From Candidatus Manganitrophus morganii (GTDB lineage Bacteria; Nitrospirota; Nitrospiria; SBBL01; Manganitrophaceae), in contig JAJHOH010000001.1 of NCBI GenBank assembly GCA_021651055.1, forward strand, positions 1,178,001 to 1,242,000: 64,000 nt of DNA, read 5' to 3'. A program made the position numbers and the translations under genes. The notes below the pieces were generated by a model. The model was not told the origin of the DNA and did no database searches. It worked only from the letters and a program-made list of their open reading frames with translations. Shown in pieces: positions 1 to 64,000 of the stretch. Numbering within the stretch: the first letter of the stretch is position 1; every line of letters begins with the position of its first letter.

Positions 1-969
1 CCACCCGCTCACATACTTCAACTTTTCAAACCGGCTCCCCCGCTCCCAGAGCCGGGGCCAGATCTCCTGTAAAAAGAAGTCGTATCCCTCGTCCTCGAAA
101 CGATACCCTTTCGGCTCGGTCGGAACCGAGTATCCCGCCAAAAGGTTATTCGCTTCGGCATGGAAATAAAGACCGGTCGTATCGACGATCATTCCGAAGG
201 GGGTCAGATCGACCTCCCGGCTGTGGGCGACGGAGACCTGGCGCCGGACCGGAGCGGAAGGGATCTCTTTTCCATAAAGCCGGGCGAGCCGGGGCGCCCA
301 CGGCCCGGCCGCGTTCACCACGATGCGCGCCGAGATCGTTTGGGTCGCGCTCCCCTCCGGGAGGGTCCCCTCTGTGAGGAACGGCGTCACCTCTTCCTGA
401 GATCGGATCTCGCGCAGGAGGAGGCTGTCGATCCGCCCCTGCGCCATGGCAATCCGCTCCACGGCATGGCGGTCGATCCAGGCGACCCCCCGCTCCGACG
501 CGACCCGGCGATAATGTAGTTTTAAGAGATTCGGGTTGATCAGGCCGTCGCGGGGGGAAAAGGTCGCCGCCGCCACCCCTTCCAGCCGATCGAGGAAAGG
601 ATATCGGGCTTGAACCTCGGACGGGGTCCACTCCTCCACCGGAACCCCCAACCGCCGTTGCGCCGCCAGCCGCTCTGCGGCCCGCCGCCACTGCTCCGGA
701 TTGTAGAGCCAGAGGTAACCTTTCTGTTGAAACCCGACCTCGGCCGCCACCGTCTCGTAATAGGCGATCGATCGCCTTCCCAATTCGATATTGATCGGCT
801 GCTCCCAGGTGGCGCGGACCCCGCCGGCATTCCGCTCGGTCGAACCCCACGTCCCGGAGAGGTCGATATCGACCACGCCGATCCGACCGCCCCCCCGTTC
901 CGAGAGGGCCATTGCAATGCTGCTCCCGATAATCCCGCCCCCCACGATCAAAATATCGAATGGCTCCAA
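1..969 (-). CDS. FAD-dependent oxidoreductase, DAO family (3' end outside window)
   Basis: Probably a flavin oxidoreductase of the D-amino-acid oxidase/sarcosine oxidase fold. The N-terminus has the dinucleotide-binding GGGIIG (residues 10-15) followed by an acidic strand end (VVDID). Later come an Arg-rich FAD loop (STERNAGGVR) and VNAAGPW, typical of the DAO family. No ATG lies in frame before residue 20. A TTG at 969 is the best start: it has GGGAG about 6 nt upstream and a promoter at 1012-1040. The reading frame is open for 323 codons to the window edge, so the C-terminus is missing. The substrate cannot be told from this part; glycine, sarcosine or another amine are possible. Confidence 0.8.
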   Translation of the reverse strand, partial: MEPFDILIVGGGIIGSSIAMALSERGGGRIGVVDIDLSGTWGSTERNAGGVRATWEQPINIELGRRSIAYYETVAAEVGFQQKGYLWLYNPEQWRRAAERLAAQRRLGVPVEEWTPSEVQARYPFLDRLEGVAAATFSPRDGLINPNLLKLHYRRVASERGVAWIDRHAVERIAMAQGRIDSLLLREIRSQEEVTPFLTEGTLPEGSATQTISARIVVNAAGPWAPRLARLYGKEIPSAPVRRQVSVAHSREVDLTPFGMIVDTTGLYFHAEANNLLAGYSVPTEPKGYRFEDEGYDFFLQEIWPRLWERGSRFEKLKYVSGW

Positions 970-1011
970 AGCGCTCTCCCGATGAATCAGATCTGCTTCC
1001 CGTCTTCGACC

Positions 1012-1040
1012 ATTATATCCAAATTCGGTCGGATCACCAA
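1012..1040 (-). promoter_or_regulatory. sigma70-type promoter for the FAD oxidoreductase
   Basis: On the minus strand TTGGTG (1035-1040), a 17-nt spacer and a perfect TATAAT (1012-1017). The expected start of transcription is about 35 nt before the TTG start codon at 969. Confidence 0.6.
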
Positions 1041-1081
1041 TCTCGGAGACGAATGATCAACGGTATTTGGGTGCTGTACTT

Positions 1082-1097
1082 GGGCACCGCACTTGCA
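1082..1097 (+). promoter_or_regulatory. candidate sigma54 (-24/-12) promoter
   Basis: GGGCAC-N5-TTGCA matches the sigma54 consensus TGGCAC-N5-TTGCA at all but one position, with GG (1083-1084) and GC (1095-1096) separated by exactly 10 nt. It points toward the pseudopilin gene 420 nt downstream. Sigma54 promoters commonly drive pilin genes, but a separate sigma70 promoter lies closer to that gene. Confidence 0.4.
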
Positions 1098-1293
1098 CAT
1101 TACAAGAGACCAATGTGTGCGGGAGTGCTTCAGATCACAAAAGAAAGAGCGCAGCGGCCGCTTCCATCGGCGGCCCCTCTCAGCGCGCGTCTGATTTCTG
1201 AACCGGGTTGTAAACGTTTCGCACTTTTTTTCATTTTGGCCCACTTGCACTCCTCCGGGAGAGCAGGGAAGCCCAAGGGGAGCCCCCCCACCG

Positions 1294-1340
1294 GATCCCC
1301 CCCAAGTCCGGCTGTTCGTTCAACGAACCCGGGGGGGTCT
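1294..1340. other. nested hairpin (structured element or terminator)
   Basis: An outer arm of seven C (GATCCCCCCC, 1294-1303) can pair with GGGGGGGTC (1331-1339). Inside it sits a perfect GTTCG/CGAAC hairpin (1314-1328). There is no T-run after either arm, so function as an intrinsic terminator is doubtful. Confidence 0.35.
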
Positions 1341-1422
1341 CTCCTTGCAAGTCTTAAACAAGAAATAAATCTTCTCCCTCACGGCTCCCGCCCAGCGCCT
1401 CACCAGTTCTGTCCTTCATCCC

Positions 1423-1450
1423 TTGACCTTTTAAAACGATCCGCTATAAT
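1423..1450 (+). promoter_or_regulatory. sigma70-type promoter for the pseudopilin operon
   Basis: TTGACC (1423-1428), 16-nt spacer, TATAAT (1445-1450). The expected transcript starts near 1457, about 45 nt before the AAGGAGG at 1503-1509. Confidence 0.65.
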
Positions 1451-1520
1451 CTCAATCGCATCGGATGGAAGCCGGTCCGGCGTCGGATCGGATTGAAAAC
1501 CCAAGGAGGCAAGGACCGCT

Positions 1521-2054
1521 CTGATTTCTTTTCTACACCCTGATCGTGAGCCGCGGAGGGGCCGTCAGGCCGGGTTCTCCCTGCTGGAGTTGATGATCAC
1601 CATGGTCATCATCTTCGTCCTTGCGATGATGGCGCTTCCCCTTTCAAAAAATATCTCCAAGCGGGCCAAAGAGACGGAGCTGAAACAACGCCTCCAAATC
1701 CTTCGGAAAGCAATCGACGATTTCAATCGCGACTGGAACCGGGACGGGGACAACCTTCTGGGGGAGCTCTGCAAGCGGAACAAACTCACCTGCAAAGAGG
1801 TGAGCAGCCCCTTCGGATACCCCAAGAAATTGGAGCTCCTCCTGGGAGTGGAGCTGACGGGAGAGGTCGAGACGACCACCCGGCGCTATCTCCGGAAGCC
1901 CTTTCCCGATCCGATGGCCGAATCGGGCGAGTGGGGATTGCGCTGTTATACCGATCCCCCCGATTCCGACACCTGGTGCGAAGAGGATGTCTACGACATC
2001 TATACCACAAGCGAAGAGACCGCCCTCGATGAAACCAAATACCGCGATTGGTAA
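1521..2054 (+). CDS. GspG-like type II secretion pseudopilin
   Basis: Prepilin-type protein. A short basic leader ends in RRGRQAG, then FSLLELMITMVIIFVLAMM gives the cleavage site (G before F), the conserved Glu at +5 and the hydrophobic helix. A charged helix (AKETELKQRLQILRKAIDDF) and RRYLRKPFPDP follow, as in GspG-like proteins. The frame has no ATG or GTG before the leader; the strong SD AAGGAGG (1503-1509) implies a start near CTG 1521 or ATT 1524. A TTG at 1590 would remove the leader and cannot be right. Its C-terminal half shares RRYLRK..PDP and SEET with the pseudopilin at 4959-5549. It lies 24 nt upstream of the protease/barrel gene and is probably co-transcribed with it. Confidence 0.75.
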   Translation: MISFLHPDREPRRGRQAGFSLLELMITMVIIFVLAMMALPLSKNISKRAKETELKQRLQILRKAIDDFNRDWNRDGDNLLGELCKRNKLTCKEVSSPFGYPKKLELLLGVELTGEVETTTRRYLRKPFPDPMAESGEWGLRCYTDPPDSDTWCEEDVYDIYTTSEETALDETKYRDW

Positions 2055-2078
2055 CGGGCGGGAGCGCCGACGGGCCGC

Positions 2079-4952
2079 GTGAAGAGGCACACCCTTTTTC
2101 TCAGGCGGTTCTTCCTCTTTGTCCTTCTCTCCGGGTGTATTCCCCTTCCGCTCACCCCTCCCAAATTCGATCCCTCGCTGACATGGAAGACACTCGAGAC
2201 CCCCCATTTCTCGATTCACTTTCATCAGGGGGAAGAGCGGGCCGCCGCGGAGGCGGCGCGCCATGCGGAGGAGGCCCACACCCGTTTGACGCAGCGGCTG
2301 CATTGGAGCCCTTCCGGAAAAACACAGCTGGTGTTGGTCGACCACGCCGACCGGGTCCAGGGAGAGGCGACCCCTTTTCCCTATAATACGATCTACATCA
2401 ACCCTTATCCCCCCGCCGCCGGGATCCTCACCCCCATCCGGTATCGGAATTGGCTCCGGGCGATTATTTTTCATGAATACACCCACATCGTCCAGCTCGA
2501 TCAGGCGCATCGACTCCCCAAGGTGTTCCGGTATATTTTCGGCCGCGCCATTCTGCCGAATGTCTGGCAGCCGCTCTGGCTGCTTGAAGGACTGGCGACA
2601 TACGAGGAGAGCGAGGCCGGAACGACCGACCGGTCCGACGGGACCTTCTCGGAGATGCTCCTTCGAACCGCCGTTCTGGAAGATCGATTCAAGTCGATCG
2701 ACCAGGCGCATCTTCCCGACAGCTGGCCCGCCGGAATGACCCCTTATTACTACGGGGCCGCCTTTCATCGCTTCCTGCGCGAGCGCTACGGAGAGGAGAA
2801 GATCGCCGAGTGGAGCAACCGGTACAGCGGCCGCCTCATTCCCTTTTTCATCGAAAGCAATGCGGAGGATGTCTTCGGCAGACGCCTCGGCGCGCTCTGG
2901 TGGGAGTGGAAAGATTCACTTCAGGAAAAATATCGCCGGGAGGCCGCGCGTTTGAAGGAAGAAGGAATCACGACCCCTCGCCCCCTGAGCCGTTCCGACT
3001 TTTGGAAGCTCGCCCCCGTCCCTTCCCCCGACGGGAAACGGATCGCCTACACCGAGATCAACCGGCGGGAATATCCAAAGATCAAATTTCTCGCCTCCGA
3101 AGGGGAATCGACGTGGAATACATCGGAAGAGAATTCGATCCGGCGAAACTCCGATGCCGGACTCTCCTGGTCCCCCGACGGAAAATCGATCGTCTTCTCC
3201 CAGATGGAGGTGATCGGAAATTTCTCCACCTATAGCGATCTTTACCGGTTTGATCTGGAGGAGGGAAAGCGCCGGCGGCTGACCCAGGGGCTGCGGGCGA
3301 AAGACCCCGATTTCTCGCCGGATGGACAACGGGTCCTCTTCGTCCGGCAGGAGATCGATCGGAGCGCTCTCTGGATCTGGGAAGACGGAGAGAGCCGTCT
3401 CCTCCTCGCCGGCGAGCGGGATCAATTCTTCGCCGCCCCCCGCTGGTCGCCCGACGGTAAGCGGATTGTCCTCTCCCTCTGGAGCGGGGGAAATCAGGAC
3501 ATCGCGCTTTATGATCTCGATTCGAGTCGTCTCGATCGGGTGATGGAAGATGCGGCGCTCGACTTCACCCCCGTCTGGTCTCCCGATGGAGAAGTCCTTC
3601 TCTTTGTTTCCGATCGGGAAGGGGTCTTCGATCTTTTTGCCTACACTCTTTCCGACCGGCAGTTCTATCGGGTCACCCGTCTCTTGGGAGGGGCCTTCAC
3701 CCCCTTCGTCTCCCCCGATTCGAGGTCGATCTTCTTCTCCTCCTATCATTCGGACGGATTTGAGATTGCGTCGATCCCGTATGATCGATCTTCCTGGAAA
3801 CCGATCTCCATCGCGGCCGCGGCGCCGGCGGAAGAGGCTTCCCCTGTGAATGCACCGCCGATCGAGGAGGCCGGCCGGGTCCATTCCTACTTTGAGCCGG
3901 CGACCCTTCTCCCCCGGTTCTGGGTCCCCCTCTTTGGGGTCGATGAAGAGGGGCTGACCGTCGGCGCGCTGACCGGAGGGGTCGATCCGCTCGGGAAGGA
4001 CCGCTACCTTCTCAATCTCTTTTACGGTTCGGAGAGCGACCGGTTCTCCTATCAGATCGATTATTGGAACGATCACTTTACCCCGACCCTTCATTTCCAG
4101 TGGCTCGACCGGGCCGACCCCCATGGGGATCTGCTGATCGAGCCGGACGGGGATGAGAAAACCTACTGGGAGCGGAACCGGCGGTTTCGCATCGAAGCGA
4201 TCTTTCCTTTCCTCACCTTCGAGCGGCAGTCGTTTATTTCGGTCGGTTATCAGCGGGAGGCGCTCGCGTCGCTGACCGATATTGGCGCGTCGCTGGTGAT
4301 TCCGGAGGAGGGGGTCTTAAGCGGGCTTCGTCTCTCTTGGATCTACAACAGCGCCCATGAATACGGCTTCTCGATCAGCCCGGAAGAAGGGCGGCGCCTC
4401 TTCCTCACTCAAGAAATTTTCCGCCGGAAGTTCGGTGGAGATTTCAACCGGCGGAGGACGATCGGCGCATGGCGCGAATATTATCCCCTCCCCTGGCCCA
4501 ACCAACTCTTCGCCGCCCAGCTCTCCGGGGGGCTTGCGCGCGGCGATCTCCTCGTTCAGCGGAGTTTTCAGCTCGGCGGGCTGACCGCCCCCTTTGCCGA
4601 TTTTCAGGAGGAGCCCTTCCTCCTCCGCGGATATCCGGCGCGGGAATTCCGCGGCGAGCGGGCCCTTTCCTTCTCGGTCGAATACCGCTTTCCGCTCAGA
4701 AACGTCGAGCGGGGATGGGGGACGTTTCCCTTCTTCGTTCGCCGCCTGCACGGAACCGTTTTCGGAGATCTGGGAGATGCCTGGGACGAGGGAGAGGGGG
4801 GACCCTCCTTTAAAAGCGGGGTCGGCGGCAGTCTTGGAACCGATTTTTATCTCGGTTATTATATTCCCGTTCGTCTTCAAGGGGGGGTTGCGAGAGGGCT
4901 CAGCGAGGAAGGAATCACACTGGTCTTTATCACCCTCGGGAATGCATTTTGA
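2079..4952 (+). CDS. lipoprotein with HExxH domain, TolB-like propeller and Omp85 barrel
   Basis: 957 residues with three parts. A lipobox (LLSGC, Cys20) marks an envelope lipoprotein. Residues ~35-290 carry HEYTH (132-136) and WLLEGLATYEE (Glu170), the zinc-ligand layout of gluzincin peptidases. Residues ~310-600 are PD40/WD40-like TolB repeats (SPDGKRI, SPDGQRV, SPDGEVL). Residues ~640-957 resemble the C-terminal barrel of the Omp85/surface antigen family and end in an aromatic residue (GNAF). The start is GTG. It probably sits in the outer membrane with the peptidase and propeller in the periplasm or at the surface. Domain assignments are from motifs; protease activity is inferred. Confidence 0.75.
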   Translation: MKRHTLFLRRFFLFVLLSGCIPLPLTPPKFDPSLTWKTLETPHFSIHFHQGEERAAAEAARHAEEAHTRLTQRLHWSPSGKTQLVLVDHADRVQGEATPFPYNTIYINPYPPAAGILTPIRYRNWLRAIIFHEYTHIVQLDQAHRLPKVFRYIFGRAILPNVWQPLWLLEGLATYEESEAGTTDRSDGTFSEMLLRTAVLEDRFKSIDQAHLPDSWPAGMTPYYYGAAFHRFLRERYGEEKIAEWSNRYSGRLIPFFIESNAEDVFGRRLGALWWEWKDSLQEKYRREAARLKEEGITTPRPLSRSDFWKLAPVPSPDGKRIAYTEINRREYPKIKFLASEGESTWNTSEENSIRRNSDAGLSWSPDGKSIVFSQMEVIGNFSTYSDLYRFDLEEGKRRRLTQGLRAKDPDFSPDGQRVLFVRQEIDRSALWIWEDGESRLLLAGERDQFFAAPRWSPDGKRIVLSLWSGGNQDIALYDLDSSRLDRVMEDAALDFTPVWSPDGEVLLFVSDREGVFDLFAYTLSDRQFYRVTRLLGGAFTPFVSPDSRSIFFSSYHSDGFEIASIPYDRSSWKPISIAAAAPAEEASPVNAPPIEEAGRVHSYFEPATLLPRFWVPLFGVDEEGLTVGALTGGVDPLGKDRYLLNLFYGSESDRFSYQIDYWNDHFTPTLHFQWLDRADPHGDLLIEPDGDEKTYWERNRRFRIEAIFPFLTFERQSFISVGYQREALASLTDIGASLVIPEEGVLSGLRLSWIYNSAHEYGFSISPEEGRRLFLTQEIFRRKFGGDFNRRRTIGAWREYYPLPWPNQLFAAQLSGGLARGDLLVQRSFQLGGLTAPFADFQEEPFLLRGYPAREFRGERALSFSVEYRFPLRNVERGWGTFPFFVRRLHGTVFGDLGDAWDEGEGGPSFKSGVGGSLGTDFYLGYYIPVRLQGGVARGLSEEGITLVFITLGNAF

Positions 4953-4958
4953 TGCGAA

Positions 4959-5549
4959 TCAAAACGGCGGCGGCGAATCGGTCGGATTGAGTCCGGATGA
5001 CGAAGGGGGGGACGACGGGGTTGCAGGAGGGACCGGCGCTTTCGACGGCGGCGGGTTGTGAATCGCCTGCTGCGGATTGTACTCGAAGAGCCACTCCGAA
5101 TATTTCTTCTTTCCCTCGAAGCTTTTCAGCTCTTCCGGAAAATTTCCGATCTTGAGGGGGGTCTCTTCGCTGGCGCTGCGAACCCCCTTCACCCGGCCGC
5201 TTCCGTCCCGGAGGAGAACCCACTCCCCCCCGGTGACCGGGTCGGGATAAATCTTCCTCAAATAGCGCCGGATTCCCGGAGAGCCGGGATCTTTGATCAA
5301 ATCGTCGAGCCTCCGGGGATACTGTGAGAAACCGGCCCGGCCGGTTCGATAATAGAGCTCGATCCCCCGCCGGATCGCCTGGCCCCGGAACAACAGCTCC
5401 GTTTCCTTCTCCCGCTTGGCGACCGTGGTCAACTGCCGGGCGGCGGTGCCGATCATCGTTCCGATCAGCACGATCGAAAACATCACCGTCAAAAAGGTAA
5501 ACCCGTCTTGATTGGATCGAAACGAACCGGAGCGGCTTGCCGCGATCAC
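4959..5549 (-). CDS. pseudopilin with proline-rich tail
   Basis: 196 residues. The prepilin leader ends NQDG, followed by FTFLTVMFSIVLIGTMIG as the hydrophobic helix, then AKREKETELLFRGQAIRRGI and RRYLRKIYPDP..GEW as in GspG-like proteins. The residue at +5 of the mature form is Thr, not the usual Glu, which is seen in some minor pseudopilins. The C-terminus is a Pro/Ser-rich tail (PPPSKAPVPPATPSSPPSSS). The start overlaps the stop of the BNR lipoprotein gene by 4 nt, so the two are translationally coupled. It converges on the barrel gene, with 6 nt between the stops. Confidence 0.8.
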   Translation of the reverse strand: MIAASRSGSFRSNQDGFTFLTVMFSIVLIGTMIGTAARQLTTVAKREKETELLFRGQAIRRGIELYYRTGRAGFSQYPRRLDDLIKDPGSPGIRRYLRKIYPDPVTGGEWVLLRDGSGRVKGVRSASEETPLKIGNFPEELKSFEGKKKYSEWLFEYNPQQAIHNPPPSKAPVPPATPSSPPSSSGLNPTDSPPPF

Positions 5550-8161
5550 CGGGCCCTCCGATAGATCCCGGTCGCCACCGTGCCGGCATAGACGATACTG
5601 TTCTGCTGCGGATCGGCCAGAATCGCATAAATAGGGGAAGCCATCCCGTCATCGAGAGGACTCCAGTTGACCCCCTCGTTGAGGCTCTTAAAAACGCCGG
5701 CGTCGGTGCCGGCGTACATCCCCGATCCGAACGGAGACAGGGCCGGGTCGAAGGTAATGACGTGAACACGAATCCCGTTCAAATCGGAAACTCCATTCCA
5801 GCTCGCGCCGCCGTCGCTGCTCTTGAAGAGCCCGGCCGTCGTTCCGGCGAAGAGCACCGACGGAAATTCCGGATGCACGGCGAGGGCAAAAACGCTCCGG
5901 GCGGAGAGGTCGTCCCCCCCGCCGGGGTTCTCCTCCGTGACACGGACCCATACGTCGGAGCCGTCATCGACCACCTTAAAAATGCCGTTCTGAAACATCC
6001 CGGCAAAAAGGGTCGGCGGACTTCCCGGAAGAATCGCCAGACTGTGGACGCCGCCGGTCGGCAATGTCGCGCTTACATCGGTATTCATCGGCGACCAGGT
6101 AAGATGCCCGTCCGATCCGACCGTCCCCCGGAACACCCCGCCGCCGGAGGTGCCTGCGTAGAGCCGCGTCGGCTCGCCCGGATCGACGATCAAGCTGCTG
6201 ACGAACTTCGTAATCTGCTGGGCAGGCTGGCCGGCCGGGCCGTTCTCTTCCCGCCAGCTGGCGCCGCCGTCGAGACTTTTATAGATGCCGTCGCCGGAGA
6301 GCGCGGCGTAGAGGATTCCCGGCTGATCGGGGTGAGCGGCCAACGCCTGAACCTCCCGGGAGGCGAGCCGCGTGTTCACGGCGGTCCAGGCCTTCCCCTG
6401 ATTCACACTCTTGAAAACCCCTGCGGAGCCGCCGGCGTACAAGATATTTCCCGAGGTGGAAATCATCGACTTAACCGATGCAAATGGAAGGGGGTTCGAG
6501 ACGTTCTCCAGACTTCCGAGGTCGATCGCCGTCCACTGGCTTCCCCCATCCGTGCTCTTGAACACCGTACCCACCCCGCCCGCATAAAGGAGGCTCCGAT
6601 TCTGAGGATGAATCAGAATAGCCCGGATATCGGTCGTCGTCAACCCCTGGTTGATCGTCGACCAGGCGGCTCCTCCATCGGTGCTTTTGAAGATCCCGCC
6701 GGTCGCGCTGGTCGCATAGAGGATCCGGAAATCGCTTGGATCGATCATAATCGATGTCACCGATTCCATGGACGGAGCGCCGATGGAAACCCAGCTGCCC
6801 GTTCCATCGGCGCTCCCCTGATAGATCCCCTCCGGCGTCCCGGCGTAGAGAATACCCCTCGGCCCGTCGAGAGTCAAACTCAGAATCCCCAACCCGGTCA
6901 GACCGGCGTTATTTAAAACCCAGTTATCGCCGCCGTCGACGCTGCGATACACCCCTCCCCGCGTTCCCGCATAAAGGGTCGGAAGGCTGGTGTGCGACAC
7001 GGTCGGGTCGATCAACAGGGCGGAGAGATCGAGGCCGTCTCCGGTCCCAAGACCGGTATTGCTTGCTTTGCGAAACTCACCGGCCGGCCCGCTGGAAAAG
7101 ACCCCGCCACCGCCGGTTCCGACATAAAGGGCGGTCATCCGCGCGGGGGTGGCCGACACTTCCGGAGAGGGAGCCGTCGGATTTCCACTTTGTGTCACAA
7201 CATAGTAATAGGGGGTCCCGTTGGAGATATTGTTCGTATCGGTAAAGGAGGTCCCGGTGATCCCATCTTCGATCAGATTAAACAGATCTGTGACATCAAC
7301 GCCTGCTTCGTCCTCACGATAGACCCTATATGTCCCGGCGCCGGAGACGGTTCCCCACCGAATCGTATTCTGGCCGTCTCCCGCCGTCACCTTGGTGGCG
7401 CTGGGGGGAGGATTCTGGCCGGTCACGTTTTCCGGAACGGCTGAAACCATCGCCGAGGGGGTCGTTTCTTCTCCGTTCACAACGGCGATCACGGCATAAT
7501 AGTAGGGGATTCCATTCGTCAGGCCGGTATGGACATAACTGAGCGCCACCGGATCGGGCCGATCGAGCAGGGTCCAGGTGGCGGTATCGAATAACGGAGG
7601 GGTCGTGCAGCCGGGACAGGCCCGGAAGTAGAGCTTGTAAGCGGTGGCATTGGGGACTGCATTCCAGCTCAATGAATTGCTCGCATTTCCGGCACTCACA
7701 TCCATGTTGCTCGGTGGGGCATAGGGATTAAAGACCGCCGCGTAGGCGGTGTTCTGAACCAGACCCGATCCGATGATTTGCCAGGAAGCGCCGCCGTCCT
7801 CGGTCTTGAAGAGCTCTCCCCCCGCCAAAGCGGCGTAAATCTTCAGCGGATTGATCGGATCGACGATCAGGGAGCGGACCGGCTGTCCCGGAAGGCCCCG
7901 GTTGGCGGCGCTCCAGGTGGCGCCTCCGTCGGTCGTTTTATAAACGCTGACCGTGGAGCTGGCGGCATAAATGACGTTTGAATTGGTCGGATCGGTCGCC
8001 AAGGCGTAGAAAATCCCCTTGGATAAGTCGCTTGTGTCGCTCCAACCGGTCGGTTCCGGCGACTCGCGCGGGCCGGTGTTTCGGGGATCGTTGCTGCAAC
8101 CTGCCAAGAGCACGAAAAGAAAGAGGAAAAAAATACCGCTCTGCCATCCTTTTTTCATCAT
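5546..8161 (-). CDS. large BNR/sortilin-type repeat lipoprotein with Fn3 inserts
   Basis: 871 residues. The signal peptide has lipobox LLAGC. The body is about a dozen repeats of the form [VI]FKS.DGG..W, each followed by a strand such as ILYAG or LYAGT. This is the Asp-box (BNR)/Ycf48-like beta-propeller pattern and probably makes two propellers. Between the second and third repeats (residues ~165-345) are two fibronectin-III-like segments (SLSWNAVPNATAYKLYF and IRWGTVSGAGTYRVY). It likely works outside the cell membrane as a binding or scaffold protein, and its coupling to a pseudopilin gene suggests a link to a secretion or pilus machine. No catalytic residues are recognised. Confidence 0.8.
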   Translation of the reverse strand: MMKKGWQSGIFFLFLFVLLAGCSNDPRNTGPRESPEPTGWSDTSDLSKGIFYALATDPTNSNVIYAASSTVSVYKTTDGGATWSAANRGLPGQPVRSLIVDPINPLKIYAALAGGELFKTEDGGASWQIIGSGLVQNTAYAAVFNPYAPPSNMDVSAGNASNSLSWNAVPNATAYKLYFRACPGCTTPPLFDTATWTLLDRPDPVALSYVHTGLTNGIPYYYAVIAVVNGEETTPSAMVSAVPENVTGQNPPPSATKVTAGDGQNTIRWGTVSGAGTYRVYREDEAGVDVTDLFNLIEDGITGTSFTDTNNISNGTPYYYVVTQSGNPTAPSPEVSATPARMTALYVGTGGGGVFSSGPAGEFRKASNTGLGTGDGLDLSALLIDPTVSHTSLPTLYAGTRGGVYRSVDGGDNWVLNNAGLTGLGILSLTLDGPRGILYAGTPEGIYQGSADGTGSWVSIGAPSMESVTSIMIDPSDFRILYATSATGGIFKSTDGGAAWSTINQGLTTTDIRAILIHPQNRSLLYAGGVGTVFKSTDGGSQWTAIDLGSLENVSNPLPFASVKSMISTSGNILYAGGSAGVFKSVNQGKAWTAVNTRLASREVQALAAHPDQPGILYAALSGDGIYKSLDGGASWREENGPAGQPAQQITKFVSSLIVDPGEPTRLYAGTSGGGVFRGTVGSDGHLTWSPMNTDVSATLPTGGVHSLAILPGSPPTLFAGMFQNGIFKVVDDGSDVWVRVTEENPGGGDDLSARSVFALAVHPEFPSVLFAGTTAGLFKSSDGGASWNGVSDLNGIRVHVITFDPALSPFGSGMYAGTDAGVFKSLNEGVNWSPLDDGMASPIYAILADPQQNSIVYAGTVATGIYRRAR

Positions 8162-8184
8162 TATCCCTAGAAATACTCATCAAA

Positions 8185-8213
8185 AGGATAGTCGAAGAGT
8201 CCAGTACTGTCAA
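8185..8213 (-). promoter_or_regulatory. promoter for the BNR lipoprotein-pseudopilin pair
   Basis: Minus strand TTGACA (8208-8213), 17-nt spacer, TATCCT (8185-8190). The start codon at 8161 has AGGGAT just upstream. It is divergent from the hemL promoter. Confidence 0.65.
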
Positions 8214-8229
8214 CGCGTTCGGCCTCGAC

Positions 8230-8258
8230 TTGACTTGCCTCCCCCCTTTCCTTAGAAT
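8230..8258 (+). promoter_or_regulatory. promoter for hemL
   Basis: TTGACT (8230-8235), 17-nt spacer, TAGAAT (8253-8258). Expected transcription start is near 8265, giving a leader of about 20 nt to the hemL ATG. Confidence 0.65.
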
Positions 8259-8284
8259 GAAGCAACATTTCTGGAGCTTGGCGG

Positions 8285-9568
8285 ATGAAACGAGAAAAAT
8301 CGGCGGCCCTCTTCCAAGAGGCGGAGAAGCGGATTCCGGGCGGGGTCAACTCCCCGGTTCGGGCTTTCAAATCGGTCGGCGGAAACCCCCTCTTTATTAA
8401 AAAAGCGAAAGGAAGCAAGCTCGTCGATGCGGACGGAAACCGCTTCATCGACTATGTCCTTTCGTGGGGGCCGATGATCGTCGGCCATGCCCATCCGAAA
8501 GTCGTGGAGGCGATCAAAAAAGCGGCCGAAAACGGAACCAGCTTCGGCGCGCCGACGGCCTTGGAAATCGATCTCGCCAAATCGGTTCAGGCCAACTTCC
8601 CGCTGATGGAGCGGGTTCGATTCGTCAACTCCGGAACAGAGGCGACGATGAGCGCCATCCGCCTGGCGCGCGCCTTCACCCGGCGGAACAAGATCATCAA
8701 GTTCGAAGGCTGCTACCACGGCCACGCCGACTCCCTCCTCGTAAAAGCCGGATCGGGCGCGACGACCCTCGGCATTCCCGACTCTCCCGGCGTTCACCCC
8801 GACCTCGCGCGCGATACGATCACCCTTCCATTCAATAATTTAAAGTTGCTTCAGAAAACATTGGAACAGGAAGGAAACCAGATCGCCTGCGTGATCGTGG
8901 AGCCGGTCCCGGGGAATATGGGAACGATTGTTCCGGAAGACGGTTATCTCCCCGGATTACGGGAGCTGACGCGGCCGTTCGGGACCGTGCTGATCTTCGA
9001 TGAGGTGATGTCCGGCTTTCGGATCGCCCCCGGCGGGGCGCAGGAGCGTTATGGAATCCGTCCCGACCTGACCTGCCTTGGAAAGATCATCGGCGGGGGA
9101 CTTCCGGTCGGCGCGTACGGCGGAAAGCGCGAAATCATGGAGATGGTCGCGCCGGTCGGTCCGGTGTATCAGGCCGGAACCCTTTCCGGAAATCCGATCG
9201 CCATGGCCGCGGGGCTGGCCACGCTTTCTCTGTTGAAGGATTTGAGCGTGTACGAAAAACTCGAACGCCGCGCCGCCGATCTGGCCGAGGGGCTCGCCGA
9301 CGCCGCGCGGAAAGCCAAGATCTCCGTTCAAATCAACCGGGTTGCCTCCCAGATGACCCTTTTCTTCAACAGCAACAAGGTCGCCGACTACACGACCGCC
9401 CTCCAGTCGGACCGGGACCGCTTCTCGAAGTTCTTCCTCGCCCTTCTGGAACAGGGAATTTATCTCCCCCCTTCTCAATTCGAGGCCTTTTTCCTCTCGA
9501 CGGCCCACAGTCCATCCGATATTGAGCAGACCGTCGCGGCGGCCTACCGGGCGTTCAAAAAGCTCTAA
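8285..9568 (+). CDS. hemL: glutamate-1-semialdehyde 2,1-aminomutase
   Basis: Converts glutamate-1-semialdehyde to 5-aminolevulinate, the last step of the C5 route to tetrapyrroles, in the cytoplasm. The 427-residue length is typical. Visible family signatures are the N-terminal [26 protein letters not shown], the phosphate-binding region [18 protein letters not shown] (aspartate to the PLP ring) and [16 protein letters not shown] with the PLP lysine at K267. The stop codon overlaps the start of the next gene (TAATG), so the two are coupled. Confidence 0.96.
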
Positions 9569-9966
9569 TGACGACGCAGCCCCGCCCCTCTCCCCCTCCG
9601 TTTGACCGCGAACAATTTCTGACGCGGAGCAATCAGGCGCTTCATCGGATTGAACGAAACGGGCTGATCATTCTGGCGGGGATCGGACTGGTGACCCTTC
9701 TTTTCTTCGGCGCGTTCGGGGCGTCGATGATGATCGGCGGGGTTCTGGGGATGTTTAACTTTCGAAGCCTCCACCGTATGTTTCAGCGAAGACTGATCGA
9801 TCCCTCCCGCCGGCATAAAGAACAGCTGGTCTACAGCGGAAAGGTCTTCTTGATTGTCGGTCTTTTCTTTTACATCATCCAGTGGAAGGAGATCAGCGTC
9901 GCCGGCATCCTCATCGGCTTTTTTTTAATGACCAGCTCGGTCTACCTGGAGACGCTGCGAAAATAA
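9568..9966 (+). CDS. AtpI-like small membrane protein
   Basis: 132 residues with about four hydrophobic segments (residues ~32-48, 48-62, 88-105, 108-125), the size and layout of the ATP synthase I chain family (AtpI), whose members help assemble the c-ring or carry Mg2+. A short Pro-rich N-terminus precedes the first helix. There is no ATP synthase gene beside it, so this may be a paralogue of AtpI or an unrelated small membrane protein. It is coupled to hemL by a 1-nt overlap and converges on the slipin gene with a gap of 9 nt. Confidence 0.55.
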   Translation: MTTQPRPSPPPFDREQFLTRSNQALHRIERNGLIILAGIGLVTLLFFGAFGASMMIGGVLGMFNFRSLHRMFQRRLIDPSRRHKEQLVYSGKVFLIVGLFFYIIQWKEISVAGILIGFFLMTSSVYLETLRK

Positions 9967-9975
9967 CAGGGTCCC

Positions 9976-10743
9976 TTACGACTTTTTGAAAAACGCCGAG
10001 ATCAGATCAATCGGGATCGGGAAGAGGATCGTCGAGCTTTTCTCGCTGGAGATCTCGGTCAACGTCTGCAGATAACGAAGCTGCAGCGTCGCCGGCTCGG
10101 TACTGATGATCCGGGCCGCGTCGGCCAGTTTTTGCGCCGCCTCGAATTCCCCCTGAGCGTGGATGACCTTCGCCCGCCGTTCCCGCTCGGCCTCGGCTTG
10201 CCGAGCGATCGCCCGGAGCATCTCTTGAGGCAGATCGGCGTTTTTCACCTCCACCGCCGTCACCTTGATCCCCCACGGTTCCGTCTGCTGATCGATCACC
10301 ACCTGGAGCTGTGCGTTGATCTCCTCCCGTTTGGCGAGGAGGTCGTCCAACTGGCTCTGACCGAGAACGCTTCGCAACGTGGTTTGGGCGATCTGGGAGG
10401 TGGCGTAGAGGAAATTTTCTACCTCCAGGATCGCCTTCGGCGCATCGACCACGCGGAAATAGATCACGGCGTTCACCTTCACCGAAACGTTGTCCCGGGT
10501 GATGATATCCTGCGCCGGAACATCCATCGTCACGGTTCGCAGGCTGACCCGCTCCATTTTATCCAAAAAGGGGATCAAGATGATCAGCCCCGGCCCGTTC
10601 CCGCCGTAGAGGGCCCCGTCTTTCGAGTACCGTCCCAAGCGAAAGACGACCGCCCGTTCGTACTCCTTGAGAATTCTCACGCCGTTGATCAGGATGAAAA
10701 AGATCAGCAACAACAGGGCGACAACCGGAAACGTCAATGGCAT
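9976..10743 (-). CDS. slipin (stomatin-like, SPFH/band 7 protein)
   Basis: 255 residues: an N-terminal membrane hairpin ([19 protein letters not shown]), then the SPFH domain with [24 protein letters not shown], and [13 protein letters not shown], then a helical tail ([15 protein letters not shown]). Slipins form ring or scaffold assemblies in the membrane and pair with NfeD proteins, which process them. The nfeD gene lies 17 nt upstream on the same strand, consistent with this. The ATG at 10743 is chosen by the AGGAGG 5 nt before it. Confidence 0.9.
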
Positions 10744-10759
10744 TTCATCCTCCTTATTC

Positions 10760-12040
10760 TTATTTTTTGATCTTCCGCACGCGCAATTTCAATCCGATAA
10801 CCTCCGTCACCGCCACTTCTTCTCCCTTCGCGATCGGCTCGTCGCCCTCCGCCTGCCAGATCTCTCCGTGGACGCGAACCATCCCGCGCGGCGCGAGATC
10901 GGCGATCGCCACGCCGATTTCTCCGACCATCCCCTCTTTTCCGGTCACCGTGCCGCCGCGCTGCGCGCGCCAGGCGGCGCGAATGAAGACGAGCGAGAAG
11001 AGAAGGATCACGCCCACCGTTGAAAAAATCACCGCCGGTGAAATACGCAGGGCGGGAAGATCGGTGTCCATCAACATCAGCGAGCCGAAGAGCAGCGCGG
11101 TGATTCCCCCCAGTCCCAGAAGCCCGAAACTCGGGACGAAGGCCTCCGCAACAAAAAGAACGACGGCGAGCAGAATCAACAGAAGCCCGGCATAGTTGAT
11201 CGGCAAGGTCTGGAAGGAATAAAAGGCGAGGATCAACGAAATCGCGCCGACCACGCCGGGAAAGATCGCCCCTGGGCTGTAGAGCTCCGCAATCAGGCCG
11301 GTAATGCCAACCAGCATCAAGATGTAGGCGACATTCGGATCGGAGATCGCCTTCAAGATTCGAAGCCGCAGACTGATTGGGTTCTTGACCACTTCGGCGT
11401 TCTCGGTCGAGAGGGTCTGCTTCCCCTGGGAGGTCGCGACCGTCCGGCCGTCTATTTTTTTGAGGAGATCCGAAAGATCGTCCGCGACGAGATCGACGAT
11501 GTTCAATTTCACCGCCTCCTGCTCGGTGATGGAGACCGATTCGCGAACCGCTTTTTCGGCCCACTCGGCGTTCCGCCCCCGCCGCTCCGCCAGCGATCGG
11601 ATATAAGCGGCGGCATCATTCGTGACCTTCTTCTTCATCTCCTCATCCATCTCCCCCCCCATCGCCACCGGGTGGGCCGCGCCGATATTGGTGCCGGGGG
11701 CCATCGCCGCGACATGCGCCGCGAGGGTGATGAAGACCCCCGCCGATCCGGCCCGCCCGCCGCTGGGGGCAACATAAACGACGATGGGAACCTCCGAAGC
11801 GACCATCGCTTTGATGATATCCCGCATCGAGGTATCAAGCCCGCCGGGGGTATCGAGCTGGATGATCAACGCCTCGGCGCCGGCTTGCTCGGCCTGCGTG
11901 ATCGCCGTCGTGAAGAGTTCGGAGGACACCGGATTGATGATCCCGTCATAGGTGATCACATGAATCGGCTTCGCCTCGGCCATCAGAGGAAAAATGATCA
12001 AAAGAAAAAGAGAAAAAAGGGATTGACGTAAAGGACGCAT
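10760..12040 (-). CDS. nfeD: NfeD1b-type membrane serine protease (ClpP class)
   Basis: 426 residues from the start used here. A signal peptide (residues 1-22) is followed by a ClpP-class protease domain with DTPGG (63-67) and [11 protein letters not shown], giving the nucleophile Ser99, and Lys136-138 as the general base (archaeal 1510-N uses Ser97/Lys138). About five membrane segments follow (residues ~225-345), then a C-terminal OB-fold NfeD domain ([13 protein letters not shown]...[11 protein letters not shown]). It is expected to cut the partner slipin. The upstream ATG at 12109 is rejected because the promoter (TAAGAT at 12048-12053) overlaps that extension; the ATG at 12040 is 7 nt from the -10 box, so the mRNA is probably leaderless. 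Confidence 0.9.
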
Positions 12041-12047
12041 GGAATAA

Positions 12048-12076
12048 ATCTTAGTCCTTTGCCGGAGGGGAGTCAA
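12048..12076 (-). promoter_or_regulatory. promoter of nfeD-slipin, predicting a leaderless mRNA
   Basis: Minus strand TTGACT (12071-12076), 17-nt spacer, TAAGAT (12048-12053), then 7 nt to the ATG at 12040. There is no SD at a usable distance. Confidence 0.55.
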
Positions 12077-12107
12077 GAAATGCAGCGTTGGAGTGGCGAG
12101 TGGGTCC

Positions 12108-12160
12108 ATGTAGGGGCGAGGCGCCGCCTCGCCCTGGGTACCCGTTGACCGTCTCTACAT
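12108..12160. repeat. interspersed palindromic repeat (GTAGGGGCG type), degenerate copy
   Basis: The ends ATGTAG (12108-12113) and CTACAT (12155-12160) are inverted. Inside is a GGCGAGGC/GCCTCGCC hairpin (12115-12133). It resembles the element at 37563-37636, which also begins GTAGGGGCG and contains an internal hairpin. These are small non-coding repeats of the REP/MITE kind. Confidence 0.5.
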
Positions 12161-12187
12161 GAAGGGATAAAGAGGGGGGGAGAAACG

Positions 12188-12210
12188 GCGTGAGGGCGAA
12201 GCCCTCACGC
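12188..12210 (-). terminator. terminator hairpin after rplI
   Basis: A perfect 10-bp stem GCGTGAGGGC/GCCCTCACGC with a TTC loop on the minus strand, beginning 2 nt past the rplI stop. The following T-content is weak (CGTTTCTCC), so termination efficiency is uncertain. Confidence 0.6.
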
Positions 12211-12212
12211 GA

Positions 12213-12677
12213 TTATGCTTCTGTTTCGACCGCTTCCGACTTGATCACCTCGACCTTGACCTGGGCGGTCACGTCGTGATGGACCTTAACGGGAACCATG
12301 AAGGTCCCGATCTCTTTGATCGGCTTCTCAAGCTGGATCCTTCGTTTGTCGATCTCAAAACCCTGAGCCGCAATGGCGTCGGCGATATCCTTGGAGGTGA
12401 CCGATCCGAAGAGCTTTCCCTCCTCGCCGACTTGGACCGGGATGGAAACGGAAACGGCGCTGATTTTCTTCGCCTCTTCCTCCGCCGCCATCTTTTCCTT
12501 CTTGACCCGATCGGCGATCACTCTCTTTTCGTGCTCGAGCGATTTGATGTTCTTCGTCGTCGCCAGCGCCGCCATATTCCTCGGAAGGAGAAAATTTCGG
12601 GCATAACCGTCCGCCACGTTGACCAGGTCCCCCATTCTTCCCAACTTATCGACATCTTCTCTTAAAATCACTTTCAT
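12213..12677 (-). CDS. rplI: 50S ribosomal protein L9
   Basis: Ribosomal protein that binds 23S rRNA at the base of the L1 stalk. It shows the family N-terminus MKVILREDVDKLGRMGDLVNVADGYARNFLLPR (RNA-binding domain), a long central helix and the C-terminal domain (GEEGKLFGSVTSKDIADAI). Length 154 aa, slightly longer than usual because of an acidic tail. The ATG at 12677 is chosen by homology and by AGGGAGAA upstream; the longer frame from 12710 is rejected. It is not beside rpsF or rpsR, so the usual operon is broken up here. Confidence 0.96.
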   Translation of the reverse strand: MKVILREDVDKLGRMGDLVNVADGYARNFLLPRNMAALATTKNIKSLEHEKRVIADRVKKEKMAAEEEAKKISAVSVSIPVQVGEEGKLFGSVTSKDIADAIAAQGFEIDKRRIQLEKPIKEIGTFMVPVKVHHDVTAQVKVEVIKSEAVETEA

Positions 12678-12715
12678 AAAGCGCTTCTCCCTTCGCCGGA
12701 TAGATTGCAAGACGA

Positions 12716-12736
12716 GGCCCGGCGGGGTGCCGGGCC
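12716..12736. other. perfect hairpin between the JAMM gene and rplI
   Basis: GGCCCGGC/GCCGGGCC with a 5-nt loop. It may end the upstream minus-strand operon or form an rplI leader structure. There is no T-run on the minus strand; the plus-strand side is followed by AATTTTGCTATTTT. Confidence 0.4.
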
Positions 12737-12749
12737 GAATTTTGCTATT

Positions 12750-13709
12750 TTATTGGAGCGCGGCCGTCTTGTCAACGTCTATATCGATCCGCCTGAGATC
12801 CTCCTTGGCGACATCATAGAGGGTCCACCCCTCTTTATTGAGGGTCATCACGATCTGTCTCTTTCGGAGGCTCTGCTCGATATCAATGGAGGAAGGGGGC
12901 TCATTAAAGCCGTTATGGAAGTGATAGAGACCGACCACACGCTCCCCGAAGGGGATTTTTCCAAGCGCCTCCTTGAATTGATAAGGGGAGAGGAGATAAC
13001 GCGACTCGGAAAGGGCCTCGTAAGTATCGATGAAGTTGTCGATGAGGCTCTGCTTGATCGGAGCGGTCAGCCGTTCACTCTTCAGAGCGGAGATCAGATC
13101 GCCCCTCCATTTCCGTTCCACACCGACCTTTTCGAACACCTCTTGGGCCTCTTTATCATCGAGGAATGCGATGAACTGCGACACCGAATCCCCTTTTTCT
13201 CGAAGCCGGCCGAGATAAACCTCATTCAGAGAGGTGATCTCATAGAGACGGAGTGACGGATTTCCCTGCCGGTGCGAGAGGGTCAAGATTCCTCCGAGCT
13301 CGCTTTGGCGATGCCGGCGGGAGGCCGCCAGGCGATCGTAAATCTCTTGACCGATCCCAGGAGATTCGAGCGCCACCCTCAAATCGCGGTGGGAAACCTG
13401 GTTTAAGTCGAACCGATAAAGATGATGGCCGGCGATCTCATAAAAATGCCCCATCAACGTGTAGGGGAATTCGTGGGTCGCGATTTTGTAGAAGATCGGA
13501 ATTCCCTGGACGAAGGTCCGGTTTCCTTTATAAAGCCGCTCCAGCGGCGGCTCGGCCGGGTAAATGAACTGAGTCGAAAGTTGAAGATAGCAGATCAGAA
13601 GGGGGATCAACCAATAGTCGTTCAGTTTTCGGCGAAGACGATTCGGGAAGGTCCGGCTTCGTCGCTCCCAACCGGACGGGTCTGGGAAGGTTGCGGCATT
13701 GTCAGTCAT
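12750..13709 (-). CDS. membrane-anchored protein with a JAMM-like motif
   Basis: 319 residues, not recognised as a named family. One membrane segment ([20 protein letters not shown], 31-50) is followed by a soluble domain. Near the C-terminus residues 263-276 read HFH-x7-SSID, which fits the JAMM/MPN+ zinc motif HxH-x7-SxxD exactly, in a strand-rich setting ([11 protein letters not shown]...[16 protein letters not shown]). JAMM proteins are isopeptidases or metallopeptidases; the upstream glutamate ligand is not clear, so activity is an inference. Its start codon overlaps the queC stop (CATGACTGA), so it is translationally coupled to queC. Confidence 0.5.
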
Positions 13710-14409
13710 GAGACTTTCCTTTCACTCTTGGCATCGATCGATACGTGGTTGGATCTGAGAGTCCGGCGGCCCGGAAAGCCCGCATCCGCTCCGCGCACTT
13801 GTTGCAGTTTCCGCAGTGGACCATTCCCTTTGGCGCGATGCAGGAGAAGGTGAGGGAGAGGGGAAGGGCGCGCCCGCGCTCCAGCACCTCGCGTTTGGTG
13901 ATCTGCGCATAGGGGGTGATCACCGTGAGGGGGGCCCGGAGGCCTTCCGACAGGGAGGCTTCCATCGTCCTGAAAAAAAGGGGGGTGCTGTCGGGGAAAG
14001 GATTCCCCTTGAGGATGCCGGAGGCGATAAACGCGATCCCCTGCAGCGCCGCATACACCGACGCTTTCGAGAGGAGAATGATATTTCTTCCCGGAAGGTA
14101 GACGGCCGCATCCTCCGATTCAAAGGACGGGATTTTCTTTCCGGTCAAACTCCAATGATCGGGGTAGATATCCCGAAGCGGCAGGTCGACGATCTTAAGG
14201 GGGGCGATGGTCTTGGAGGCGATCTTTTTGAGGTAACGGCGTAGCCAGTGAAGCTCGACCTTCTCCCAGGCGAATCCGTTTCGAATGTAGAAGGGAATCA
14301 CCGATGTGAACTGAGACGACAGTTCCGACACCAGCACCGCGCTGTCGATCCCGCCGCTGACTAAAGCAAGCACCTTTTCTTCTCTGCCTCTTCCCTTCCG
14401 ACCTTTCAT
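13702..14409 (-). CDS. queC: 7-cyano-7-deazaguanine synthase-like protein (QueC family)
   Basis: ATP-dependent conversion of 7-carboxy-7-deazaguanine to preQ0, for queuosine or 7-deazaguanine DNA marks. The PP-loop SGGIDS (18-23) and the C-terminal zinc site C-x8-C-x2-C-x2-C ([16 protein letters not shown]) match Que[14 protein letters not shown] region also fits. The promoter -10 box at 14439-14444 lies downstream of the first possible ATG (14448), so the start is the ATG at 14409. queD is close by on the opposite strand, but queE and queF are not in the window. Sequence around [14 protein letters not shown] is somewhat divergent, so a QueC-like paralogue is possible. Confidence 0.8.
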
Positions 14410-14438
14410 ACCAGCCTGGACTTCCGAGATAGGAGCCG

Positions 14439-14467
14439 ATTCTAACAAAGTGCTTTCATCAAATCAA
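14439..14467 (-). promoter_or_regulatory. promoter of the queC-JAMM operon
   Basis: Minus strand TTGATT (14462-14467), 17-nt spacer, TAGAAT (14439-14444). It fixes the queC start at 14409. Confidence 0.6.
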
Positions 14468-14566
14468 TTCCGAAGTTGTATTTCGATCAAATTTTTCTGG
14501 CACAATATTGTCCGATACCGACGGAAATCTTGACACCCGGCAAAAAAGGGAAGACCCGATCCCTCC

Positions 14567-14595
14567 TTGATCTTTTCCGCCCCGCATACTATCAT
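14567..14595 (+). promoter_or_regulatory. promoter of the SDR-queD operon
   Basis: TTGATC (14567-14572), 17-nt spacer, TATCAT (14590-14595). The start codon is 33 nt downstream. Confidence 0.6.
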
Positions 14596-14627
14596 AGCGA
14601 AATTCTGCAAACGGGAGCAATGCTCGA

Positions 14628-15359
14628 ATGAAACTCAAGGGAAAGACGGTCCTCGTCACCGGCGCCGGCCGCCGGGTCGGGAAATCGATCGCGCTGGCGC
14701 TTGCCGAGAAAGGGGCGCAGGTCGCCATCCATTACAATCGCTCCAAAAAGGAGGCCCAGACGGTTGTCAAAGAGATTGAGAAGCGGGGCGGCACCGCGCA
14801 TGCCGTTCAGGGAGATCTCGCCAAAGGACGCGACTGCGAGCGGATCGTTCAGGAGACGGTCAAGGTTCTCGGCCGCCTCGACGTTCTGGTCAACAATGCG
14901 GCGGTCTTTTTTAAAACGCCGCTCTTTGAGGTCACCGAAAAAGACTGGGATCGGACGCTCGATTCGAATCTGAAGGGAAGCTTCTTCTGCGCCCAGGCCG
15001 CCGCGAAGGTGATGCCGAAGGCGGGGGGCAAGATCATCAACTTCGCCGACTGGTCGGGCTTTCGCCCCTACGTCGATTATCTCCCCTACTGCATTTCCAA
15101 GGCAGGGGTGATCGCGATGACGAAAGGCCTCGCCAAGACCCTCGCCCCCAAAATCGAGGTGAACGCCATCGCCCCGGGCCCGATTCTCCTTCCCGAAGAC
15201 CTCGACCCGGTCGAAGAGGAGGAGATCTCTCGGAATACGCCGCTGAAGAAGATCGGATCGCCGCAGGACATCGTGAACGCGATTCTCTTTTTAATCGAGG
15301 GGACCGACTTTATGACCGGCGCGACGATTGTCGTCGATGGCGGACGGCTGATTGCTTAA
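14628..15359 (+). CDS. pteridine-reductase-like short-chain dehydrogenase
   Basis: 243 residues, Rossmann fold SDR. The cofactor loop is TGAGRRVG (11-18), where Arg favours NADPH, and NNAA is present. The usual catalytic Ser is replaced by Asp141 (FADWSG), with Tyr154 and Lys158 (YCISK). The D-x12-Y-x3-K spacing is the same as in Leishmania PTR1 (D181, Y194, K198), so this is probably a pteridine reductase (FolM/PTR1 type) rather than a fatty-acid or sugar SDR. It lies 17 nt before queD, whose product is a tetrahydropterin, which supports a pterin substrate. The exact pterin is not known. Confidence 0.75.
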   Translation: MKLKGKTVLVTGAGRRVGKSIALALAEKGAQVAIHYNRSKKEAQTVVKEIEKRGGTAHAVQGDLAKGRDCERIVQETVKVLGRLDVLVNNAAVFFKTPLFEVTEKDWDRTLDSNLKGSFFCAQAAAKVMPKAGGKIINFADWSGFRPYVDYLPYCISKAGVIAMTKGLAKTLAPKIEVNAIAPGPILLPEDLDPVEEEEISRNTPLKKIGSPQDIVNAILFLIEGTDFMTGATIVVDGGRLIA

Positions 15360-15376
15360 TTTGAAAGGGACAATGG

Positions 15377-15781
15377 ATGTATAAAGTCACCCGCGAAATC
15401 CACTTCTGCTACGGCCACCGGCTTCTCAACTACAGCGGCAAGTGCCGCCATCTCCACGGCCACAATGGAAAGGTCGAGATCGAGCTCTTCTCCGAGAAAC
15501 TGAACGACCTCGGAATGGTCCGCGACTTCGAAGAGATCAAGCAGGTCGTTCAGGTCTGGATCGATGACAACCTCGACCACAACATGATCCTCTGCCGCCG
15601 CGACCCGCTGATCCCCGCGCTCGAAGAGAGGAAAGAAAGATACTTCCTCATCGATGAAAACCCCACCGCCGAGGCAATCTCCAAGCTGATTTACGACTAC
15701 GCCGTCTCGCAAAAACTTCCGGTCTCCGAGGTCCGTTTGTGGGAAACGCCGAAGTCGTTTGCGAGTTACCGGGAATCATAG
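15377..15781 (+). CDS. queD: 6-carboxy-5,6,7,8-tetrahydropterin synthase
   Basis: Makes 6-carboxytetrahydropterin from dihydroneopterin triphosphate, an early step to 7-deazaguanines, in the cytoplasm. 134 residues. Zinc ligands are His14 (GHRL), His27 and His29, and the catalytic Cys23 sits in CRHLHGH, the CxxxHGH signature of QueD. DHNMI and a C-terminal WETPKSFASY strand follow, as in the family. It is co-transcribed with the pteridine-reductase-like gene and converges on the PepSY gene with an 11-nt gap. A 6-pyruvoyl-tetrahydropterin synthase role is less likely because of the motif. Confidence 0.9.
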   Translation: MYKVTREIHFCYGHRLLNYSGKCRHLHGHNGKVEIELFSEKLNDLGMVRDFEEIKQVVQVWIDDNLDHNMILCRRDPLIPALEERKERYFLIDENPTAEAISKLIYDYAVSQKLPVSEVRLWETPKSFASYRES

Positions 15782-15792
15782 CCGATAACAAG

Positions 15793-16995
15793 TCACTCCT
15801 CAATCAGTTTCCCAGGGTCTTGACTTAAGAGGGGGGGTTCCGCCGTGCTGACGGCCGGCGCCGCGACCGACTTCGGCCTGCGTTGGAAGATCCGGCGCCA
15901 CGCCATGGCAAGACCGGTCCAGGCGAGCAGGATCCCTCCCATCGCCCCGATAAGAGCGATGATTTGACCCGGAATTCCCCCCGCCACGCCGGTGTGGATC
16001 GGCCGGACCCACGCGCGCAATGTTCTTCCGAGGTTGTATTCGGAAAACGGCTCCCACTTCACCACCTCCGCCGTCACGGGATTCAGCGTCAGCAGCGAGC
16101 GCGGGCTCGGATGCCACGACGCCGGCTCTTGAATGGTGGCGGTCACCGGCCCCTCCGGCTTTTGCGGGAAGCGGAGCCGGATCGACACCCAGCCGGGCGC
16201 CTGCGCCTCCGCGCGCGCCCAGAGAGGCTCGACCTTGTCGAGCGGAAATTCAGGGGGCGGCCCGGAGGGAGCCGCTTGCGGGGCCGGAGGGGGCTCATTT
16301 CCGGTGATCTTGTAGACGAGATCGTTGGCCCAACGATACGACATGACCAGTCCGGTCAGGGTGATGACGAGGAGAACCGGCGCGCACCAGAAACCGATGA
16401 CGTTATGACGGTTCCAATCGCGCGCCTTTCCCTGCAAACGCGGGTTGAAACGGGTCACCGTTTTGAGGGTCGTGCCGGCCCACCGTCTCGGCCACCAGAG
16501 GTAGAAACCGGTGACGACCAGGATCAAGAATGCGGCGTTGGCGAGGCCGGTGATCGGCCTTCCGATTTCGCGCGAGCCGAGCCAGCGGTGCCAGTCTTCA
16601 ATTTCATGCATGAGCTTGTGGGTCTTCGAGCCTTGTCCCAACACGTCTCCGGTATAGGGATTCACGAAGATCGTCCCCTCCCGCCCGAAGCTGACCGCGG
16701 CGGAGGAGGTCGGCTCGGAGCCCATGGAGACGCCGCTGGGAGGGAGCTGCGGAAACGCCTCCCGCGCCTTCGTCACGATCGTCTCCATGTTTAATCTTTG
16801 CGCGTCCTGCGCCGGAGGGGGCACATTCCGAACCCCCCGCTCCGCGAAATCGACGATCTGCGGTTCGAAGGCGATCAGCGCGCCGGTCACCGACATCACC
16901 AGGATCACAAGACCCGCGACGGTCCCCGCCGCGAGATGGACCCAAAAAAGGATATTGCGGAACATGATCGTTTGTCGGGTCGAAACCTTCTCCAT
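15793..16995 (-). CDS. PepSY-associated membrane protein, last gene of the iron operon
   Basis: About 400 residues with four main membrane segments (near residues 13-40, 150-172, 198-222 and 345-370) and two periplasmic PepSY-like parts, the layout of the PiuB/FsrB-like family found beside siderophore receptors. Conserved histidines (FWVHLAAG, HKLMHEIEDWHRWLG, RHNVIGFW) may bind haem or iron. The family is thought to reduce ferric siderophores at the inner membrane. The SD GAGGAGGG is better spaced to the ATG at 16995 than to that at 17001. It follows the PiuC gene by 13 nt. Confidence 0.85.
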   Translation of the reverse strand: MEKVSTRQTIMFRNILFWVHLAAGTVAGLVILVMSVTGALIAFEPQIVDFAERGVRNVPPPAQDAQRLNMETIVTKAREAFPQLPPSGVSMGSEPTSSAAVSFGREGTIFVNPYTGDVLGQGSKTHKLMHEIEDWHRWLGSREIGRPITGLANAAFLILVVTGFYLWWPRRWAGTTLKTVTRFNPRLQGKARDWNRHNVIGFWCAPVLLVITLTGLVMSYRWANDLVYKITGNEPPPAPQAAPSGPPPEFPLDKVEPLWARAEAQAPGWVSIRLRFPQKPEGPVTATIQEPASWHPSPRSLLTLNPVTAEVVKWEPFSEYNLGRTLRAWVRPIHTGVAGGIPGQIIALIGAMGGILLAWTGLAMAWRRIFQRRPKSVAAPAVSTAEPPLLSQDPGKLIEE

Positions 16996-17008
16996 TTCCA
17001 TCCCTCCT

Positions 17009-17689
17009 CTAACTCACCTCCGACCAATGCCGCAGCAGGTTGTGATAAACGCCGGTCAATTGCACGACCGACGGATGGCCGGGATCCCGCTCCAGCCGCT
17101 GAATCCCCAAATCGAGATCGAACAGGATCGAGCGCCGGGCATCGTCGCGGACCATGCTCTGAATCCAAAAAAAGGAGGCGAGACGCGTCCCGCGCGTCAC
17201 CGGCCGGACATGATGAAGACTCGTCGAAGGATAAAGAACCAGGTGGCCGGCCGACAGTTTTATACTTTGCACGCCATAGGTGTCTTCCACCACCAGCTCA
17301 CCCCCCTCGTATTCTTCCGGCCCGCTCAGGAAGAGGGTCGCCGAAAGATCGGTGCGTATTTTGTAGGGGGTCCCCGGAACCTGTCGGACGGCGTTGTCGA
17401 CGTGGGTGCCGAACGACTGGCCGTTTTGATAGCGATTGAAGAGCGGCGGGAAGACCTTCAGCGGGAGGGCCGCCGAAATAAACAGCGGACTTTTCCCGAG
17501 CGCTTCCAGGATCATCTCCCCCACTTTCACCGCCGCGGGATGGCCTTCCCGCACCTGCATGTTGTCCTTCGCCTTGGCCGATTGATGCCCTGCGGTGACG
17601 CGGCCGTCGACCCATTCAGCCTGATCCAGGACTCTCCGGGCCTCCACGAGCTGCTCCTTCGTCAATATGTCGGGGATGCTTAATAACAT
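17009..17689 (-). CDS. PKHD-type Fe(II)/2-oxoglutarate hydroxylase (PiuC/YbiX family)
   Basis: 226 residues. Opens [14 protein letters not shown] as in YbiX/PiuC. The iron site is seen as HVD (in [10 protein letters not shown]) and a distal His in [17 protein letters not shown], whose Arg should bind 2-oxoglutarate; the strand [18 protein letters not shown] is the double-stranded beta-helix core. Members are almost always next to TonB-dependent siderophore receptors, as here, 18 nt after the receptor gene. The role in iron uptake is not settled; modification of a siderophore or receptor is a guess. AAAGGAGA precedes the ATG. Confidence 0.9.
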
Positions 17690-17707
17690 CTGTCTTCTCC
17701 TTTCGTC

Positions 17708-20002
17708 TTAGAATTGAAAGTCGGCCGCGGCGATCGCCGACCGCCCCGCGCCGGGGATAAAGTGGCCGCCGCCGAGCGACTCAATATATCCCTCGTCGGC
17801 CAGATTGTATCCGTTGACCCGAAGGGTCAGGCTCTCGGTCGCCCGGTAGGCGACCATCGCGTCGAAGAGCCAGTAGCTCGGCGCGGTCCGATCGTTGTTG
17901 ACGTTCGAGAATCGGTCACCGACGAACTGCGCTCCTCCCCCGACTTCGAGATTCAACGGCAACTGATAGGTCGTCCATAGGCTGAAGGAGTGTTTCGGCG
18001 TATTGGCCAGCTCGTTTCCGACCTCCGCCGCGTCAAGCGTTTCGACGACTTCACTGTTCATAAGGGCATAGCCGCCGAAGAGCTGCCATTGATCGGTGAC
18101 GTTTCCAGCGACGCTCAGCTCCACGCCGTCGACCCGTTCTTTTCCCTCAAGCGCGATTACATCGGCGGGGTCGGTCGGGTCTTCGGTCCGCGTGTTGGTC
18201 TTCTCGGTCCGGAAGAAGGCCACCGCCAGGGCAAGGCGCTCCTCGAACAGATTCCATTTGGTGCCGACTTCATAGGTCCGGCTTTCTTCAGGCTCGAGAT
18301 CGGCGTTGTTGGCGGCCGTCGCGGTACTGGCCAGGGTCAGCCCTTCCGCGGAGGGATTGAACGACGTTCCGTAGGCGGCGTAGAGGCTCCCATTCGGCGC
18401 CGGCTTGAAGACAATCCCGGTCCGCCAGCTGAGCATCCGGTCGGTCCGCTCAAACGGTGTCACGGCACCATCGGCCGCGCGCGACTGATAGTCGAGATCA
18501 AAGTAGTCCCACCGTAACCCCCCGGTCACTTCCCACCGCTCCCCGATATGAAGGGTATCAAAGAGAAAAAGGGCGAGCGATTTTCCGGTTGCATCGTTTT
18601 TGGCGCCGGTCCGCCTCAACGAAGCGGGATACGGATCGTCGGGATTCGGATTGTAGAGATCTGTCTGAGGCGCCGTCGGTCCCGTCCTCAGATAATTGAT
18701 CGAGGTCTCATGAGTGTATTCGATTCCGGTGGCGACGGCATGATCGATCCCGCCGGTCCGGAACCGGAGGGTCAGGTCGGTCAGGTTGGCGAGGATCGTG
18801 TCGGTCTGATCGCGCGATTGCAGATTCCGGTTGATCACTGTCCCCTGCACCGTCAGCGGTCCTGGATCTAAATCGGCAAAGCGCGGGGCGGTGATGACCG
18901 AGTCGCGCCGGGTCTGGCCGTAGCGGGTCAGATTGCGGAGGGTGGCGGAGGGGTTAAAGTCGTGCGCGATCTCCGCGGTGGCGATGTCGGTAACTACTTT
19001 TTCGAAATCGCGATCCTTGAGGCCGTAGAAATTGCTGAAGTCGACCGGCGGCGCTTCGTCGGCGTAGGTCGCCAGCACCGGGTCGCTGTTGCCGGCCGGC
19101 ACCCAGGGGATGCCATAGCCGGCGATGTTGTCTTGATCGAGACGGAAGTAGCTGAGGGTCAAACGAGTCGGCGTGTCGAGTCCAAAGGCAATCGACGGGG
19201 CCATCCCCCAACGCTGATCGGTCACCACGTCCCGGCCCGGAATGTCGGCGTCATGCCAGAGGGCATTCAGCCGGAGCGCGGTCCCTTTGAGTCCTTCGAT
19301 CGGTTGGTTCAGATCGAGCGTTGCCCGCTTGAAATCGTCGGTGCCGATCCCGATTGTCCCCCCGTAGAGGGGATCGAGGAGCGGCCGCTTGCTGACCAGA
19401 TTGATCGCGCCGCCGGTCGAGCCGCGCCCGGCGTACGAAGAGGCCGGACCTTTGAAGACCTCGACCTGTGAGACGTTAAACGGATCGCGGGAATAGCCGC
19501 CGAAATCGCGGACGCCGTCGATGAAGAGGTCTGTCCGGGCGTTGAATCCGCGGATCGACAGGTTGTCGCCGGCCGGAACACCCCCTTCGCCGGCCTGGAG
19601 GGAGATGCCGGGGACGTTGCGCAGCACGTCGCGCAGCGTCGTCGCCCCCCGCTCTTCGATCACCGCCTCGGGAATCACGGTGACCGTCTGCGGGATATCG
19701 ACCAGCGGCTCGGTAAATTTCGGCGAGGCGGGCGCTTCGGGCTTGTAGGAGTCCTCATCTCTTTCCTGTTGCCCCGGCACCACCACCTCCGGAAGGACGG
19801 CCGACTCTTCATTCGTCTGCTGCGCCCAGGCGACCGTCCCCATGCCGATCAAAGCGGCGGCGCCGATGGCGCTGACAATCGATTGGGTGAAGCGTCCTTT
19901 GCGCGGTCTGATCTCTGCATGGGATTGTTTGACGCTTCTTTTCTTCGCCGTCGCTTCCACCAGCCGCCGGTTGCGGCGGCAGGTCCGTTTCAGTTGTCTC
20001 AT
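17708..20002 (-). CDS. TonB-dependent siderophore receptor
   Basis: 764 residues, outer membrane. The plug domain has the siderophore-receptor pattern VDIPQTVTVIPEAVIEERGATTLRDVL and LSIRGFNARTDLFIDGVRD, VEVFKGPASSYAGRGSTGGAINLVSK. The 22-strand barrel runs to a C-terminal aromatic residue (ADFQF). A likely TonB box lies just after the signal peptide (ESAVLPEVVVPGQ). The signal sequence is unusual: its hydrophobic core (FTQSIVSAIGAAALIGMGTVAWA) follows about 38 residues rich in Arg and Lys. The ferric siderophore transported is not predictable. It is energised by the TonB-ExbBD set encoded upstream in the same operon. Confidence 0.93.
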   Translation of the reverse strand: MRQLKRTCRRNRRLVEATAKKRSVKQSHAEIRPRKGRFTQSIVSAIGAAALIGMGTVAWAQQTNEESAVLPEVVVPGQQERDEDSYKPEAPASPKFTEPLVDIPQTVTVIPEAVIEERGATTLRDVLRNVPGISLQAGEGGVPAGDNLSIRGFNARTDLFIDGVRDFGGYSRDPFNVSQVEVFKGPASSYAGRGSTGGAINLVSKRPLLDPLYGGTIGIGTDDFKRATLDLNQPIEGLKGTALRLNALWHDADIPGRDVVTDQRWGMAPSIAFGLDTPTRLTLSYFRLDQDNIAGYGIPWVPAGNSDPVLATYADEAPPVDFSNFYGLKDRDFEKVVTDIATAEIAHDFNPSATLRNLTRYGQTRRDSVITAPRFADLDPGPLTVQGTVINRNLQSRDQTDTILANLTDLTLRFRTGGIDHAVATGIEYTHETSINYLRTGPTAPQTDLYNPNPDDPYPASLRRTGAKNDATGKSLALFLFDTLHIGERWEVTGGLRWDYFDLDYQSRAADGAVTPFERTDRMLSWRTGIVFKPAPNGSLYAAYGTSFNPSAEGLTLASTATAANNADLEPEESRTYEVGTKWNLFEERLALAVAFFRTEKTNTRTEDPTDPADVIALEGKERVDGVELSVAGNVTDQWQLFGGYALMNSEVVETLDAAEVGNELANTPKHSFSLWTTYQLPLNLEVGGGAQFVGDRFSNVNNDRTAPSYWLFDAMVAYRATESLTLRVNGYNLADEGYIESLGGGHFIPGAGRSAIAAADFQF

Positions 20003-20050
20003 TCTCAGATGTTCCTTTCTCTTTTAGAGGTGAGCGTTTTTGATTTGAAC

Positions 20051-20920
20051 CTATTGTAAATGGAATCGGATCGGGAGGGTCACCTTGCAGGCGACCGGCT
20101 CCCCTTTCTGGTTGTAGGCGGGGGTGAAGACCGCCTCCCGGACTTTGCGAAGGGCCACTTCGTTTAAAGCTTCATCGCTTCCCTGCAACAGACGAACATC
20201 CCTCACCCGCCCGCCCGCGTCGATGAAAACCGAGAGGAGCACCCGTCCGTCCTTCCCTTCCCGCCGCGCCGAGCGGGGGTAGTCGCGGGGGGTGATGAGA
20301 TTGTCGACCCATCGAGGGAGTTTGGCGACTTGAGCGGCGGAAAGGTAGCGGCCCGCGGCATCGGCCGATCCCCCAGACACCCCGCCCGTCTCCCCGCCGG
20401 GAGTCCCCCCCGGAATTCCCCCGGCCACACCTCCAGGTTCGCCGCTCTCCGCCGCGGCGACGGAGACAGGTTCTTCCGCTGCGGACTCGCCCCCGTCTGT
20501 CTCCTGAGCCTCCACGGAAGAGACTTCCGAAGGAGCCTCCTCCGGGGAGGGGGTTTCAGGCGCCTCCGAAACCTCCGGAAGATCGGAGGAGACTTCCGAA
20601 ACGACCGGCGGGATGATCGCTTCCGGCTTCGGCGGCGTCTCCTTCTGGGGGAGAGGAGATGCCGTCGCCCGCTTCTTCGCGACGGTCCGGATCGGAGCGG
20701 GCTTTGTTTCCGCCTGGGCTCCCGCTCCCGGCGGGGGCGGGGCGGGGGGAGCCGGTAAAAGCGACGTCATGGAGAGGTCGAGTTCGGCCACAACGCGGGG
20801 GGATGGCTCGACGGCCGAGGTCAAGGTATAGTAGACCCCGCCGCCCAATCCGGCATGGACGAGGGTCGAGAGAAAGATCCCGATAGTTGTGCCGCTCAAT
20901 ATCTGCTTAAGGAGAATCAT
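20051..20920 (-). CDS. tonB: TonB energy-transducing protein
   Basis: 289 residues. One N-terminal anchor (ILSGTTIGIFLSTLVHAGLGGGVYY) and a long Pro/Glu/Ser-rich periplasmic spacer with Gly-rich repeats (GGIPGGTPGGETGG) precede the C-terminal TonB domain (YPRSARREGKDGRVLLSVFI...VREAVFTPAYNQKGEPV). It passes proton-motive energy from ExbBD to the receptor encoded next. The ATG at 20920 lies 1 nt after the exbD stop; the longer frame from 20995 would overlap exbD and lacks support. Confidence 0.92.
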   Translation of the reverse strand: MILLKQILSGTTIGIFLSTLVHAGLGGGVYYTLTSAVEPSPRVVAELDLSMTSLLPAPPAPPPPGAGAQAETKPAPIRTVAKKRATASPLPQKETPPKPEAIIPPVVSEVSSDLPEVSEAPETPSPEEAPSEVSSVEAQETDGGESAAEEPVSVAAAESGEPGGVAGGIPGGTPGGETGGVSGGSADAAGRYLSAAQVAKLPRWVDNLITPRDYPRSARREGKDGRVLLSVFIDAGGRVRDVRLLQGSDEALNEVALRKVREAVFTPAYNQKGEPVACKVTLPIRFHLQ

Positions 20921-20921
20921 C

Positions 20922-21338
20922 TTAAGGCGACGCCCCCTGCTCCGACGCCAACGCCACCCGCGTGACCCCCGATTGCTTGATCGCGTCGAGAACACCGACG
21001 ACCTGCTGGTAATGAATCCGGCCGTCGGCGGCCAATGTCACCCGCACACCGGGATTCAACTCCGCCTCGCGCGCCAGGTTTGCCTTCAGGCCGTTGAGAT
21101 CGACCGCTTCCTCCATCAGAAAAAGCCGGCCCTCGCCGTCGAGCGAGACGATCAGGCCGGCGGCGGTGGGAGGGGCCTCCGCCGCGGCGGTTTTGGGTAG
21201 ATTGATCTTCAGTTCCCCGTTGGAGGTAAAATGGGCCGTCACCATAAAGATGATCAGGAGCACCAGGACCACGTCGACCAGCGGCGTGACATTGATGCCG
21301 GTCACCACACCGTCATCGCCGGAATCCGATCCGCTCAT
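20922..21338 (-). CDS. exbD: ExbD biopolymer transport protein
   Basis: 138 residues. One N-terminal membrane helix VDVVLVLLIIFMVTAHF contains the proton-carrying Asp in NVTPLVDVVLVLL, followed by the periplasmic domain with DGRIHYQQVVGVLDAIKQSG. It forms the proton channel with ExbB. It overlaps exbB by 4 nt (ATGA), so translation is coupled. Confidence 0.94.
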   Translation of the reverse strand: MSGSDSGDDGVVTGINVTPLVDVVLVLLIIFMVTAHFTSNGELKINLPKTAAAEAPPTAAGLIVSLDGEGRLFLMEEAVDLNGLKANLAREAELNPGVRVTLAADGRIHYQQVVGVLDAIKQSGVTRVALASEQGASP

Positions 21339-22015
21339 GCGCGCACCTCCTCTTTCTCTTCTTCCGTTGCGCCGACAAGACGATGCGCGCCTCGCTTGGT
21401 CTCATCTCTTAAATAGACCTGCACACGGTGAATGAGGCTTTGGGCATTGGCGTTCACTCTTTTTACTCGGGTGTGGAAAGCGTTGTTGGCCGCCACGGCC
21501 GGGATCGCCACGAAAATCCCGAACGCCGTGGCGATCAGCGCCGAGGAGATGCCGATCATCACGACGCCGACCCCCGACTGGCCGCTCGTCGCAAGGTCGT
21601 TGAAGGCTTTGATGATGCCGAGGACCGTGCCGAACAATCCGATGAACGGCGCGTTGTTCCCCAGGCTCCCGAGAATAATCAGGTTGCGCTCCAGAGCGGC
21701 CCGCTCCAGCACCAGACGGGAGATCATCGCTTCCGACACGGAGGCCGGCCCCTTGGCAAAGTGCGCCAGACCCGCGGCCGCCACCCGTGCTTCCACCCCC
21801 CGTCCGTTCTCCGCCGCCTGCCGCGCGCCCGCCAGATCTCCCTCTTCCAAGCGGCCGGCCAACGTCTCCAGAAAACGCGGAAAGTCGAGATGGTTTTTCC
21901 GGAAGAGCCACCACCGCTCCAGCATGACGCCCAAAGAAACCACGCTAGCGACGACGAGCAGCCAGAGCACCCATATATCCCCCAAGAGGGCCAACCGATG
22001 AAAGATCGCATCCAT
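21335..22015 (-). CDS. exbB: ExbB/TolQ/MotA-family proton channel protein
   Basis: 226 residues with three membrane segments: WVLWLLVVASVVSLGVML near the N-terminus, then GNNAPFIGLFGTVLGIIKAF and VVMIGISSALIATAFGIFVAIPAVAANN in the second half. The latter two carry the family motifs for proton flow. First gene of the Fur-type operon, with AGGAGG before the ATG. It is probably a dedicated ExbB because it is joined to exbD, tonB and a siderophore receptor, rather than a TolQ. Confidence 0.93.
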   Translation of the reverse strand: MDAIFHRLALLGDIWVLWLLVVASVVSLGVMLERWWLFRKNHLDFPRFLETLAGRLEEGDLAGARQAAENGRGVEARVAAAGLAHFAKGPASVSEAMISRLVLERAALERNLIILGSLGNNAPFIGLFGTVLGIIKAFNDLATSGQSGVGVVMIGISSALIATAFGIFVAIPAVAANNAFHTRVKRVNANAQSLIHRVQVYLRDETKRGAHRLVGATEEEKEEVRA

Positions 22016-22074
22016 AAAGATTCCTCCTACCTGAAAAAAGATCGCCCGCCCCGTTTCCGCCCGGTGAAAATAAA

Positions 22075-22108
22075 AAGCCCAAAGCCGAATCGCTTCGACT
22101 TTGGGCTT
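22075..22108 (-). terminator. intrinsic terminator in the exbB leader (possible attenuator)
   Basis: Minus strand AAGCCCAAAG and CTTTGGGCTT form a 10-bp stem, directly followed by TTTTTATTTT. It lies about 60 nt downstream of the predicted transcription start and 60 nt upstream of exbB, so transcripts from the Fur-box promoter must pass it. Confidence 0.7.
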
Positions 22109-22141
22109 GGGCCAAAAATGTTACGGCGCGAGCCTCGTGCA

Positions 22142-22160
22142 ATTGAGAATCAATCTCAAT
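22142..22160. promoter_or_regulatory. Fur box
   Basis: A 19-bp perfect inverted repeat ATTGAGA-ATCAA-TCTCAAT, close to the Fur consensus core GAGAATCATTCTC. It lies just downstream of the -10 box, over the expected transcription start of the iron operon. Confidence 0.75.
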
Positions 22161-22169
22161 ATCATCGAC

Positions 22170-22199
22170 AAGATACCCCATCCGGCTTTCCGGTGTCAA
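22170..22199 (-). promoter_or_regulatory. promoter of the exbB-exbD-tonB-receptor operon
   Basis: Minus strand TTGACA (22194-22199), 18-nt spacer, TATCTT (22170-22175). The Fur box begins 9 nt downstream. Confidence 0.7.
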
Positions 22200-22317
22200 C
22201 ATCTTTTTTAAATTTAATGAAAGAAAATGTGAGGCGGATGTTGATCGGGTCGGGAGTGAGGGTTCGCGTCGGTCGTGCGCGGTCGCGGACCGGAGCGCGG
22301 AGGAAGTACGGGCGAAC

Positions 22318-23076
22318 TCATGGCGTCCAGCTCGCGTTCTGCGCTCCGACGGTGTGGGGCAGCGGGTCCGATGGGATCGGCATGACGGGATAACGACCGA
22401 ACAGGGTCTCAAAGTCGTGGCCTGCCTTGATCCCGCGGATGAGCCGTAAAAGCCCTTCCGAGCCGGCGCGGGAGTACCACTCTCCGACGGCCTGTCTTGC
22501 CGTGCCGTAACTTCGCTGTCCATCGGACCAGGGGATCACTTTGCCGAGAAGCTTCAGCGCCGGAGCGCCCCGGCCGTTATCGGTGGCCCGCAGCCACGTA
22601 TCGATGGTGTAGTCGGGATCTTGGCTGACCAGAACCGCCAAGCCCTCATCGAACCAGGGAGGAATCGCATGCCAGGCCCTAAAATCACCGATCCGGCGAT
22701 AAAGCTCGACATGCGTCAACTCGTGAGAGATCGTCACCAGGCCGAGTCCACGCGGTGAAAGCAACACCCTGGACGACCCATATGCTTTCGCTCTCGCCGT
22801 CAAGCCGCCGTTTGCGGCAAAACAGGCTTCAGTGGAGCAGGCATAAATCGTGGGGTTGCCTTTGAGACGACCGAAAAAGTCCGAGACGCGCCCCTTCGCA
22901 GTGCCAATTGTCTCTAACAATGTCTCACGTTGGGAAGGGGGCATCGACGCATCGACATAAACGCCGTCGTCGATCTGAATGAATCCGAACCAGGTGGGGG
23001 CAAAAAGCTTGGCGCTCCGGAGGGCGCTGCACCCGGATAGTCCAATTACAAAAACAATGAGAAAAATTCTTCGCAT
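22318..23076 (-). CDS. lipoprotein with HExxH peptidase-like domain
   Basis: 252 residues. Signal peptide with lipobox LSGC (Cys16). Residues 118-122 are HELTH and Glu144 lies in PPWFDEGLAVLV, the HExxH...E zinc layout of gluzincin (peptidase MA) proteins. Two cysteines (YACSTEACF) may form a disulphide. It is probably a periplasmic metallopeptidase-like protein; target unknown. It lies upstream of the iron operon on the same strand, but 150 nt from that operon's own promoter. A possible Fur-like array is in its own upstream region (23206-23220), so it could belong to the iron response. Confidence 0.7.
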   Translation of the reverse strand: MRRIFLIVFVIGLSGCSALRSAKLFAPTWFGFIQIDDGVYVDASMPPSQRETLLETIGTAKGRVSDFFGRLKGNPTIYACSTEACFAANGGLTARAKAYGSSRVLLSPRGLGLVTISHELTHVELYRRIGDFRAWHAIPPWFDEGLAVLVSQDPDYTIDTWLRATDNGRGAPALKLLGKVIPWSDGQRSYGTARQAVGEWYSRAGSEGLLRLIRGIKAGHDFETLFGRYPVMPIPSDPLPHTVGAQNASWTP

Positions 23077-23205
23077 CTGCCGCCCCTCACGATCAAGGTG
23101 GCCCGCCGCCTAGTATAAAACCCCGCGGTATTTCACGGTCGCTTCGAGTGCGTAGCTATCTCTCAAGTAGTCCGGTCCTAATTAAGGCAATCCACACTCT
23201 ACCAC

Positions 23206-23229
23206 AATTCTCATTCTCATCCATGTCAA
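23206..23229 (-). promoter_or_regulatory. possible promoter with Fur-like hexamers for the HELTH lipoprotein
   Basis: Minus strand TTGACA (23224-23229) is followed by the tandem GATGAGAATGAGAATTG, which has repeated GAGAAT-type hexamers. The -10 box is poor (TGTGGT), so this is weak. Confidence 0.3.
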
Positions 23230-23292
23230 AAATGCCGGTCCTTTCTCATTCCTATTTCCTTCTCCCTCTTCCCTACCCCCCCTCCTAAAGTG

Positions 23293-23298
23293 TATAAT
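23293..23298 (+). promoter_or_regulatory. -10 box for lhr, predicting a leaderless mRNA
   Basis: Perfect TATAAT preceded by TG. It is 7 nt from the ATG at 23306 and overlaps the other possible ATG (23297). No clear -35 box and no SD are present. Confidence 0.45.
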
Positions 23299-23305
23299 GA
23301 CCCCC

Positions 23306-26300
23306 ATGTCTTTAACCCCCTTTCATCCCATTATTGCCGACTGGTTCAAAGAAAAATTCGGCGAGCCGACCGAACCGCAGAAACTCGGTTGGCCCCCTAT
23401 TCTCTCGGGCGAAGATACCCTGATCGCGGCGCCGACCGGATCGGGAAAGACGCTGGCAGCCTTTCTCTGCGCCATCGATCGGCTCGTTCGGGACGGGATC
23501 GCGGGGCGGCTTGCGAATGAGGTGAAGGTCCTTTATGTTTCCCCGCTCAAAGCGCTCAGCAGCGACGTCCAGCGGAACCTTGAGACGCCGCTGGAGGAGA
23601 TCCAAAAACGGGCGGTCAAACAGTGGGTCAAGCTGCCGGAGATCCGGGCGCTGGTCCGGACCGGCGATACCCCCTCGCATGAGCGGCAGGCGATGCTCCG
23701 GAAGCCGCCGCACATTCTGGTGACGACCCCCGAGTCGCTCTACCTTTTGCTCACGGCGCAAAAAAGCCGCGAGATTCTGAGGACGGTCGAAACGGTCATT
23801 GTCGATGAGATCCACGCCGTCGCGCGCGATAAGCGGGGATCTCACCTCGCCCTTTCATTGGAACGGCTGGAAGCGCTCTGCAACAAGCGGCCGGTCCGGA
23901 TCGGCCTCTCCGCCACGCAGCGGCCGATGGAGGAGATCGCCCGGTTTTTGATCGGTAGCAAACGGGTCGATGCCGATGGACATTCCCCCTGCGCGATTGT
24001 CAACGTCGGCCATCAGCGCCACCTCGACCTCGCGATTGAAGTTCCTCCCAGCGAGCTTTCCGCAGTCTGCTCGAACGAGCAGTGGGCCGAGGTCTACCAT
24101 CGCCTCGCGGCGCTGATCCAGCAGCATCGAAGCACCCTCGTCTTCGTCAACACACGCCGGTTGGCGGAGCGGGTGACCCATCAGCTTGCCGACCTTCTCG
24201 GCGAGGATGCGGTCTCGTCCCACCACGGCAGCCTCTCTAAAAAGATTCGGCTCAAAGCCGAGCAGCGCCTCAAAGCGGGGGAGCTGAAAGCGGTTGTCGC
24301 GACCGCCTCCCTGGAGCTGGGGATCGACATCGGCTTCATCGATCTGGTCATCCAGGTCGGCTCCCCCCGGTCGATCGCCACCTTTTTGCAGCGGGTGGGG
24401 CGCTCCGGCCACGCCCTCGGCCTGACCCCGAAAGGCCGGCTCTTTGCCCTCACGCGGGATGAACTCATTGAATGCGCGGCGCTGATCCGGGCGATCCGCC
24501 ATGGCCGCCTCGACCGGATCATTCCCCCGGAGGCGCCGATCGATATTTTGGCGCAGCAGATCATCGCCGAGACGGCCGATCGGGAGATGGACGAGCAGGC
24601 CCTCTTCGATCTCAGCCGAGGCGCCTGGCCGTATCATCAGCTGACGCGAGAGAAATTCGGCGCAGTCGTTCAGATGTTGAGCGAGGGATTCGCCACCCGG
24701 CTCGGCCGGAGCGGGGCGTACCTCCATCATGATCGGGTGAACAAGAAGATCAAGGCCCGGCGCGGGGCCCGCCTGGCGGCGATTACCTCCGGCGGCGCCA
24801 TTCCGGAGCTCGCCGACTATCGGGTCGTGGCGGAACCGGAGAAAATCGTCGTCGGATCGGTCGATGAAGATTTCGCCGTCGAGAGCCTCTCGGGAGATGT
24901 CTTTCTCTTAGGAAACACTTCTTGGCGTGTCGTTCATGTCCGCGGCGGCGATGTCGTCGTCACCGACGCCCATGGCGCCCCTCCGACGATCCCCTTCTGG
25001 CGCGGCGAAGCGCCAGCGCGGACGGTGGAGCTGTCGGCGGCGCTTTCCGATCTGCGCGAAGAACTTTCCGACCGGGTCGATCGGCCCGACGAAGCGGCGA
25101 CCTGGTTGATGGAAGAAGCGGCGCTGGATGAATTCGGCGCCCGCCAGATGGTCCATTACGCCCAGGCACAGAAAGCCGCGATCGGCCTGTTGCCAACCCA
25201 GCGGCATCTTCTCTTCGAACGCTTCTTCGATGAATCGGGGGGGATGCAACTCGTCATCCACTCCCCCTTCGGCGGGCGGATCAACCGGGCGTGGGGTTTG
25301 GCGCTCCGGAAGCGCTTCTGCCGGACGTTTGACTTTGAGCTGCAGGCGAGCGCCGACGATAACGGGATCGTCCTCTCGCTCGGACCGCAGCAAAGTTTTC
25401 CGCTGGAGCAGATCGCCAAGATGCTCCGGGCCGAGAACGGCCGTGAAATTTTGGTACAAGCGCTTCTTGCCGCGCCGATGTTCAACACCCGCTGGCGGTG
25501 GAACGCCAACCGCTCGCTCGCGATCCTGCGTCAGCGGAACGGCAAGCGGGTTCCGCCGGCGCTCCAACGGATGAAATCGGACGATCTTCTCTGCGCCGTC
25601 TTCCCGCAGCAGATGGCCTGCCGGGAAAACCTGCCGGGAGATATCCCGGTCCCCGATCATCCCCTGGTCGAGCAGACAATCGTCGACTGCCTGCATGAAG
25701 CGATGGATCTCGACGGTTGGCTCGATCTGCTTCGGTCGATTGAGCGGGGCGAAATCGAAATCACCGCCGCCGACACGCGCGAGCCGACCCCTTTCGCGTA
25801 TCAGATTTTGAACGCCAGCCCGTATGCTTTCCTGGATGACGCGCCGCTGGAAGAGCGGCGGGCGCGGGCGGTGGCGACCCGGCGGACGTTGACGGTGGAG
25901 TCGGTCCGCGACATCGGCCGGCTCGATCCGCTCGCCATCGAGCAGGTCCGGAAAGAGGCCTGGCCGTTGGTCCGCGACGCCGACGAGCTGCACGATGCGC
26001 TCTTACTGATGGGAATGATTCCCGCCGTGGAGGGAATCGATTGGTCCCCCTTCTTCCATACGCTGCATCTCTCCGGCCGCGCAGTGGAGGCGCGCGGTCC
26101 GGACGACCGGCGCTTCTGGATCGCCGTCGAGCAGTGGCCGATGGTTCATGCCGCCCGGCCCGATCTGACCCCGCAAACGACGCCGATCATCCCTGACGGG
26201 ATTCGACAGGATGGGTCGGCCTCCGAAGGTTGGGTGGCGTTGGTACGCGGGCGGCTGGAAGTGGTCGGCCCGGCCACGACGGTGCAGATCGCCCACGACC

Positions 26301-27685
26301 TTGGATTGGACCCGGATCATGTCGAATCGGCGTTAGGAGCACTGGAGGCGGAAGGGTTTGTCCTGCGAGGCCACTTCACACAAGATGCAGCCGAAACCGA
26401 ATGGTGTGCGCGGCGCCTGCTCAGTCGGATCCACCGTCTGACGCTCGACCGTCTGCGGCGTCAGATTGAGCCGGCTTCAGTGGAAACCTTCCTCCAATTT
26501 CTCCTCCAGTGGCACCGGCTTCTTCCGAAAACGCAGCTGCACGGCCGCGAGGGGCTCTTCTCGGTCATCGAGCAGCTCCAGGGATTTGAGATTGCGGCCA
26601 GCGCGTGGGAGCGGATCATCCTCCCCTCCCGGGTCGCCCGCTACAATCCAACCTGGCTCGATGAGCTCTGCTTGAACGGCGAGGTCGCCTGGGGACGGCT
26701 GACCCCGCCCGCTTCCAAGAATGGCCCAGGGAAAGGATCGGCCACCAAAAACAACGGCGACGAACCGGGCCGGCCCCGGCAGGCGACGCGAAACCTTCCG
26801 ATCTCGCTGATGGCGCGGGAAGATCTCGGCTGGCTCAGAATATCATCGGAAGAGATTCCCTTTCTCAGCGAAAATGCGAAGACAGTCCTTGACGCGCTCC
26901 GCAGACAAGGGGCCTCGTTCGTCTCCGATCTGCTCACCGCCACCCGTCTCCTCCCGACGCAGGTGGATGAGGCGCTCTGGGAGCTGGTCGCCGCCGGTCT
27001 CGTCACCGGCGACGGGTTCTCGGCGGTTCGGTTGTTGACCGATCCGAATCGCACGGAGCGGGCCGCCCTCTCTCGCCGGCGGCGCGGATGGAAGCGGACC
27101 CCTCGGGCGCGCGGAAGCGGCCGATGGACCTTCCTCCGCTCTGCTCTCGACACCATTCCACCCGAAGAATATGTTGAGGCGTGGGCCTGGCAGCTCCTTC
27201 AAAGATATGGGATTCTCTTCAGGGATCTCATGGGCCGCGAAGAGGGAGCGCCTCCCTGGTATCAACTTCTTCCGATCCTGCGGCGGCTGGAACAACGGGG
27301 AGAGGTTCGGGGGGGGCGATTTGTCCTCGATGTCGGCGGGGAGCAGTATGGTCTACCGGAAGCGGTCGAGTCGCTGCGGCATCTGAAACAGCATCCGCCG
27401 GAGCCGGAGACGGTCTTCCTCTCCGCGGTCGATCCATTGAACCTGATCGGCATTCTGACCCCGGGCCGGCGGGTGACGGCCCAGCCGTCGAACGCCGTCG
27501 CCTTCCACGGCGGCGCCTTCGTCGGATCGCGCGAGGGAAAGGAAATTTGGATCTCCGAAAAGCTCCAGAAAGAGACCGCCCGGCAGATCGAGCGGACCCT
27601 GACGTCGGGCCGGTTGTTGGCGCCGGAAGAACCGGGAGAAGAGGGCGAAGGGGAGATGGAACAGATCGGCTTATTGACGGAGTGA
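23306..27685 (+). CDS. lhr: large Lhr-type superfamily 2 helicase
   Basis: About 1459 residues, close to the ~1500 of long Lhr proteins. Counting from the alternative ATG at 23297 (3 residues more), Walker A is APTGSGKT (Lys51), motif II is DEIH (170-173), SATQRP is motif III, and the second RecA domain holds TASLELGIDIGF and QRVGRSGH. The Lhr-specific winged-helix and beta-barrel core follows, then the long C-terminal extension of large Lhr (YETF/DNA glycosylase-like AlkZ-related helix-turn-helix repeats are typical there). It is a 3'-5' DNA translocase linked to DNA repair. The TATAAT at 23293-23298 argues for the ATG at 23306. A small lipoprotein gene follows after 3 nt. Confidence 0.93.
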   Translation: MSLTPFHPIIADWFKEKFGEPTEPQKLGWPPILSGEDTLIAAPTGSGKTLAAFLCAIDRLVRDGIAGRLANEVKVLYVSPLKALSSDVQRNLETPLEEIQKRAVKQWVKLPEIRALVRTGDTPSHERQAMLRKPPHILVTTPESLYLLLTAQKSREILRTVETVIVDEIHAVARDKRGSHLALSLERLEALCNKRPVRIGLSATQRPMEEIARFLIGSKRVDADGHSPCAIVNVGHQRHLDLAIEVPPSELSAVCSNEQWAEVYHRLAALIQQHRSTLVFVNTRRLAERVTHQLADLLGEDAVSSHHGSLSKKIRLKAEQRLKAGELKAVVATASLELGIDIGFIDLVIQVGSPRSIATFLQRVGRSGHALGLTPKGRLFALTRDELIECAALIRAIRHGRLDRIIPPEAPIDILAQQIIAETADREMDEQALFDLSRGAWPYHQLTREKFGAVVQMLSEGFATRLGRSGAYLHHDRVNKKIKARRGARLAAITSGGAIPELADYRVVAEPEKIVVGSVDEDFAVESLSGDVFLLGNTSWRVVHVRGGDVVVTDAHGAPPTIPFWRGEAPARTVELSAALSDLREELSDRVDRPDEAATWLMEEAALDEFGARQMVHYAQAQKAAIGLLPTQRHLLFERFFDESGGMQLVIHSPFGGRINRAWGLALRKRFCRTFDFELQASADDNGIVLSLGPQQSFPLEQIAKMLRAENGREILVQALLAAPMFNTRWRWNANRSLAILRQRNGKRVPPALQRMKSDDLLCAVFPQQMACRENLPGDIPVPDHPLVEQTIVDCLHEAMDLDGWLDLLRSIERGEIEITAADTREPTPFAYQILNASPYAFLDDAPLEERRARAVATRRTLTVESVRDIGRLDPLAIEQVRKEAWPLVRDADELHDALLLMGMIPAVEGIDWSPFFHTLHLSGRAVEARGPDDRRFWIAVEQWPMVHAARPDLTPQTTPIIPDGIRQDGSASEGWVALVRGRLEVVGPATTVQIAHDLGLDPDHVESALGALEAEGFVLRGHFTQDAAETEWCARRLLSRIHRLTLDRLRRQIEPASVETFLQFLLQWHRLLPKTQLHGREGLFSVIEQLQGFEIAASAWERIILPSRVARYNPTWLDELCLNGEVAWGRLTPPASKNGPGKGSATKNNGDEPGRPRQATRNLPISLMAREDLGWLRISSEEIPFLSENAKTVLDALRRQGASFVSDLLTATRLLPTQVDEALWELVAAGLVTGDGFSAVRLLTDPNRTERAALSRRRRGWKRTPRARGSGRWTFLRSALDTIPPEEYVEAWAWQLLQRYGILFRDLMGREEGAPPWYQLLPILRRLEQRGEVRGGRFVLDVGGEQYGLPEAVESLRHLKQHPPEPETVFLSAVDPLNLIGILTPGRRVTAQPSNAVAFHGGAFVGSREGKEIWISEKLQKETARQIERTLTSGRLLAPEEPGEEGEGEMEQIGLLTE

Positions 27686-27688
27686 CGG

Positions 27689-27925
27689 ATGCAGTGGCAT
27701 CATCGGATCAATCAAATCTTTTCAATCGGCCTTCTGTTGCTGGCGGTCGGATGCGGCAACCCGGAGGCGAAGAGCAAAGAACTTTACGACACCGCCCAAT
27801 TCGAAGAGCAGCAGCGGAACTTCAAACATGCGCGGCAGCTTTACGAGCGGATTCTGAAAGACTATCCGGAAACCGAAACGGCCAAGCAGGCCGAAACCCG
27901 GTTGAAGGACATCGAAGGGAAGTAA
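27689..27925 (+). CDS. small lipoprotein with one TPR-like hairpin
   Basis: 78 residues. Signal peptide with lipobox LAVGC, then a helical pair (KELYDTAQFEEQQRNFKHARQLYERILKDYPETETAKQAETRLKDI) that matches a single tetratricopeptide unit, as at the N-terminus of BamD/YbgF-like proteins. Likely periplasmic and membrane-tethered. It starts 3 nt after the lhr stop and is translated from the same message; no functional link is evident. Confidence 0.7.
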   Translation: MQWHHRINQIFSIGLLLLAVGCGNPEAKSKELYDTAQFEEQQRNFKHARQLYERILKDYPETETAKQAETRLKDIEGK

Positions 27926-27983
27926 CCCTCCCCTTCCCCCCCACCGTTACATCGTTTGTCTGCTGCCATACCCCTCATCCCAT

Positions 27984-28011
27984 TTGACAATACACAGTCG
28001 TGTGTTAGAGT
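27984..28011 (+). promoter_or_regulatory. promoter of the zinc-ribbon-pilB operon
   Basis: TTGACA (27984-27989), 16-nt spacer, TAGAGT (28006-28011). The spacer contains the inverted ACACA/TGTGT, a possible operator. Six nt after the -10 box is ATGTAA, a start followed at once by a stop. Confidence 0.45.
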
Positions 28012-28041
28012 CATTTCATGTAAAATGTGGGAGTAATCCGC

Positions 28042-28377
28042 ATGAAATGTCTGCAATGTCATACGGAAAATAAGGGCCATCGATCGTTTTGTCGACAATG
28101 CGGCATTCAGATTTTAGTCCATTGTCCGCAATGCGGTTTCGGCAACGAGATGACCGCTGATTTTTACTGTGGCGGCTGCGGACGAAAACTTTCACCCGCT
28201 TTACATACCGATCCTGGGACGGACAACCAATCGGTTCGGACCGCCTCTTCCAAACCGTTCTCCTCTATTACGATTGCCGACCTGCTCCGGGATGATTTCC
28301 CCGAAACCCAAAAGGAGAAAAAAGAGGAGAAGAGAATTATGACTCAGGAAGAAATCAACAAGTTATTCAATCTTTAG
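28042..28377 (+). CDS. double zinc-ribbon protein with C-terminal FliM-like peptide
   Basis: 111 residues. Two zinc ribbons in a row: CLQC...CRQC and CPQC...CGGC (four CxxC pairs within the first 50 residues). A Ser/Thr-rich linker and a charged stretch follow, and the protein ends in MTQEEINKLFNL. That end resembles the CheY-binding N-terminal peptide of FliM (consensus LSQ.EIDALL). GGGAG 8 nt before the ATG supports this start. It lies 10 nt upstream of pilB and has a paralogue just downstream of pilB. Function unknown; a regulatory or adaptor role in pilus control is a guess. Confidence 0.7.
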   Translation: MKCLQCHTENKGHRSFCRQCGIQILVHCPQCGFGNEMTADFYCGGCGRKLSPALHTDPGTDNQSVRTASSKPFSSITIADLLRDDFPETQKEKKEEKRIMTQEEINKLFNL

Positions 28378-28387
28378 GGATCGACTC

Positions 28388-30073
28388 ATGCTGAAGGCCG
28401 TTCACGAAAAACTCGGAAAAATTCTTGTCGCCGGAGGACACATTACAGAGGAAAAACTGGCGAAGGCCCTGGAAGAGCAAGAGAAACGCGGCTTCAAGCA
28501 GAAGCAGATCGGCTCCTTCTTGGTGGAGATGGGATTCGTTTCGGAGGAAGATGTTCTAAAAGCCCTCGGCGTCCAGTTTAATCTTCCGATCATTCAACTG
28601 AAGGGGATCGGGATCGATCCCAAGGTCTTGGAACTTATCCCGGAAGCGATGGCCACCCGATTCAAAATCTTTCCTCTCTACCTCAACGAAAAGGATCTCA
28701 CCATTGCCGCGAGCGACCCCACTCAGATAGAAGTGCTCGATGTGCTCGCCCGGCAGACCCGTTGCAAGATTCAGGTGGTCTTGGCCCTAGAAAAAGAAAT
28801 TCTGGCGGCCATCGAATCGAATTACAGCGCGCAAAAGTCACAGATGGTCGTTGAATCGGACGAGGCTCCCCTTTCTGCGGAAGAATTGAAGCTTCTCGAA
28901 GAGGCGGGGAAAGAGGTTCCGATCATTCGGATGGTCGACGACATCCTCATCCAAGCCGTTCAAGAAGGGGTCAGCGATATTCATGTAGAGCCGAGGGAGG
29001 ACAAACTCTCGGTCCGTTTTCGAATCGACGGCATCCTCAAGGAAGTCCGTACGTTCTCTCAAAAGCAGCAACCGGCCATTCTCTCTCGTCTCAAGATCCT
29101 CTCCAAATTGGATATCTCCGAACGACAGAAGTGTCAGGACGGACGAATCAAATTGAAAATCGGCTCAAAGGAGATCGACGCGCGGGTCTCCACGCTCCCG
29201 ACCTACTACGGGGAAAAGGTCGTTCTCCGGCTGCTCGACCAGAAGCGGGTTCGCTTCAGCCTGGAAGAGCTGGGACTTTCCCCGCAGAATCTCGCCTCGA
29301 TCAGAAATATGATCACCCAGCCCTATGGGCTCATCTTGGTCACCGGCCCGACCGGAAGCGGAAAGAGCACCACCCTCTACGCCTGTCTCAACGTGATTAA
29401 CTCCGAACAGAGAAACATCATCACCGTTGAAGATCCGATCGAATATCAAATTCCGATGATCAATCAGGTCCAGGTCAACGTTAAGAAGAACGTTACCTTC
29501 GCCAACGCGCTTCGAGCCATTCTCAGGCAAGATCCGAACATCATTATGGTCGGTGAAATTCGGGATCCCGAAACGGGCGAAATCGCGACGGAGTCCGCAC
29601 TGACGGGGCACCTCGTCCTCTCGACCCTTCATACAAACGACGCGGCCAGCGCGATCGTCCGTCTCGTTGAAATGGGAATCGAACCTTATCTTCTCGCCCC
29701 CTCTTTATTGGGGATTGTGGCGCAACGATTGGCGAGAAAAATCTGCCTGGAATGCAAAACACCGCATACGCCCGGAAAGAGCGATCTTGATGCGCTTGGA
29801 CTGCTGGACGGGTCGGTCGAAATCGCATTTTTTCGCGGGAAGGGGTGCGCCGAATGCAACGGGACCGGCTACAAGGGGAGAATTGCCATTTATGAGGTCC
29901 TCGTGACAGATGAGACCATTCGCGGGCTTATTGGTGAACAAGCCCCCCTGGCGGCGATTCGCCAACAGGCCGCGCAGGCAGGATTTATCAACATGAGGCT
30001 CGACGGAGTGAGAAAGATCGCCAAAGGGTTGACGACGATTGAAGAGATTCTCCGTGTCACGCGGGGTCTCTAA
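28388..30073 (+). CDS. pilB: type IV pilus/type II secretion assembly ATPase (PilB/GspE)
   Basis: 561 residues. N-terminal MshEN domain(s) (GKILVAGGHITEEKLAKALEEQ...IGSFLVEMGFVSEEDVLKALG), which in relatives bind c-di-GMP. The central ATPase has Walker A GPTGSGKST (Lys326), Asp box ITVEDPIEY, Walker B (IIMVGEIRDPET) and HLVLSTLHTNDA. A zinc-binding tetracysteine is seen as CLEC...CAEC near residue 460-490. It drives pilus or pseudopilus extension at the inner membrane. PilB and GspE cannot be told apart with no neighbours such as pilC; the distant pseudopilin genes show that a related machine exists in this genome. Confidence 0.92.
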   Translation: MLKAVHEKLGKILVAGGHITEEKLAKALEEQEKRGFKQKQIGSFLVEMGFVSEEDVLKALGVQFNLPIIQLKGIGIDPKVLELIPEAMATRFKIFPLYLNEKDLTIAASDPTQIEVLDVLARQTRCKIQVVLALEKEILAAIESNYSAQKSQMVVESDEAPLSAEELKLLEEAGKEVPIIRMVDDILIQAVQEGVSDIHVEPREDKLSVRFRIDGILKEVRTFSQKQQPAILSRLKILSKLDISERQKCQDGRIKLKIGSKEIDARVSTLPTYYGEKVVLRLLDQKRVRFSLEELGLSPQNLASIRNMITQPYGLILVTGPTGSGKSTTLYACLNVINSEQRNIITVEDPIEYQIPMINQVQVNVKKNVTFANALRAILRQDPNIIMVGEIRDPETGEIATESALTGHLVLSTLHTNDAASAIVRLVEMGIEPYLLAPSLLGIVAQRLARKICLECKTPHTPGKSDLDALGLLDGSVEIAFFRGKGCAECNGTGYKGRIAIYEVLVTDETIRGLIGEQAPLAAIRQQAAQAGFINMRLDGVRKIAKGLTTIEEILRVTRGL

Positions 30074-30113
30074 ACGCCGAAGACGATCGATGAGAAAGCG
30101 GCTGACTCACAAA

Positions 30114-30141
30114 TTGACGAACCGGCACAATCTGGTAGATT
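30114..30141 (+). promoter_or_regulatory. promoter of the second zinc-ribbon gene, predicting a leaderless mRNA
   Basis: TTGACG (30114-30119), 16-nt spacer, TAGATT (30136-30141), then 6 nt to the ATG at 30148. No SD. Confidence 0.5.
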
Positions 30142-30147
30142 TTAGGT

Positions 30148-30375
30148 ATGGAATGTCCAAAGTGCAAGGTTCGAAATGGAGATCATCGCTCTTTTTGCTG
30201 GAAGTGCCGGTTTATGATCGCGCTTCATTGCCGCTCTTGCGGATCACCGTATAAGAGCGGCACGGCGCATTGCAACGGGTGCGGGAAAAATCTCCTCGAT
30301 CAATCCCACCCGGCCTTAGCCCCCAAGAAACCGATTCCCTATTTTGGCCCCAAATCCGATCCACTCCCTCACTGA
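30148..30375 (+). CDS. small double zinc-ribbon protein
   Basis: 75 residues. CPKC...CWKC and CRSC...CNGC form two zinc ribbons, clearly paralogous to the gene at 28042 (both share HRSFC, a hydrophobic stretch before the second ribbon and a GCGKNL/GCGRKL end). It lacks the C-terminal EEINKLF peptide and ends in a Pro-rich tail. It follows pilB by 74 nt and has its own promoter. Function unknown. Confidence 0.65.
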   Translation: MECPKCKVRNGDHRSFCWKCRFMIALHCRSCGSPYKSGTAHCNGCGKNLLDQSHPALAPKKPIPYFGPKSDPLPH

Positions 30376-30471
30376 GAACAAACGAGAAGAGCAATCCGGC
30401 CGTGGCTGGGAAAAAATGCCGTAAGGTCGTTTAGATCGGTCCGATCGGAGAGAAAAAAGATAGGGTTGGAT

Positions 30472-30864
30472 CTATTCCGAAGCGATGTCTTTTGACTGGC
30501 GCAGCTGTTTCTTTTCGGCGAGTTTTTTCTTGGAGGTAAGGACTTTTTCCTTGGCGGCTTTTGGAGGACGGGTTTTCACCCTCGGCTTTGGCACCCGGTT
30601 CAGCGTCGACAATTTCCGCTGGAGGCGGCGGAACGCTGCGAGACGGTTCTGGACTTGAGAGCGCTGCTCGGTGGCGATGACGATCACTCCGGAGGGAGGA
30701 TGGTGGAGGCGAACAGCCGATTCAGTTTTATTTTTCTTCTGCCCGCCCGGACCGCTGCTTTTGTAAAACGAGACCTCGGTTTCGCGTTCGAGGGTCTTCA
30801 TATCGGTCGCAAACGGCTTCTTCCTCACGCTCCCCTCCGATTTTCTCATGGCAAACAGATTCAT
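30472..30864 (-). CDS. RF-1-domain protein (release-factor-like peptidyl-tRNA hydrolase)
   Basis: 130 residues. Contains only the catalytic domain 3 of release factors: GGQ at 40-42 in SSGPGGQKKNKTESAVRLHH and the helix QSRSQVQNRLAAFRRLQRKL-type segment (here EQRSQVQNRLAAFRRL), ending in a Lys/Arg-rich tail (AKEKVLTSKKKLAEKKQLRQS). This is the layout of ArfB/C12orf65-type ribosome-rescue factors; GGQKKNK instead of GGQNVNK suggests the C12orf65/PrfH-like branch. The start at 30864 lies 11 nt after the dcd stop. Start is uncertain: ATGs at 30864 and 30849 are both possible and neither has a strong SD. Confidence 0.75.
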   Translation of the reverse strand: MNLFAMRKSEGSVRKKPFATDMKTLERETEVSFYKSSGPGGQKKNKTESAVRLHHPPSGVIVIATEQRSQVQNRLAAFRRLQRKLSTLNRVPKPRVKTRPPKAAKEKVLTSKKKLAEKKQLRQSKDIASE

Positions 30865-30874
30865 CTTCGACAGA

Positions 30875-31426
30875 CTATATCTTGGGAAGCGTGATCCCGA
30901 CTTGAGATTGATATTTCCCCTTCTTATCGGCGTAAGAAACCTCACACACCTCGTCCGACTCGAAGAAGAGGACCTGAGCAATCCCCTCGTTGGCGTAGAT
31001 CTTCGCCGGCAACGGGGTGGTGTTGGAAATTTCCAGGGTGACGAACCCTTCCCACTCCGGCTCGAACGGGGTGACGTTGGTGATGATGCCGCAGCGGGCG
31101 TAGGTCGATTTTCCGACGCAGATCGTCATGACGTTCCTGGGAATCTTGAAAAACTCGACACTTTTACCTAACGCAAAAGAGTTGGGCGGAATCACGCAAA
31201 CATCCCCTTTGAAGTCGACGAACGATTTGGTATCGAACTCCTTCGGGTCGACGAGGGTGTTGTTGATGTTGGTGAAGATTTTAAACTCGTTGGCAATCCG
31301 GATATCGTAACCGTACGAAGAAACACCGTAGGAAATCCCTCCGGCGCGGACCTGCTTCTCCTCAAACGGCTGGATCATTCCGTGCTCTTTGGCCATCCGC
31401 CGAATCCACCGATCGCTCTTGATCAT
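30875..31426 (-). CDS. dcd: dCTP deaminase
   Basis: 183 residues. Deaminates dCTP to dUTP in pyrimidine deoxynucleotide supply. Family signatures include [12 protein letters not shown] at the start, the core [47 protein letters not shown] with the catalytic Glu, and [10 protein letters not shown]. The ATG at 31426 follows AGGAGGG; the ATG further upstream is rejected. The sequence matches the trimeric monofunctional enzyme; a bifunctional deaminase-diphosphatase cannot be excluded by eye. Confidence 0.95.
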
Positions 31427-31519
31427 CCGATCCCTCCTGCTAAGTGCCCCACATAATGTGTTCGATTGAAAGTACGCTACCACAAATGGGGACTGCTTGC
31501 AATCAAAACCATCAACTTT

Positions 31520-32629
31520 TTAGTCGGTATCGTGCGGAACCACCCAGAATGACGCCGCGTCCTTGTTCACCTCTTTGGGAGCGTTCGGCTGGGGGTATTT
31601 GAAGGTCTTCTCCTCGTAGTTCTTCACAATCGCCTGGTCGTCATCAAGGTAGAGGAGGGTGTCCTGGGGGAGAATGGCCACCTTTCCCCCGCCGCCGGGG
31701 GCGTCGATCACATAGTGCGGCACCGCCATCCCGGAAGTATGGCCGCGCAGCGCGGAGATGATCTTCAATCCCTTCTCCACACGGGTCCGGAAGTGATGCG
31801 TCCCCTTCACCAGGTCGGCTTGATAGATATAATACGGCTTCACCCGGATCGAGAGGAGCTTCTGCATCAGTCGTTTCATCACCTCCGGATCGTCATTGAC
31901 CCCTTCGAGCAAGACGGTCTGGCTGCCGAGCGGAATCCCGGCATCGGCGAGCATCCCGCAGGCCTTGGCGACTTCGGGGGTAATTTCGTCGGGGTGATTG
32001 AAATGCAGGTTCATATAAAGCGGGTGGTACTTCTTGAGCATGTTGCAGAGGTTCTCGGTGATCCGGGAGGGAAGGGTCCCCGGCACGCGGGTGCCGATCC
32101 GGATGATCTCCAGGTGCGGAATCGCGCGGAGCGCCTTTAAGACCCGCTCCAGAAGCATGTCGACCACCATCAACGGATCGCCGCCGGAGAGGATGATATC
32201 GCGGATTTCGGTATGGGCCGAGATGTAATCGACCACCTGCTTGAGATTCTCCGGCGTCAACGTGCCGGGCGAGCCGACAAACCGCTTTCGAGTGCAAAAT
32301 CGGCAATAGATCGGGCATTGGTTGGTGATGACCAGCAGCACCCGGTCGGGATAGCGATGGACCAGATTCGGCACGGGACTGTCTTTCTCCTCGTGCAGCG
32401 GATCTTCGGAATCGCAGGCGGCGTCGGGATGGTCTTCCTCGGCGGTCGGAACCACCTGCTTCCAGATGGAATCCCCCTTCTCTCTGATTAATTTAAAGAC
32501 ATGCGGCGTGATCCGCATTGGGTACTGCTCGACGATCTCGCGCACCTCTTCCGCAGGGACGCCCAACATCTTCTCCAGCGTCTCGACGTCGTCGATACTT
32601 TCTTTGATATCTTTCTGCCACTGCTCCAC
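31520..32629 (-). CDS. kamA: lysine 2,3-aminomutase (radical SAM)
   Basis: 369 residues. Interconverts L-lysine and beta-lysine with SAM, an Fe4S4 cluster and PLP. The cluster ligands are C105-x3-C109-x2-C112 (CPIYCRFCTRKR); the PLP lysine is Lys314 in DAPGGGGK. Asp270 and Asp307, which bind the lysine side chain in the clostridial enzyme (D293, D330), are present with the same 37-residue spacing. So it is more likely a true KamA than a distant relative. The product could feed an osmolyte (N-acetyl-beta-lysine), EF-P modification or a peptide; no ablB or epmA gene is next to it. Upstream neighbours are glutaredoxin and an ATP-grasp-like protein. Confidence 0.88.
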   Translation of the reverse strand: MEQWQKDIKESIDDVETLEKMLGVPAEEVREIVEQYPMRITPHVFKLIREKGDSIWKQVVPTAEEDHPDAACDSEDPLHEEKDSPVPNLVHRYPDRVLLVITNQCPIYCRFCTRKRFVGSPGTLTPENLKQVVDYISAHTEIRDIILSGGDPLMVVDMLLERVLKALRAIPHLEIIRIGTRVPGTLPSRITENLCNMLKKYHPLYMNLHFNHPDEITPEVAKACGMLADAGIPLGSQTVLLEGVNDDPEVMKRLMQKLLSIRVKPYYIYQADLVKGTHHFRTRVEKGLKIISALRGHTSGMAVPHYVIDAPGGGGKVAILPQDTLLYLDDDQAIVKNYEEKTFKYPQPNAPKEVNKDAASFWVVPHDTD

Positions 32630-32676
32630 AGCGCTACTCCCCTCTTCATAATGGAATAGAAAGGCCCGCCCCCTCG

Positions 32677-32922
32677 TCAGGGCTGCTGTCCGTACTTTTT
32701 TTCCAGATAGGCGATGATCTCATCCTCGTCGTCCAGGACGACATCGCCATCGACCAACACCGGCACCAAATATTGCCCTGAGACCTCGAAGACCTCCTTC
32801 CGGTTCGGCCGATAAGAAGGAACCGCGATCTTCTCGTATTCGAGCCCAAGCTCCTCTAATTTATCCCGCACCATCCGACAATAAGGACATGAATCGAGAT
32901 CATACAGTTTCATTTTTTCCAT
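32677..32922 (-). CDS. glutaredoxin-like protein
   Basis: 81 residues, thioredoxin fold. Active site CPYC near the N-terminus, cis-Pro in LVPVLVDGDVVLDDEDEIIAYL. Such small proteins reduce disulphides or handle Fe-S clusters with glutathione or a similar thiol. It sits between the ATP-grasp-like gene (23 nt) and kamA (47 nt), all on the minus strand, so one operon is likely. Confidence 0.88.
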   Translation of the reverse strand: MEKMKLYDLDSCPYCRMVRDKLEELGLEYEKIAVPSYRPNRKEVFEVSGQYLVPVLVDGDVVLDDEDEIIAYLEKKYGQQP

Positions 32923-32945
32923 TGTTTACTTACCAAATCCCCTCT

Positions 32946-34397
32946 CTATACCGCGACGGCGCACGGCGCCATGACCGCGTCGACCATCCCATGAATCAGC
33001 TTCTTCTCGGTGGAGACGACAGTGGCCAAAATTCCTCCGAGTTTCGCTTCCTTTCCATCGACAAAATAATAGGGCGACAGCCGCGCACGCCCCTCCATCG
33101 CAACCTCTCGCGCTCCTTCGAAGTCGTAATAACGGACCGTCACCTTTTTCCCTTTGTGGAACTTCTGGAGGAGATGGGGGGTCGTCGGGAAGCTCTGTAG
33201 CGCCCGATCGATCGCCTCTTTCCACGCTTCTTCCGGATGATCGTGGCCCGCGATGACCCCACGGCTTCCCCAAGCGAATTCCGAGAAACCGGACGGCTTG
33301 ATGATCAAATGCCGCTCTTTCTGCGTCGCCTCCCCCAGTTGCCGGAAATCGGTGACCGGCCGACTCTCCAGGGTGAGGTCGGGAATGATCGCATGGGGAG
33401 GGACCTCGCGCGGATCGATGATCCAGGTTTTCGGGAAAATCCGCCGGAGCTGAGACATCGTCCCCTCCCCCAAATGCCCCAACCAGAATTCCTGCAAAAC
33501 AGGATGGTGAAAAAGAGCGAAGAGACTTTTCTCCTCCAGAAACGCCTTCGGCGGCGGCGTCATGGCCACCTGCTTCTTCTTGGCGGCATAGAGGATCAGC
33601 TCCGACTTCGGGATGTTCTTTAGATCGAAGAGCTCGAAAAAACGATAAAGGATATCGATCCGCTCCCGATCGGCCCAGAGTCCTTCTTCGGTAAAAGAGA
33701 TCTCTCTCGGATGAAGCACCCGCGTCCGAAGTCCGCGTTGATGAAGCGCCCGCCCCAGCCACTCCATCTCCGGGCGGTAATCTTTCGATTCATCCGAGAC
33801 GACGATTGCCAGAAGCGGATCCTCTTGGGAAGCATGGGCCCGGATCATCCGCTCGAAACCGGCCACCATCCCGTCTCGCTCACCGACCGGACGGTCTCCC
33901 TCCGAAGCGTAAGCAATCGAGAGTCCCGCCGTCAGCCCCATGCCGCCGGGAACAGCATCCAATTCCGTCGCAATCATCCCCTCTTCGGTCGGGATGAGGT
34001 CGGGTCGAATGATCCCCGGCAGATCCTGTTTAAACCGGTTCATCCGGCCATATTCGACGACCGATTCCGGTTTTCCCTGATCGAGATAACCTGCGACCCA
34101 ACGGGGCGCCCGGCCATGGACACTGTCGAGGTAAAGCCGGTTCGCCGCCTGGTAAAAAGAAAGGAGCTGGTTTCCAAGCGTTTCTAGAAAACCCAACTCC
34201 TCTTTTGTAATCCAGTATGGTTCGGTCGCGATCCGCCAGAGGTCGTTTCCGGCCGCCGAAGTCCCTTCGGGCCTAAAAAGCCCCTCTTGAACAAGGCTAC
34301 CCCGGATCGAATGGCTCTTTTTTTGAATGGGCGCGTCTCTCGATGGGTCAGGTGGAGGCTCAAAGGCCTTGGACAATGTCAAATTCTCCAAAGACAA
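32946..34397 (-). CDS. ATP-grasp-like protein, uncharacterised
   Basis: 483 residues, no named family recognised. The segment HLIIKPSGFSEFAWGSRGV, then HLLQKFHKGKKVTVRYYD and a C-terminal DGKEAKLGGILATVVS, resemble the nucleotide- and metal-binding parts of ATP-grasp ligases; ATELDAVPGGMGLT in the middle fits the fold too. If so it would join a carboxylate to an amine or thiol. The start is TTG: either 34397, 7 nt after a TATCAT -10 box, or 34376, which has GGAG at SD distance. It heads the operon with glutaredoxin, kamA, dcd and the RF-1-like gene. Confidence 0.5.
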   Translation of the reverse strand: MSLENLTLSKAFEPPPDPSRDAPIQKKSHSIRGSLVQEGLFRPEGTSAAGNDLWRIATEPYWITKEELGFLETLGNQLLSFYQAANRLYLDSVHGRAPRWVAGYLDQGKPESVVEYGRMNRFKQDLPGIIRPDLIPTEEGMIATELDAVPGGMGLTAGLSIAYASEGDRPVGERDGMVAGFERMIRAHASQEDPLLAIVVSDESKDYRPEMEWLGRALHQRGLRTRVLHPREISFTEEGLWADRERIDILYRFFELFDLKNIPKSELILYAAKKKQVAMTPPPKAFLEEKSLFALFHHPVLQEFWLGHLGEGTMSQLRRIFPKTWIIDPREVPPHAIIPDLTLESRPVTDFRQLGEATQKERHLIIKPSGFSEFAWGSRGVIAGHDHPEEAWKEAIDRALQSFPTTPHLLQKFHKGKKVTVRYYDFEGAREVAMEGRARLSPYYFVDGKEAKLGGILATVVSTEKKLIHGMVDAVMAPCAVAV

Positions 34398-34404
34398 TGA
34401 TTTG

Positions 34405-34434
34405 ATGATAACACCGCCGGAAGCCGATCCGCAA
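34405..34434 (-). promoter_or_regulatory. promoter of the ATP-grasp-glutaredoxin-kamA operon
   Basis: Minus strand TTGCGG (34429-34434), 18-nt spacer, TATCAT (34405-34410), 7 nt before the TTG at 34397. Confidence 0.4.
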
Positions 34435-34461
34435 GTAAGATTTTGAGAGGAGAAAGCCCCC

Positions 34462-35184
34462 TTACTCCTTCTTTTTACTTAGAACCTCGGCCAACCGGTC
34501 GGGGTAATTGGTGAAGAGACCATCGGTCCCCATTTCGATAAAAGCCGCCATCTGGGCCGGATCATTAACCGTATAGATGTAGACTTTCAGTTTTTCTTTG
34601 TGGGCGCTTTCAATGAGGGCCAGCGTCACCTTTTTGGAAGCAAGGTGGATGGAGACCGCCTCCAGCCGCCGGACCTCCTGCAGCGTCTTTTTCCACGGCT
34701 CCCGGTTGACCAGGTAGCCGATCGGGAGGGTGGGATGAAGGGAGCGGACTTTTTTGAGGAGAATATGATCGAACGAGGAGACAATGACCCGATCGGCGAT
34801 TCCCTTCTTTTGGATCAGGTCGACGACTTTCTGGGGAGAGGCCGCTTTGATCTCCAGGTTCAGCAGAAAAGGAGGGGGAATTTTGTCGATCAGCTCCGCC
34901 GCCGTGAGAACGGTCTGTCTCGCAAACGAAGGGGCAAACCAGCTCCCGATGTCGAGCCGCTTTAATTCGGAGAGGGTCAAATCGACGACCCGGCCGCTCT
35001 GTCCGGTCAGCCGTTTGATCGTCGGATCGTGGAAGACGACCAGATCCCCCTCCCGGCTCTCGCGCAGATCGCACTCGATGCCGTCGGCCCCCATCGCCAT
35101 CGCCTTCTGAAATGCAACAAGGGTATTCTCCGGCGCATGGCCCGACGCGCCCCGATGGCCCCAGATGATGATCTTTTTATCCAT
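34462..35184 (-). CDS. glycerophosphodiester phosphodiesterase
   Basis: 240 residues, TIM barrel of the GDPD family (GlpQ/UgpQ type). HRGASGHAPENT near the start and GIECDLRESREGDLVVFHD supply the catalytic His, Arg, Glu, Asp and His, and the C-terminal YTVNDPAQM...GTDGLFTNYPDRL is typical. It hydrolyses glycerophosphodiesters to glycerol-3-phosphate and an alcohol. No signal peptide, so cytoplasmic. The ATG at 35184 lies 7 nt after a -10 box; the longer frame from 35283 crosses that promoter and is rejected. Confidence 0.93.
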   Translation of the reverse strand: MDKKIIIWGHRGASGHAPENTLVAFQKAMAMGADGIECDLRESREGDLVVFHDPTIKRLTGQSGRVVDLTLSELKRLDIGSWFAPSFARQTVLTAAELIDKIPPPFLLNLEIKAASPQKVVDLIQKKGIADRVIVSSFDHILLKKVRSLHPTLPIGYLVNREPWKKTLQEVRRLEAVSIHLASKKVTLALIESAHKEKLKVYIYTVNDPAQMAAFIEMGTDGLFTNYPDRLAEVLSKKKE

Positions 35185-35191
35185 GGGGCGA

Positions 35192-35220
35192 AAGGTAACA
35201 CAGGCGGTTGGGGTTGTAAA
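35192..35220 (-). promoter_or_regulatory. promoter of the GDPD gene, predicting a leaderless mRNA
   Basis: Minus strand TTTACA (35215-35220), 17-nt spacer, TACCTT (35192-35197), 7 nt to the ATG. The -10 box is imperfect. Confidence 0.4.
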
Positions 35221-35276
35221 GGAAGCACGGCCAATTGATCCCGGGCCGAAAAATGGAGCGTCCGGCAATCTCTGAA

Positions 35277-35305
35277 TTGACAATCATCCCATAATTACCT
35301 ATCAT
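35277..35305 (+). promoter_or_regulatory. promoter of the ORF6N gene
   Basis: Consensus TTGACA (35277-35282), 17-nt spacer, TATCAT (35300-35305). GGCGGAG precedes the ATG at 35347. Confidence 0.65.
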
Positions 35306-35346
35306 CGCCCCATCCCAAACCCGGTGATTTCAAGGCGGAGCGTTGA

Positions 35347-35853
35347 ATGAAGACAACCATTCCTACGGAAGTCATTGAGCAGAAAATCTATTTTATCCGG
35401 GGACATAAGGTGATGCTCGACGGGGATCTTGCCAAACTTTATGGCGTGCCGACAAAAAGATTGAACGAACAAGTTCGCCGAAATATAAAGCGGTTTCCAC
35501 CCGATTTTATGTTTCAACTTACTGCGGACGAAGCAAAATTTTTAAGGTCGCAAAATGCGACCTTAAAAACAGGACGCGGTCAGCACCTCAAATACCTCCC
35601 CTATGCCTTTACAGAACAGGGGGTCGCAATGCTCTCCAGCGCTTTGAACAGCGAGCGGGCTATTGAGGTCAACATTCTCATCATGCGCACCTTCGTCAAA
35701 CTACGCGAGATGATTGCCTCCCACAAAGATCTGGTGAAAAAACTGGATGAACTCGAAAAGAAATATGATGAGCAATTCCAGGTGGTCTTCGAAGCAATCC
35801 GGCAATTGATGGCCCCGCCGGAAAACACAAACCGGAAAATTGGGTTTAAATAA
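35347..35853 (+). CDS. ORF6N-domain protein
   Basis: 168 residues. N-terminal ORF6N domain (VIEQKIYFIRGHKVMLDGDLAKLYGVPTKRLNEQVRRN...FPPDFMFQLT), with YLPYAFTEQGVAMLSSALNSERAIEVNILIMRTFVKLRE as in the family, and a C-terminal coiled coil (VKKLDELEKKYDEQFQVVFEAIRQL). These proteins are common on phages and mobile islands and are thought to bind DNA; their role on bacterial chromosomes is not known. Codon use is more AT-rich than in the neighbours, which suggests transfer. A 14-bp perfect inverted repeat lies inside the gene at 35539-35569. Confidence 0.85.
   Translation: MKTTIPTEVIEQKIYFIRGHKVMLDGDLAKLYGVPTKRLNEQVRRNIKRFPPDFMFQLTADEAKFLRSQNATLKTGRGQHLKYLPYAFTEQGVAMLSSALNSERAIEVNILIMRTFVKLREMIASHKDLVKKLDELEKKYDEQFQVVFEAIRQLMAPPENTNRKIGFK
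35539..35569. repeat. perfect inverted repeat inside the ORF6N gene
   Basis: TTTTTAAGGTCGCA (35539-35552) and its exact complement (35556-35569) with a 3-nt loop. It is coding, at the variable junction between the ORF6N domain and the YLPYAFTEQGV segment. Confidence 0.85.
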
Positions 35854-35918
35854 TTCGGCACCCTCCGCCGATTTCATTAAACCCGACCGCCTCTCTTCCC
35901 TCGATTCTGAAAATCTGT

Positions 35919-35947
35919 TTGACTTCACCCCTCGATTCCGGTAGTAA
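35919..35947 (+). promoter_or_regulatory. promoter of rmuC
   Basis: TTGACT (35919-35924), 17-nt spacer, TAGTAA (35942-35947). The ATG at 35981 has AGGAG upstream. Confidence 0.45.
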
Positions 35948-35980
35948 TGATCAACAGATACCAAACAGGAGCACTTCTTT

Positions 35981-37129
35981 ATGGAACTGGGGATTTTTGT
36001 TCTCCTTGCGGTCTTGGTGGTCCTTCTTCTGGTGCTCCTCGTTCGCTCATTCAAGCCGCCCGCGCAAGCGGCCGATGCCGGAATGCTTGTGATGCAGCAG
36101 CAGGTCGATCAGCTGCGCCAGCAGCTTTCGGAAACGCTGACCGCAAATACGAACCAGATGCAGCAGCAGCTTTCACAAATCACGACGCAGGTCAATTCCC
36201 AGCTTCAATCGGTCAATCAGCAGCTCACCTCGGCCACCGGCCAGATCGGCACGCGCCTCGATAACGCCGCCCGCGTCGTCGGCGAAGTGAAGCAAAACCT
36301 CGGGGAGCTCACCAAAGCGACCCAGCAGGTTTACGAGGTCGGAAAAGATATCTCCTCGCTTCAGGAGATCCTCCGCGCCCCCAAGCTGCGCGGCAGCCTC
36401 GGCGAGCTTTTTTTAGGCGAGCTCCTCGCCCAGGTCCTCCCGCCGACCCACTTCTCCCTGCAATATCGCTTTAAAAGCAACGAAGCGGTTGATGCCGTGA
36501 TCACCCTGGGACCGGGACTGGTGTCTGTCGATTCCAAATTTCCGCTCGAGAACTTCAAGAAGATGATCGAAACCAGCGTTGACGAGGAGAAGAAGTCCCA
36601 TCGAAAACGCTTTCTCACCGACGTAAAAAAGCACATCGATGCCATCGCCGCGAAATATATCCTTCCGGATGAGGGAACGTACGACTTCGCGCTGATGTAT
36701 ATCCCAGCTGAAAATGTTTATTACGAAACGATCATCAAGGACGAATCGTTCGGCGACGAGAAAAGCCTTTGCAGCTATGCCCTTACAAAGCGGGTGATCC
36801 CCGTCTCCCCCAACTCGTTCTATGCTTATCTTCAGGCAATCGTCCTCGGATTCCGCGGGCTGCGGATCGAGAAATCGGCGCAGGAGATCCACCAGCGCCT
36901 GCAACGGCTCTCGGGAGACTTTCTTAAATTCAAAGACGATTTCGATGTCATCGGGAAACATCTATCGAACACGCGCGGCAAATACGAAGAGGCCTCCAAG
37001 AAACTCGACCGGCTCGGCGACCGCCTCGTCACGATCGACCATGAAAGCGCCGAGACGAAAGTGTTGGACCCAAAAGTAAAAGTCACCCTCCCCAAAGAAG
37101 AACTGGCCCGCCCAGCCCTGTTCGATTAA
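35981..37129 (+). CDS. rmuC: DNA recombination protein RmuC
   Basis: 382 residues. N-terminal membrane anchor (FVLLAVLVVLLLVLLVRSF), then a long Gln-rich coiled coil (residues ~30-120, QQQLSQITTQVNSQLQSV), then the conserved RmuC nuclease-like domain (LRAPKLRGSLGELFLGELL...VDSKFPLENFKK...DFALMYIPAENVYYE). RmuC limits recombination at inverted repeats; its domain is related to PD-(D/E)XK nucleases. Length and layout are normal. It stands alone between the ORF6N gene and the DUF3467 gene. Confidence 0.94.
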   Translation: MELGIFVLLAVLVVLLLVLLVRSFKPPAQAADAGMLVMQQQVDQLRQQLSETLTANTNQMQQQLSQITTQVNSQLQSVNQQLTSATGQIGTRLDNAARVVGEVKQNLGELTKATQQVYEVGKDISSLQEILRAPKLRGSLGELFLGELLAQVLPPTHFSLQYRFKSNEAVDAVITLGPGLVSVDSKFPLENFKKMIETSVDEEKKSHRKRFLTDVKKHIDAIAAKYILPDEGTYDFALMYIPAENVYYETIIKDESFGDEKSLCSYALTKRVIPVSPNSFYAYLQAIVLGFRGLRIEKSAQEIHQRLQRLSGDFLKFKDDFDVIGKHLSNTRGKYEEASKKLDRLGDRLVTIDHESAETKVLDPKVKVTLPKEELARPALFD

Positions 37130-37242
37130 TAAATCAAGGCGAGGATCTGGCTCTGCCTGTCCGAGCCGCGGGTGTGGGGGCATCGGAGGACCTTTCTTTT
37201 TAATTGCCGGACGGGCCCCCACATAAAATAGAAAGGACCCTC

Positions 37243-37560
37243 ATGTCGAACGGACAACCATCGCAGCCCCCTGTTCAAGTCCAGGTCGAAATTGACGATG
37301 CCACCTCTCAGGGAATCTATACCAACCTCGCCCTCTTGACTCACAGCGAGACCGAGTTCGTCATGGACTTCATCTACATCCAGCCGCAAGCGCCGAAGGC
37401 GAAGGTGCGGTCGCGCGTGATTACCAGCCCCGCCCACGCGAAACGGTTCTTAGCCGCCCTTCAAGAAAACATCCAGCGCTACGAGCAGCGCTTCGGTACC
37501 ATCAAAGTCGCCGGCGAGCCGGACAAAGGCAATCCCCCCTACCAGGGGCTTTATCTCTAA
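37243..37560 (+). CDS. DUF3467 protein
   Basis: 105 residues. Matches the DUF3467 pattern: a conserved start of the domain around GIYTNLALLTHSETEFVMDFIYIQP, then KVRSRVITSPAHAKRFLAALQENIQRYEQRFG. No catalytic motif or membrane segment. The ATG at 37243 is supported by AAAGGA upstream, and the longer frame from 37204 is rejected. Function unknown. It ends just before the repeat at 37563. Confidence 0.85.
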   Translation: MSNGQPSQPPVQVQVEIDDATSQGIYTNLALLTHSETEFVMDFIYIQPQAPKAKVRSRVITSPAHAKRFLAALQENIQRYEQRFGTIKVAGEPDKGNPPYQGLYL

Positions 37561-37562
37561 TC

Positions 37563-37636
37563 GTAGGGGCGCAATTCATTGCGCCCTGTCGTTTGCCATA
37601 TGGGATGGATCAGGGTGTGATGAATCACGCCCCTAC
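37563..37636. repeat. interspersed palindromic repeat (GTAGGGGCG type), intact copy
   Basis: GTAGGGGCG (37563-37571) and CGCCCCTAC (37628-37636) are inverted ends. Internal hairpins GGGCGCAAT/ATTGCGCCC and GTGAT/ATCAC are present. A degenerate copy lies at 12108-12160. It is likely a non-coding mobile or REP-like element. It lies in the gap between the DUF3467 gene and the dehydrogenase gene. Confidence 0.65.
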
Positions 37637-37646
37637 ATGATGATCG

Positions 37647-38597
37647 ATGCAAGGCCTCTTTTTTAAGAAATCGCTCTCCCTCCGCAAGCATCTTCCGCTC
37701 CCCACCATACCCGATGAAGCCCGCATCCGCGTCTCCCTCGCCGGAATTTGCAGCACCGATCTTGAAATCGCCAAAGGCTACATGGGTTTCCACGGCATCC
37801 TGGGACACGAATTCGTCGGTGTCGTCGAAGCGGCCCCCGATCGGGCCTGGATCGGGAAGCGGGTCGTCGGTGAAATCAACGCCGCCTGCGGCGGCTGCTG
37901 CTTCTGTGTTCGAGGGATGCGAAACCACTGCTCTCAACGGACCGTCCTCGGCATCCTAGGAAGGGACGGCAGCTTCGCCGAGCAGCTCTCGTTGCCGATT
38001 CAGAATCTCCACCTTGTTCCGGAAAATCTCACCGACGAAGAAGCGGTCTTCACCGAACCGCTCGCCGCCGCTTTCAGAATCACCGAGCAACTTGCGATCC
38101 GTCCCGAAGAGCGCGTCACCCTCCTCGGCGACGGCAAGCTTGGCCTTCTGATCGCACAAGTCCTGAAAGACCGCTGCCGCTTGATCGCCGTCGGACGACA
38201 CACAGAACGAAGAGAACTCCTGGAGCAGTGGGGCATTCAATCTCTTTCCCCTGGCCAAACCGTCCCGCTCCAGCATCTCTCCGACATCGTGATTGACGCC
38301 ACCGGTTCCCCGAAAGGCTTCGACCTCGCCCAACAACTCGTCCGCCCTCAAGGAACCATCGTCCTGAAGACGACCTGCGCCGGCCGCCCCAAAGTCGATC
38401 TGGCGAAAATCGTGATTGATGAGGTTACCGTCGTCGGCTCCCGGTGCGGACCGTTCGAACCGGCTCTGGAAGCACTTGCTCAGAAGAAGGTGGATGTCCG
38501 CCCGTTGATTACGGCGGTGTTTCCGTTGAAGAAAGGGAAGGAAGCGTTTCGGAAAGCGGCGGAGCGAGGGGTGTTGAAGGTAATGCTTCGCCCCTAG
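37647..38597 (+). CDS. zinc-dependent medium-chain dehydrogenase
   Basis: 316 residues. MDR fold: catalytic-zinc Cys in GICSTDLEIAKG, GILGHEFVG (His/Glu), the structural-zinc cysteine cluster CGGCCFCVRGMRNHC, then a Rossmann domain with LLGDGKLGLLIAQVL. The size is slightly short for the family (~340). Related to alcohol, threonine or sorbitol dehydrogenases; the substrate cannot be assigned. It begins 11 nt after the repeat at 37563-37636. Confidence 0.85.
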   Translation: MQGLFFKKSLSLRKHLPLPTIPDEARIRVSLAGICSTDLEIAKGYMGFHGILGHEFVGVVEAAPDRAWIGKRVVGEINAACGGCCFCVRGMRNHCSQRTVLGILGRDGSFAEQLSLPIQNLHLVPENLTDEEAVFTEPLAAAFRITEQLAIRPEERVTLLGDGKLGLLIAQVLKDRCRLIAVGRHTERRELLEQWGIQSLSPGQTVPLQHLSDIVIDATGSPKGFDLAQQLVRPQGTIVLKTTCAGRPKVDLAKIVIDEVTVVGSRCGPFEPALEALAQKKVDVRPLITAVFPLKKGKEAFRKAAERGVLKVMLRP

Positions 38598-38763
38598 AAA
38601 TCCCCCACCTGTTTTTGATCTTGGGCGTCGATTGCGGTTCCGATCCAGGAGTTGGTCCTCTGCTTTCTTCACTTATTCTCCGCTCCAGACAGCTCTTTCA
38701 GAGTTCCCCCTTGTATACGGTAAAAAGAATTCTGTAAAATAGAGAAAAGTCTTTAATGGGGGG

Positions 38764-40368
38764 ATGTCCAAAGTGAAAGAAGAAATGAATATCTTATTGG
38801 TCGATGATCATCCGGAGAATCTTCTTGCCCTAGAAGCGGTCCTGGATTCCCCCGACTATCACCTGGTCCGGGCACAGTCAGGGATGGAAGCGCTCAGACT
38901 TCTCCTGAAAAAGTCATTCTCCCTCATTCTGCTCGATGTCCATATGCCGGGGCTGAATGGCTATGAGACGGCGGCTCTTATTCGCGAGCGCCCAAAGACC
39001 CGCGATATTCCAATCATCTTCATTACGGCCGTCAACAAATCCCAAGAAGATGTGGAGAAAGGATATTCGGTCGGAGCCGTTGACTACATTATCAAGCCGT
39101 TCGATCCAGACTCCCTCAAGGCGAAAGTGGCGGTCCTGACGGGATTGCACAAAAAAGAGGAACTCCCCCGACCCGCTGAGACCCTCCCTCTAGAAAATGC
39201 GGCGCTCTCCCAGCCTTACCGGAACCTTACCCAGGCTATCCCACAGATTGTCTGGATTGCCCAGCCGGACGGCGCCTTCGAATTCTTCAATCAGTCCTGG
39301 TTTAACTATACCGGTCTGACCTTTGAACAGAGTGAGGGGTGGGGATGGACAAAGATGATCCATCCAGAAGAGCATCAAGCGGCAATCGATAAGTGGACAG
39401 AAGCCCTCAGAGGAGAGAAAGAGTATCAAATGGAGTGCCGGCTCAAGCGGGCCGATGGCGTCTATCGTTGGCATCTCTATCGCGCTTTTCCGGAGCGAGA
39501 TCCTCAGGGGCGGGTTCTCGCTTGGTTAGGAACGGCAACCGATGTCAATGATCAAAAACAGGGGCAGGAAAAATTACAGCAGATCATCGAGGCATTGGAA
39601 CAAAAAAAGAAGGAGGCGGAGGCGGCAACCCGTCTAAAATCGGAATTCGTCTCCAACGTCTCCCATGAACTGCGAACCCCGCTGAATGCCATCCTCGGCT
39701 ACTCCTCCCTTGTATTGGAAGGAACTTACGGCGAAATCCCCGACTATCTGAAAAGTCCGATGGATGGAATCCAAAGAAACGCCATCGAACTGCTTGAGTT
39801 AATCAATAACCTTCTCGATCTCTCAAAAATGGAATCGGGCCAGATATCGATCGCCATCGAATCAGTAGACTTAAGACGCCTTCTTCCGGAAGCGGCTCAG
39901 AAGGTAGCGCTGCTGTTAAATGGAAAGAAAGTTGAATTAAATTGGAAAATCGAGGACAACCTAAAGAGGATTCAAAGTGATCCGCTAAAGATCCGGCAGG
40001 TCTTTATGAATCTTCTCACCAATGCGATTAAATTCACAGAGGAAGGGTCGATTATCATCTCTGCCGCCAATGCGGATGGAGGAATTCTTTTGTCGATTGA
40101 GGATACCGGTATTGGGATCAAAGACGAAGACCTCCCCGCCATTTTCGATGCTTTCAGGCAAATCGACGGTTCGATGACACGAAAAGTCGGCGGGAGCGGT
40201 TTGGGCCTGACCATTGTCAGAAATATACTTGAAATACTTCACGGAAAAATCGAAGTGAGAAGCAAATTCGGAGATGGATCAACCTTTACTATCTTCCTAC
40301 CGGAGAGTCTACCTCCTCCTAAAACGACTGAAGCAAAGTCTAATCGGGCTTTATCCGAAAAAGCTTAG
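38764..40368 (+). CDS. receiver-PAS-histidine kinase hybrid
   Basis: 534 residues, no membrane segment. N-terminal receiver with phospho-acceptor Asp58 (LLDVHMPGLNG) and Lys111, a PAS domain (residues ~150-265, IPQIVWIAQPDGAFEFFNQSWFNYTG), a short coiled coil, HisKA with His301 (SHELRTPLNAI) and HATPase (NLLTNAIKFTEEG, DTGIGI, GGSGLGLTI). The receiver is first, the reverse of common hybrid kinases, so it probably takes phosphate from another kinase and controls its own output. A probable promoter TTGTAT-N18-TAAAAT lies upstream. No cognate output regulator is adjacent. Confidence 0.92.
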   Translation: MSKVKEEMNILLVDDHPENLLALEAVLDSPDYHLVRAQSGMEALRLLLKKSFSLILLDVHMPGLNGYETAALIRERPKTRDIPIIFITAVNKSQEDVEKGYSVGAVDYIIKPFDPDSLKAKVAVLTGLHKKEELPRPAETLPLENAALSQPYRNLTQAIPQIVWIAQPDGAFEFFNQSWFNYTGLTFEQSEGWGWTKMIHPEEHQAAIDKWTEALRGEKEYQMECRLKRADGVYRWHLYRAFPERDPQGRVLAWLGTATDVNDQKQGQEKLQQIIEALEQKKKEAEAATRLKSEFVSNVSHELRTPLNAILGYSSLVLEGTYGEIPDYLKSPMDGIQRNAIELLELINNLLDLSKMESGQISIAIESVDLRRLLPEAAQKVALLLNGKKVELNWKIEDNLKRIQSDPLKIRQVFMNLLTNAIKFTEEGSIIISAANADGGILLSIEDTGIGIKDEDLPAIFDAFRQIDGSMTRKVGGSGLGLTIVRNILEILHGKIEVRSKFGDGSTFTIFLPESLPPPKTTEAKSNRALSEKA

Positions 40369-40452
40369 CTTATGCTACAACACCCACTTGGAGCACACTC
40401 CTAAACTGAGCCTCTTTCATTTTTCTGTAATCGATCCTTCCCTCTCCATCCG

Positions 40453-40468
40453 CGGGTGAAAGCACCCG
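40453..40468. terminator. hairpin between convergent genes
   Basis: Perfect 6-bp stem CGGGTG/CACCCG with an AAAG loop, followed on the plus strand by ACTGTCTTTCC. It lies between the ends of the hybrid kinase and the UvrD-like gene and could serve either. Weak. Confidence 0.3.
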
Positions 40469-40525
40469 ACTGTCTTTCCCGCTTGAAAGATGAAAAATGG
40501 GTACAATTTTTGATCCCTCACGTTT

Positions 40526-43471
40526 CTACTCCGCGCCCGCCGTATTCGGACAAATATCCTGGTAGGCGCAATACTGGCAGGCAATATAGGTCGGCCGGGC
40601 CTCGAAGTCTTCCTTTCGAATCCCCTCCGCGACAACGCGGACCTTCTCTTGCATCTTCTCAATCTCTTTCTCTTTCCTCACCGCCGTTCCAATAAACCCC
40701 GAGTCGAGAAAATGCAGCTCCACCCGCACCGGCAATGTCCCAAACCGCTCCCGATACGACCAGGCATAAAGCGTGAGCTGCGGATTCTCTTTTGCTTTCT
40801 TATCGGCGGTCTTCTGATCATGCACTTCGGCGGTTTTGTAGTCGATGATCACCCCGCCTTCTGGCGTCTCATCGACCCGGTCCCACCGCCCCGCAATCCG
40901 GTTCCCCTCAAAGGTGAATGAAAACTCTTTCTCAATGTAGGTCGGCTTCCGCCCGCCCCGCTCCTGCTCGTCATAGAACCGCCGGAGCGCCGCGTGGCCG
41001 GCGGCAAGACGTTGCTCCTCATGCTGGCGGCTTAAGAACCCCTCGCTCCGCCAGGCCCGGTTGAACACGATGAGGATTTCCTCGAATGGAATGGTTTGAT
41101 CGGTCATCTTCGCCGAGAGGTACACCGCCACCGCCTGGTGCATCGCATTGCCGTAGAGGACGGCATGATGCTGATAGATCGGCACGCGGAGAATATGCGT
41201 GTACTTGTATTTCAGCGGGCAGGTGGAATAATCATCGATCTGATAATGCGTCAGATAAAGCGGCTCATCCGAAGCCGGAGCGCGGCGGGTGAAGAGATCG
41301 GGCTGCTCCACGGCCCCATGCCGGGCGATCGCCTCCAGGGCCGATGCTTTCGTCGTCGGCACCGCCTGAATCGGGAGATTCAACGCCTCCAGCACGAAGG
41401 GGCTCACCTTCCGCTCGCGCACCCCGCCGATGTCGCGGGCGCTGGAGAGATAAAGCCGCCGCCGCGCGCGGGTCATCCCGACATAGAAAAGCCGCCGCTC
41501 TTCCTGGATGTGGAAATCCCCCTGCGGGAGCACTTCCTGGATTAACTCCACCGGCAGCTCGATCCGCTCGCTCCGCTCCCGGCTCGGGAACTTCCCGTCG
41601 ACCAGACCGACCATGAAGACGGTGTCGAACTCCAGCCCCTTCGACTTGTGGATCGTCAGGACCGAAACCGCCGACGCATCGACATCGGCTTCGGCGGCGG
41701 GGGGATCTTCCCCGGCCTTGATCAGAAGATCGAGGTAGGTGACCACGTCGTGCAGCGCCGCGGTCGGGGTCAATTGCTGGAAGCGGCGGATTTCTTCGAA
41801 GAAGCGGGCGACGTTCTGAATCTTCACCTCCTGCGCCACCGTCATCCGCTCGGCATATTGCTCCAGCAACCCGCTGCGGCGGATGAACTCGTAGAGGACC
41901 ACCCCGACATCGACCTCCCGCGCCCGCTGGAGCGAGGCCTGTAAATCGGCCAGCAACTTCTCGAGGGTCGCCGCCGCCTCCGGCGAAACGGAGATGCCTA
42001 CCGATTCAATCGTCTTAAAAACGTCATAAAGACTCTGGTTCTTCCGGCGCGCCAACGCATTGCATCGGGCGAGGATTTCATCCGGCAAGCGGTAAAGCTC
42101 CGAAGTCGCGAGATAGTAGAGGCTGCTGCTATCGTGGAAGTCGGCGACCGCCCGCATGAAGGCGATCAGCAGCCGGACTTCCGGCCGCGAGTAGAGGCCC
42201 CGGTTGCCGGTGAACCGATAGGGAATCCCGCGGACGTTCAGCGCCCGGAGAAACGAATCGGCGTCGGCATTCCCCCGGACGAGGATCGCAACATCGCCGA
42301 AGTCGAGGCCGGCTTCGTGCTCCTCGGCGATGATCCGCGCCACCGCATCGGCCTCGGACGAGAGGGTGTCGTAATGGAGATGGACCACCGGCGGCTCTAA
42401 AAGCGACGGTGCGGGCTCTTCGACCTGCGAGATCAGGCGCTTGTCGATCTTCTCCTGAACCTCCAGACGGTCGGGGTTGTTCTGCTGGATGAGGCGATAA
42501 GAAACGTCGAGGATCGGCTGGACCGAGCGGTAATTCTCGGTCAGGACCACCCGCTTCGCGTCGTGATACATCTTTCCGAAACCGAGGATATTCGAGATCG
42601 CCGCCCCCCGGAACTTGTAGATGCTCTGATCGTCATCGCCGACGACGGTGATGTTATGGTGGCTCTCGGAGAGCAGGCGAACCAGCTGGAATTGGGCGAA
42701 GTTCGTATCTTGAAATTCATCGACCAGGATATACCGGAACTGCGACTGGACTTTTTTAAGAACGGTCGGGTTCTCTCGAAGCAAGCGCAGCGCCATTGAA
42801 ACCTGGTCGCCGAAGTCGATGCACCCCTCCTCCATCAGAAGATCCTGATAACGCCGGTAGGTCTCGGCCAGCTCCTTCTCAAAGGCCGCTTCTTCCAAGA
42901 GGCTCGGATCTTCGGGAGTCGCCAGGGCCTTCGTCAGCCGCCGGTCGGCATAGGCAAGATAGGTCTCGGGGCCGACATCTTCATCCTTGGCGCGCGAGAA
43001 GAGGGAGAGGAGCGCTTCGATATGTTTAGTCGGGTTGCCGAGGGGACGAAAGGTCTTGAGGGGGAGCGAGAAGAGGTGCTTTCTGAAAAAGATCACCTGC
43101 TCCGGCCGCGACAACACCCGAAAATCGGGGGTAAGCCCCAGCCGCAGCCCATGCTCCCGCAAGATCCGATCGCCGAAAGCATGGAAAGTCGAGATCGTGA
43201 TGCCGGTATAGCCGTAGGGAACCAGCAGATCGACCCGCTCCTCCATCTCTTTCGCCGCCTTCTCGGTGAAGGTGAGCGCCAAAATTTCATGCGGCTTTGC
43301 TTTTTTGGTCGAGATGAGGTGGGCGATCCGGCGGGTGATGACGAGGGTCTTTCCCGTCCCCGCCCCGGCGATGATCAAGAGCGGTCCTTCGCCATGTTCC
43401 ACCGCCGCTTTCTGCTTCGGCGAGAGGGGACGGGTGCCGGCTTCCGATCCGAGAAGAGAGGAGGGTTCCAT
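40526..43471 (-). CDS. UvrD/Rep-family helicase with C-terminal Fe-S nuclease
   Basis: 981 residues. Superfamily 1A helicase: GAGTGKT (Lys41), TFTEKAAKEMEERV, LVDEFQDTN (motif II), VVGDDDQSIYKFRGA and LTENYRS, then VSVLTIHKSKGLEFD and GMTRARRRLYLSSA. The last ~230 residues form a PD-(D/E)XK nuclease: IIDYKTAE supplies the catalytic core and cysteines in YSTCPLKYKY and CQYCAYQDIC (C, then CxxCx5C) would hold an Fe-S cluster as in AddB/Cas4. So a helicase and a nuclease on one chain, probably for DNA repair. The ATG lies 6 nt after a -10 box, without SD. Confidence 0.9.
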   Translation of the reverse strand: MEPSSLLGSEAGTRPLSPKQKAAVEHGEGPLLIIAGAGTGKTLVITRRIAHLISTKKAKPHEILALTFTEKAAKEMEERVDLLVPYGYTGITISTFHAFGDRILREHGLRLGLTPDFRVLSRPEQVIFFRKHLFSLPLKTFRPLGNPTKHIEALLSLFSRAKDEDVGPETYLAYADRRLTKALATPEDPSLLEEAAFEKELAETYRRYQDLLMEEGCIDFGDQVSMALRLLRENPTVLKKVQSQFRYILVDEFQDTNFAQFQLVRLLSESHHNITVVGDDDQSIYKFRGAAISNILGFGKMYHDAKRVVLTENYRSVQPILDVSYRLIQQNNPDRLEVQEKIDKRLISQVEEPAPSLLEPPVVHLHYDTLSSEADAVARIIAEEHEAGLDFGDVAILVRGNADADSFLRALNVRGIPYRFTGNRGLYSRPEVRLLIAFMRAVADFHDSSSLYYLATSELYRLPDEILARCNALARRKNQSLYDVFKTIESVGISVSPEAAATLEKLLADLQASLQRAREVDVGVVLYEFIRRSGLLEQYAERMTVAQEVKIQNVARFFEEIRRFQQLTPTAALHDVVTYLDLLIKAGEDPPAAEADVDASAVSVLTIHKSKGLEFDTVFMVGLVDGKFPSRERSERIELPVELIQEVLPQGDFHIQEERRLFYVGMTRARRRLYLSSARDIGGVRERKVSPFVLEALNLPIQAVPTTKASALEAIARHGAVEQPDLFTRRAPASDEPLYLTHYQIDDYSTCPLKYKYTHILRVPIYQHHAVLYGNAMHQAVAVYLSAKMTDQTIPFEEILIVFNRAWRSEGFLSRQHEEQRLAAGHAALRRFYDEQERGGRKPTYIEKEFSFTFEGNRIAGRWDRVDETPEGGVIIDYKTAEVHDQKTADKKAKENPQLTLYAWSYRERFGTLPVRVELHFLDSGFIGTAVRKEKEIEKMQEKVRVVAEGIRKEDFEARPTYIACQYCAYQDICPNTAGAE

Positions 43472-43477
43472 TTGGAA

Positions 43478-43506
43478 AATGTAAAGAAAGCCGCCGAGGA
43501 AGTCAA
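43478..43506 (-). promoter_or_regulatory. promoter of the UvrD-like gene, predicting a leaderless mRNA
   Basis: Minus strand TTGACT (43501-43506), 17-nt spacer, TACATT (43478-43483), 6 nt to the ATG at 43471. No SD is possible in that space. Confidence 0.55.
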
Positions 43507-43543
43507 TGAAAATGAGGGACGAAAAATCCGATGCTCGCTCGGA

Positions 43544-43996
43544 CTAGACCGCACCCGCCGATCGGATTCGGTCGATCGCCGCCCGGAGGGTTTGCTGGAC
43601 CTGGGCGATCTCATCGTTGTTCTTGTAGGCGTGGCGCGGCCAAAAGAACCCTTTCAGGCCATCCCCTTTTCGCCGGGGGACCACATGGATGTGAAGATGC
43701 GGGACACTCTGGCTGACACGGTTGTTGATCGCAATGAAGCTCCCCTCGGCCGTCATCCCCTCCTCCACCACACGGGCCAGCAACTGCGCGCTGCCGAAGA
43801 GCGGCGCAAGCAGAGCGGCCGGAAGATCGACCAGCGTCGGATAATGGACCTTGGGCGCAAGCAGGAGATGCCCTGCGAAGAGGGGCCGATGATCGAGGAA
43901 GGCGAAAGAGACCTCATCCTCAAAAACGGGATGGCTTGGGACCTCTCCCCGGATGATTTTGCAGAAACCGCAATGAGAACGTTCAACCTTGGACAC
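43544..43996 (-). CDS. HIT-family nucleotide hydrolase
   Basis: 150 residues. Histidine triad HLHIHVVP (as H-x-H-x-H) near residue 100, CGFCKIIRGEVPSHPVFED at the start (a Cys-x2-Cys pair with later His that can bind zinc) and FIAINNRVSQSVPH. Such proteins cleave dinucleoside polyphosphates or nucleotide phosphoramidates; the substrate is not clear. The start is GTG, with GGAG 7 nt upstream. It has a TATAAT box at 44040-44045 on the minus strand. Confidence 0.9.
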   Translation of the reverse strand: MSKVERSHCGFCKIIRGEVPSHPVFEDEVSFAFLDHRPLFAGHLLLAPKVHYPTLVDLPAALLAPLFGSAQLLARVVEEGMTAEGSFIAINNRVSQSVPHLHIHVVPRRKGDGLKGFFWPRHAYKNNDEIAQVQQTLRAAIDRIRSAGAV

Positions 43997-44100
43997 TTTG
44001 GGACTCCATCCCGAAACCTTAATCTTTTTTCGGGAGTGGATTATACAGGAGTGGAGTGCTTAAGGAAAGGAAAAGACGGGAACGCGGCCACAAATATTGG

Positions 44101-44120
44101 GTCCCCTTAAAAGGGGGGAC
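44101..44120. terminator. possible terminator hairpin
   Basis: GTCCCC/GGGGAC stem around an A/T-rich loop, downstream of the small membrane protein gene on the minus strand. No T-run. Confidence 0.25.
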
Positions 44121-44157
44121 GCGTCGTTAAATTTGGAGACGTTCTTCACCGGTCCCG

Positions 44158-44433
44158 CTAAAACCGGTTGGCGCGCGATCGCATCCGCAAGCGCCAAGCG
44201 ATCCGGGCCAGCCAGATCATCCAGATCACCGTCAGCGGAATCGCCAAAACCAGCCCGATGAAGAAGGCGGAAACAATCACCGCCAGGAAAATCGTCAGGC
44301 CGAAAAGGGTCATCAAGCTGAACTTCAACCGCTCCATCCGGCTCAACGGGCGGAAGACCGGCCCCTTGCGCCATTCGCGATCTTCAACGATGACTTGGTA
44401 AACCTCTTCGTTCTCTTCCGGCAACTTTTCCAT
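44158..44433 (-). CDS. small membrane protein, unknown
   Basis: 91 residues. A charged N-terminus (KLPEENEEVYQVIVEDREWRKGP), then two membrane segments (SLMTLFGLTIFLAVIVSAFFIGL and VLAIPLTVIWMIWLARIAW) and a basic end (RLRMRSRANRF). Not recognised. The ATG at 44433 follows AAGGAGGTG. It stands between the HIT gene and terC on the same strand; nothing in it points to a function. Confidence 0.6.
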   Translation of the reverse strand: MEKLPEENEEVYQVIVEDREWRKGPVFRPLSRMERLKFSLMTLFGLTIFLAVIVSAFFIGLVLAIPLTVIWMIWLARIAWRLRMRSRANRF

Positions 44434-44540
44434 CGACACCTCCTTCACTTGATGCTTATTTTCATCCTATCACAGTGAAAGATCGGATACCATCACCGGC
44501 AAAAAGACACGGACCGAGCGGCTCCTCAGAGCCGACGATG

Positions 44541-45494
44541 TCAATGGTGGCCGCCCTGCTCCTCGGGCTGGCCGGGTGGAGGGGTAGGTACCGCCTCCGG
44601 TCGGGGCCGGAGAATCGACGCAACGACGGAAACGATGAGAATTCCGGCGATCACCGCAAGCGCGATGCCGATCGGGACCTTGTAAATGTCGGAGATCAGC
44701 ATCTTCGTCCCGACAAAAACAAGGATGAGAGAGAGACCATAATGCAGATAATGGAAGAGCTGCATGATGCCGGCCAGCGCAAAGTAGAGAGCGCGCAGTC
44801 CCAAAATGGCGAAGACGTTCGAGGTGTAGACAATAAAAGGATCCCGCGTCACCGCCAGGATGGCGGGAATCGAATCGACGGCGAAGATCACATCGGTCGT
44901 CTCAATCAGAAGAAGGACGACGAACAAGGGGGTGGCCCAACGCTTTCCCTCTTTTAGAACAAAAAAATGGTCGTTGTGATATTGGTCGGTGACCGGGACG
45001 AACCGGCGGAAGAGCCGGAGGACCGGGTTCGCTTCCGGGTGAAGCTCTTTGTCCTTTTGAAAGGCCATCTTGATGCCGGTGATAATCAGAAAACCGCCGA
45101 AGAGATAAATCATCCAATGGAACTTTTCAATCAGCGTAATCCCGGCGGCAATAAAGATGGCGCGCATGATCAGGGCGCCGAGAATCCCCCAAAATAGGAT
45201 TTTGTGCTGGTAGACCGAGGGGACGGAGAAATAGGAAAAGATCAGCAGGAAAACGAAGAGGTTATCGACGCTCAGCGACTTTTCAATGATATAACCGGCT
45301 AAAAACTGGAGGGCCGTCTCCGGACCGAGCCAGGAATAAATGAGCAGGTTGAAGAGGAGCGCCAGGCCGATCCAGACCACGCTCCACCCCAGCGCCTCTT
45401 TGAGGCGAACCACATGGGCCTTTCGATGAAACACACCGAGGTCCAAAGCCAACATGGCAAGAACGAAAAGATTGAAAAGAATCCATGGCCACAT
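44541..45494 (-). CDS. TerC-family integral membrane protein
   Basis: 317 residues with about nine membrane segments. It has the TerC features: acidic residues in LAMLALDLGVFHRKAHVV at the start, GYIIEKSLSVDNLFVFLLIFSYF, and IETTDVIFAVDSIPAILAVTRDPFIVYTSNVFAILGLRALYF. TerC/Alx/MeeY proteins export metal ions, mainly manganese. No yybP-ykoY (manganese) riboswitch can be seen in front of it; the uspA gene is only 40 nt upstream, so the two form an operon. AAAGGAGAT precedes the ATG. Confidence 0.93.
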   Translation of the reverse strand: MWPWILFNLFVLAMLALDLGVFHRKAHVVRLKEALGWSVVWIGLALLFNLLIYSWLGPETALQFLAGYIIEKSLSVDNLFVFLLIFSYFSVPSVYQHKILFWGILGALIMRAIFIAAGITLIEKFHWMIYLFGGFLIITGIKMAFQKDKELHPEANPVLRLFRRFVPVTDQYHNDHFFVLKEGKRWATPLFVVLLLIETTDVIFAVDSIPAILAVTRDPFIVYTSNVFAILGLRALYFALAGIMQLFHYLHYGLSLILVFVGTKMLISDIYKVPIGIALAVIAGILIVSVVASILRPRPEAVPTPPPGQPEEQGGHH

Positions 45495-45534
45495 TTATTT
45501 AACGATTATCTCCTTTCTGGTTTTGATATAAAGG

Positions 45535-45999
45535 CTAGCCGCCGCCCGGATGTTTCTCCCGGATGATCAGGACGGAGCAGGGGGCCTTCCGCGTCACCCG
45601 CTCCGCCACGCTCCCCATGACGAAACGGTCCATCCCTGTCCGTCCATGGGTTCCGAGGACGACGAGATCGGCCCCGATCTCTTCCGCGACTTTCAGGATC
45701 TCGACCAGCGGCGACCCTTCCTTAAAATAGGGGCGGACATTGACCCCTTGGCGTTTCACCGCTTCCACCTCTCCGTCCAGTTTTTTCGATTCCTTTTCCC
45801 TCAATTCCCGAACCCAACGGTCGACCTCCGGATGAATGCGGGCCTCCCTTCCTTCCAGCGTATAAAACGGCGGCTCAAACACATGAAGCAGAAAAAGCTC
45901 TGCCGAGAAGCACGCTGCCAGACGCGCGGCAGAGTCGATCGCGTCTTTTGAACACTCTGAAAAATCGGTGGCCACCAAGATACGGCGGGGCGTCATCAT
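45535..45999 (-). CDS. universal stress protein
   Basis: 154 residues, UspA fold. RRILVATDFSECSKDAIDSAARLA at the start, VLGTHGRTGMDRFVMGSVAERVTRKAPCSVLIIR at the end; G-x2-G-x9-G(S) is the ATP-binding pattern of UspFG-type members. The ATG at 45999 follows GAGGGAGGATC. It is the first gene of an operon with terC and may respond to the same stress. Confidence 0.92.
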   Translation of the reverse strand: MMTPRRILVATDFSECSKDAIDSAARLAACFSAELFLLHVFEPPFYTLEGREARIHPEVDRWVRELREKESKKLDGEVEAVKRQGVNVRPYFKEGSPLVEILKVAEEIGADLVVLGTHGRTGMDRFVMGSVAERVTRKAPCSVLIIREKHPGGG

Positions 46000-46492
46000 G
46001 ATCCTCCCTCTCAAATACCGCCTGGGGGCTCTCTCCTCCTCCCAACGGTTTTTACCCCATTCATCTTAACAGAAAGTGAACCGGAAGTCTTTAACGCATC
46101 GCGCGACGAAGTCCCACGACCGCGGAAACTTCGGGCGGATGAGAAAACAGTTTTTTATTCTAACCCGGTAGAAAGAGCGAGGTCAATGAGGGAAGAATCG
46201 ATTAGATCAAGACGGAAGGGAATGGGGAAGACCGTTCTGAACGTGCCCTTCGTCAGAAAAAACATGGAAGGATTTAATTGAGAAAAGATTCGATCGCCTG
46301 ATGAACCAGATCTTGCCTGAGAAGGGTGGGATGAACGCGTGACAAAGGAGGGCATTTCATAGAGCCATCGGACCGAACTCGTCAGTCGGCCCGATGGCTC
46401 CTCTAGGCAACGGTCCTCCCAAATCGCCAGACGGACGCCCCAGTGACCCGCCCGGCCGCGTGCCGGATCATTCGGAGAATGCCGCTGCCCGT
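46000..46492. other. 490-bp gap with one long hairpin
   Basis: No supported gene; a 66-codon minus-strand frame (46155-46355) has no SD or recognisable sequence. The only clear structure is the hairpin at 46362-46400. Confidence 0.5.
46362..46400. other. long hairpin
   Basis: GAGCCATCGG (46362-46371) and CCGATGGCTC (46391-46400) pair, and the stem continues inward with one mismatch (ACCGA/TCGGC). No T-run on either side. It lies about 90 nt beyond the end of the small membrane protein gene. Confidence 0.5.
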
Positions 46493-46723
46493 CTACATCC
46501 CGCCGCTGAAATCAAGCGCCCAAATCATCCAAAAGCTGAAGGCTACCGATGAGAAAAGAACGAGCGCGAGACCGTATCGGTAAAGAAATTCATAAAATTG
46601 ATCGAGTCCGGGTGCGATGATCGAAGAGCCGCCCGACGGCTCGGTAGAAGAGCGTGACATTTCTTTTTTACCCTGCTCGGCATAGACACTCGCCTGAAAT
46701 TCCGTTTTTGTCGATCCAGCCAT
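46493..46723 (-). CDS. small single-pass membrane protein, unknown
   Basis: 76 residues. A polar Ser/Thr-rich N-terminal half (MAGSTKTEFQ...SRSSTEPSGG) and one membrane segment (YRYGLALVLFSSVAFSFWMIWAL). The ATG at 46723 is well placed after GGAGG. Not recognised. It sits between the usp operon and the NtrC-type regulator. Confidence 0.5.
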   Translation of the reverse strand: MAGSTKTEFQASVYAEQGKKEMSRSSTEPSGGSSIIAPGLDQFYEFLYRYGLALVLFSSVAFSFWMIWALDFSGGM

Positions 46724-46961
46724 GAAACATGCCTCCTTCATTAAGAATGAACGCCCGCCCTTTGAAACGACTCACGCCGCAGCATATTGCAGAAGGGATG
46801 CCGTCCGCATTCCGATCGAAGGAAAATTGAGAACCGCCGCGTATCTACTTATTCTTTCAAGAAGAAATAACCTTTCGGCATGAAAGAAGAACAGACGGGG
46901 AAAGAGAGGATCAGGGCGAGGAGAAGCCAAACGGCCACAGGGGGTGGGGCGTCTTTGCTTG

Positions 46962-48365
46962 TTATTCGGACGAGGGGGACGCTTCGCCCCGTTCGTCCGC
47001 AAGAGGAATGCCGTACCGTCGCGCCATTCGGTAGAGGGTCCTTCGGTCGACCCCCAAGATCCGCGCCGCTTCGGTTCGGTTCGAGATTTCACGAAGAACC
47101 CGGATCAGATAACGCCGCTGCAACTCATCGAGCGACATGAGCGGAAAGGGAGGAAGCGCCTCTCCCGTAACCGCCACATCCCGAATCGACAGAGGAAGGT
47201 CGTCCGCAAGGATGATGCGGCCGGTCGTCAAGACCACCGCCTGTTCGATTGCATGTTGCAGCTCCCGGACGTTTCCCGGCCAGTCGTACCGGCACATCGC
47301 CTCAATTGTCTGGGGATGAAAAGAGAGATCGGTTTTTTTTGTCTCGGCGGCATATTGTTTCAAGAAATAGTCGGCCAACAAGGGGATATCCTCTTTCCGC
47401 TCCCTCAAAGGGGGAAGGGCAATCGTGACGACGCGGAAGCGATAGAGAAGATCTTCCCGGAACCGGCCTTCTTTCACCCTCACATCGAGCGGCTGGTTGG
47501 TCGCCGCGACGATTCGGACATCGACCCGGATCGGATCGTTGGCGCCGACCCGCCGGACCTCCCGCTCCTGAAGCGCCCGCAGCAGCTTGGCCTGAAGTGA
47601 AAGGCTCATCTCTCCGACCTCATCGAGAAAGAGGGTTCCCCCCTCCGCCTCTTCGAAGAGCCCCTTTTTGCTCACGACCGCCCCGGTAAAAGCCCCCCGC
47701 ACATGACCGAACATCTCGCTCTCGAGGAGCGGCTCCGGGAGGGCGGCGCAGTTCACCACGACGAACGGCCTCCCCGCGCGGGGGCCGTTGTAATGGATCG
47801 CCCGCGCGATCAGCTCTTTTCCGGTCCCGCTCTCCCCCTGGATAAGAACGGTGCTGTTCTGGCCGGTGATCATCGCAACCGTCTTGTAGACCTCGGTCAT
47901 CGGCCGGCTGTGGCCGACGATCTGATCGAGGCCGTAGGTCCGGACGAACTCCTGCCGGTATTGCTCGTTTTCTTTTTTCAGACGGCGTTGATTGAGGGCG
48001 CGCCGGACGACGATCTTGATCTCGTCTTCCCGAAACGGCTTGCTGACATAGTCGAAAGCGCCCGCCTTCATCGCCTCGATCGCCGATTCCATCGATCCGA
48101 AGGCGGTCACTAAAATCACCAGTGTCTCCGGGCTCTGCTCTTTATAACGGCGCAGGACTTCCAGACCGTCCAGGCCGGGCATCTTCAGGTCGGTGATGAT
48201 CAGGTCGTAAGATGCTTTCTCCAGACGGTCGACCGCCTCCCGGCCCCCGGAGGCCGATTCGACGGTGTATCCCTCTTCCGATAAAATCTCGACCAGCAGC
48301 TGGCAGGCGACGGCGTCGTCGTCCACGGCCAACATTCGGGCGGAAGCGGATTCATTTCGTCTCAT
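46962..48365 (-). CDS. NtrC-family sigma54-dependent response regulator
   Basis: 467 residues. Receiver (Asp59 in IITDLKMPGLDG, Lys109), AAA+ domain with Walker A GESGTGKE (177-184) and the sigma54 contact loop GAFTGA (224-229), LFLDEVGEM as Walker B, and a Fis-type helix-turn-helix at the C-terminus (NRTEAARILGVDRRTLYRMARRYGIP). It activates sigma54 promoters when phosphorylated. It overlaps the end of the kinase gene by 14 nt, so the kinase upstream is its partner. Target promoters are not shown by this sequence. Confidence 0.94.
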   Translation of the reverse strand: MRRNESASARMLAVDDDAVACQLLVEILSEEGYTVESASGGREAVDRLEKASYDLIITDLKMPGLDGLEVLRRYKEQSPETLVILVTAFGSMESAIEAMKAGAFDYVSKPFREDEIKIVVRRALNQRRLKKENEQYRQEFVRTYGLDQIVGHSRPMTEVYKTVAMITGQNSTVLIQGESGTGKELIARAIHYNGPRAGRPFVVVNCAALPEPLLESEMFGHVRGAFTGAVVSKKGLFEEAEGGTLFLDEVGEMSLSLQAKLLRALQEREVRRVGANDPIRVDVRIVAATNQPLDVRVKEGRFREDLLYRFRVVTIALPPLRERKEDIPLLADYFLKQYAAETKKTDLSFHPQTIEAMCRYDWPGNVRELQHAIEQAVVLTTGRIILADDLPLSIRDVAVTGEALPPFPLMSLDELQRRYLIRVLREISNRTEAARILGVDRRTLYRMARRYGIPLADERGEASPSSE

Positions 48366-49914
48366 GATCCCTCACCGGCAGTGTAATGATCAATGTCGTC
48401 CCCGCGCCGCGGCGGCTCTCCGCTTCAATTTCCCCGCCGTGCGCTCTGATAATGTTCCGGCAGATGCTCAGCCCCAAACCGGTTCCCTTTCCCCGTTCCT
48501 TCGTCGAGAAGAACGGCTCGAAAATCTTTTCCAGATCGGCTTCGGCGATTCCGACGCCGGTATCGGCGATCGTGACGCGGATCGTTCCGTCATTCGATCG
48601 GGTCTCCAAGCGCAAGAGCCCGCCGTTCGGCATGGCATCCATTGCATTGGTGAGAAGATTGAGAAACGCTTCCTGCAACTCCCCATTGTCCCCGAGCGTC
48701 GCCGGCAGCCGCTCCTCAAAAGAGGTCCGCATCTCGATGCCGCGGAACGACAGCCCCGGCATGACCAAATCGAGCAGCCCCTGTAAAAGGGGATTGATCT
48801 CCACCGGCGCCATCCGAGGGGCCGGCTTGCGGACCTTTTCGAGGACCTCTTGGATGCTCTGAACCATCCGCTCCAGCTGCGACTCGATGATCTTCAGCCG
48901 CTCCTCCCGTTTTTCCGTCGAGGTGTCCCGCTTCAGGCGTTGCAGGTGCCCCAGGGTCGAGTGAAGCGGGGTCCCGATCTTGTGAGCCAGCGCCGCCGCC
49001 ATCTGCCCCGCCGCGGCCAGCCGCTCGCTGTCGGCCAGCCGGAGCTGCATTTCGGAGAGACGCCGGTTCACCCGCACCAGCTCTTCGTAACGCCGGTTGA
49101 CTTCGGCGGTGGCCCGCTCGATTCTCCCCTGCAGCGATTCATTTAGCTGCCGGACCGCCTCGGTTCCCTCCCGAAGCCGCAGAAGCATACGGTTAAATTG
49201 CGCCGCGAGTGCGCCGATTTCGTCTTGAGATTCGATTGAAACCTGCCGTTCCAGGTCGCCCGCCTCCACGCGGGCCATCTCGGCCACCAGCGACCCGATC
49301 GGCCGCCCGATCCTCTGGCGCAGATACCAGACCAGGAAAATCAAGATCACCGCCGCGACCGCCCCTGTCACCAGAAAGGCATGGAGGCGGTCCCGCGCCA
49401 CCAGCGCTTCGAATCGCGTCATGGAAATTTGGGCAAGGACCAAGCCGGAAACCTGCGTTCCGATCCTGACCGGCGCCTGGATTTCCCAAAAAAGCTGTCC
49501 CCGCAGCTCCGCGAGATGTGCCACGGGATCCCCTCGCCGGATCATTTCGATTTCCGATTCAGCCGGCAGGGGACTCAATCCACTGACTGCCGTCCCGCTT
49601 CCGGCCATCAACTGAGGTGCGCCTGTTGCCAGATCGAAAATCTCTATCAGAAGAATCTCCGGATCAATCTCCCGGAGTTTCGCCAGCTCCTCTTCTAAAA
49701 CCGGCCGATCTCTAAGCTCTCCGAGCGTTCCGATGCCGGCCCCGATCTGCCTGACGAGGGTGATGTATTCTTCCCGGAGGAGTAAGCGGGCTTGCCGCTC
49801 GATAACCAGCCGGGAAGCGGTGATTGCGATCAAAAGGACCGAGACGACGATCCCGATCACATAAAGGGTAATCTTCGTCTGAAGACCGATGTTCCATCGG
49901 GACAAATGGATCAT
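48352..49914 (-). CDS. HAMP-domain sensor histidine kinase
   Basis: 520 residues. Two membrane segments (~15-36 and ~178-198) flank a periplasmic sensor of ~140 residues. HAMP (~200-253), a coiled coil, HisKA with His311 and HATPase (NLLTNAMDAMPNGG, DTGVGI, GKGTGLGLSI) follow. The H box reads AHKIGTPLHS, with Lys-Ile-Gly where HEIRNPL or HELRTPL is common; this form occurs in NtrB-like kinases paired with NtrC regulators. The signal sensed is unknown. It is in one operon with the regulator. Confidence 0.92.
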   Translation of the reverse strand: MIHLSRWNIGLQTKITLYVIGIVVSVLLIAITASRLVIERQARLLLREEYITLVRQIGAGIGTLGELRDRPVLEEELAKLREIDPEILLIEIFDLATGAPQLMAGSGTAVSGLSPLPAESEIEMIRRGDPVAHLAELRGQLFWEIQAPVRIGTQVSGLVLAQISMTRFEALVARDRLHAFLVTGAVAAVILIFLVWYLRQRIGRPIGSLVAEMARVEAGDLERQVSIESQDEIGALAAQFNRMLLRLREGTEAVRQLNESLQGRIERATAEVNRRYEELVRVNRRLSEMQLRLADSERLAAAGQMAAALAHKIGTPLHSTLGHLQRLKRDTSTEKREERLKIIESQLERMVQSIQEVLEKVRKPAPRMAPVEINPLLQGLLDLVMPGLSFRGIEMRTSFEERLPATLGDNGELQEAFLNLLTNAMDAMPNGGLLRLETRSNDGTIRVTIADTGVGIAEADLEKIFEPFFSTKERGKGTGLGLSICRNIIRAHGGEIEAESRRGAGTTLIITLPVRDHETK

Positions 49915-50151
49915 AACGACTACCTTGGGAGAACGATAGGAGGATCATACCAAATATAGGCCCGAACGCCAAGAAGGCGGCGTGACGGTGACAGTCCCAT
50001 TCGGAGTGTTAGCGCGAATGCAACAAGCGATTCTTCTTTAAGAACAGAGATTATTACAATACGCTTCAGGCCGGCAAAGAAAAAATAGGGGGCTAAGGAA
50101 CCTTGCTTCCGACGTTTCTCTCAAGATCTCTCGTGGAAGGATGGTTGTGAA

Positions 50152-51996
50152 TTATCCCGAAGCGGATGGACCTTTACCCCAACGGATACTCTGTTGCATT
50201 TGGTGCGCTTCTTCGAGGCGTTTGCGGTGTGCTAACAGCAGGTCACTCCGTGTCAGCATGGCAACGACTTTGGATGGATGGGATCGCTTGATTACAGGAA
50301 GCCGTCCGATATCCTCTTCGACCATCAAGTCGGCCGCTTCACGAAGGGTATGCTCTTCAAAGACGACAGCCGGCGGCCGTTTAATAAGTTCCTTGAGTGG
50401 TGTCGTCACAGGAATGTTGGGATCAAACAAGTCGCGCCGGGTTAAGACGCCGATAAGATGGCCCTCTGGGTCTAATATGGGAAACCCTTGATGACGGCTC
50501 TCTGGAAGATCTAAAACAACCCAGGAGCGAACCTGCTCGACCGTCATATCGGCTTTAAGCGAGACGGCCGGGTATGAAGCGCTCTCTCGAACGAGTATCT
50601 GCGCTAGGGAATCAACCGTATATTCGGTGAGGACCTGGACTCCGCGGCGCGCAATTTTTTCCGTCATAATCGTATGCTTCATGAGCAGGCTCGAAACCAA
50701 ATAGGCCGCTGTGCATCCACCCAGCAGCGGAAGCAGACCCAGCGGTTGCATGGTCGTCTCGAAGGCAAAGACCACGGAAGCCAGCAGCGCCCGGGAGGCT
50801 CCCGCGAAGATCGCCGCCATTCCGACAAGAGCGGCGACGCGCACATCCAGCCCGATATGGGGAAAGAGAAACAAGGTCGCGCTTCCGAGAGCGGCTCCCA
50901 GGCCTCCTCCAATGGTGAACAAGGGAGCCAGCGTTCCCCCGGAGGTCCCGCTTCCAAGCGAGACCGCCCATGAAATGAATTTAAAAGTAAAAAGGATCAC
51001 CAGCGCTTGGCCGGTGATCTCTCCTGAAAGGATCTCCTCAATATTTTCATACCCGATCCCCAGGGTTCGAGGCACGGCATAACCGATGACGCCGACGGCA
51101 ACCGCGCCGAGCGCCGGCCACCACATCCAATGAATGGGTAAATGCTCGAACCCATCTTCAATCGCATAGACCGCACGCGTGATATAGACGGAGACCACCC
51201 CGACGGCGGCGCCCAGGAAAATGTAAGAGGCGATCGCCGCCCCGGCGGGCTGGGCTAATTCAGGCATGGCAAAGGCGGGGGCCGCGCCGACAAATCCCAT
51301 TCGAACCGCCGCCGCTGTCACACTGGCCAATGCCACCGGGATGAAGGAGCGGGGCCGAAATTCAAATAACAACAGCTCAATCGCCAGCAAGACAGCCGAC
51401 ACAGGGCTGCCGAATGTCGCCGACATGCCGGCCGCCGCCCCGGCCGATAAAAGAATCTTCCGTTCGTCGGCGGTCGTTTTCAAGAGCTGACCCACCACGG
51501 AGCCGAGCGCGCCGCCCGTCGCGATAATCGGCCCCTCCGCGCCAAACGGCCCTCCTGTTCCAATCGCAATCGCGGCGGAGATCGGCTTGAGAAATGCCAT
51601 CCGCGCCGGAATACGGCTTTGATTGATCAGAACCTGCTCCATCGCTTCCGGAATGCCGTGTCCGCGGATGCTCTTGGAGCCATAGCGCGCCATAAAACCG
51701 ACCAAGATTCCACCCACGACAGGGACAAAGAGCACAAAGATTCCAAGTTGATGACCTGCAGGTGAAACAGGCGTCAAAGCAAAACGGCCATAAAAGGCGA
51801 TGTTGGTGATTAGATCGATCAAATGGGCGAGACCTTGCGCAATCACCCCCGCAACAAGCGCGATAAGCACGGCGACGAAGGTCACCTGGACGACGCGCCG
51901 GTCCACCCGCGTCGCCCGCTGGGGAACATGCGCCGCCTCTAATGCAGGGGCGACCGGCAGGCCTTCAGTCGTTGATGATTTCGATACAGGAGCCAT
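50152..51996 (-). CDS. ClC-family chloride channel/transporter with CBS domains
   Basis: 614 residues. The ClC core shows GSGTSGGTLAP and GTGGPFGAEGPIIATGGALGS; the Glu in GPFGAEGP is the gating glutamate, and ATFGSPVSAVLLAIELLLFEF follows. Two CBS domains lie at the C-terminus (residues ~470-600, GFPILDPEGHLIGVLTRRDLF and IGRLPVIKRSHPSKVVAMLTRSDLL), which may bind nucleotides and control gating. Whether it is a channel or a Cl-/H+ exchanger cannot be decided by eye; the second (proton) glutamate is not clearly aligned. No SD is evident before the ATG. Confidence 0.93.
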   Translation of the reverse strand: MAPVSKSSTTEGLPVAPALEAAHVPQRATRVDRRVVQVTFVAVLIALVAGVIAQGLAHLIDLITNIAFYGRFALTPVSPAGHQLGIFVLFVPVVGGILVGFMARYGSKSIRGHGIPEAMEQVLINQSRIPARMAFLKPISAAIAIGTGGPFGAEGPIIATGGALGSVVGQLLKTTADERKILLSAGAAAGMSATFGSPVSAVLLAIELLLFEFRPRSFIPVALASVTAAAVRMGFVGAAPAFAMPELAQPAGAAIASYIFLGAAVGVVSVYITRAVYAIEDGFEHLPIHWMWWPALGAVAVGVIGYAVPRTLGIGYENIEEILSGEITGQALVILFTFKFISWAVSLGSGTSGGTLAPLFTIGGGLGAALGSATLFLFPHIGLDVRVAALVGMAAIFAGASRALLASVVFAFETTMQPLGLLPLLGGCTAAYLVSSLLMKHTIMTEKIARRGVQVLTEYTVDSLAQILVRESASYPAVSLKADMTVEQVRSWVVLDLPESRHQGFPILDPEGHLIGVLTRRDLFDPNIPVTTPLKELIKRPPAVVFEEHTLREAADLMVEEDIGRLPVIKRSHPSKVVAMLTRSDLLLAHRKRLEEAHQMQQSIRWGKGPSASG

Positions 51997-52094
51997 AGGC
52001 TGGGTGATCTACTTTGACGTTCATGTGACTGAACGGATCATTACTTTATTTCATGAAATTATCACAGTCCGTCAAGGATGCGCAATCATTCATC

Positions 52095-52823
52095 TCAAAA
52101 CGTATAGAGCAGCGCCGTCTTAAAAAGACGATCATATTTCCCGAACCCGACGGGAGGCTGGTTGTCGTAGACGACGGCGTAGGAAATCTTGAAGGCGAGG
52201 TTTCCCATCAGGTTCGTGATGAAGGCCGACTCCTCGTTGATCAGGTAATCTTTCGCCTCCTGTAAGCTCGGCGTGTACTCCGCCGTCTGCTCGAATCGGG
52301 TCTTCTCCGTGAAGGCATGGATATAGCCGCCGAAGAGGCGGGCTGTCGGAAAACCTTCATCCTCCAAGGGAGAGACCGGGTTCTCTCGGGTATAACCAAG
52401 ACCGGCCTCCGCCCGCAAGGTGTCCAAGGCGGTCTTCACGAAATAATGACCCAAACCGACGAGCGTGATATAACGGGCCTCGATCCCCTTCGGCGTGTTC
52501 CGCTCGACCGTCTGCGAAAGAAAGCCGTATGTACTTTCGGTAATGTTCCGATCATATTTGAGGATGCCGATCCAGTTCTTATCGGAGGTGATCTCCTCAC
52601 TTTTTCCATAAAGCGCCTTCACCTCCCCCGATAGCTTCGAAGCGGCAAAGGTGCGCTCTACCTTGCCGGCCACCACCATCGTTTCCGCGTTCGTGTTCCC
52701 GGAGGTCTCAACATAAGAAAGCTCCAGGTTTCCCATCCAGGGGGGCGTTTCTTGAGCATACAACGGAACGGCAATCGCAATCGCAAGACAAAACGTGACG
52801 ACAAGACGGATCGGATATTTCAT
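52095..52823 (-). CDS. DUF481 outer-membrane protein
   Basis: 242 residues. Signal peptide ending PLYAQ, then alternating strands with GNLELSYVETSGNTNAETM, the hallmark start of DUF481 (YdiY-like) proteins, and a terminal aromatic (LLYTF) of an outer-membrane barrel. Function unknown in the family. AGGAG precedes the ATG. It is followed downstream by clcA-type and preceded by mscL on the same strand, which may reflect osmotic or ionic stress but may be chance. Confidence 0.85.
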   Translation of the reverse strand: MKYPIRLVVTFCLAIAIAVPLYAQETPPWMGNLELSYVETSGNTNAETMVVAGKVERTFAASKLSGEVKALYGKSEEITSDKNWIGILKYDRNITESTYGFLSQTVERNTPKGIEARYITLVGLGHYFVKTALDTLRAEAGLGYTRENPVSPLEDEGFPTARLFGGYIHAFTEKTRFEQTAEYTPSLQEAKDYLINEESAFITNLMGNLAFKISYAVVYDNQPPVGFGKYDRLFKTALLYTF

Positions 52824-52890
52824 AAGTATTCTCCTATTGAGTGAGGGACGGGAAGCGGAAGTGTTGTTTTCCCGAATAAAAGAGCAAACC

Positions 52891-53337
52891 CTAGGCCGCA
52901 GCCTTCAGCTCCGATGTGCAGTGGGGACACCGGGTTGCCTTGAGCGGAATATCCGACAGGCAGTAGAGGCAGCTTTTGGTCGTCGGCACGGCCGGAGGCG
53001 CTTCAGACCGTCGCTTCATTGCATTGATCTGTCGAATCAGGAAAAAGATCGCGAAGGCGACGATGACAAAATCGATTACCTGATTGATAAAAACACCATA
53101 GTTGATCGTCGGCGCGCCGGCCGTTTTTGCTTCCGCCAGGGAAGCCAGCGGCTTCCCGGAGAGATTAATGAAGAGATTCGAGAAATCGACCTGCCCGAGA
53201 AGCAGGCCGAGAGGCGGCATCATGATATCGGCCACGAACGAATTCACGATTTTCCCAAAGGCCGCCCCGATGATCACCCCGACCGCCATGTCGAGGACAT
53301 TCCCGCGCATGGCGAATTCTTTGAACTCTTTAAACAT
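52891..53337 (-). CDS. mscL: large-conductance mechanosensitive channel with zinc-ribbon tail
   Basis: 148 residues. The MscL core is [45 protein letters not shown] (first helix) and [30 protein letters not shown] (second helix). The cytoplasmic C-terminal helix is replaced by a short linker and a zinc ribbon CLYC...CPHC. It opens under membrane tension to relieve hypo-osmotic shock. AGGAG lies before the ATG. The zinc ribbon form occurs in some lineages; its effect on gating is not known. Confidence 0.94.
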
Positions 53338-53506
53338 GTTCAGTTCTCCTTATTCTGAAGAGATGGACGCGGCCCGACGCTTACTGGAATCGGAATCATA
53401 TCCTCAGGGTTTATCCCATGTCAATATACAAATGATTGGGTGATATTGGACGGATGACGAAAAGAATTCGATGAAGGGTGGGCGGTCTGAGAACCGCCCT
53501 TACCGT

Positions 53507-54646
53507 TCATGCGGCGGCGTATTGCGCCCTCAAGGTTAAAAGCGCCGCGCCCAACCCGAAGAGAATCGCAAGAAGACTGATGAGACCGCCCGGTCCCGGG
53601 ATCAGCGTCAGCAGCATATAAAGGAAGAGACCGATGAGTAATCCCCATCCCGGATGTCCTTGCTTCCCCATCCGCTCCAGAATGGCGGTGCCGGCCCAGA
53701 GAATGATCCCGATCCGCGCCAGGTAGAGGCTGATAAAGTAGAGGGGAAAGAGGATCAGGGCAAGCGGGATTCCGACCACCGTCGCCAGGAGGGCGATGAG
53801 GACGACCGGGGTAACGATCAGCCAGACCAGTCCCCAGCCGAGCGACGCCAACGGTTTCTCCCTCAGCGTGGAGACCACCGCGCGGCTGAACCCGGGAAAG
53901 AGAAAGATCAACAGCAATCCGAGGAGGAGGGTCGATACGAAGCTGATCATTTTGAAGAAAAAAATCAGACCGGCCATCACCCCTATCATCCGGCCGGGAG
54001 AAAAGTCGAACATCTCATGCGGCGTCCGCCGCATCACCGTCCCGCCGATCTCCGCCCCCTCCGCGATCCGCGCCGGCTGAGGACTCCGGTAGGAGATATC
54101 CCCGCCGACCGCTGCCGTCGAGGTAATTTGGAGATTCCCCGCCATCGCCTTTACATTTCCGTGAATCTGATTGGAGATCACGAGATCGCCGGCGGAGATG
54201 ACGTTCCCTTGAACCGCCGAGGGATCGGCCAGAATGATCCGGCCGCCTGCGATCGTGAGGTTTCTTCCGATGTTGCCCGAGAGGGTGATCTCGCCCCCTG
54301 CGATCCGGGCGTCTTGATCGACCTTCCCCTCGATATCGATCTCCCCGCCGGCGGCCAGCAGATCGCCGGAGATCTTCCCTGCGACTCGGACCTTTCCCCC
54401 CGCCGCGTAGACGTCGCCATGAACCGTCCCCAAAATCTCGACCACATCCCCAAAAGCAAAATAATCACCGTTCACCGTTTGATCGGCCCGGAGGGTGACG
54501 ACCCTGTTGGAGCTGTCCGGCGACCCTTCCTCGGCCGCGGCTGAGAGGGGGCGCAAAAAAATTATCCCCAAAATCATCACGACAAAAAACGGCAGAACCC
54601 CCTTCACCCACCTTCGTTGAATCCCCTTTCTGATATTCGCTTTCAT
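53507..54646 (-). CDS. bactofilin-like polymerising membrane protein
   Basis: 379 residues. A signal/anchor segment (VLPFFVVMILGIIFLRPLSAAA), a right-handed beta-helix (residues ~50-200, repeats such as GDVYAAGGKVRVAGKISGDLLAAGGEIDIEGKV), then three to four membrane segments to the end. The repeat pattern matches the bactofilin/polymer-forming family, but bactofilins are cytoplasmic and lack a signal segment, so this is an extracytoplasmic variant of the kind seen in DUF8173 or YvlD-like proteins. GGAGG precedes the ATG at 54646. Confidence 0.75.
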   Translation of the reverse strand: MKANIRKGIQRRWVKGVLPFFVVMILGIIFLRPLSAAAEEGSPDSSNRVVTLRADQTVNGDYFAFGDVVEILGTVHGDVYAAGGKVRVAGKISGDLLAAGGEIDIEGKVDQDARIAGGEITLSGNIGRNLTIAGGRIILADPSAVQGNVISAGDLVISNQIHGNVKAMAGNLQITSTAAVGGDISYRSPQPARIAEGAEIGGTVMRRTPHEMFDFSPGRMIGVMAGLIFFFKMISFVSTLLLGLLLIFLFPGFSRAVVSTLREKPLASLGWGLVWLIVTPVVLIALLATVVGIPLALILFPLYFISLYLARIGIILWAGTAILERMGKQGHPGWGLLIGLFLYMLLTLIPGPGGLISLLAILFGLGAALLTLRAQYAAA

Positions 54647-54813
54647 CGCGCTGCCTCCAAAACCAAAGCCCTCGCCTACCCTCTCCATTTTGATCCCCAT
54701 CGGCACGCGTGGCAATCCCCCGGATGGGGCATTAAAAATGCCGCGGGCGGCACGGCTCCAAGCGACAGGGCGATGTCTGTAAGTTTTTAGGGGGGAGCGG
54801 TTTACGCCCTAGA

Positions 54814-56295
54814 CTAGAAGCTGATGTTGTTGAGGAGGTGAAACTTGTCTTCCGTTTCGCTGAGATAGACCAGGCTGACGCTTTGAAAACCTTGCGGGCT
54901 CTGGAAACCCCCGGTGAGAAAGAATCCGGAGATCAGAGTCAGAGGGGTCGTGGTGCCGGTGCTGTGATTAAACTTTCCGATAAACTTCCCGGTGCCGTCT
55001 CCGAAGAGAACCAGAATTTCACGTAAAGAGGGAAGGGTCACGGCGATGTCCAACATCGGATTTCCCGGTCGGGTGGGGGTTTCATTAATCCTGTCGAGGT
55101 TGAAATCTTCCACGACGATCGCTCCGGGCGGAAAGTCAACGGGGAGATAAACGGCCGGCAAAAACGTCCCATCCCCTGTCCCATTCGAGGTCGAAACTTG
55201 GCTGGAGGCCTGATGCGCCGCCGCCAAATCAATAAGGCTGTCTCCGTTCAAGTCCCCCACCGCAAGCGACGTCGGCGGCGATGAGAATGAGACGGAGACC
55301 GGTTCGGAAAAGGCGCCGGCACCGTCGCCCGGGAAGACGAGGACATCGCCGGCCCCTTCACGGAGGACGGCCAGATCGAGAAGCTCATCCCCATTAAAAT
55401 CGGCCGTGACCATCTGAGTCACTTTTCCGCCGACGGCAATGGAAGGCTGCGGACTAAATTGATTCGTGGACCGGTCCTGTAGAAAAAGGATGATCGACCC
55501 TTCTTCGGTTCCGACGATCAGATCCGAATTTCGGCTTGCGACATCGCCATGGAACTGCCCGGCGGCCAGGGCCGAGGGGGTTACCCCGCCGGGGAGTAAG
55601 TGGGTCGTGACGGTCACCGGGAAAGCGACGTGAGGGCTCCCCGCCTCTCCGGAGATGATCTTGACCGCCCGCTCGTCTCGGCTTCCGATCGCAAGATCGG
55701 CAATAAAGGCCTCCGAATTGACAAAATCGCCGACGGTGACGCCGGATGGGTCGCCCAATGAAATCTCGGCCTGTTTTCGAAAGAGGCCGTTGCCGACCCC
55801 CAGGAAGACCACCGCGAGATTTCCTGAACGACTCACCGAAACCATGTCGAGCAGGCTATCCCCATTGAGGTCAATCGTCTGCCCCGCGCGGACTGTGTAT
55901 CCCCCCATGACCAAGCTGCGGGATCCGACCGGAACCGCCGGATCGCTCGACGACTTCGAGGAAGAGGTCATCGTGATCGCCGCAAAACCGATCGCACTCG
56001 GATCATCCTGGCTGACCGCCTGGATCGTGGCGGTCGGTCTATTCGAATCGAAATTAGGATCCGATCGATAGAGGCCGGTCGCGGGATTGATACTTCCAGG
56101 TCCGTTGATCTGCCAGGTCACCCCTTTGTCAAGGGTCCCGAACACATCGGCCGAAAGTTGCACCTCTCCCCCGGCCGGAAGTTTAAAGAACGTCGGGACC
56201 ACCGCGACACCGACACTGTCATCCGCCTCCTTCCGGCCGCAGCCGAAGAGCGCAGAAAGAATCAATAAAAAGATAAGCTTTTTTGAAAACGGCAT
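54814..56295 (-). CDS. FG-GAP/VCBS-repeat lipoprotein
   Basis: 493 residues. Signal peptide with lipobox LFGC, an Ig-like N-terminal segment (VPTFFKLPAGGEVQLSADV), then integrin-type repeats with calcium-binding Asp motifs: DLNGDSLLDMVSV, DFNGDELLDLAVL, DLNGDSLIDLAAA, DFNLDRINE (about seven blades). Such propellers sit on the cell surface or in the periplasm and bind proteins or sugars. No enzyme signature. A promoter is seen at 56316-56344. Confidence 0.85.
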   Translation of the reverse strand: MPFSKKLIFLLILSALFGCGRKEADDSVGVAVVPTFFKLPAGGEVQLSADVFGTLDKGVTWQINGPGSINPATGLYRSDPNFDSNRPTATIQAVSQDDPSAIGFAAITMTSSSKSSSDPAVPVGSRSLVMGGYTVRAGQTIDLNGDSLLDMVSVSRSGNLAVVFLGVGNGLFRKQAEISLGDPSGVTVGDFVNSEAFIADLAIGSRDERAVKIISGEAGSPHVAFPVTVTTHLLPGGVTPSALAAGQFHGDVASRNSDLIVGTEEGSIILFLQDRSTNQFSPQPSIAVGGKVTQMVTADFNGDELLDLAVLREGAGDVLVFPGDGAGAFSEPVSVSFSSPPTSLAVGDLNGDSLIDLAAAHQASSQVSTSNGTGDGTFLPAVYLPVDFPPGAIVVEDFNLDRINETPTRPGNPMLDIAVTLPSLREILVLFGDGTGKFIGKFNHSTGTTTPLTLISGFFLTGGFQSPQGFQSVSLVYLSETEDKFHLLNNISF

Positions 56296-56315
56296 CCCGG
56301 CACCTCTTTACTGTA

Positions 56316-56344
56316 AGAATACTGCCGAGATCCCATTTTGGCAA
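56316..56344 (-). promoter_or_regulatory. promoter of the FG-GAP lipoprotein
   Basis: Minus strand TTGCCA (56339-56344), 17-nt spacer, TATTCT (56316-56321). It is close to the end of the MATE gene upstream. Confidence 0.45.
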
Positions 56345-56352
56345 ACGGATGA

Positions 56353-57684
56353 TTACGATCTTTCCTGCTCGATGACACGGATGCTCTGCCACTTTTCGGA
56401 GCGATATCGAAGGAGGGTCAACGTCATGCGGACAAACCAATCGACCACCATCACCCCCCAGACGTAAGTGATCCCGAGAGGCTGGACGAAAGAAAAATAA
56501 AAGGCGAGGGGAACCCGGATCAGCCAGGCGCCGACGAAGGTGACCGTCAGGAGAAAGCGGGTGTCCCCCGCCCCCTTGAGGGATCCGGAGAGGACCATCG
56601 TGATCGCCAGCGGAATCTGAATCAGCGCGACGATCTTCAGGAAGAGGGTCCCTAGACGAACGACCTCCGTATCTTCCGTAAACAGCCGAAGTAATAAATA
56701 GGGAAAGAAGAAAAAAACAATTCCCATGGAGGCCATCACCAAGACGGCGAGTCGATTCGCCTCCCAATTCTCAGCCTTCGCCCGCTTGTATTGCGAGGCG
56801 CCGATGCTCTGCCCCACGGAGGTGACGGCGGCAATCGCAAACCCGCTTCCGGCCATGAAGGAGAAGGCCTCGATCGCAAGCCCGACCTGATGCGCGGCAT
56901 AGGTGACCGTCCCATAGACCAGCACGGCCCGTGCGTACGACATTTGGGCCACCTGCTGGACAAGCCGGTCGGCGCAAAAGGGGAGACCGACACGAACGAC
57001 CTGCCGGATCAAATCGAGGCGAAGCGGGGTTCGGTGGAGAAAACCTTTCTGAAAGGCCCTGATCAAAAGGAAGACGGCGCCGAAGATTTCGGAAATGCCG
57101 ACCGCAATCGCAGCCCCCCGAACGCCCATCGCCGGGAATCCGAAATGGCCGTAGATCAACGCGTAAGCGATGCCGAGATGGAGAAGATTCACCCCGATAA
57201 TGGCGACCATCGGAGTTCGCGTATCCCCTCTTCCATGCATGATCGCTGAAAGAAGATCGACTCCGACGCTGACCGGCAAAAAGAGAAAAATATAAAAGAG
57301 GTATGCATCGATCAATTTGATGAGCGCCGGCTCCGCTCCGAGGAGGGCGGCCGCTTCCCGGCGGAAAAAAAGCCCGACCCCGCCGATCAAAAAACTGAGC
57401 GCAAAGCCGACCCATAACGCGCTGAATGCCGCTTCCGAAGCCCGCTGTCCTCTTTGCGCGCCGACCAGTTGAGCCACGACCACCGTGGTTCCGACCGATA
57501 GCCCGGCAATCAAGCTCATCATGAAAACGATGATCAACTGTGAGAGGCCGACGGCTGCAATCGCAGAGGCTCCGAGCCCGCCGACCAAGAAAATATCGGT
57601 GGTCGTGACCGCCCGCTCCAAGAGGCTGCTGGCGACCACAGGCAGGGCCAGCGCCAAAATCTTTCGGCGCACCTCTCTTCTCAT
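56353..57684 (-). CDS. MATE-family multidrug/solute exporter
   Basis: 443 residues, twelve membrane segments in two halves, matching MATE (NorM/DinF) proteins: ILALALPVVASSLLERAVTTTDIFLVGGLGASAIAAVGLS at the start, IMHGRGDTRTPM between the halves and LSGSLKGAGDTRFLL in the second. Exports organic cations with H+ or Na+. The ATG at 57684 is chosen because a longer frame from 57819 would start inside its own promoter (57791-57819); a TTG at 57735 is another option. No SD is clear. Confidence 0.9.
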   Translation of the reverse strand: MRREVRRKILALALPVVASSLLERAVTTTDIFLVGGLGASAIAAVGLSQLIIVFMMSLIAGLSVGTTVVVAQLVGAQRGQRASEAAFSALWVGFALSFLIGGVGLFFRREAAALLGAEPALIKLIDAYLFYIFLFLPVSVGVDLLSAIMHGRGDTRTPMVAIIGVNLLHLGIAYALIYGHFGFPAMGVRGAAIAVGISEIFGAVFLLIRAFQKGFLHRTPLRLDLIRQVVRVGLPFCADRLVQQVAQMSYARAVLVYGTVTYAAHQVGLAIEAFSFMAGSGFAIAAVTSVGQSIGASQYKRAKAENWEANRLAVLVMASMGIVFFFFPYLLLRLFTEDTEVVRLGTLFLKIVALIQIPLAITMVLSGSLKGAGDTRFLLTVTFVGAWLIRVPLAFYFSFVQPLGITYVWGVMVVDWFVRMTLTLLRYRSEKWQSIRVIEQERS

Positions 57685-57790
57685 CGCGGGACAGCCCGGA
57701 GATGCTTTTCTGTGTGCAAACGGCGCGGCCGGCAAGACGAAAACGGAGGAAATGGAAGGAAAACAAATCGATCTTTCATGGATGTGAATG

Positions 57791-57819
57791 ATTATATCCG
57801 CTTTGGTTCGGATCGGCAA
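57791..57819 (-). promoter_or_regulatory. promoter of the MATE gene
   Basis: Minus strand TTGCCG (57814-57819), 17-nt spacer, TATAAT (57791-57796). It leaves a leader of about 100 nt to the ATG at 57684. Confidence 0.5.
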
Positions 57820-57833
57820 CTGATCACATTTTT

Positions 57834-57862
57834 TTAACTTTCAATATAAAACATGATATATT
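57834..57862 (+). promoter_or_regulatory. promoter of the suhB-like gene, predicting a leaderless mRNA
   Basis: TTAACT (57834-57839), 17-nt spacer, TATATT (57857-57862), 6 nt to the ATG at 57869. Confidence 0.5.
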
Positions 57863-57868
57863 GCAGCC

Positions 57869-58654
57869 ATGACGGAAATGAAACGCATTCGCGAAGTCGC
57901 CCTTCGCGCCGCGAAAAAGGCGGGACGGATCCTCAAGAAAGGACTGGAAGGAGAGGTCACGGTCTCCTATAAGGGGGACCTCAATCTGGTGACCAACATC
58001 GATCATCGCTCTGAAGAGGCGATTGTGGCAATGGTCAACAAACAGTTCCCCGACCACCAGGTTCTGGCGGAGGAGGGCCACGATCGAACCGAACCTTCTC
58101 CCTTCCGGTGGATTATCGATCCGTTGGATGGAACGACCAACTACTCTCATCGGTTTCCTTTTTTCTGCGTTTCGATCGCGGTGGAGATGCGGGGGAAGGT
58201 GCAGCTCGGCATGGTGCTCGATCCCCTTCGGAACGAACTCTTCTTCGCCGAAAGGGGGAAAGGGGCCTTCCTCAATGAGAAACCGATCTCCGTCTCCTCG
58301 GCTACCCGCCTGAGTAAGAGTCTTCTTGTCACCGGTTTTGCCTACGATGTTCGAACCGACCCGATCAACAACTTCAATCATTTTATCAATTTCAGCATGA
58401 AGGCCCAGGGGGTCCGCAGAACCGGTTCGGCGGCGCTCGATCTTTGTTATGTCGCCTCCGGCCGGCTCGACGGCTTCTGGGAACTTAAGCTCCAGCCATG
58501 GGATACCGCTGCCGGAAGTTTGATTCTGACCGAAGCCGGCGGGAAATTGAGCGATTTCTCCGGGAAACCCTATTCAATTTACGATTCGGAATTGCTCGCC
58601 ACCAATGGAAAAATTCATAGAGAGATGATCGACGTGCTGCAAAAGGTCCGATGA
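57869..58654 (+). CDS. inositol-monophosphatase-family enzyme
   Basis: 261 residues. Motifs of the lithium-sensitive phosphatase family: EEGHD, WIIDPLDGTTNYSHRFPFFCVSIAV (metal-binding DPLDGT) and WDTAAGSLILTEAGGKLSDFSG, near the usual positions. Close in form to SuhB or a bifunctional fructose-1,6-bisphosphatase/inositol phosphatase. Cytoplasmic, Mg2+ dependent. The substrate is not shown. It has no SD but a promoter placed so that the message starts at or next to the ATG. Confidence 0.92.
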   Translation: MTEMKRIREVALRAAKKAGRILKKGLEGEVTVSYKGDLNLVTNIDHRSEEAIVAMVNKQFPDHQVLAEEGHDRTEPSPFRWIIDPLDGTTNYSHRFPFFCVSIAVEMRGKVQLGMVLDPLRNELFFAERGKGAFLNEKPISVSSATRLSKSLLVTGFAYDVRTDPINNFNHFINFSMKAQGVRRTGSAALDLCYVASGRLDGFWELKLQPWDTAAGSLILTEAGGKLSDFSGKPYSIYDSELLATNGKIHREMIDVLQKVR

Positions 58655-58683
58655 AGACCCCCTGCTGACCGGCAGGCGAAAAT

Positions 58684-58715
58684 GGGGAACCCGCTCCCCT
58701 GGCCCTCTTTTTGAT
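58684..58715 (+). terminator. possible terminator after the suhB-like gene
   Basis: GGGGA/TCCCC stem followed after TGGCCCTC by TTTTT. The T-run is not directly against the stem, so weak. Confidence 0.3.
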
Positions 58716-58917
58716 CTATCTCGTTTTAATTTCAGTCCATGGATAAGCGGGGAAAGCCCTTGCTGCAGCACTCTGAATACCAGGACAGAGTGACATTTTT
58801 TGTCAACTGATGGGTAATTTCGTCCTCTTTTCGGTCTTACTTTTTTCCGGGCATTCTTAAAATTTTTATAAGTCATTGATTTTGAATGGCATAGTTAATC
58901 TATCTTACAATACACTG

Positions 58918-58934
58918 TTGGTATAAAAATTGCT
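58918..58934 (+). promoter_or_regulatory. candidate sigma54 promoter of the reductase-kinase-regulator operon
   Basis: TTGG-TATAAAAATT-GCT with GG (58920-58921) and GC (58932-58933) separated by exactly 10 nt and followed by a T-run, as is usual after the -12 element. The start codon is about 65 nt downstream. Confidence 0.5.
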
Positions 58935-58998
58935 TTTTAGCCATCGACAGCGCTGTTCAGTTTTGTTCAACACATTCGAACTTTTCAGCAGGAGTCAG

Positions 58999-60213
58999 AT
59001 GAGCGATAAAGAATCCAGGAAGAATCCCTCTTTTTTTAAACTCACCGTCAATTCATTGGCGCTCTTTCTGGCCGCCATTCGAGACCTCTTTATTTTGTGG
59101 TTCCCTGGGATCATCGCTCGCCTCGTGATCCGCAAGGGGGATTATGCCTTCCTCATTCATCCAAGAGATCTCACCGATATTTCGAGAAAGTATCCCTTTT
59201 CGTCTTATTTTCCGCCCCACTGGGTCGAACGCGCCACACGGATGTTGTGGCCGATCATCGGCTCCCGCATTACCGGCCTGAAGTCGGCGGACGGGGAGGA
59301 TAAGACCGGATATATCGTCATCTGTCCGCTGACCCCTGAGCAGATGCACTACAATCAGCGCCTTGCTAAAAAAAGGATCCTTCAAACGGCCCGGTTGGCC
59401 GAGAAGCTCGGCTGCGAAGTCATCGGCCTTGGCGCGCTTTCCACCTCCATGAGCATGGGGGGCGAATACCTGACCGACAAAACCAATATCGGCGTCACCA
59501 CAGGACATGCCTATACCACTTCGGTCATCCTCCAGATGCTGGATGAAATCGCCCACGTCTTAAACATGGACTTGGAACAAAAAACCTTGGCGATCGTCGG
59601 CGCGGCCGGCTACATGGGCGTCCCCTGTACGCGGATCCTTTCCGAGAAGAGGAAAATAGGGAAATTACTCCTCGTCGATCGCCCGGCCAAGCGAGTCGCG
59701 TTGGATCTTCTGCAGCAAGAAATAAAATCGGTCACCATCGAAGTGGCCACCACCCTTCATAGTCTTCGCCAGGCGGACATCGTCATTGTCGTCACGAATT
59801 CGGTCGAGGTTCTCATCAAGCCGGAGCACTTGAAGCCCGGCGCCGTCGTACTCGACGACACGCAGCCCCGGAACACCTCCAAGGACCTCGTCTGGACAAG
59901 GCCCGACGTTCTCATCCTGGATGTGGTCGCTCAGGCTCCCGGCGTGGATACCCATTTCTCATTCGGTTTTCCACAGTCCGACGATGTTTTTACCTGCTGC
60001 GGCGAGGTGATGATTTTAGCCGCGCGCAATTGGAAAGGACATTTCGCCGTCGGACAATTCGATGACCAGCTCGTCCATCAAATGACCCGATGGAGTGAAG
60101 AGATGAAATTTAAAATTGCTCCCCTCAGAAGCTTCAATGAATTGGTCTCTCAAGAAAAGTTAGAGTATATCAAGACATTCCACCAGCCGATGGCCGAGCT
60201 CTTTCCCAAGTAG
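58999..60213 (+). CDS. acyl-ACP-reductase-like dehydrogenase (AAR/COG5322 type)
   Basis: 404 residues. Similar in layout to cyanobacterial acyl-ACP reductase: helical N-terminus, ARLAEKLGCEVIGLGALSTSMS...TTGHAYTTSVI (matching ALGGFSS and TTGNTHTAY of AAR), Rossmann loop GAAGYMG (201-207) and a Cys pair (333-334, in VFTCCGEVMIL) at the place of the catalytic Cys of AAR (MFACFAEA). AAR makes fatty aldehyde from acyl-ACP with NADPH. CAGGAG precedes the ATG at 58999. No aldehyde-deformylating oxygenase is in the window. It begins an operon with a sensor kinase (12 nt downstream) and an HD-GYP regulator. A related amino-acid/shikimate-type dehydrogenase role is possible. Confidence 0.65.
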   Translation: MSDKESRKNPSFFKLTVNSLALFLAAIRDLFILWFPGIIARLVIRKGDYAFLIHPRDLTDISRKYPFSSYFPPHWVERATRMLWPIIGSRITGLKSADGEDKTGYIVICPLTPEQMHYNQRLAKKRILQTARLAEKLGCEVIGLGALSTSMSMGGEYLTDKTNIGVTTGHAYTTSVILQMLDEIAHVLNMDLEQKTLAIVGAAGYMGVPCTRILSEKRKIGKLLLVDRPAKRVALDLLQQEIKSVTIEVATTLHSLRQADIVIVVTNSVEVLIKPEHLKPGAVVLDDTQPRNTSKDLVWTRPDVLILDVVAQAPGVDTHFSFGFPQSDDVFTCCGEVMILAARNWKGHFAVGQFDDQLVHQMTRWSEEMKFKIAPLRSFNELVSQEKLEYIKTFHQPMAELFPK

Positions 60214-60225
60214 AGCGGGAACAAG

Positions 60226-62427
60226 ATGGACATCCAAAATAGTCTTAGCCTTTTGGCGGGAATCACCAATCTGGCGCTGGGTTTTGTCGTTTGGTCCCGG
60301 GGCCGTAAGAACACCCTGAACGCGCTGTACAGTCTGGTGGCGCTGAGTGTCGCCTCCTGGTGTTTCTCGGTGATTCCCTTCCGTTCCGCCGTCGATCCAG
60401 TTGAATCGCTTCTCTGGTCTAAGATTTTATATGTCAGCCCGATTTCCATCGTGACCTCCTTCTTGTTCTTCAATTTCACCTTTCTTTCTCAAGAGCGCTC
60501 TTCTCGACTTGCCTATCTGCTCCCCCTTGCACCCGCATTGGGGATTCTGGCGCTCACCCTGCTGCCGGAGATGGTCATCCAGGCCGTGCTCCACACCGCC
60601 TCCGGCGAAAAGCAAATTGTTTTCGGGCCCGCTTATCCGATTTATTTCATCTTTATCATTGCCTATTTCTGCTGGTCCTTCATTATTCTGAGCAAGCAAT
60701 ATTTCAATTCCTCCGGAATCAGCCGGATGCAGATTCGCTACGTCTTCTTCGGCACATTCATCTCGGCCAATCTCGGAATGATCACCAACTTGATCCTCCC
60801 GACCCTCGGCATTTTCTCCCTCAACTGGCTCGGCCAGATCCTCACCATCATTATGAGCAGTTTTATCGCCTATGCCATCGTTCGCTACCGCCTGTTGGAC
60901 ATAAAGATCATCCTCAAACGCACCCTCGTTTATTCCATGCTCTTGATTATCACCTTTTCCGTTTATGTCTTTATGATTCTTTTTTCCCAGAATACCTTGG
61001 GGGATAAATCCGAGCCGACCTTCCGGATGTTCCTCTCCGCCCTTTTGGTGGCCATCGGTTTCGAACCGTTGAAGCGCTTCTTTCAGCGGGCGACCGATCG
61101 GATTTTTTTCAAAGGCGAGTACGACCAAAAACTCCTCCTCTCCCGGCTTTCCACCATGATGCGGAACACGATCAACCTCGAAAAGCTTTGTAAAGATCTC
61201 ACCTACACATTGATGACCAAGCTGACGGCGAAGAAGATGGCGATTCTCTTGGTGGAAGAGGAATCCCCTTTTGTCATTATCGGCGCTCAAGAAGGTTTTG
61301 ACGAAGCCACCCTTGCCCTTTCTTCCAATAATCCTCTGATCGAATATTTCAATATTCAAGGTATTCAGAAAGAACTTCTGGTGTATAATGAGATCGCAAA
61401 ACAGTCTGAAGAAGATCCCAGCGATCGTGATTTGACCGTGCTGATCCGGGAGATGGAGAAACTGGGCGTCACGCTGGTCGGCCCCATCTATATTAAGGGA
61501 CGCCTCATCGGTCTTTTCTTTCTCGACGACAAACGGTCGGAAGATATTTATACGGAAGATGAGTTCTCGATGCTGGAGATCATCTTTTCTCAGGCCGGCA
61601 CCTCCATCGAAAACGCGCGGCTTTATAAACGGGTCCAGGAACAGATGGAAGAGCTGAAAAAGAACCAGAGCGAACAGCTGATGCAGTCGGCCAAGCTTGC
61701 TTCCGTCGGAGAACTGGCGGTCAGCGTCGCCCATGAGATCAACAATCCGCTCACCGGCATTCTCGGCTTTACCAGTCTCCTCCTCTCCGAAATGCCCCCT
61801 GAAGATCCTCGGACGAAAGATCTGAAAGTCATCGAGAGCGAAGCGTTGCGATCCCGGCAGATTGTCCGTAATCTGCTCGATTTCTCCCGCTCTCACGGTT
61901 CCAAAAAAGAGCCGATCGACATCAACGGCCTCATCCGAAATACGCTCACCCTGATTCAGTATCAAGCAAAAACTTCCAACATCAATATCGTCGAGAAGTT
62001 TGCAAAGGATCTCCCCCCCGTCCAGGCCGACGCCGATCAGCTCAAGCAGGTCTTCATCAACCTAATTAAGAATGCGTTTGATGCGATGCCCAAAGGGGGC
62101 ATGCTCACGATCGAGACATCGACCCTCCCGGAGAAACCGCTCATGCTGAACAGGACTTCCCTCCATGAGAGTCCGTCCGAAGAGATGGTCATGATCCAAT
62201 TCAAAGATTCCGGTATGGGAATCCATCCGGATAATATTCAAAACATTTTCGATCCGTTCTTTACCACCAAAGGCCGCCAAATGGGTACCGGACTCGGCCT
62301 CTCCATCAGCTACAACATTATCGAGAAACACGGCGGAAGGCTGGAAGTCGAAAGCGAGCTCGGGAAGGGGAGCAATTTCATGATCAAGCTCCCTGCACTC
62401 TCGCATCAAGGGAGCCGAAATGTCTAA
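60226..62427 (+). CDS. seven-helix membrane sensor histidine kinase with GAF domain
   Basis: 733 residues. Residues ~1-255 hold seven or eight membrane segments (LAGITNLALGFVVWS, LYSLVALSVASWCFSVI and so on), like the N-terminal 7TM region of HisKA_7TM kinases. A GAF domain (~310-465), HisKA with His503 (SVAHEINNPLTGILGF) and HATPase (NLIKNAFDAMPKGG, DSGMGI, MGTGLGLSI) follow. The fold of its membrane part suits a hydrophobic ligand. It lies 12 nt after the reductase gene and overlaps the regulator gene by 8 nt. Confidence 0.9.
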   Translation: MDIQNSLSLLAGITNLALGFVVWSRGRKNTLNALYSLVALSVASWCFSVIPFRSAVDPVESLLWSKILYVSPISIVTSFLFFNFTFLSQERSSRLAYLLPLAPALGILALTLLPEMVIQAVLHTASGEKQIVFGPAYPIYFIFIIAYFCWSFIILSKQYFNSSGISRMQIRYVFFGTFISANLGMITNLILPTLGIFSLNWLGQILTIIMSSFIAYAIVRYRLLDIKIILKRTLVYSMLLIITFSVYVFMILFSQNTLGDKSEPTFRMFLSALLVAIGFEPLKRFFQRATDRIFFKGEYDQKLLLSRLSTMMRNTINLEKLCKDLTYTLMTKLTAKKMAILLVEEESPFVIIGAQEGFDEATLALSSNNPLIEYFNIQGIQKELLVYNEIAKQSEEDPSDRDLTVLIREMEKLGVTLVGPIYIKGRLIGLFFLDDKRSEDIYTEDEFSMLEIIFSQAGTSIENARLYKRVQEQMEELKKNQSEQLMQSAKLASVGELAVSVAHEINNPLTGILGFTSLLLSEMPPEDPRTKDLKVIESEALRSRQIVRNLLDFSRSHGSKKEPIDINGLIRNTLTLIQYQAKTSNINIVEKFAKDLPPVQADADQLKQVFINLIKNAFDAMPKGGMLTIETSTLPEKPLMLNRTSLHESPSEEMVMIQFKDSGMGIHPDNIQNIFDPFFTTKGRQMGTGLGLSISYNIIEKHGGRLEVESELGKGSNFMIKLPALSHQGSRNV

Positions 62428-63907
62428 AGAGCGGATCTTGGTGGTCGACGACGAGAGGACCATCCTGGAACTGGGCCAGCGTTTTCTCTCCTCTGAAGGA
62501 TTCGATGTTGAAACCGCCTCTCAAGGGATGCAGGCGATGAAGCTTTTGGAGCAAGGCCCTTATGAAATCCTTCTCACCGATATTCGAATGCCGGGGATGA
62601 GCGGCCTGGAGTTGATGAAGATGGCCCGATCGGTCCGGCCCGAAATCATCATGGTCGTGATCACCGGCCACGGAACGATTACCACCGCCATCGAATCGCT
62701 CAAAATGGGCGCCATGGGATTTATCCTCAAACCGTTCACGCGCCAGGAGCTCCTCTCCGCCATCCACAACGCCCTCGACAAGTACCGGTTGCGTCAGGAA
62801 AACGTCCGGATGAAATCGCTCATGCCGCTCTTTCAGGTCAACCAACAGCTGATGATGCAGACCGATCTCACCCATCTGATGCGCCTGATCGTCGATTTGG
62901 TGAAAACGGAACTCAAAGTGGATCGCGCCAGCATCATGCTTCTGAACGAAAAAACCGGCGAACTCGTCGTGAAAGCCACCACCGGCTTCGAGAATTTGGA
63001 TGAAAACAAGCTAAAAAAACATGTGGGAGAAGGAATCGCCGGATTGGCCGTGGAGAAGAAGCAGCCGATTTTGGTGCAAGGAGGGATCGAAGAAAACCCG
63101 GATCTGAAGGGTCTCCTCGACGATGAAAAGGTCGCGTCCGGACTGGCGGTTCCGATCATGATTCGAAAGAAGGTGATCGGCGTTCTGAATCTTTCTAAAT
63201 TCAACCGCGGCCAGCCGTTGGGGGAGAGCGATCTGGGGCTGATCTCGATCTTTTGCGGACAGGTAGCGGTGGCAATCGAAAATGCGCGCCTCTACCGCGA
63301 CATCCGGAACAGCTATCTTCGAACGCTGCAAGCCCTTGTCGCCGCCATCGAGATCAAAGACCAATTCAGCAAAGGCCATTCCTCCGGGGTGGCGCAATAC
63401 GCGGCGGTCATCGGGAAAGCGCTGCAACTCTCAAAGGGCCGGATGCAAGACTTGATCATTGCCGCGATCCTGCACGATATCGGAAAAATCGGCAGCAGCG
63501 ACGACATTCTAAAAAAGGGGAGCAAGCTCTCCGAGGACGAATTCGAATTAATGAAGTCGCATCCCGGCAATGCCGTCAAAATCCTGGAGACAATCGGCCT
63601 TTCCCGGGAAATTCTCTCCTCGATTCTCCACCATCACGAATGGTGGGACGGAAGCGGATATCCGAAGGGCCTCTCCAGAGAAGAGATTCCGCTCTTCTCT
63701 CGGATCATTGCCATCGCCGATACGATTGACGCCATGACGACTCCCCGCCCCTATCAACAAGCGGTCACGCTGGCCGAAGCGCGGGACGAAATCCGGCGGT
63801 TCAAGGGGAGCCAATTTGATCCGAATCTGGTAGACATTTTCCTGGGAATTGAAGAAAAAACCCTCCTCGATCCGGAATTCTCCGATCTCGATGCCCTTTC
63901 AGGATAA
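62420..63907 (+). CDS. response regulator with GAF and HD-GYP domains
   Basis: 495 residues. Receiver (Asp54, Lys104 region), a GAF domain (~150-300), and an HD-GYP domain: His352-Asp353 (HDIGKIG), then H-H (SILHHHEWWDGSGYPKGL) with GYP at 413-415. HD-GYP proteins hydrolyse c-di-GMP, so the output is likely a drop in this second messenger. It is the partner of the kinase just upstream, overlapping it by 8 nt (ATGTCTAA). Confidence 0.93.
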   Translation: MSKERILVVDDERTILELGQRFLSSEGFDVETASQGMQAMKLLEQGPYEILLTDIRMPGMSGLELMKMARSVRPEIIMVVITGHGTITTAIESLKMGAMGFILKPFTRQELLSAIHNALDKYRLRQENVRMKSLMPLFQVNQQLMMQTDLTHLMRLIVDLVKTELKVDRASIMLLNEKTGELVVKATTGFENLDENKLKKHVGEGIAGLAVEKKQPILVQGGIEENPDLKGLLDDEKVASGLAVPIMIRKKVIGVLNLSKFNRGQPLGESDLGLISIFCGQVAVAIENARLYRDIRNSYLRTLQALVAAIEIKDQFSKGHSSGVAQYAAVIGKALQLSKGRMQDLIIAAILHDIGKIGSSDDILKKGSKLSEDEFELMKSHPGNAVKILETIGLSREILSSILHHHEWWDGSGYPKGLSREEIPLFSRIIAIADTIDAMTTPRPYQQAVTLAEARDEIRRFKGSQFDPNLVDIFLGIEEKTLLDPEFSDLDALSG

Positions 63908-64000
63908 CCCCGGTACTTCGACAAAAAACCTGATACAACCCAATCGTTTAATAAGTTTGAAATATCTTCAGGCTGCTCAAAAAGTTCCAGATGCGAGGCC
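63908..64000. other. end of window, no gene seen
   Basis: 93 bp after the regulator gene with no promoter, hairpin or coding frame recognised. Confidence 0.4.

Follow-up and report, generated by a model that had tools for sequence, protein, structure and literature searches.

A conserved operon of a thioester reductase, a 7TM sensor kinase and an HD-GYP regulator in Candidatus Manganitrophus morganii: a candidate lipid-signalling module

In the nitrospirotal manganese oxidiser Candidatus Manganitrophus morganii, a thioester-reductase homologue, a HisKA_7TM-GAF histidine kinase and a REC-GAF-HD-GYP regulator form one operon. We asked which explanation accounts for this arrangement: the enzyme could produce a lipid signal read by the kinase, it could alter the membrane whose state the kinase reads, it could be a protein partner of the kinase, or it could belong to a separate pathway or adjoin the kinase by chance.

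All positions refer to the window, the whole analysed stretch of 64,000 nucleotides, and all genes are on the plus strand. The first gene encodes a reductase of the AAR/PigE superfamily with a hydrophobic N-terminal segment (404 aa, 58999..60213; profile matches and alignments). Its end (60213) is separated by 12 nt from the start (60226) of the gene for a 7TM-GAF sensor histidine kinase (733 aa, 60226..62427; domain and motif searches), the 3' end of which overlaps by 8 nt (62420-62427) the 5' end of the gene for the REC-GAF-HD-GYP response regulator (495 aa, 62420..63907). The three genes, their order and their spacing agree with a preliminary description of this DNA, and intact motifs are found across the encoded proteins (HEINNP, GTGLG, TDIRMP, HDIGK, HHEWWDGSGYP). 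The reductase start, which had been placed at TTG 58930, has to be moved to ATG 58999, since the TTG belongs to the -12 element of a sigma54 promoter, and a ribosome-binding site AGGAG is seen in the sequence at 58990..58994 (plus strand).

The promoter itself, also proposed earlier, is supported by comparison: the sigma54-like -24/-12 element TGGTATAAAAATTGCT (58919..58934, plus strand) is a block conserved in four species, with invariant GG and TTGCT parts (shuffle p about 0.01), and the genome contains rpoN. The perfect sigma54 consensus pattern had no match genome-wide, and this weaker element emerged from the comparison; the site is absent at the loci of families f6 and f10 (see below). 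By its occurrences in the genome and its conservation, the upstream palindrome TGACATTTTTTGTCA (58791..58805) is a candidate site at which a sigma54 activator could bind as at an enhancer. It is kept with 0-1 mismatches in four Manganitrophus-clade species, and four of the five palindromes of this type in the genome are followed, at a distance of 86-130 bp, by a sigma54-like promoter; the palindrome-promoter pair is also found upstream of two type IV pilin genes. Sigma54 and the activator would turn the operon on, and the same activator probably drives the pilin genes too, so that the operon would be a member of the pilin regulon and likely serves surface or collective behaviour. The palindrome common to the pilin genes is absent from the preliminary description, as are the hydrophobic N-terminus of the reductase and the PilZ fusions and the RpfF/RpfC/RpfG and PhcBSRQ precedents considered below.

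The kinase with a hydrophobic sensor and the receiver-GAF-HD-GYP regulator, as first described, are both supported by domain matches and intact motifs. The kinase matches HisKA_7TM (PF16927) at 3.4e-15 (56.9 bits, cut-off 28.6), HisKA and HATPase_c are above the cut-off, and the GAF_3 match is subthreshold. By residue, the domains are 7TM (9-226), GAF-like (326-463), HisKA (496-556) and HATPase (602-724), with neither REC nor HPT domains. The regulator comprises Response_reg, GAF_2 and HD_5 domains, its HD, HDIGK and HHExxDGxGYP motifs give it the signature of an HD-GYP phosphodiesterase with intact catalytic motifs, and its GAF-HD-GYP part matches the solved HD-GYP protein 4mcw (2.2e-41). PrsK of the PEP-CTERM system PrsK/PrsR, the stimulus of which has been called obscure (PMC1569441), is likewise a 7TM-GAF histidine kinase, and sigma54 is involved there as well. 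However, our kinase scores 94 bits against the PrsK cut-off of 300, its neighbour is an HD-GYP protein rather than the NtrC-type PrsR, and the operon has no PEP-CTERM link; hence this system was ruled out.

The enzyme had been described as AAR-like, and this holds for the superfamily and for the catalytic cysteine but not for the family, as cyanobacterial AAR is no closer to it than PigE is, and it scores far under both cut-offs (TIGR04058 AAR, 79.6 bits, cut-off 449.7; PigE, 118 bits, cut-off 850). In profile matches to PDB the N-terminal thioester reductase of PigE (4ppm, about 1e-34) is the top-scoring named relative, with AAR (6jzq) at about 1e-32. Cys333 (codon 59995..59997, plus strand), invariant in the family, aligns with AAR Cys294 and PigE Cys296, the equivalent cysteine having a thioester-forming role (PMC8341465). 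G201, G204 and G207 align with the Rossmann glycine motif of AAR, and the catalytic cysteine and the nucleotide-binding glycines are conserved throughout the family alignment; the second strand ends in Asp227, which suggests the use of NADH. The hydrophobic segment (residues about 15-44) is conserved and has no counterpart in those stretches of cyanobacterial AAR and PigE that could be aligned. PigE, which is encoded in prodigiosin clusters, has a class III aminotransferase as its C-terminal part, whereas the 404-aa protein consists of the reductase part only and the operon has neither feature; a PigE-type natural-product enzyme was ruled out by the absence of the aminotransferase. Plasmid searches with the reductase yielded mostly PigE-like fusions at 21-27% identity.

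With cyanobacterial AAR the enzyme shares the fold family by profile, the catalytic cysteine and the NAD(P) glycine motif; it differs in its distant sequence, the extra hydrophobic N-terminus, Asp227 and the lack of an ADO partner. The AAR homology and the cysteine would also fit a hydrocarbon or fatty-alcohol pathway of the AAR-ADO type, with the two-component genes merely co-transcribed. However, aldehyde-deformylating oxygenase (PF11266) was found in none of 13 reductase-bearing genomes, while the Synechococcus elongatus control was detected. As the kinase linkage is, moreover, kept over several families, we rejected this pathway as very improbable.

If the enzyme and the kinase are functionally coupled, their linkage should be conserved, and the preliminary description had tied its reading to this point. 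In our neighbourhood survey, confined to Nitrospirota, a 7TM kinase adjoins the AAR-like gene in 26 of 28 genomes having one, and the full triad is present in 11, all in families f1, f9 and f10; the scan of contigs for relatives reached two very close ones. In f10 the reductase and the kinase-regulator pair are divergently oriented, the regulator of G036 being intact by tblastn. Of family f6, 12 genomes have a PilZ-like-fused reductase followed by a 7TM kinase, with no adjacent HD-GYP regulator and with a PilZ part that lacks the canonical c-di-GMP motif, and the reductase-kinase pair occurs in two genomes of other classes. In every reductase-bearing genome tested, the best match of the sensor region was the reductase-linked kinase, and in genus g9 the kinase was present in 3/3 reductase-bearing genomes, with a match in 0/20 others (Fisher about 6e-4). 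The f10 genome G034 retains the kinase and the HD-GYP regulator and has no reductase, thus the pair can exist alone. The coupling of the enzyme with the kinase is real and conserved, and the refuting condition named in the preliminary description, a cluster that is not kept in relatives, does not apply.

A chance or positional linkage would be consistent with the synteny of the flanking genes within families, but the coupling survives different flanks across families and the divergent arrangement, the genes co-occur, and the reductase-linked sensors are spread over three separate clades of the sensor tree; we regard such a linkage as highly unlikely. Tight linkage and co-loss could also indicate that the reductase is mainly a protein partner, reporting the acyl-ACP/CoA or NAD(P)H status to the kinase by direct contact, for which the RpfF-RpfC contact is a precedent (PMC13220807). 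This is improbable, as the catalytic cysteine and the nucleotide-binding residues are fully conserved in the family, and unrelated folds take the place of the enzyme at other 7TM kinases.

These other HisKA_7TM kinases of Nitrospirota adjoin other acyl enzymes, mostly PilZ-fused: PilZ-KASIII (FabH-like), PilZ-FabF with ACP-PilZ-4HBT, PilZ-HMG-CoA reductase, PilZ-LuxD-like-methyltransferase, PilZ-BioF/SPT-like (serine-palmitoyltransferase-like), PilZ-acyl-CoA dehydrogenase, PilZ-Aldedh, a thioesterase, and FadL with an O-methyltransferase. A haem-oxygenase-like enzyme is also among the partners. Such enzymes were observed beside 19/30 7TM kinases, compared to 3/38 control kinases of the same genome (p 1e-6; orthologous loci are included, hence the counts are not independent). 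Of the 7TM kinases sampled at loci other than those of the reductase, about half have no such neighbour. The tree of sensor domains sorts by the enzyme (16 changes vs the shuffled mean of 34.6), and a single locus carries different enzyme/kinase sets in the sister genomes G000, G002 and G004.

The main rival is membrane-lipid homeostasis, an internal loop without an intercellular signal, in which the 7TM kinase reads the membrane state and the adjacent enzymes alter membrane lipids. The hydrophobic N-terminus of the reductase, FadL porin genes divergent from it in several f6 genomes, a lipid-transport-domain gene upstream of it in G217, a desaturase near another 7TM kinase, and the PilZ fusion, which suggests control of the enzyme by c-di-GMP, are all in line with such a loop. 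Vice versa, one receptor class is combined with many unrelated chemistries, among them enzymes for which a part in membrane remodelling is not evident (BioF/SPT-like, HMG-CoA reductase, haem-oxygenase-like), the whole set is swapped at a single locus between sister genomes, and the occurrence inside one genus is patchy; we consider homeostasis a possible but rather unlikely explanation. Kinases of one class beside diverse acyl enzymes favour a lipid signal and its receptor.

We give about an even chance to the operon being a module of a lipid-signal synthase, its receptor and an output. Against this reading stand the low reductase scores, the reductase-free locus of G034, the f6 loci lacking an adjacent regulator, the missing sigma54 site in f6 and f10, the f6 PilZ part with its non-canonical motif, the non-independence of the enrichment counts and the many 7TM kinases that have no acyl enzyme as a neighbour. 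The reductase, associated with the membrane, would load acyl-ACP or acyl-CoA onto Cys333, and NAD(P)H-dependent reduction of the bound acyl would give an aldehyde or some derivative of it. With its 7TM part the kinase would sense this lipid, from the membrane or from outside, possibly as a signal acting between cells. The HD-GYP protein would then be phosphorylated by the kinase at its receiver and may hydrolyse c-di-GMP or a related cyclic dinucleotide such as 3'3'-cGAMP. We infer the substrate and product, the ligand, the phosphotransfer pairing, the hydrolysis and the direction of the response. The preliminary reading is thus supported in part, namely in its coupling of enzyme and kinase, while a fatty aldehyde as the product, its binding by the kinase and a fall in c-di-GMP are candidate steps.

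By analogy, the closest comparable mechanisms are RpfF/RpfC/RpfG and PhcB/PhcS. In the DSF system of Xanthomonas an acyl-ACP enzyme, a membrane histidine kinase and an HD-GYP c-di-GMP phosphodiesterase are co-encoded and the signal is lipid-derived (PMC13220807). The HD-GYP response regulator is shared with our operon, whereas RpfF has a crotonase fold and RpfC is of the hybrid type, its kinase being joined to REC and HPT domains (PMC13220807). In Ralstonia the synthase, kinase and regulator of the fatty-acid-derived signal (PhcB/PhcS/PhcR/PhcQ) are likewise in a single operon, but PhcB is a methyltransferase and the output is other than an HD-GYP protein (PMC13220807).

In Vibrio the acyl-CoA-using synthase CqsA adjoins the multi-TM receptor kinase CqsS, and CqsA shares its enzyme superfamily with the PilZ-BioF/SPT-like protein of G028; the CqsS sensor family, however, is unrelated, and that operon has no c-di-GMP module.

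A receptor class beside many lipid enzymes is the pattern expected for swappable lipid signals and receptors. We tentatively suggest, at somewhat less than even chance, that Nitrospirota, and perhaps other phyla, possess modular lipid-signalling systems that make up a large and so far undescribed class. Its synthases would be PilZ-fused (c-di-GMP-gated) or free acyl-thioester enzymes of at least eight chemistries, every one with a 7TM-GAF receptor kinase of its own, and synthase and receptor would be exchanged together at hypervariable loci; in the Manganitrophus operon the synthase would be AAR-like and the output a cyclic dinucleotide. The open-access literature searched (acyl-ACP reductase with HD-GYP or Nitrospira; PilZ with 7TM kinases or autoinducer synthases) contained no account of a class of this kind. 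The ligands of HisKA_7TM kinases are apparently not known, and as an enzyme is genetically linked to each kinase, its product is the candidate ligand. If this is true, environmentally important nitrite and manganese oxidisers would have a family of lipid signals made by several synthase chemistries and connected with both c-di-GMP and type IV pili; the deorphaning of the receptors would be testable pairwise.

The window (G000:C1:1178001-1242000, in a Candidatus Manganitrophus-type genome of Nitrospirota) contains the reductase, kinase and regulator of the preliminary description. The start TTG 58930 proposed there had to be abandoned, as this codon is inside the -12 element of the sigma54-like element (58919..58934). 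The reductase, a 404-aa thioester reductase homologue of the superfamily of AAR (cyanobacterial acyl-ACP reductase) and PigE (58999..60213, + strand), starts at ATG 58999, just after AGGAG. The kinase (60226..62427) comprises HisKA_7TM, GAF-like, HisKA and HATPase domains; the regulator (62420..63907), receiver, GAF and HD-GYP domains with every catalytic motif intact. The GAF-HD-GYP part of the regulator matches the solved HD-GYP protein 4mcw (2.2e-41); as it also matches a 3'3'-cGAMP phosphodiesterase, c-di-GMP is only its likely substrate.

The reductase scored 79.6 bits with AAR and 118 bits with PigE, both far under the curated cut-offs; a profile of 12 relatives matched PigE 4ppm (4e-34) and AAR 6jzq (1e-32). 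Its Cys333 is aligned with the thioester-forming cysteines of AAR (Cys294) and PigE (Cys296), and Cys333, Glu336, Thr167, Gly169, Gly201 and Gly204 are invariant across the relatives compared. PigE reportedly reduces a thioester, yielding an aldehyde (PMC8341465). Thus, given the profile matches and the Cys333 alignment, thioester reduction by the window's enzyme is well supported by homology. Unlike AAR, the reductases of the Nitrospirota families f1, f6, f9 and f10 have a hydrophobic N-terminal segment (residues 15-44) and an Asp ending the second Rossmann strand, where this residue generally favours NADH.

We observed a reductase homologue in 17 of the 98 relatives, and a strong one in 22/396 Nitrospirota genomes (the survey covered Nitrospirota and plasmids; genes were called with a simple ORF caller). 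The cluster proved to be conserved: in the neighbourhood comparison, a 7TM kinase adjoins the reductase homologue in 26 of 28 genomes examined. The exceptions are G270, without an adjacent kinase, and G077, with a PigE-like fusion inside a biosynthetic cluster. In the latter, a Nitrospira-family genome, the aminotransferase-reductase fusion is situated between two AMP-ligase-like genes (L039, a candidate natural-product cluster). The HD-GYP regulator follows the kinase in f1, f9 and f10 (11 genomes, counting G004, where an assembly frame change splits both reductase and kinase, and G036, where the regulator was located by tblastn); the G001 contig stops inside the kinase gene. The frame changes in G004 (GAC4 assembly, L022, G004:C1:3134300-3135540) are either assembly error or decay. 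In f10 the reductase is divergent from the kinase and regulator genes, hence the set is maintained despite rearrangement. In f6 the reductase, upstream of the kinase, carries a fused PilZ-like domain, which in three proteins matched Pfam at E 0.001-0.04, short of the gathering threshold, and which lacks the canonical c-di-GMP motif; no HD-GYP gene is adjacent. Two genomes of other classes (G217, G108) have a reductase-kinase pair.

In all reductase-bearing genomes tested, the best sensor-region match is the reductase-linked kinase. In genus g9, the kinase is present in 3/3 reductase-bearing genomes, and a match at 1e-12 in 0/20 others. In G034, kinase and regulator occupy the same chromosomal place with the reductase absent (L099:4373-8318); the regulator there is in two frames.

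The sigma54-like element is shared, as a conserved block, by four species. The palindrome TGACA-N5-TGTCA (58791..58805) is 127 bp upstream of it. A strong sigma54-like site lies at most 130 bp from four of the five such palindromes in the genome, which encodes rpoN (chance expectation, about 0.01 per palindrome), and two of these pairs precede type IV pilin genes. This arrangement, confined to the Manganitrophus clade, suggests a PilR-like activator common to the operon and pili. The pairs at L123, L125 and L126 (G000:C1, about 735 kb, 3656 kb and 3752 kb), a candidate regulon, precede three genes, two for type IV pilins and one for a 60-aa zinc-ribbon protein.

Further Nitrospirota HisKA_7TM kinases adjoin different acyl enzymes, mostly PilZ fusions: KASIII (G004, G005, G020, G021, G067); FabF-like with ACP-PilZ-thioesterase (G036); HMG-CoA reductase (4/4 Manganitrophus-clade genomes surveyed); LuxD-like acyltransferase with methyltransferase (G039, with PilZ seen, G060, G065, G085); a BioF/serine-palmitoyltransferase-like enzyme (G028), which shares a superfamily with CqsA, an autoinducer synthase; acyl-CoA dehydrogenase, aldehyde dehydrogenase and a haem-oxygenase-like enzyme (G002); unfused thioesterase (G000, G002, G004, G005); FadL with O-methyltransferase (G002); and methyltransferase (G108). 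In G036, PilZ-FabF, ACP-PilZ-thioesterase and 7TM kinase are consecutive (L097:369-7219), a mini fatty-acid or polyketide line by a receptor; in G028 the PilZ-BioF-like fusion is immediately upstream of the kinase (L119:6245-7870). The c-di-GMP-binding motifs are canonical in PilZ fusions of KASIII, FabF, BioF-like, dehydrogenase and haem-oxygenase-like enzymes, and degenerate in those of the AAR, HMG-CoA-reductase and LuxD types. In four Manganitrophus-clade genomes, all PilZ proteins >450 aa (8/8) adjoin kinases. An acyl enzyme of the kinds listed above is near 19/30 7TM kinases of these genomes, compared to 3/38 other HisKA kinases of G000 (p 1e-6; G000 only, 4/8 vs 3/38, p 0.012); this enrichment is indicative, since orthologous, non-independent loci are counted and the neighbours of the control kinases were screened by BLAST, using the enzymes identified in this analysis, rather than by Pfam.

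In the sensor tree, 60 7TM domains cluster by linked enzyme (16 changes vs the shuffled mean of 34.6; 0/200 shuffles as low), near-copies contributing to this grouping. KASIII-linked sensors, drawn from four families, share a single clade with the haem-oxygenase-linked sensor. AAR-linked sensors form three supported clades (f1, f9 and f10 with G034; f6; f17 and f38), so the pairing would have arisen, or the sensor been replaced, more than once. Sensors of the syntenic HMG-CoA-reductase locus are divided between clades, those of G000/G005 in one and those of G002/G004 in another.

At one locus with common flanks, sister genomes differ in their PilZ-enzyme/kinase sets: G004 (L107) has KASIII, G002 (L105) haem-oxygenase-like, dehydrogenase and aldehyde dehydrogenase enzymes, and G000 (L127, G000:C1 about 3351500-3361100) an 804-aa PilZ protein with no recognised catalytic domain. 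This protein has a non-7TM kinase on either side, and one of the two matches MASE8 weakly. If the 7TM kinases sensed membrane lipids, the main rival explanation, the FadL, desaturase and lipid-transport neighbours would be accounted for, as they equally are by signal/receptor pairs. Still, signal/receptor pairing is favoured, because one receptor class pairs with many acyl chemistries, enzyme and kinase are exchanged jointly at one locus, and the sets are patchily present, all of which is less expected of housekeeping.

Under signal/receptor pairing, one transcript would encode signal synthase, receptor and output. RpfF/RpfC/RpfG and PhcBSRQ likewise bring these together (PMC13220807), although their synthase and sensor families are unrelated to those here; by analogy, the operon is likely a synthase/receptor/output module. 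We found no description of such systems in the open-access papers that the search covered. The synthase-kinase-regulator layout is already known, and the window's operon is possibly one member of a new class.
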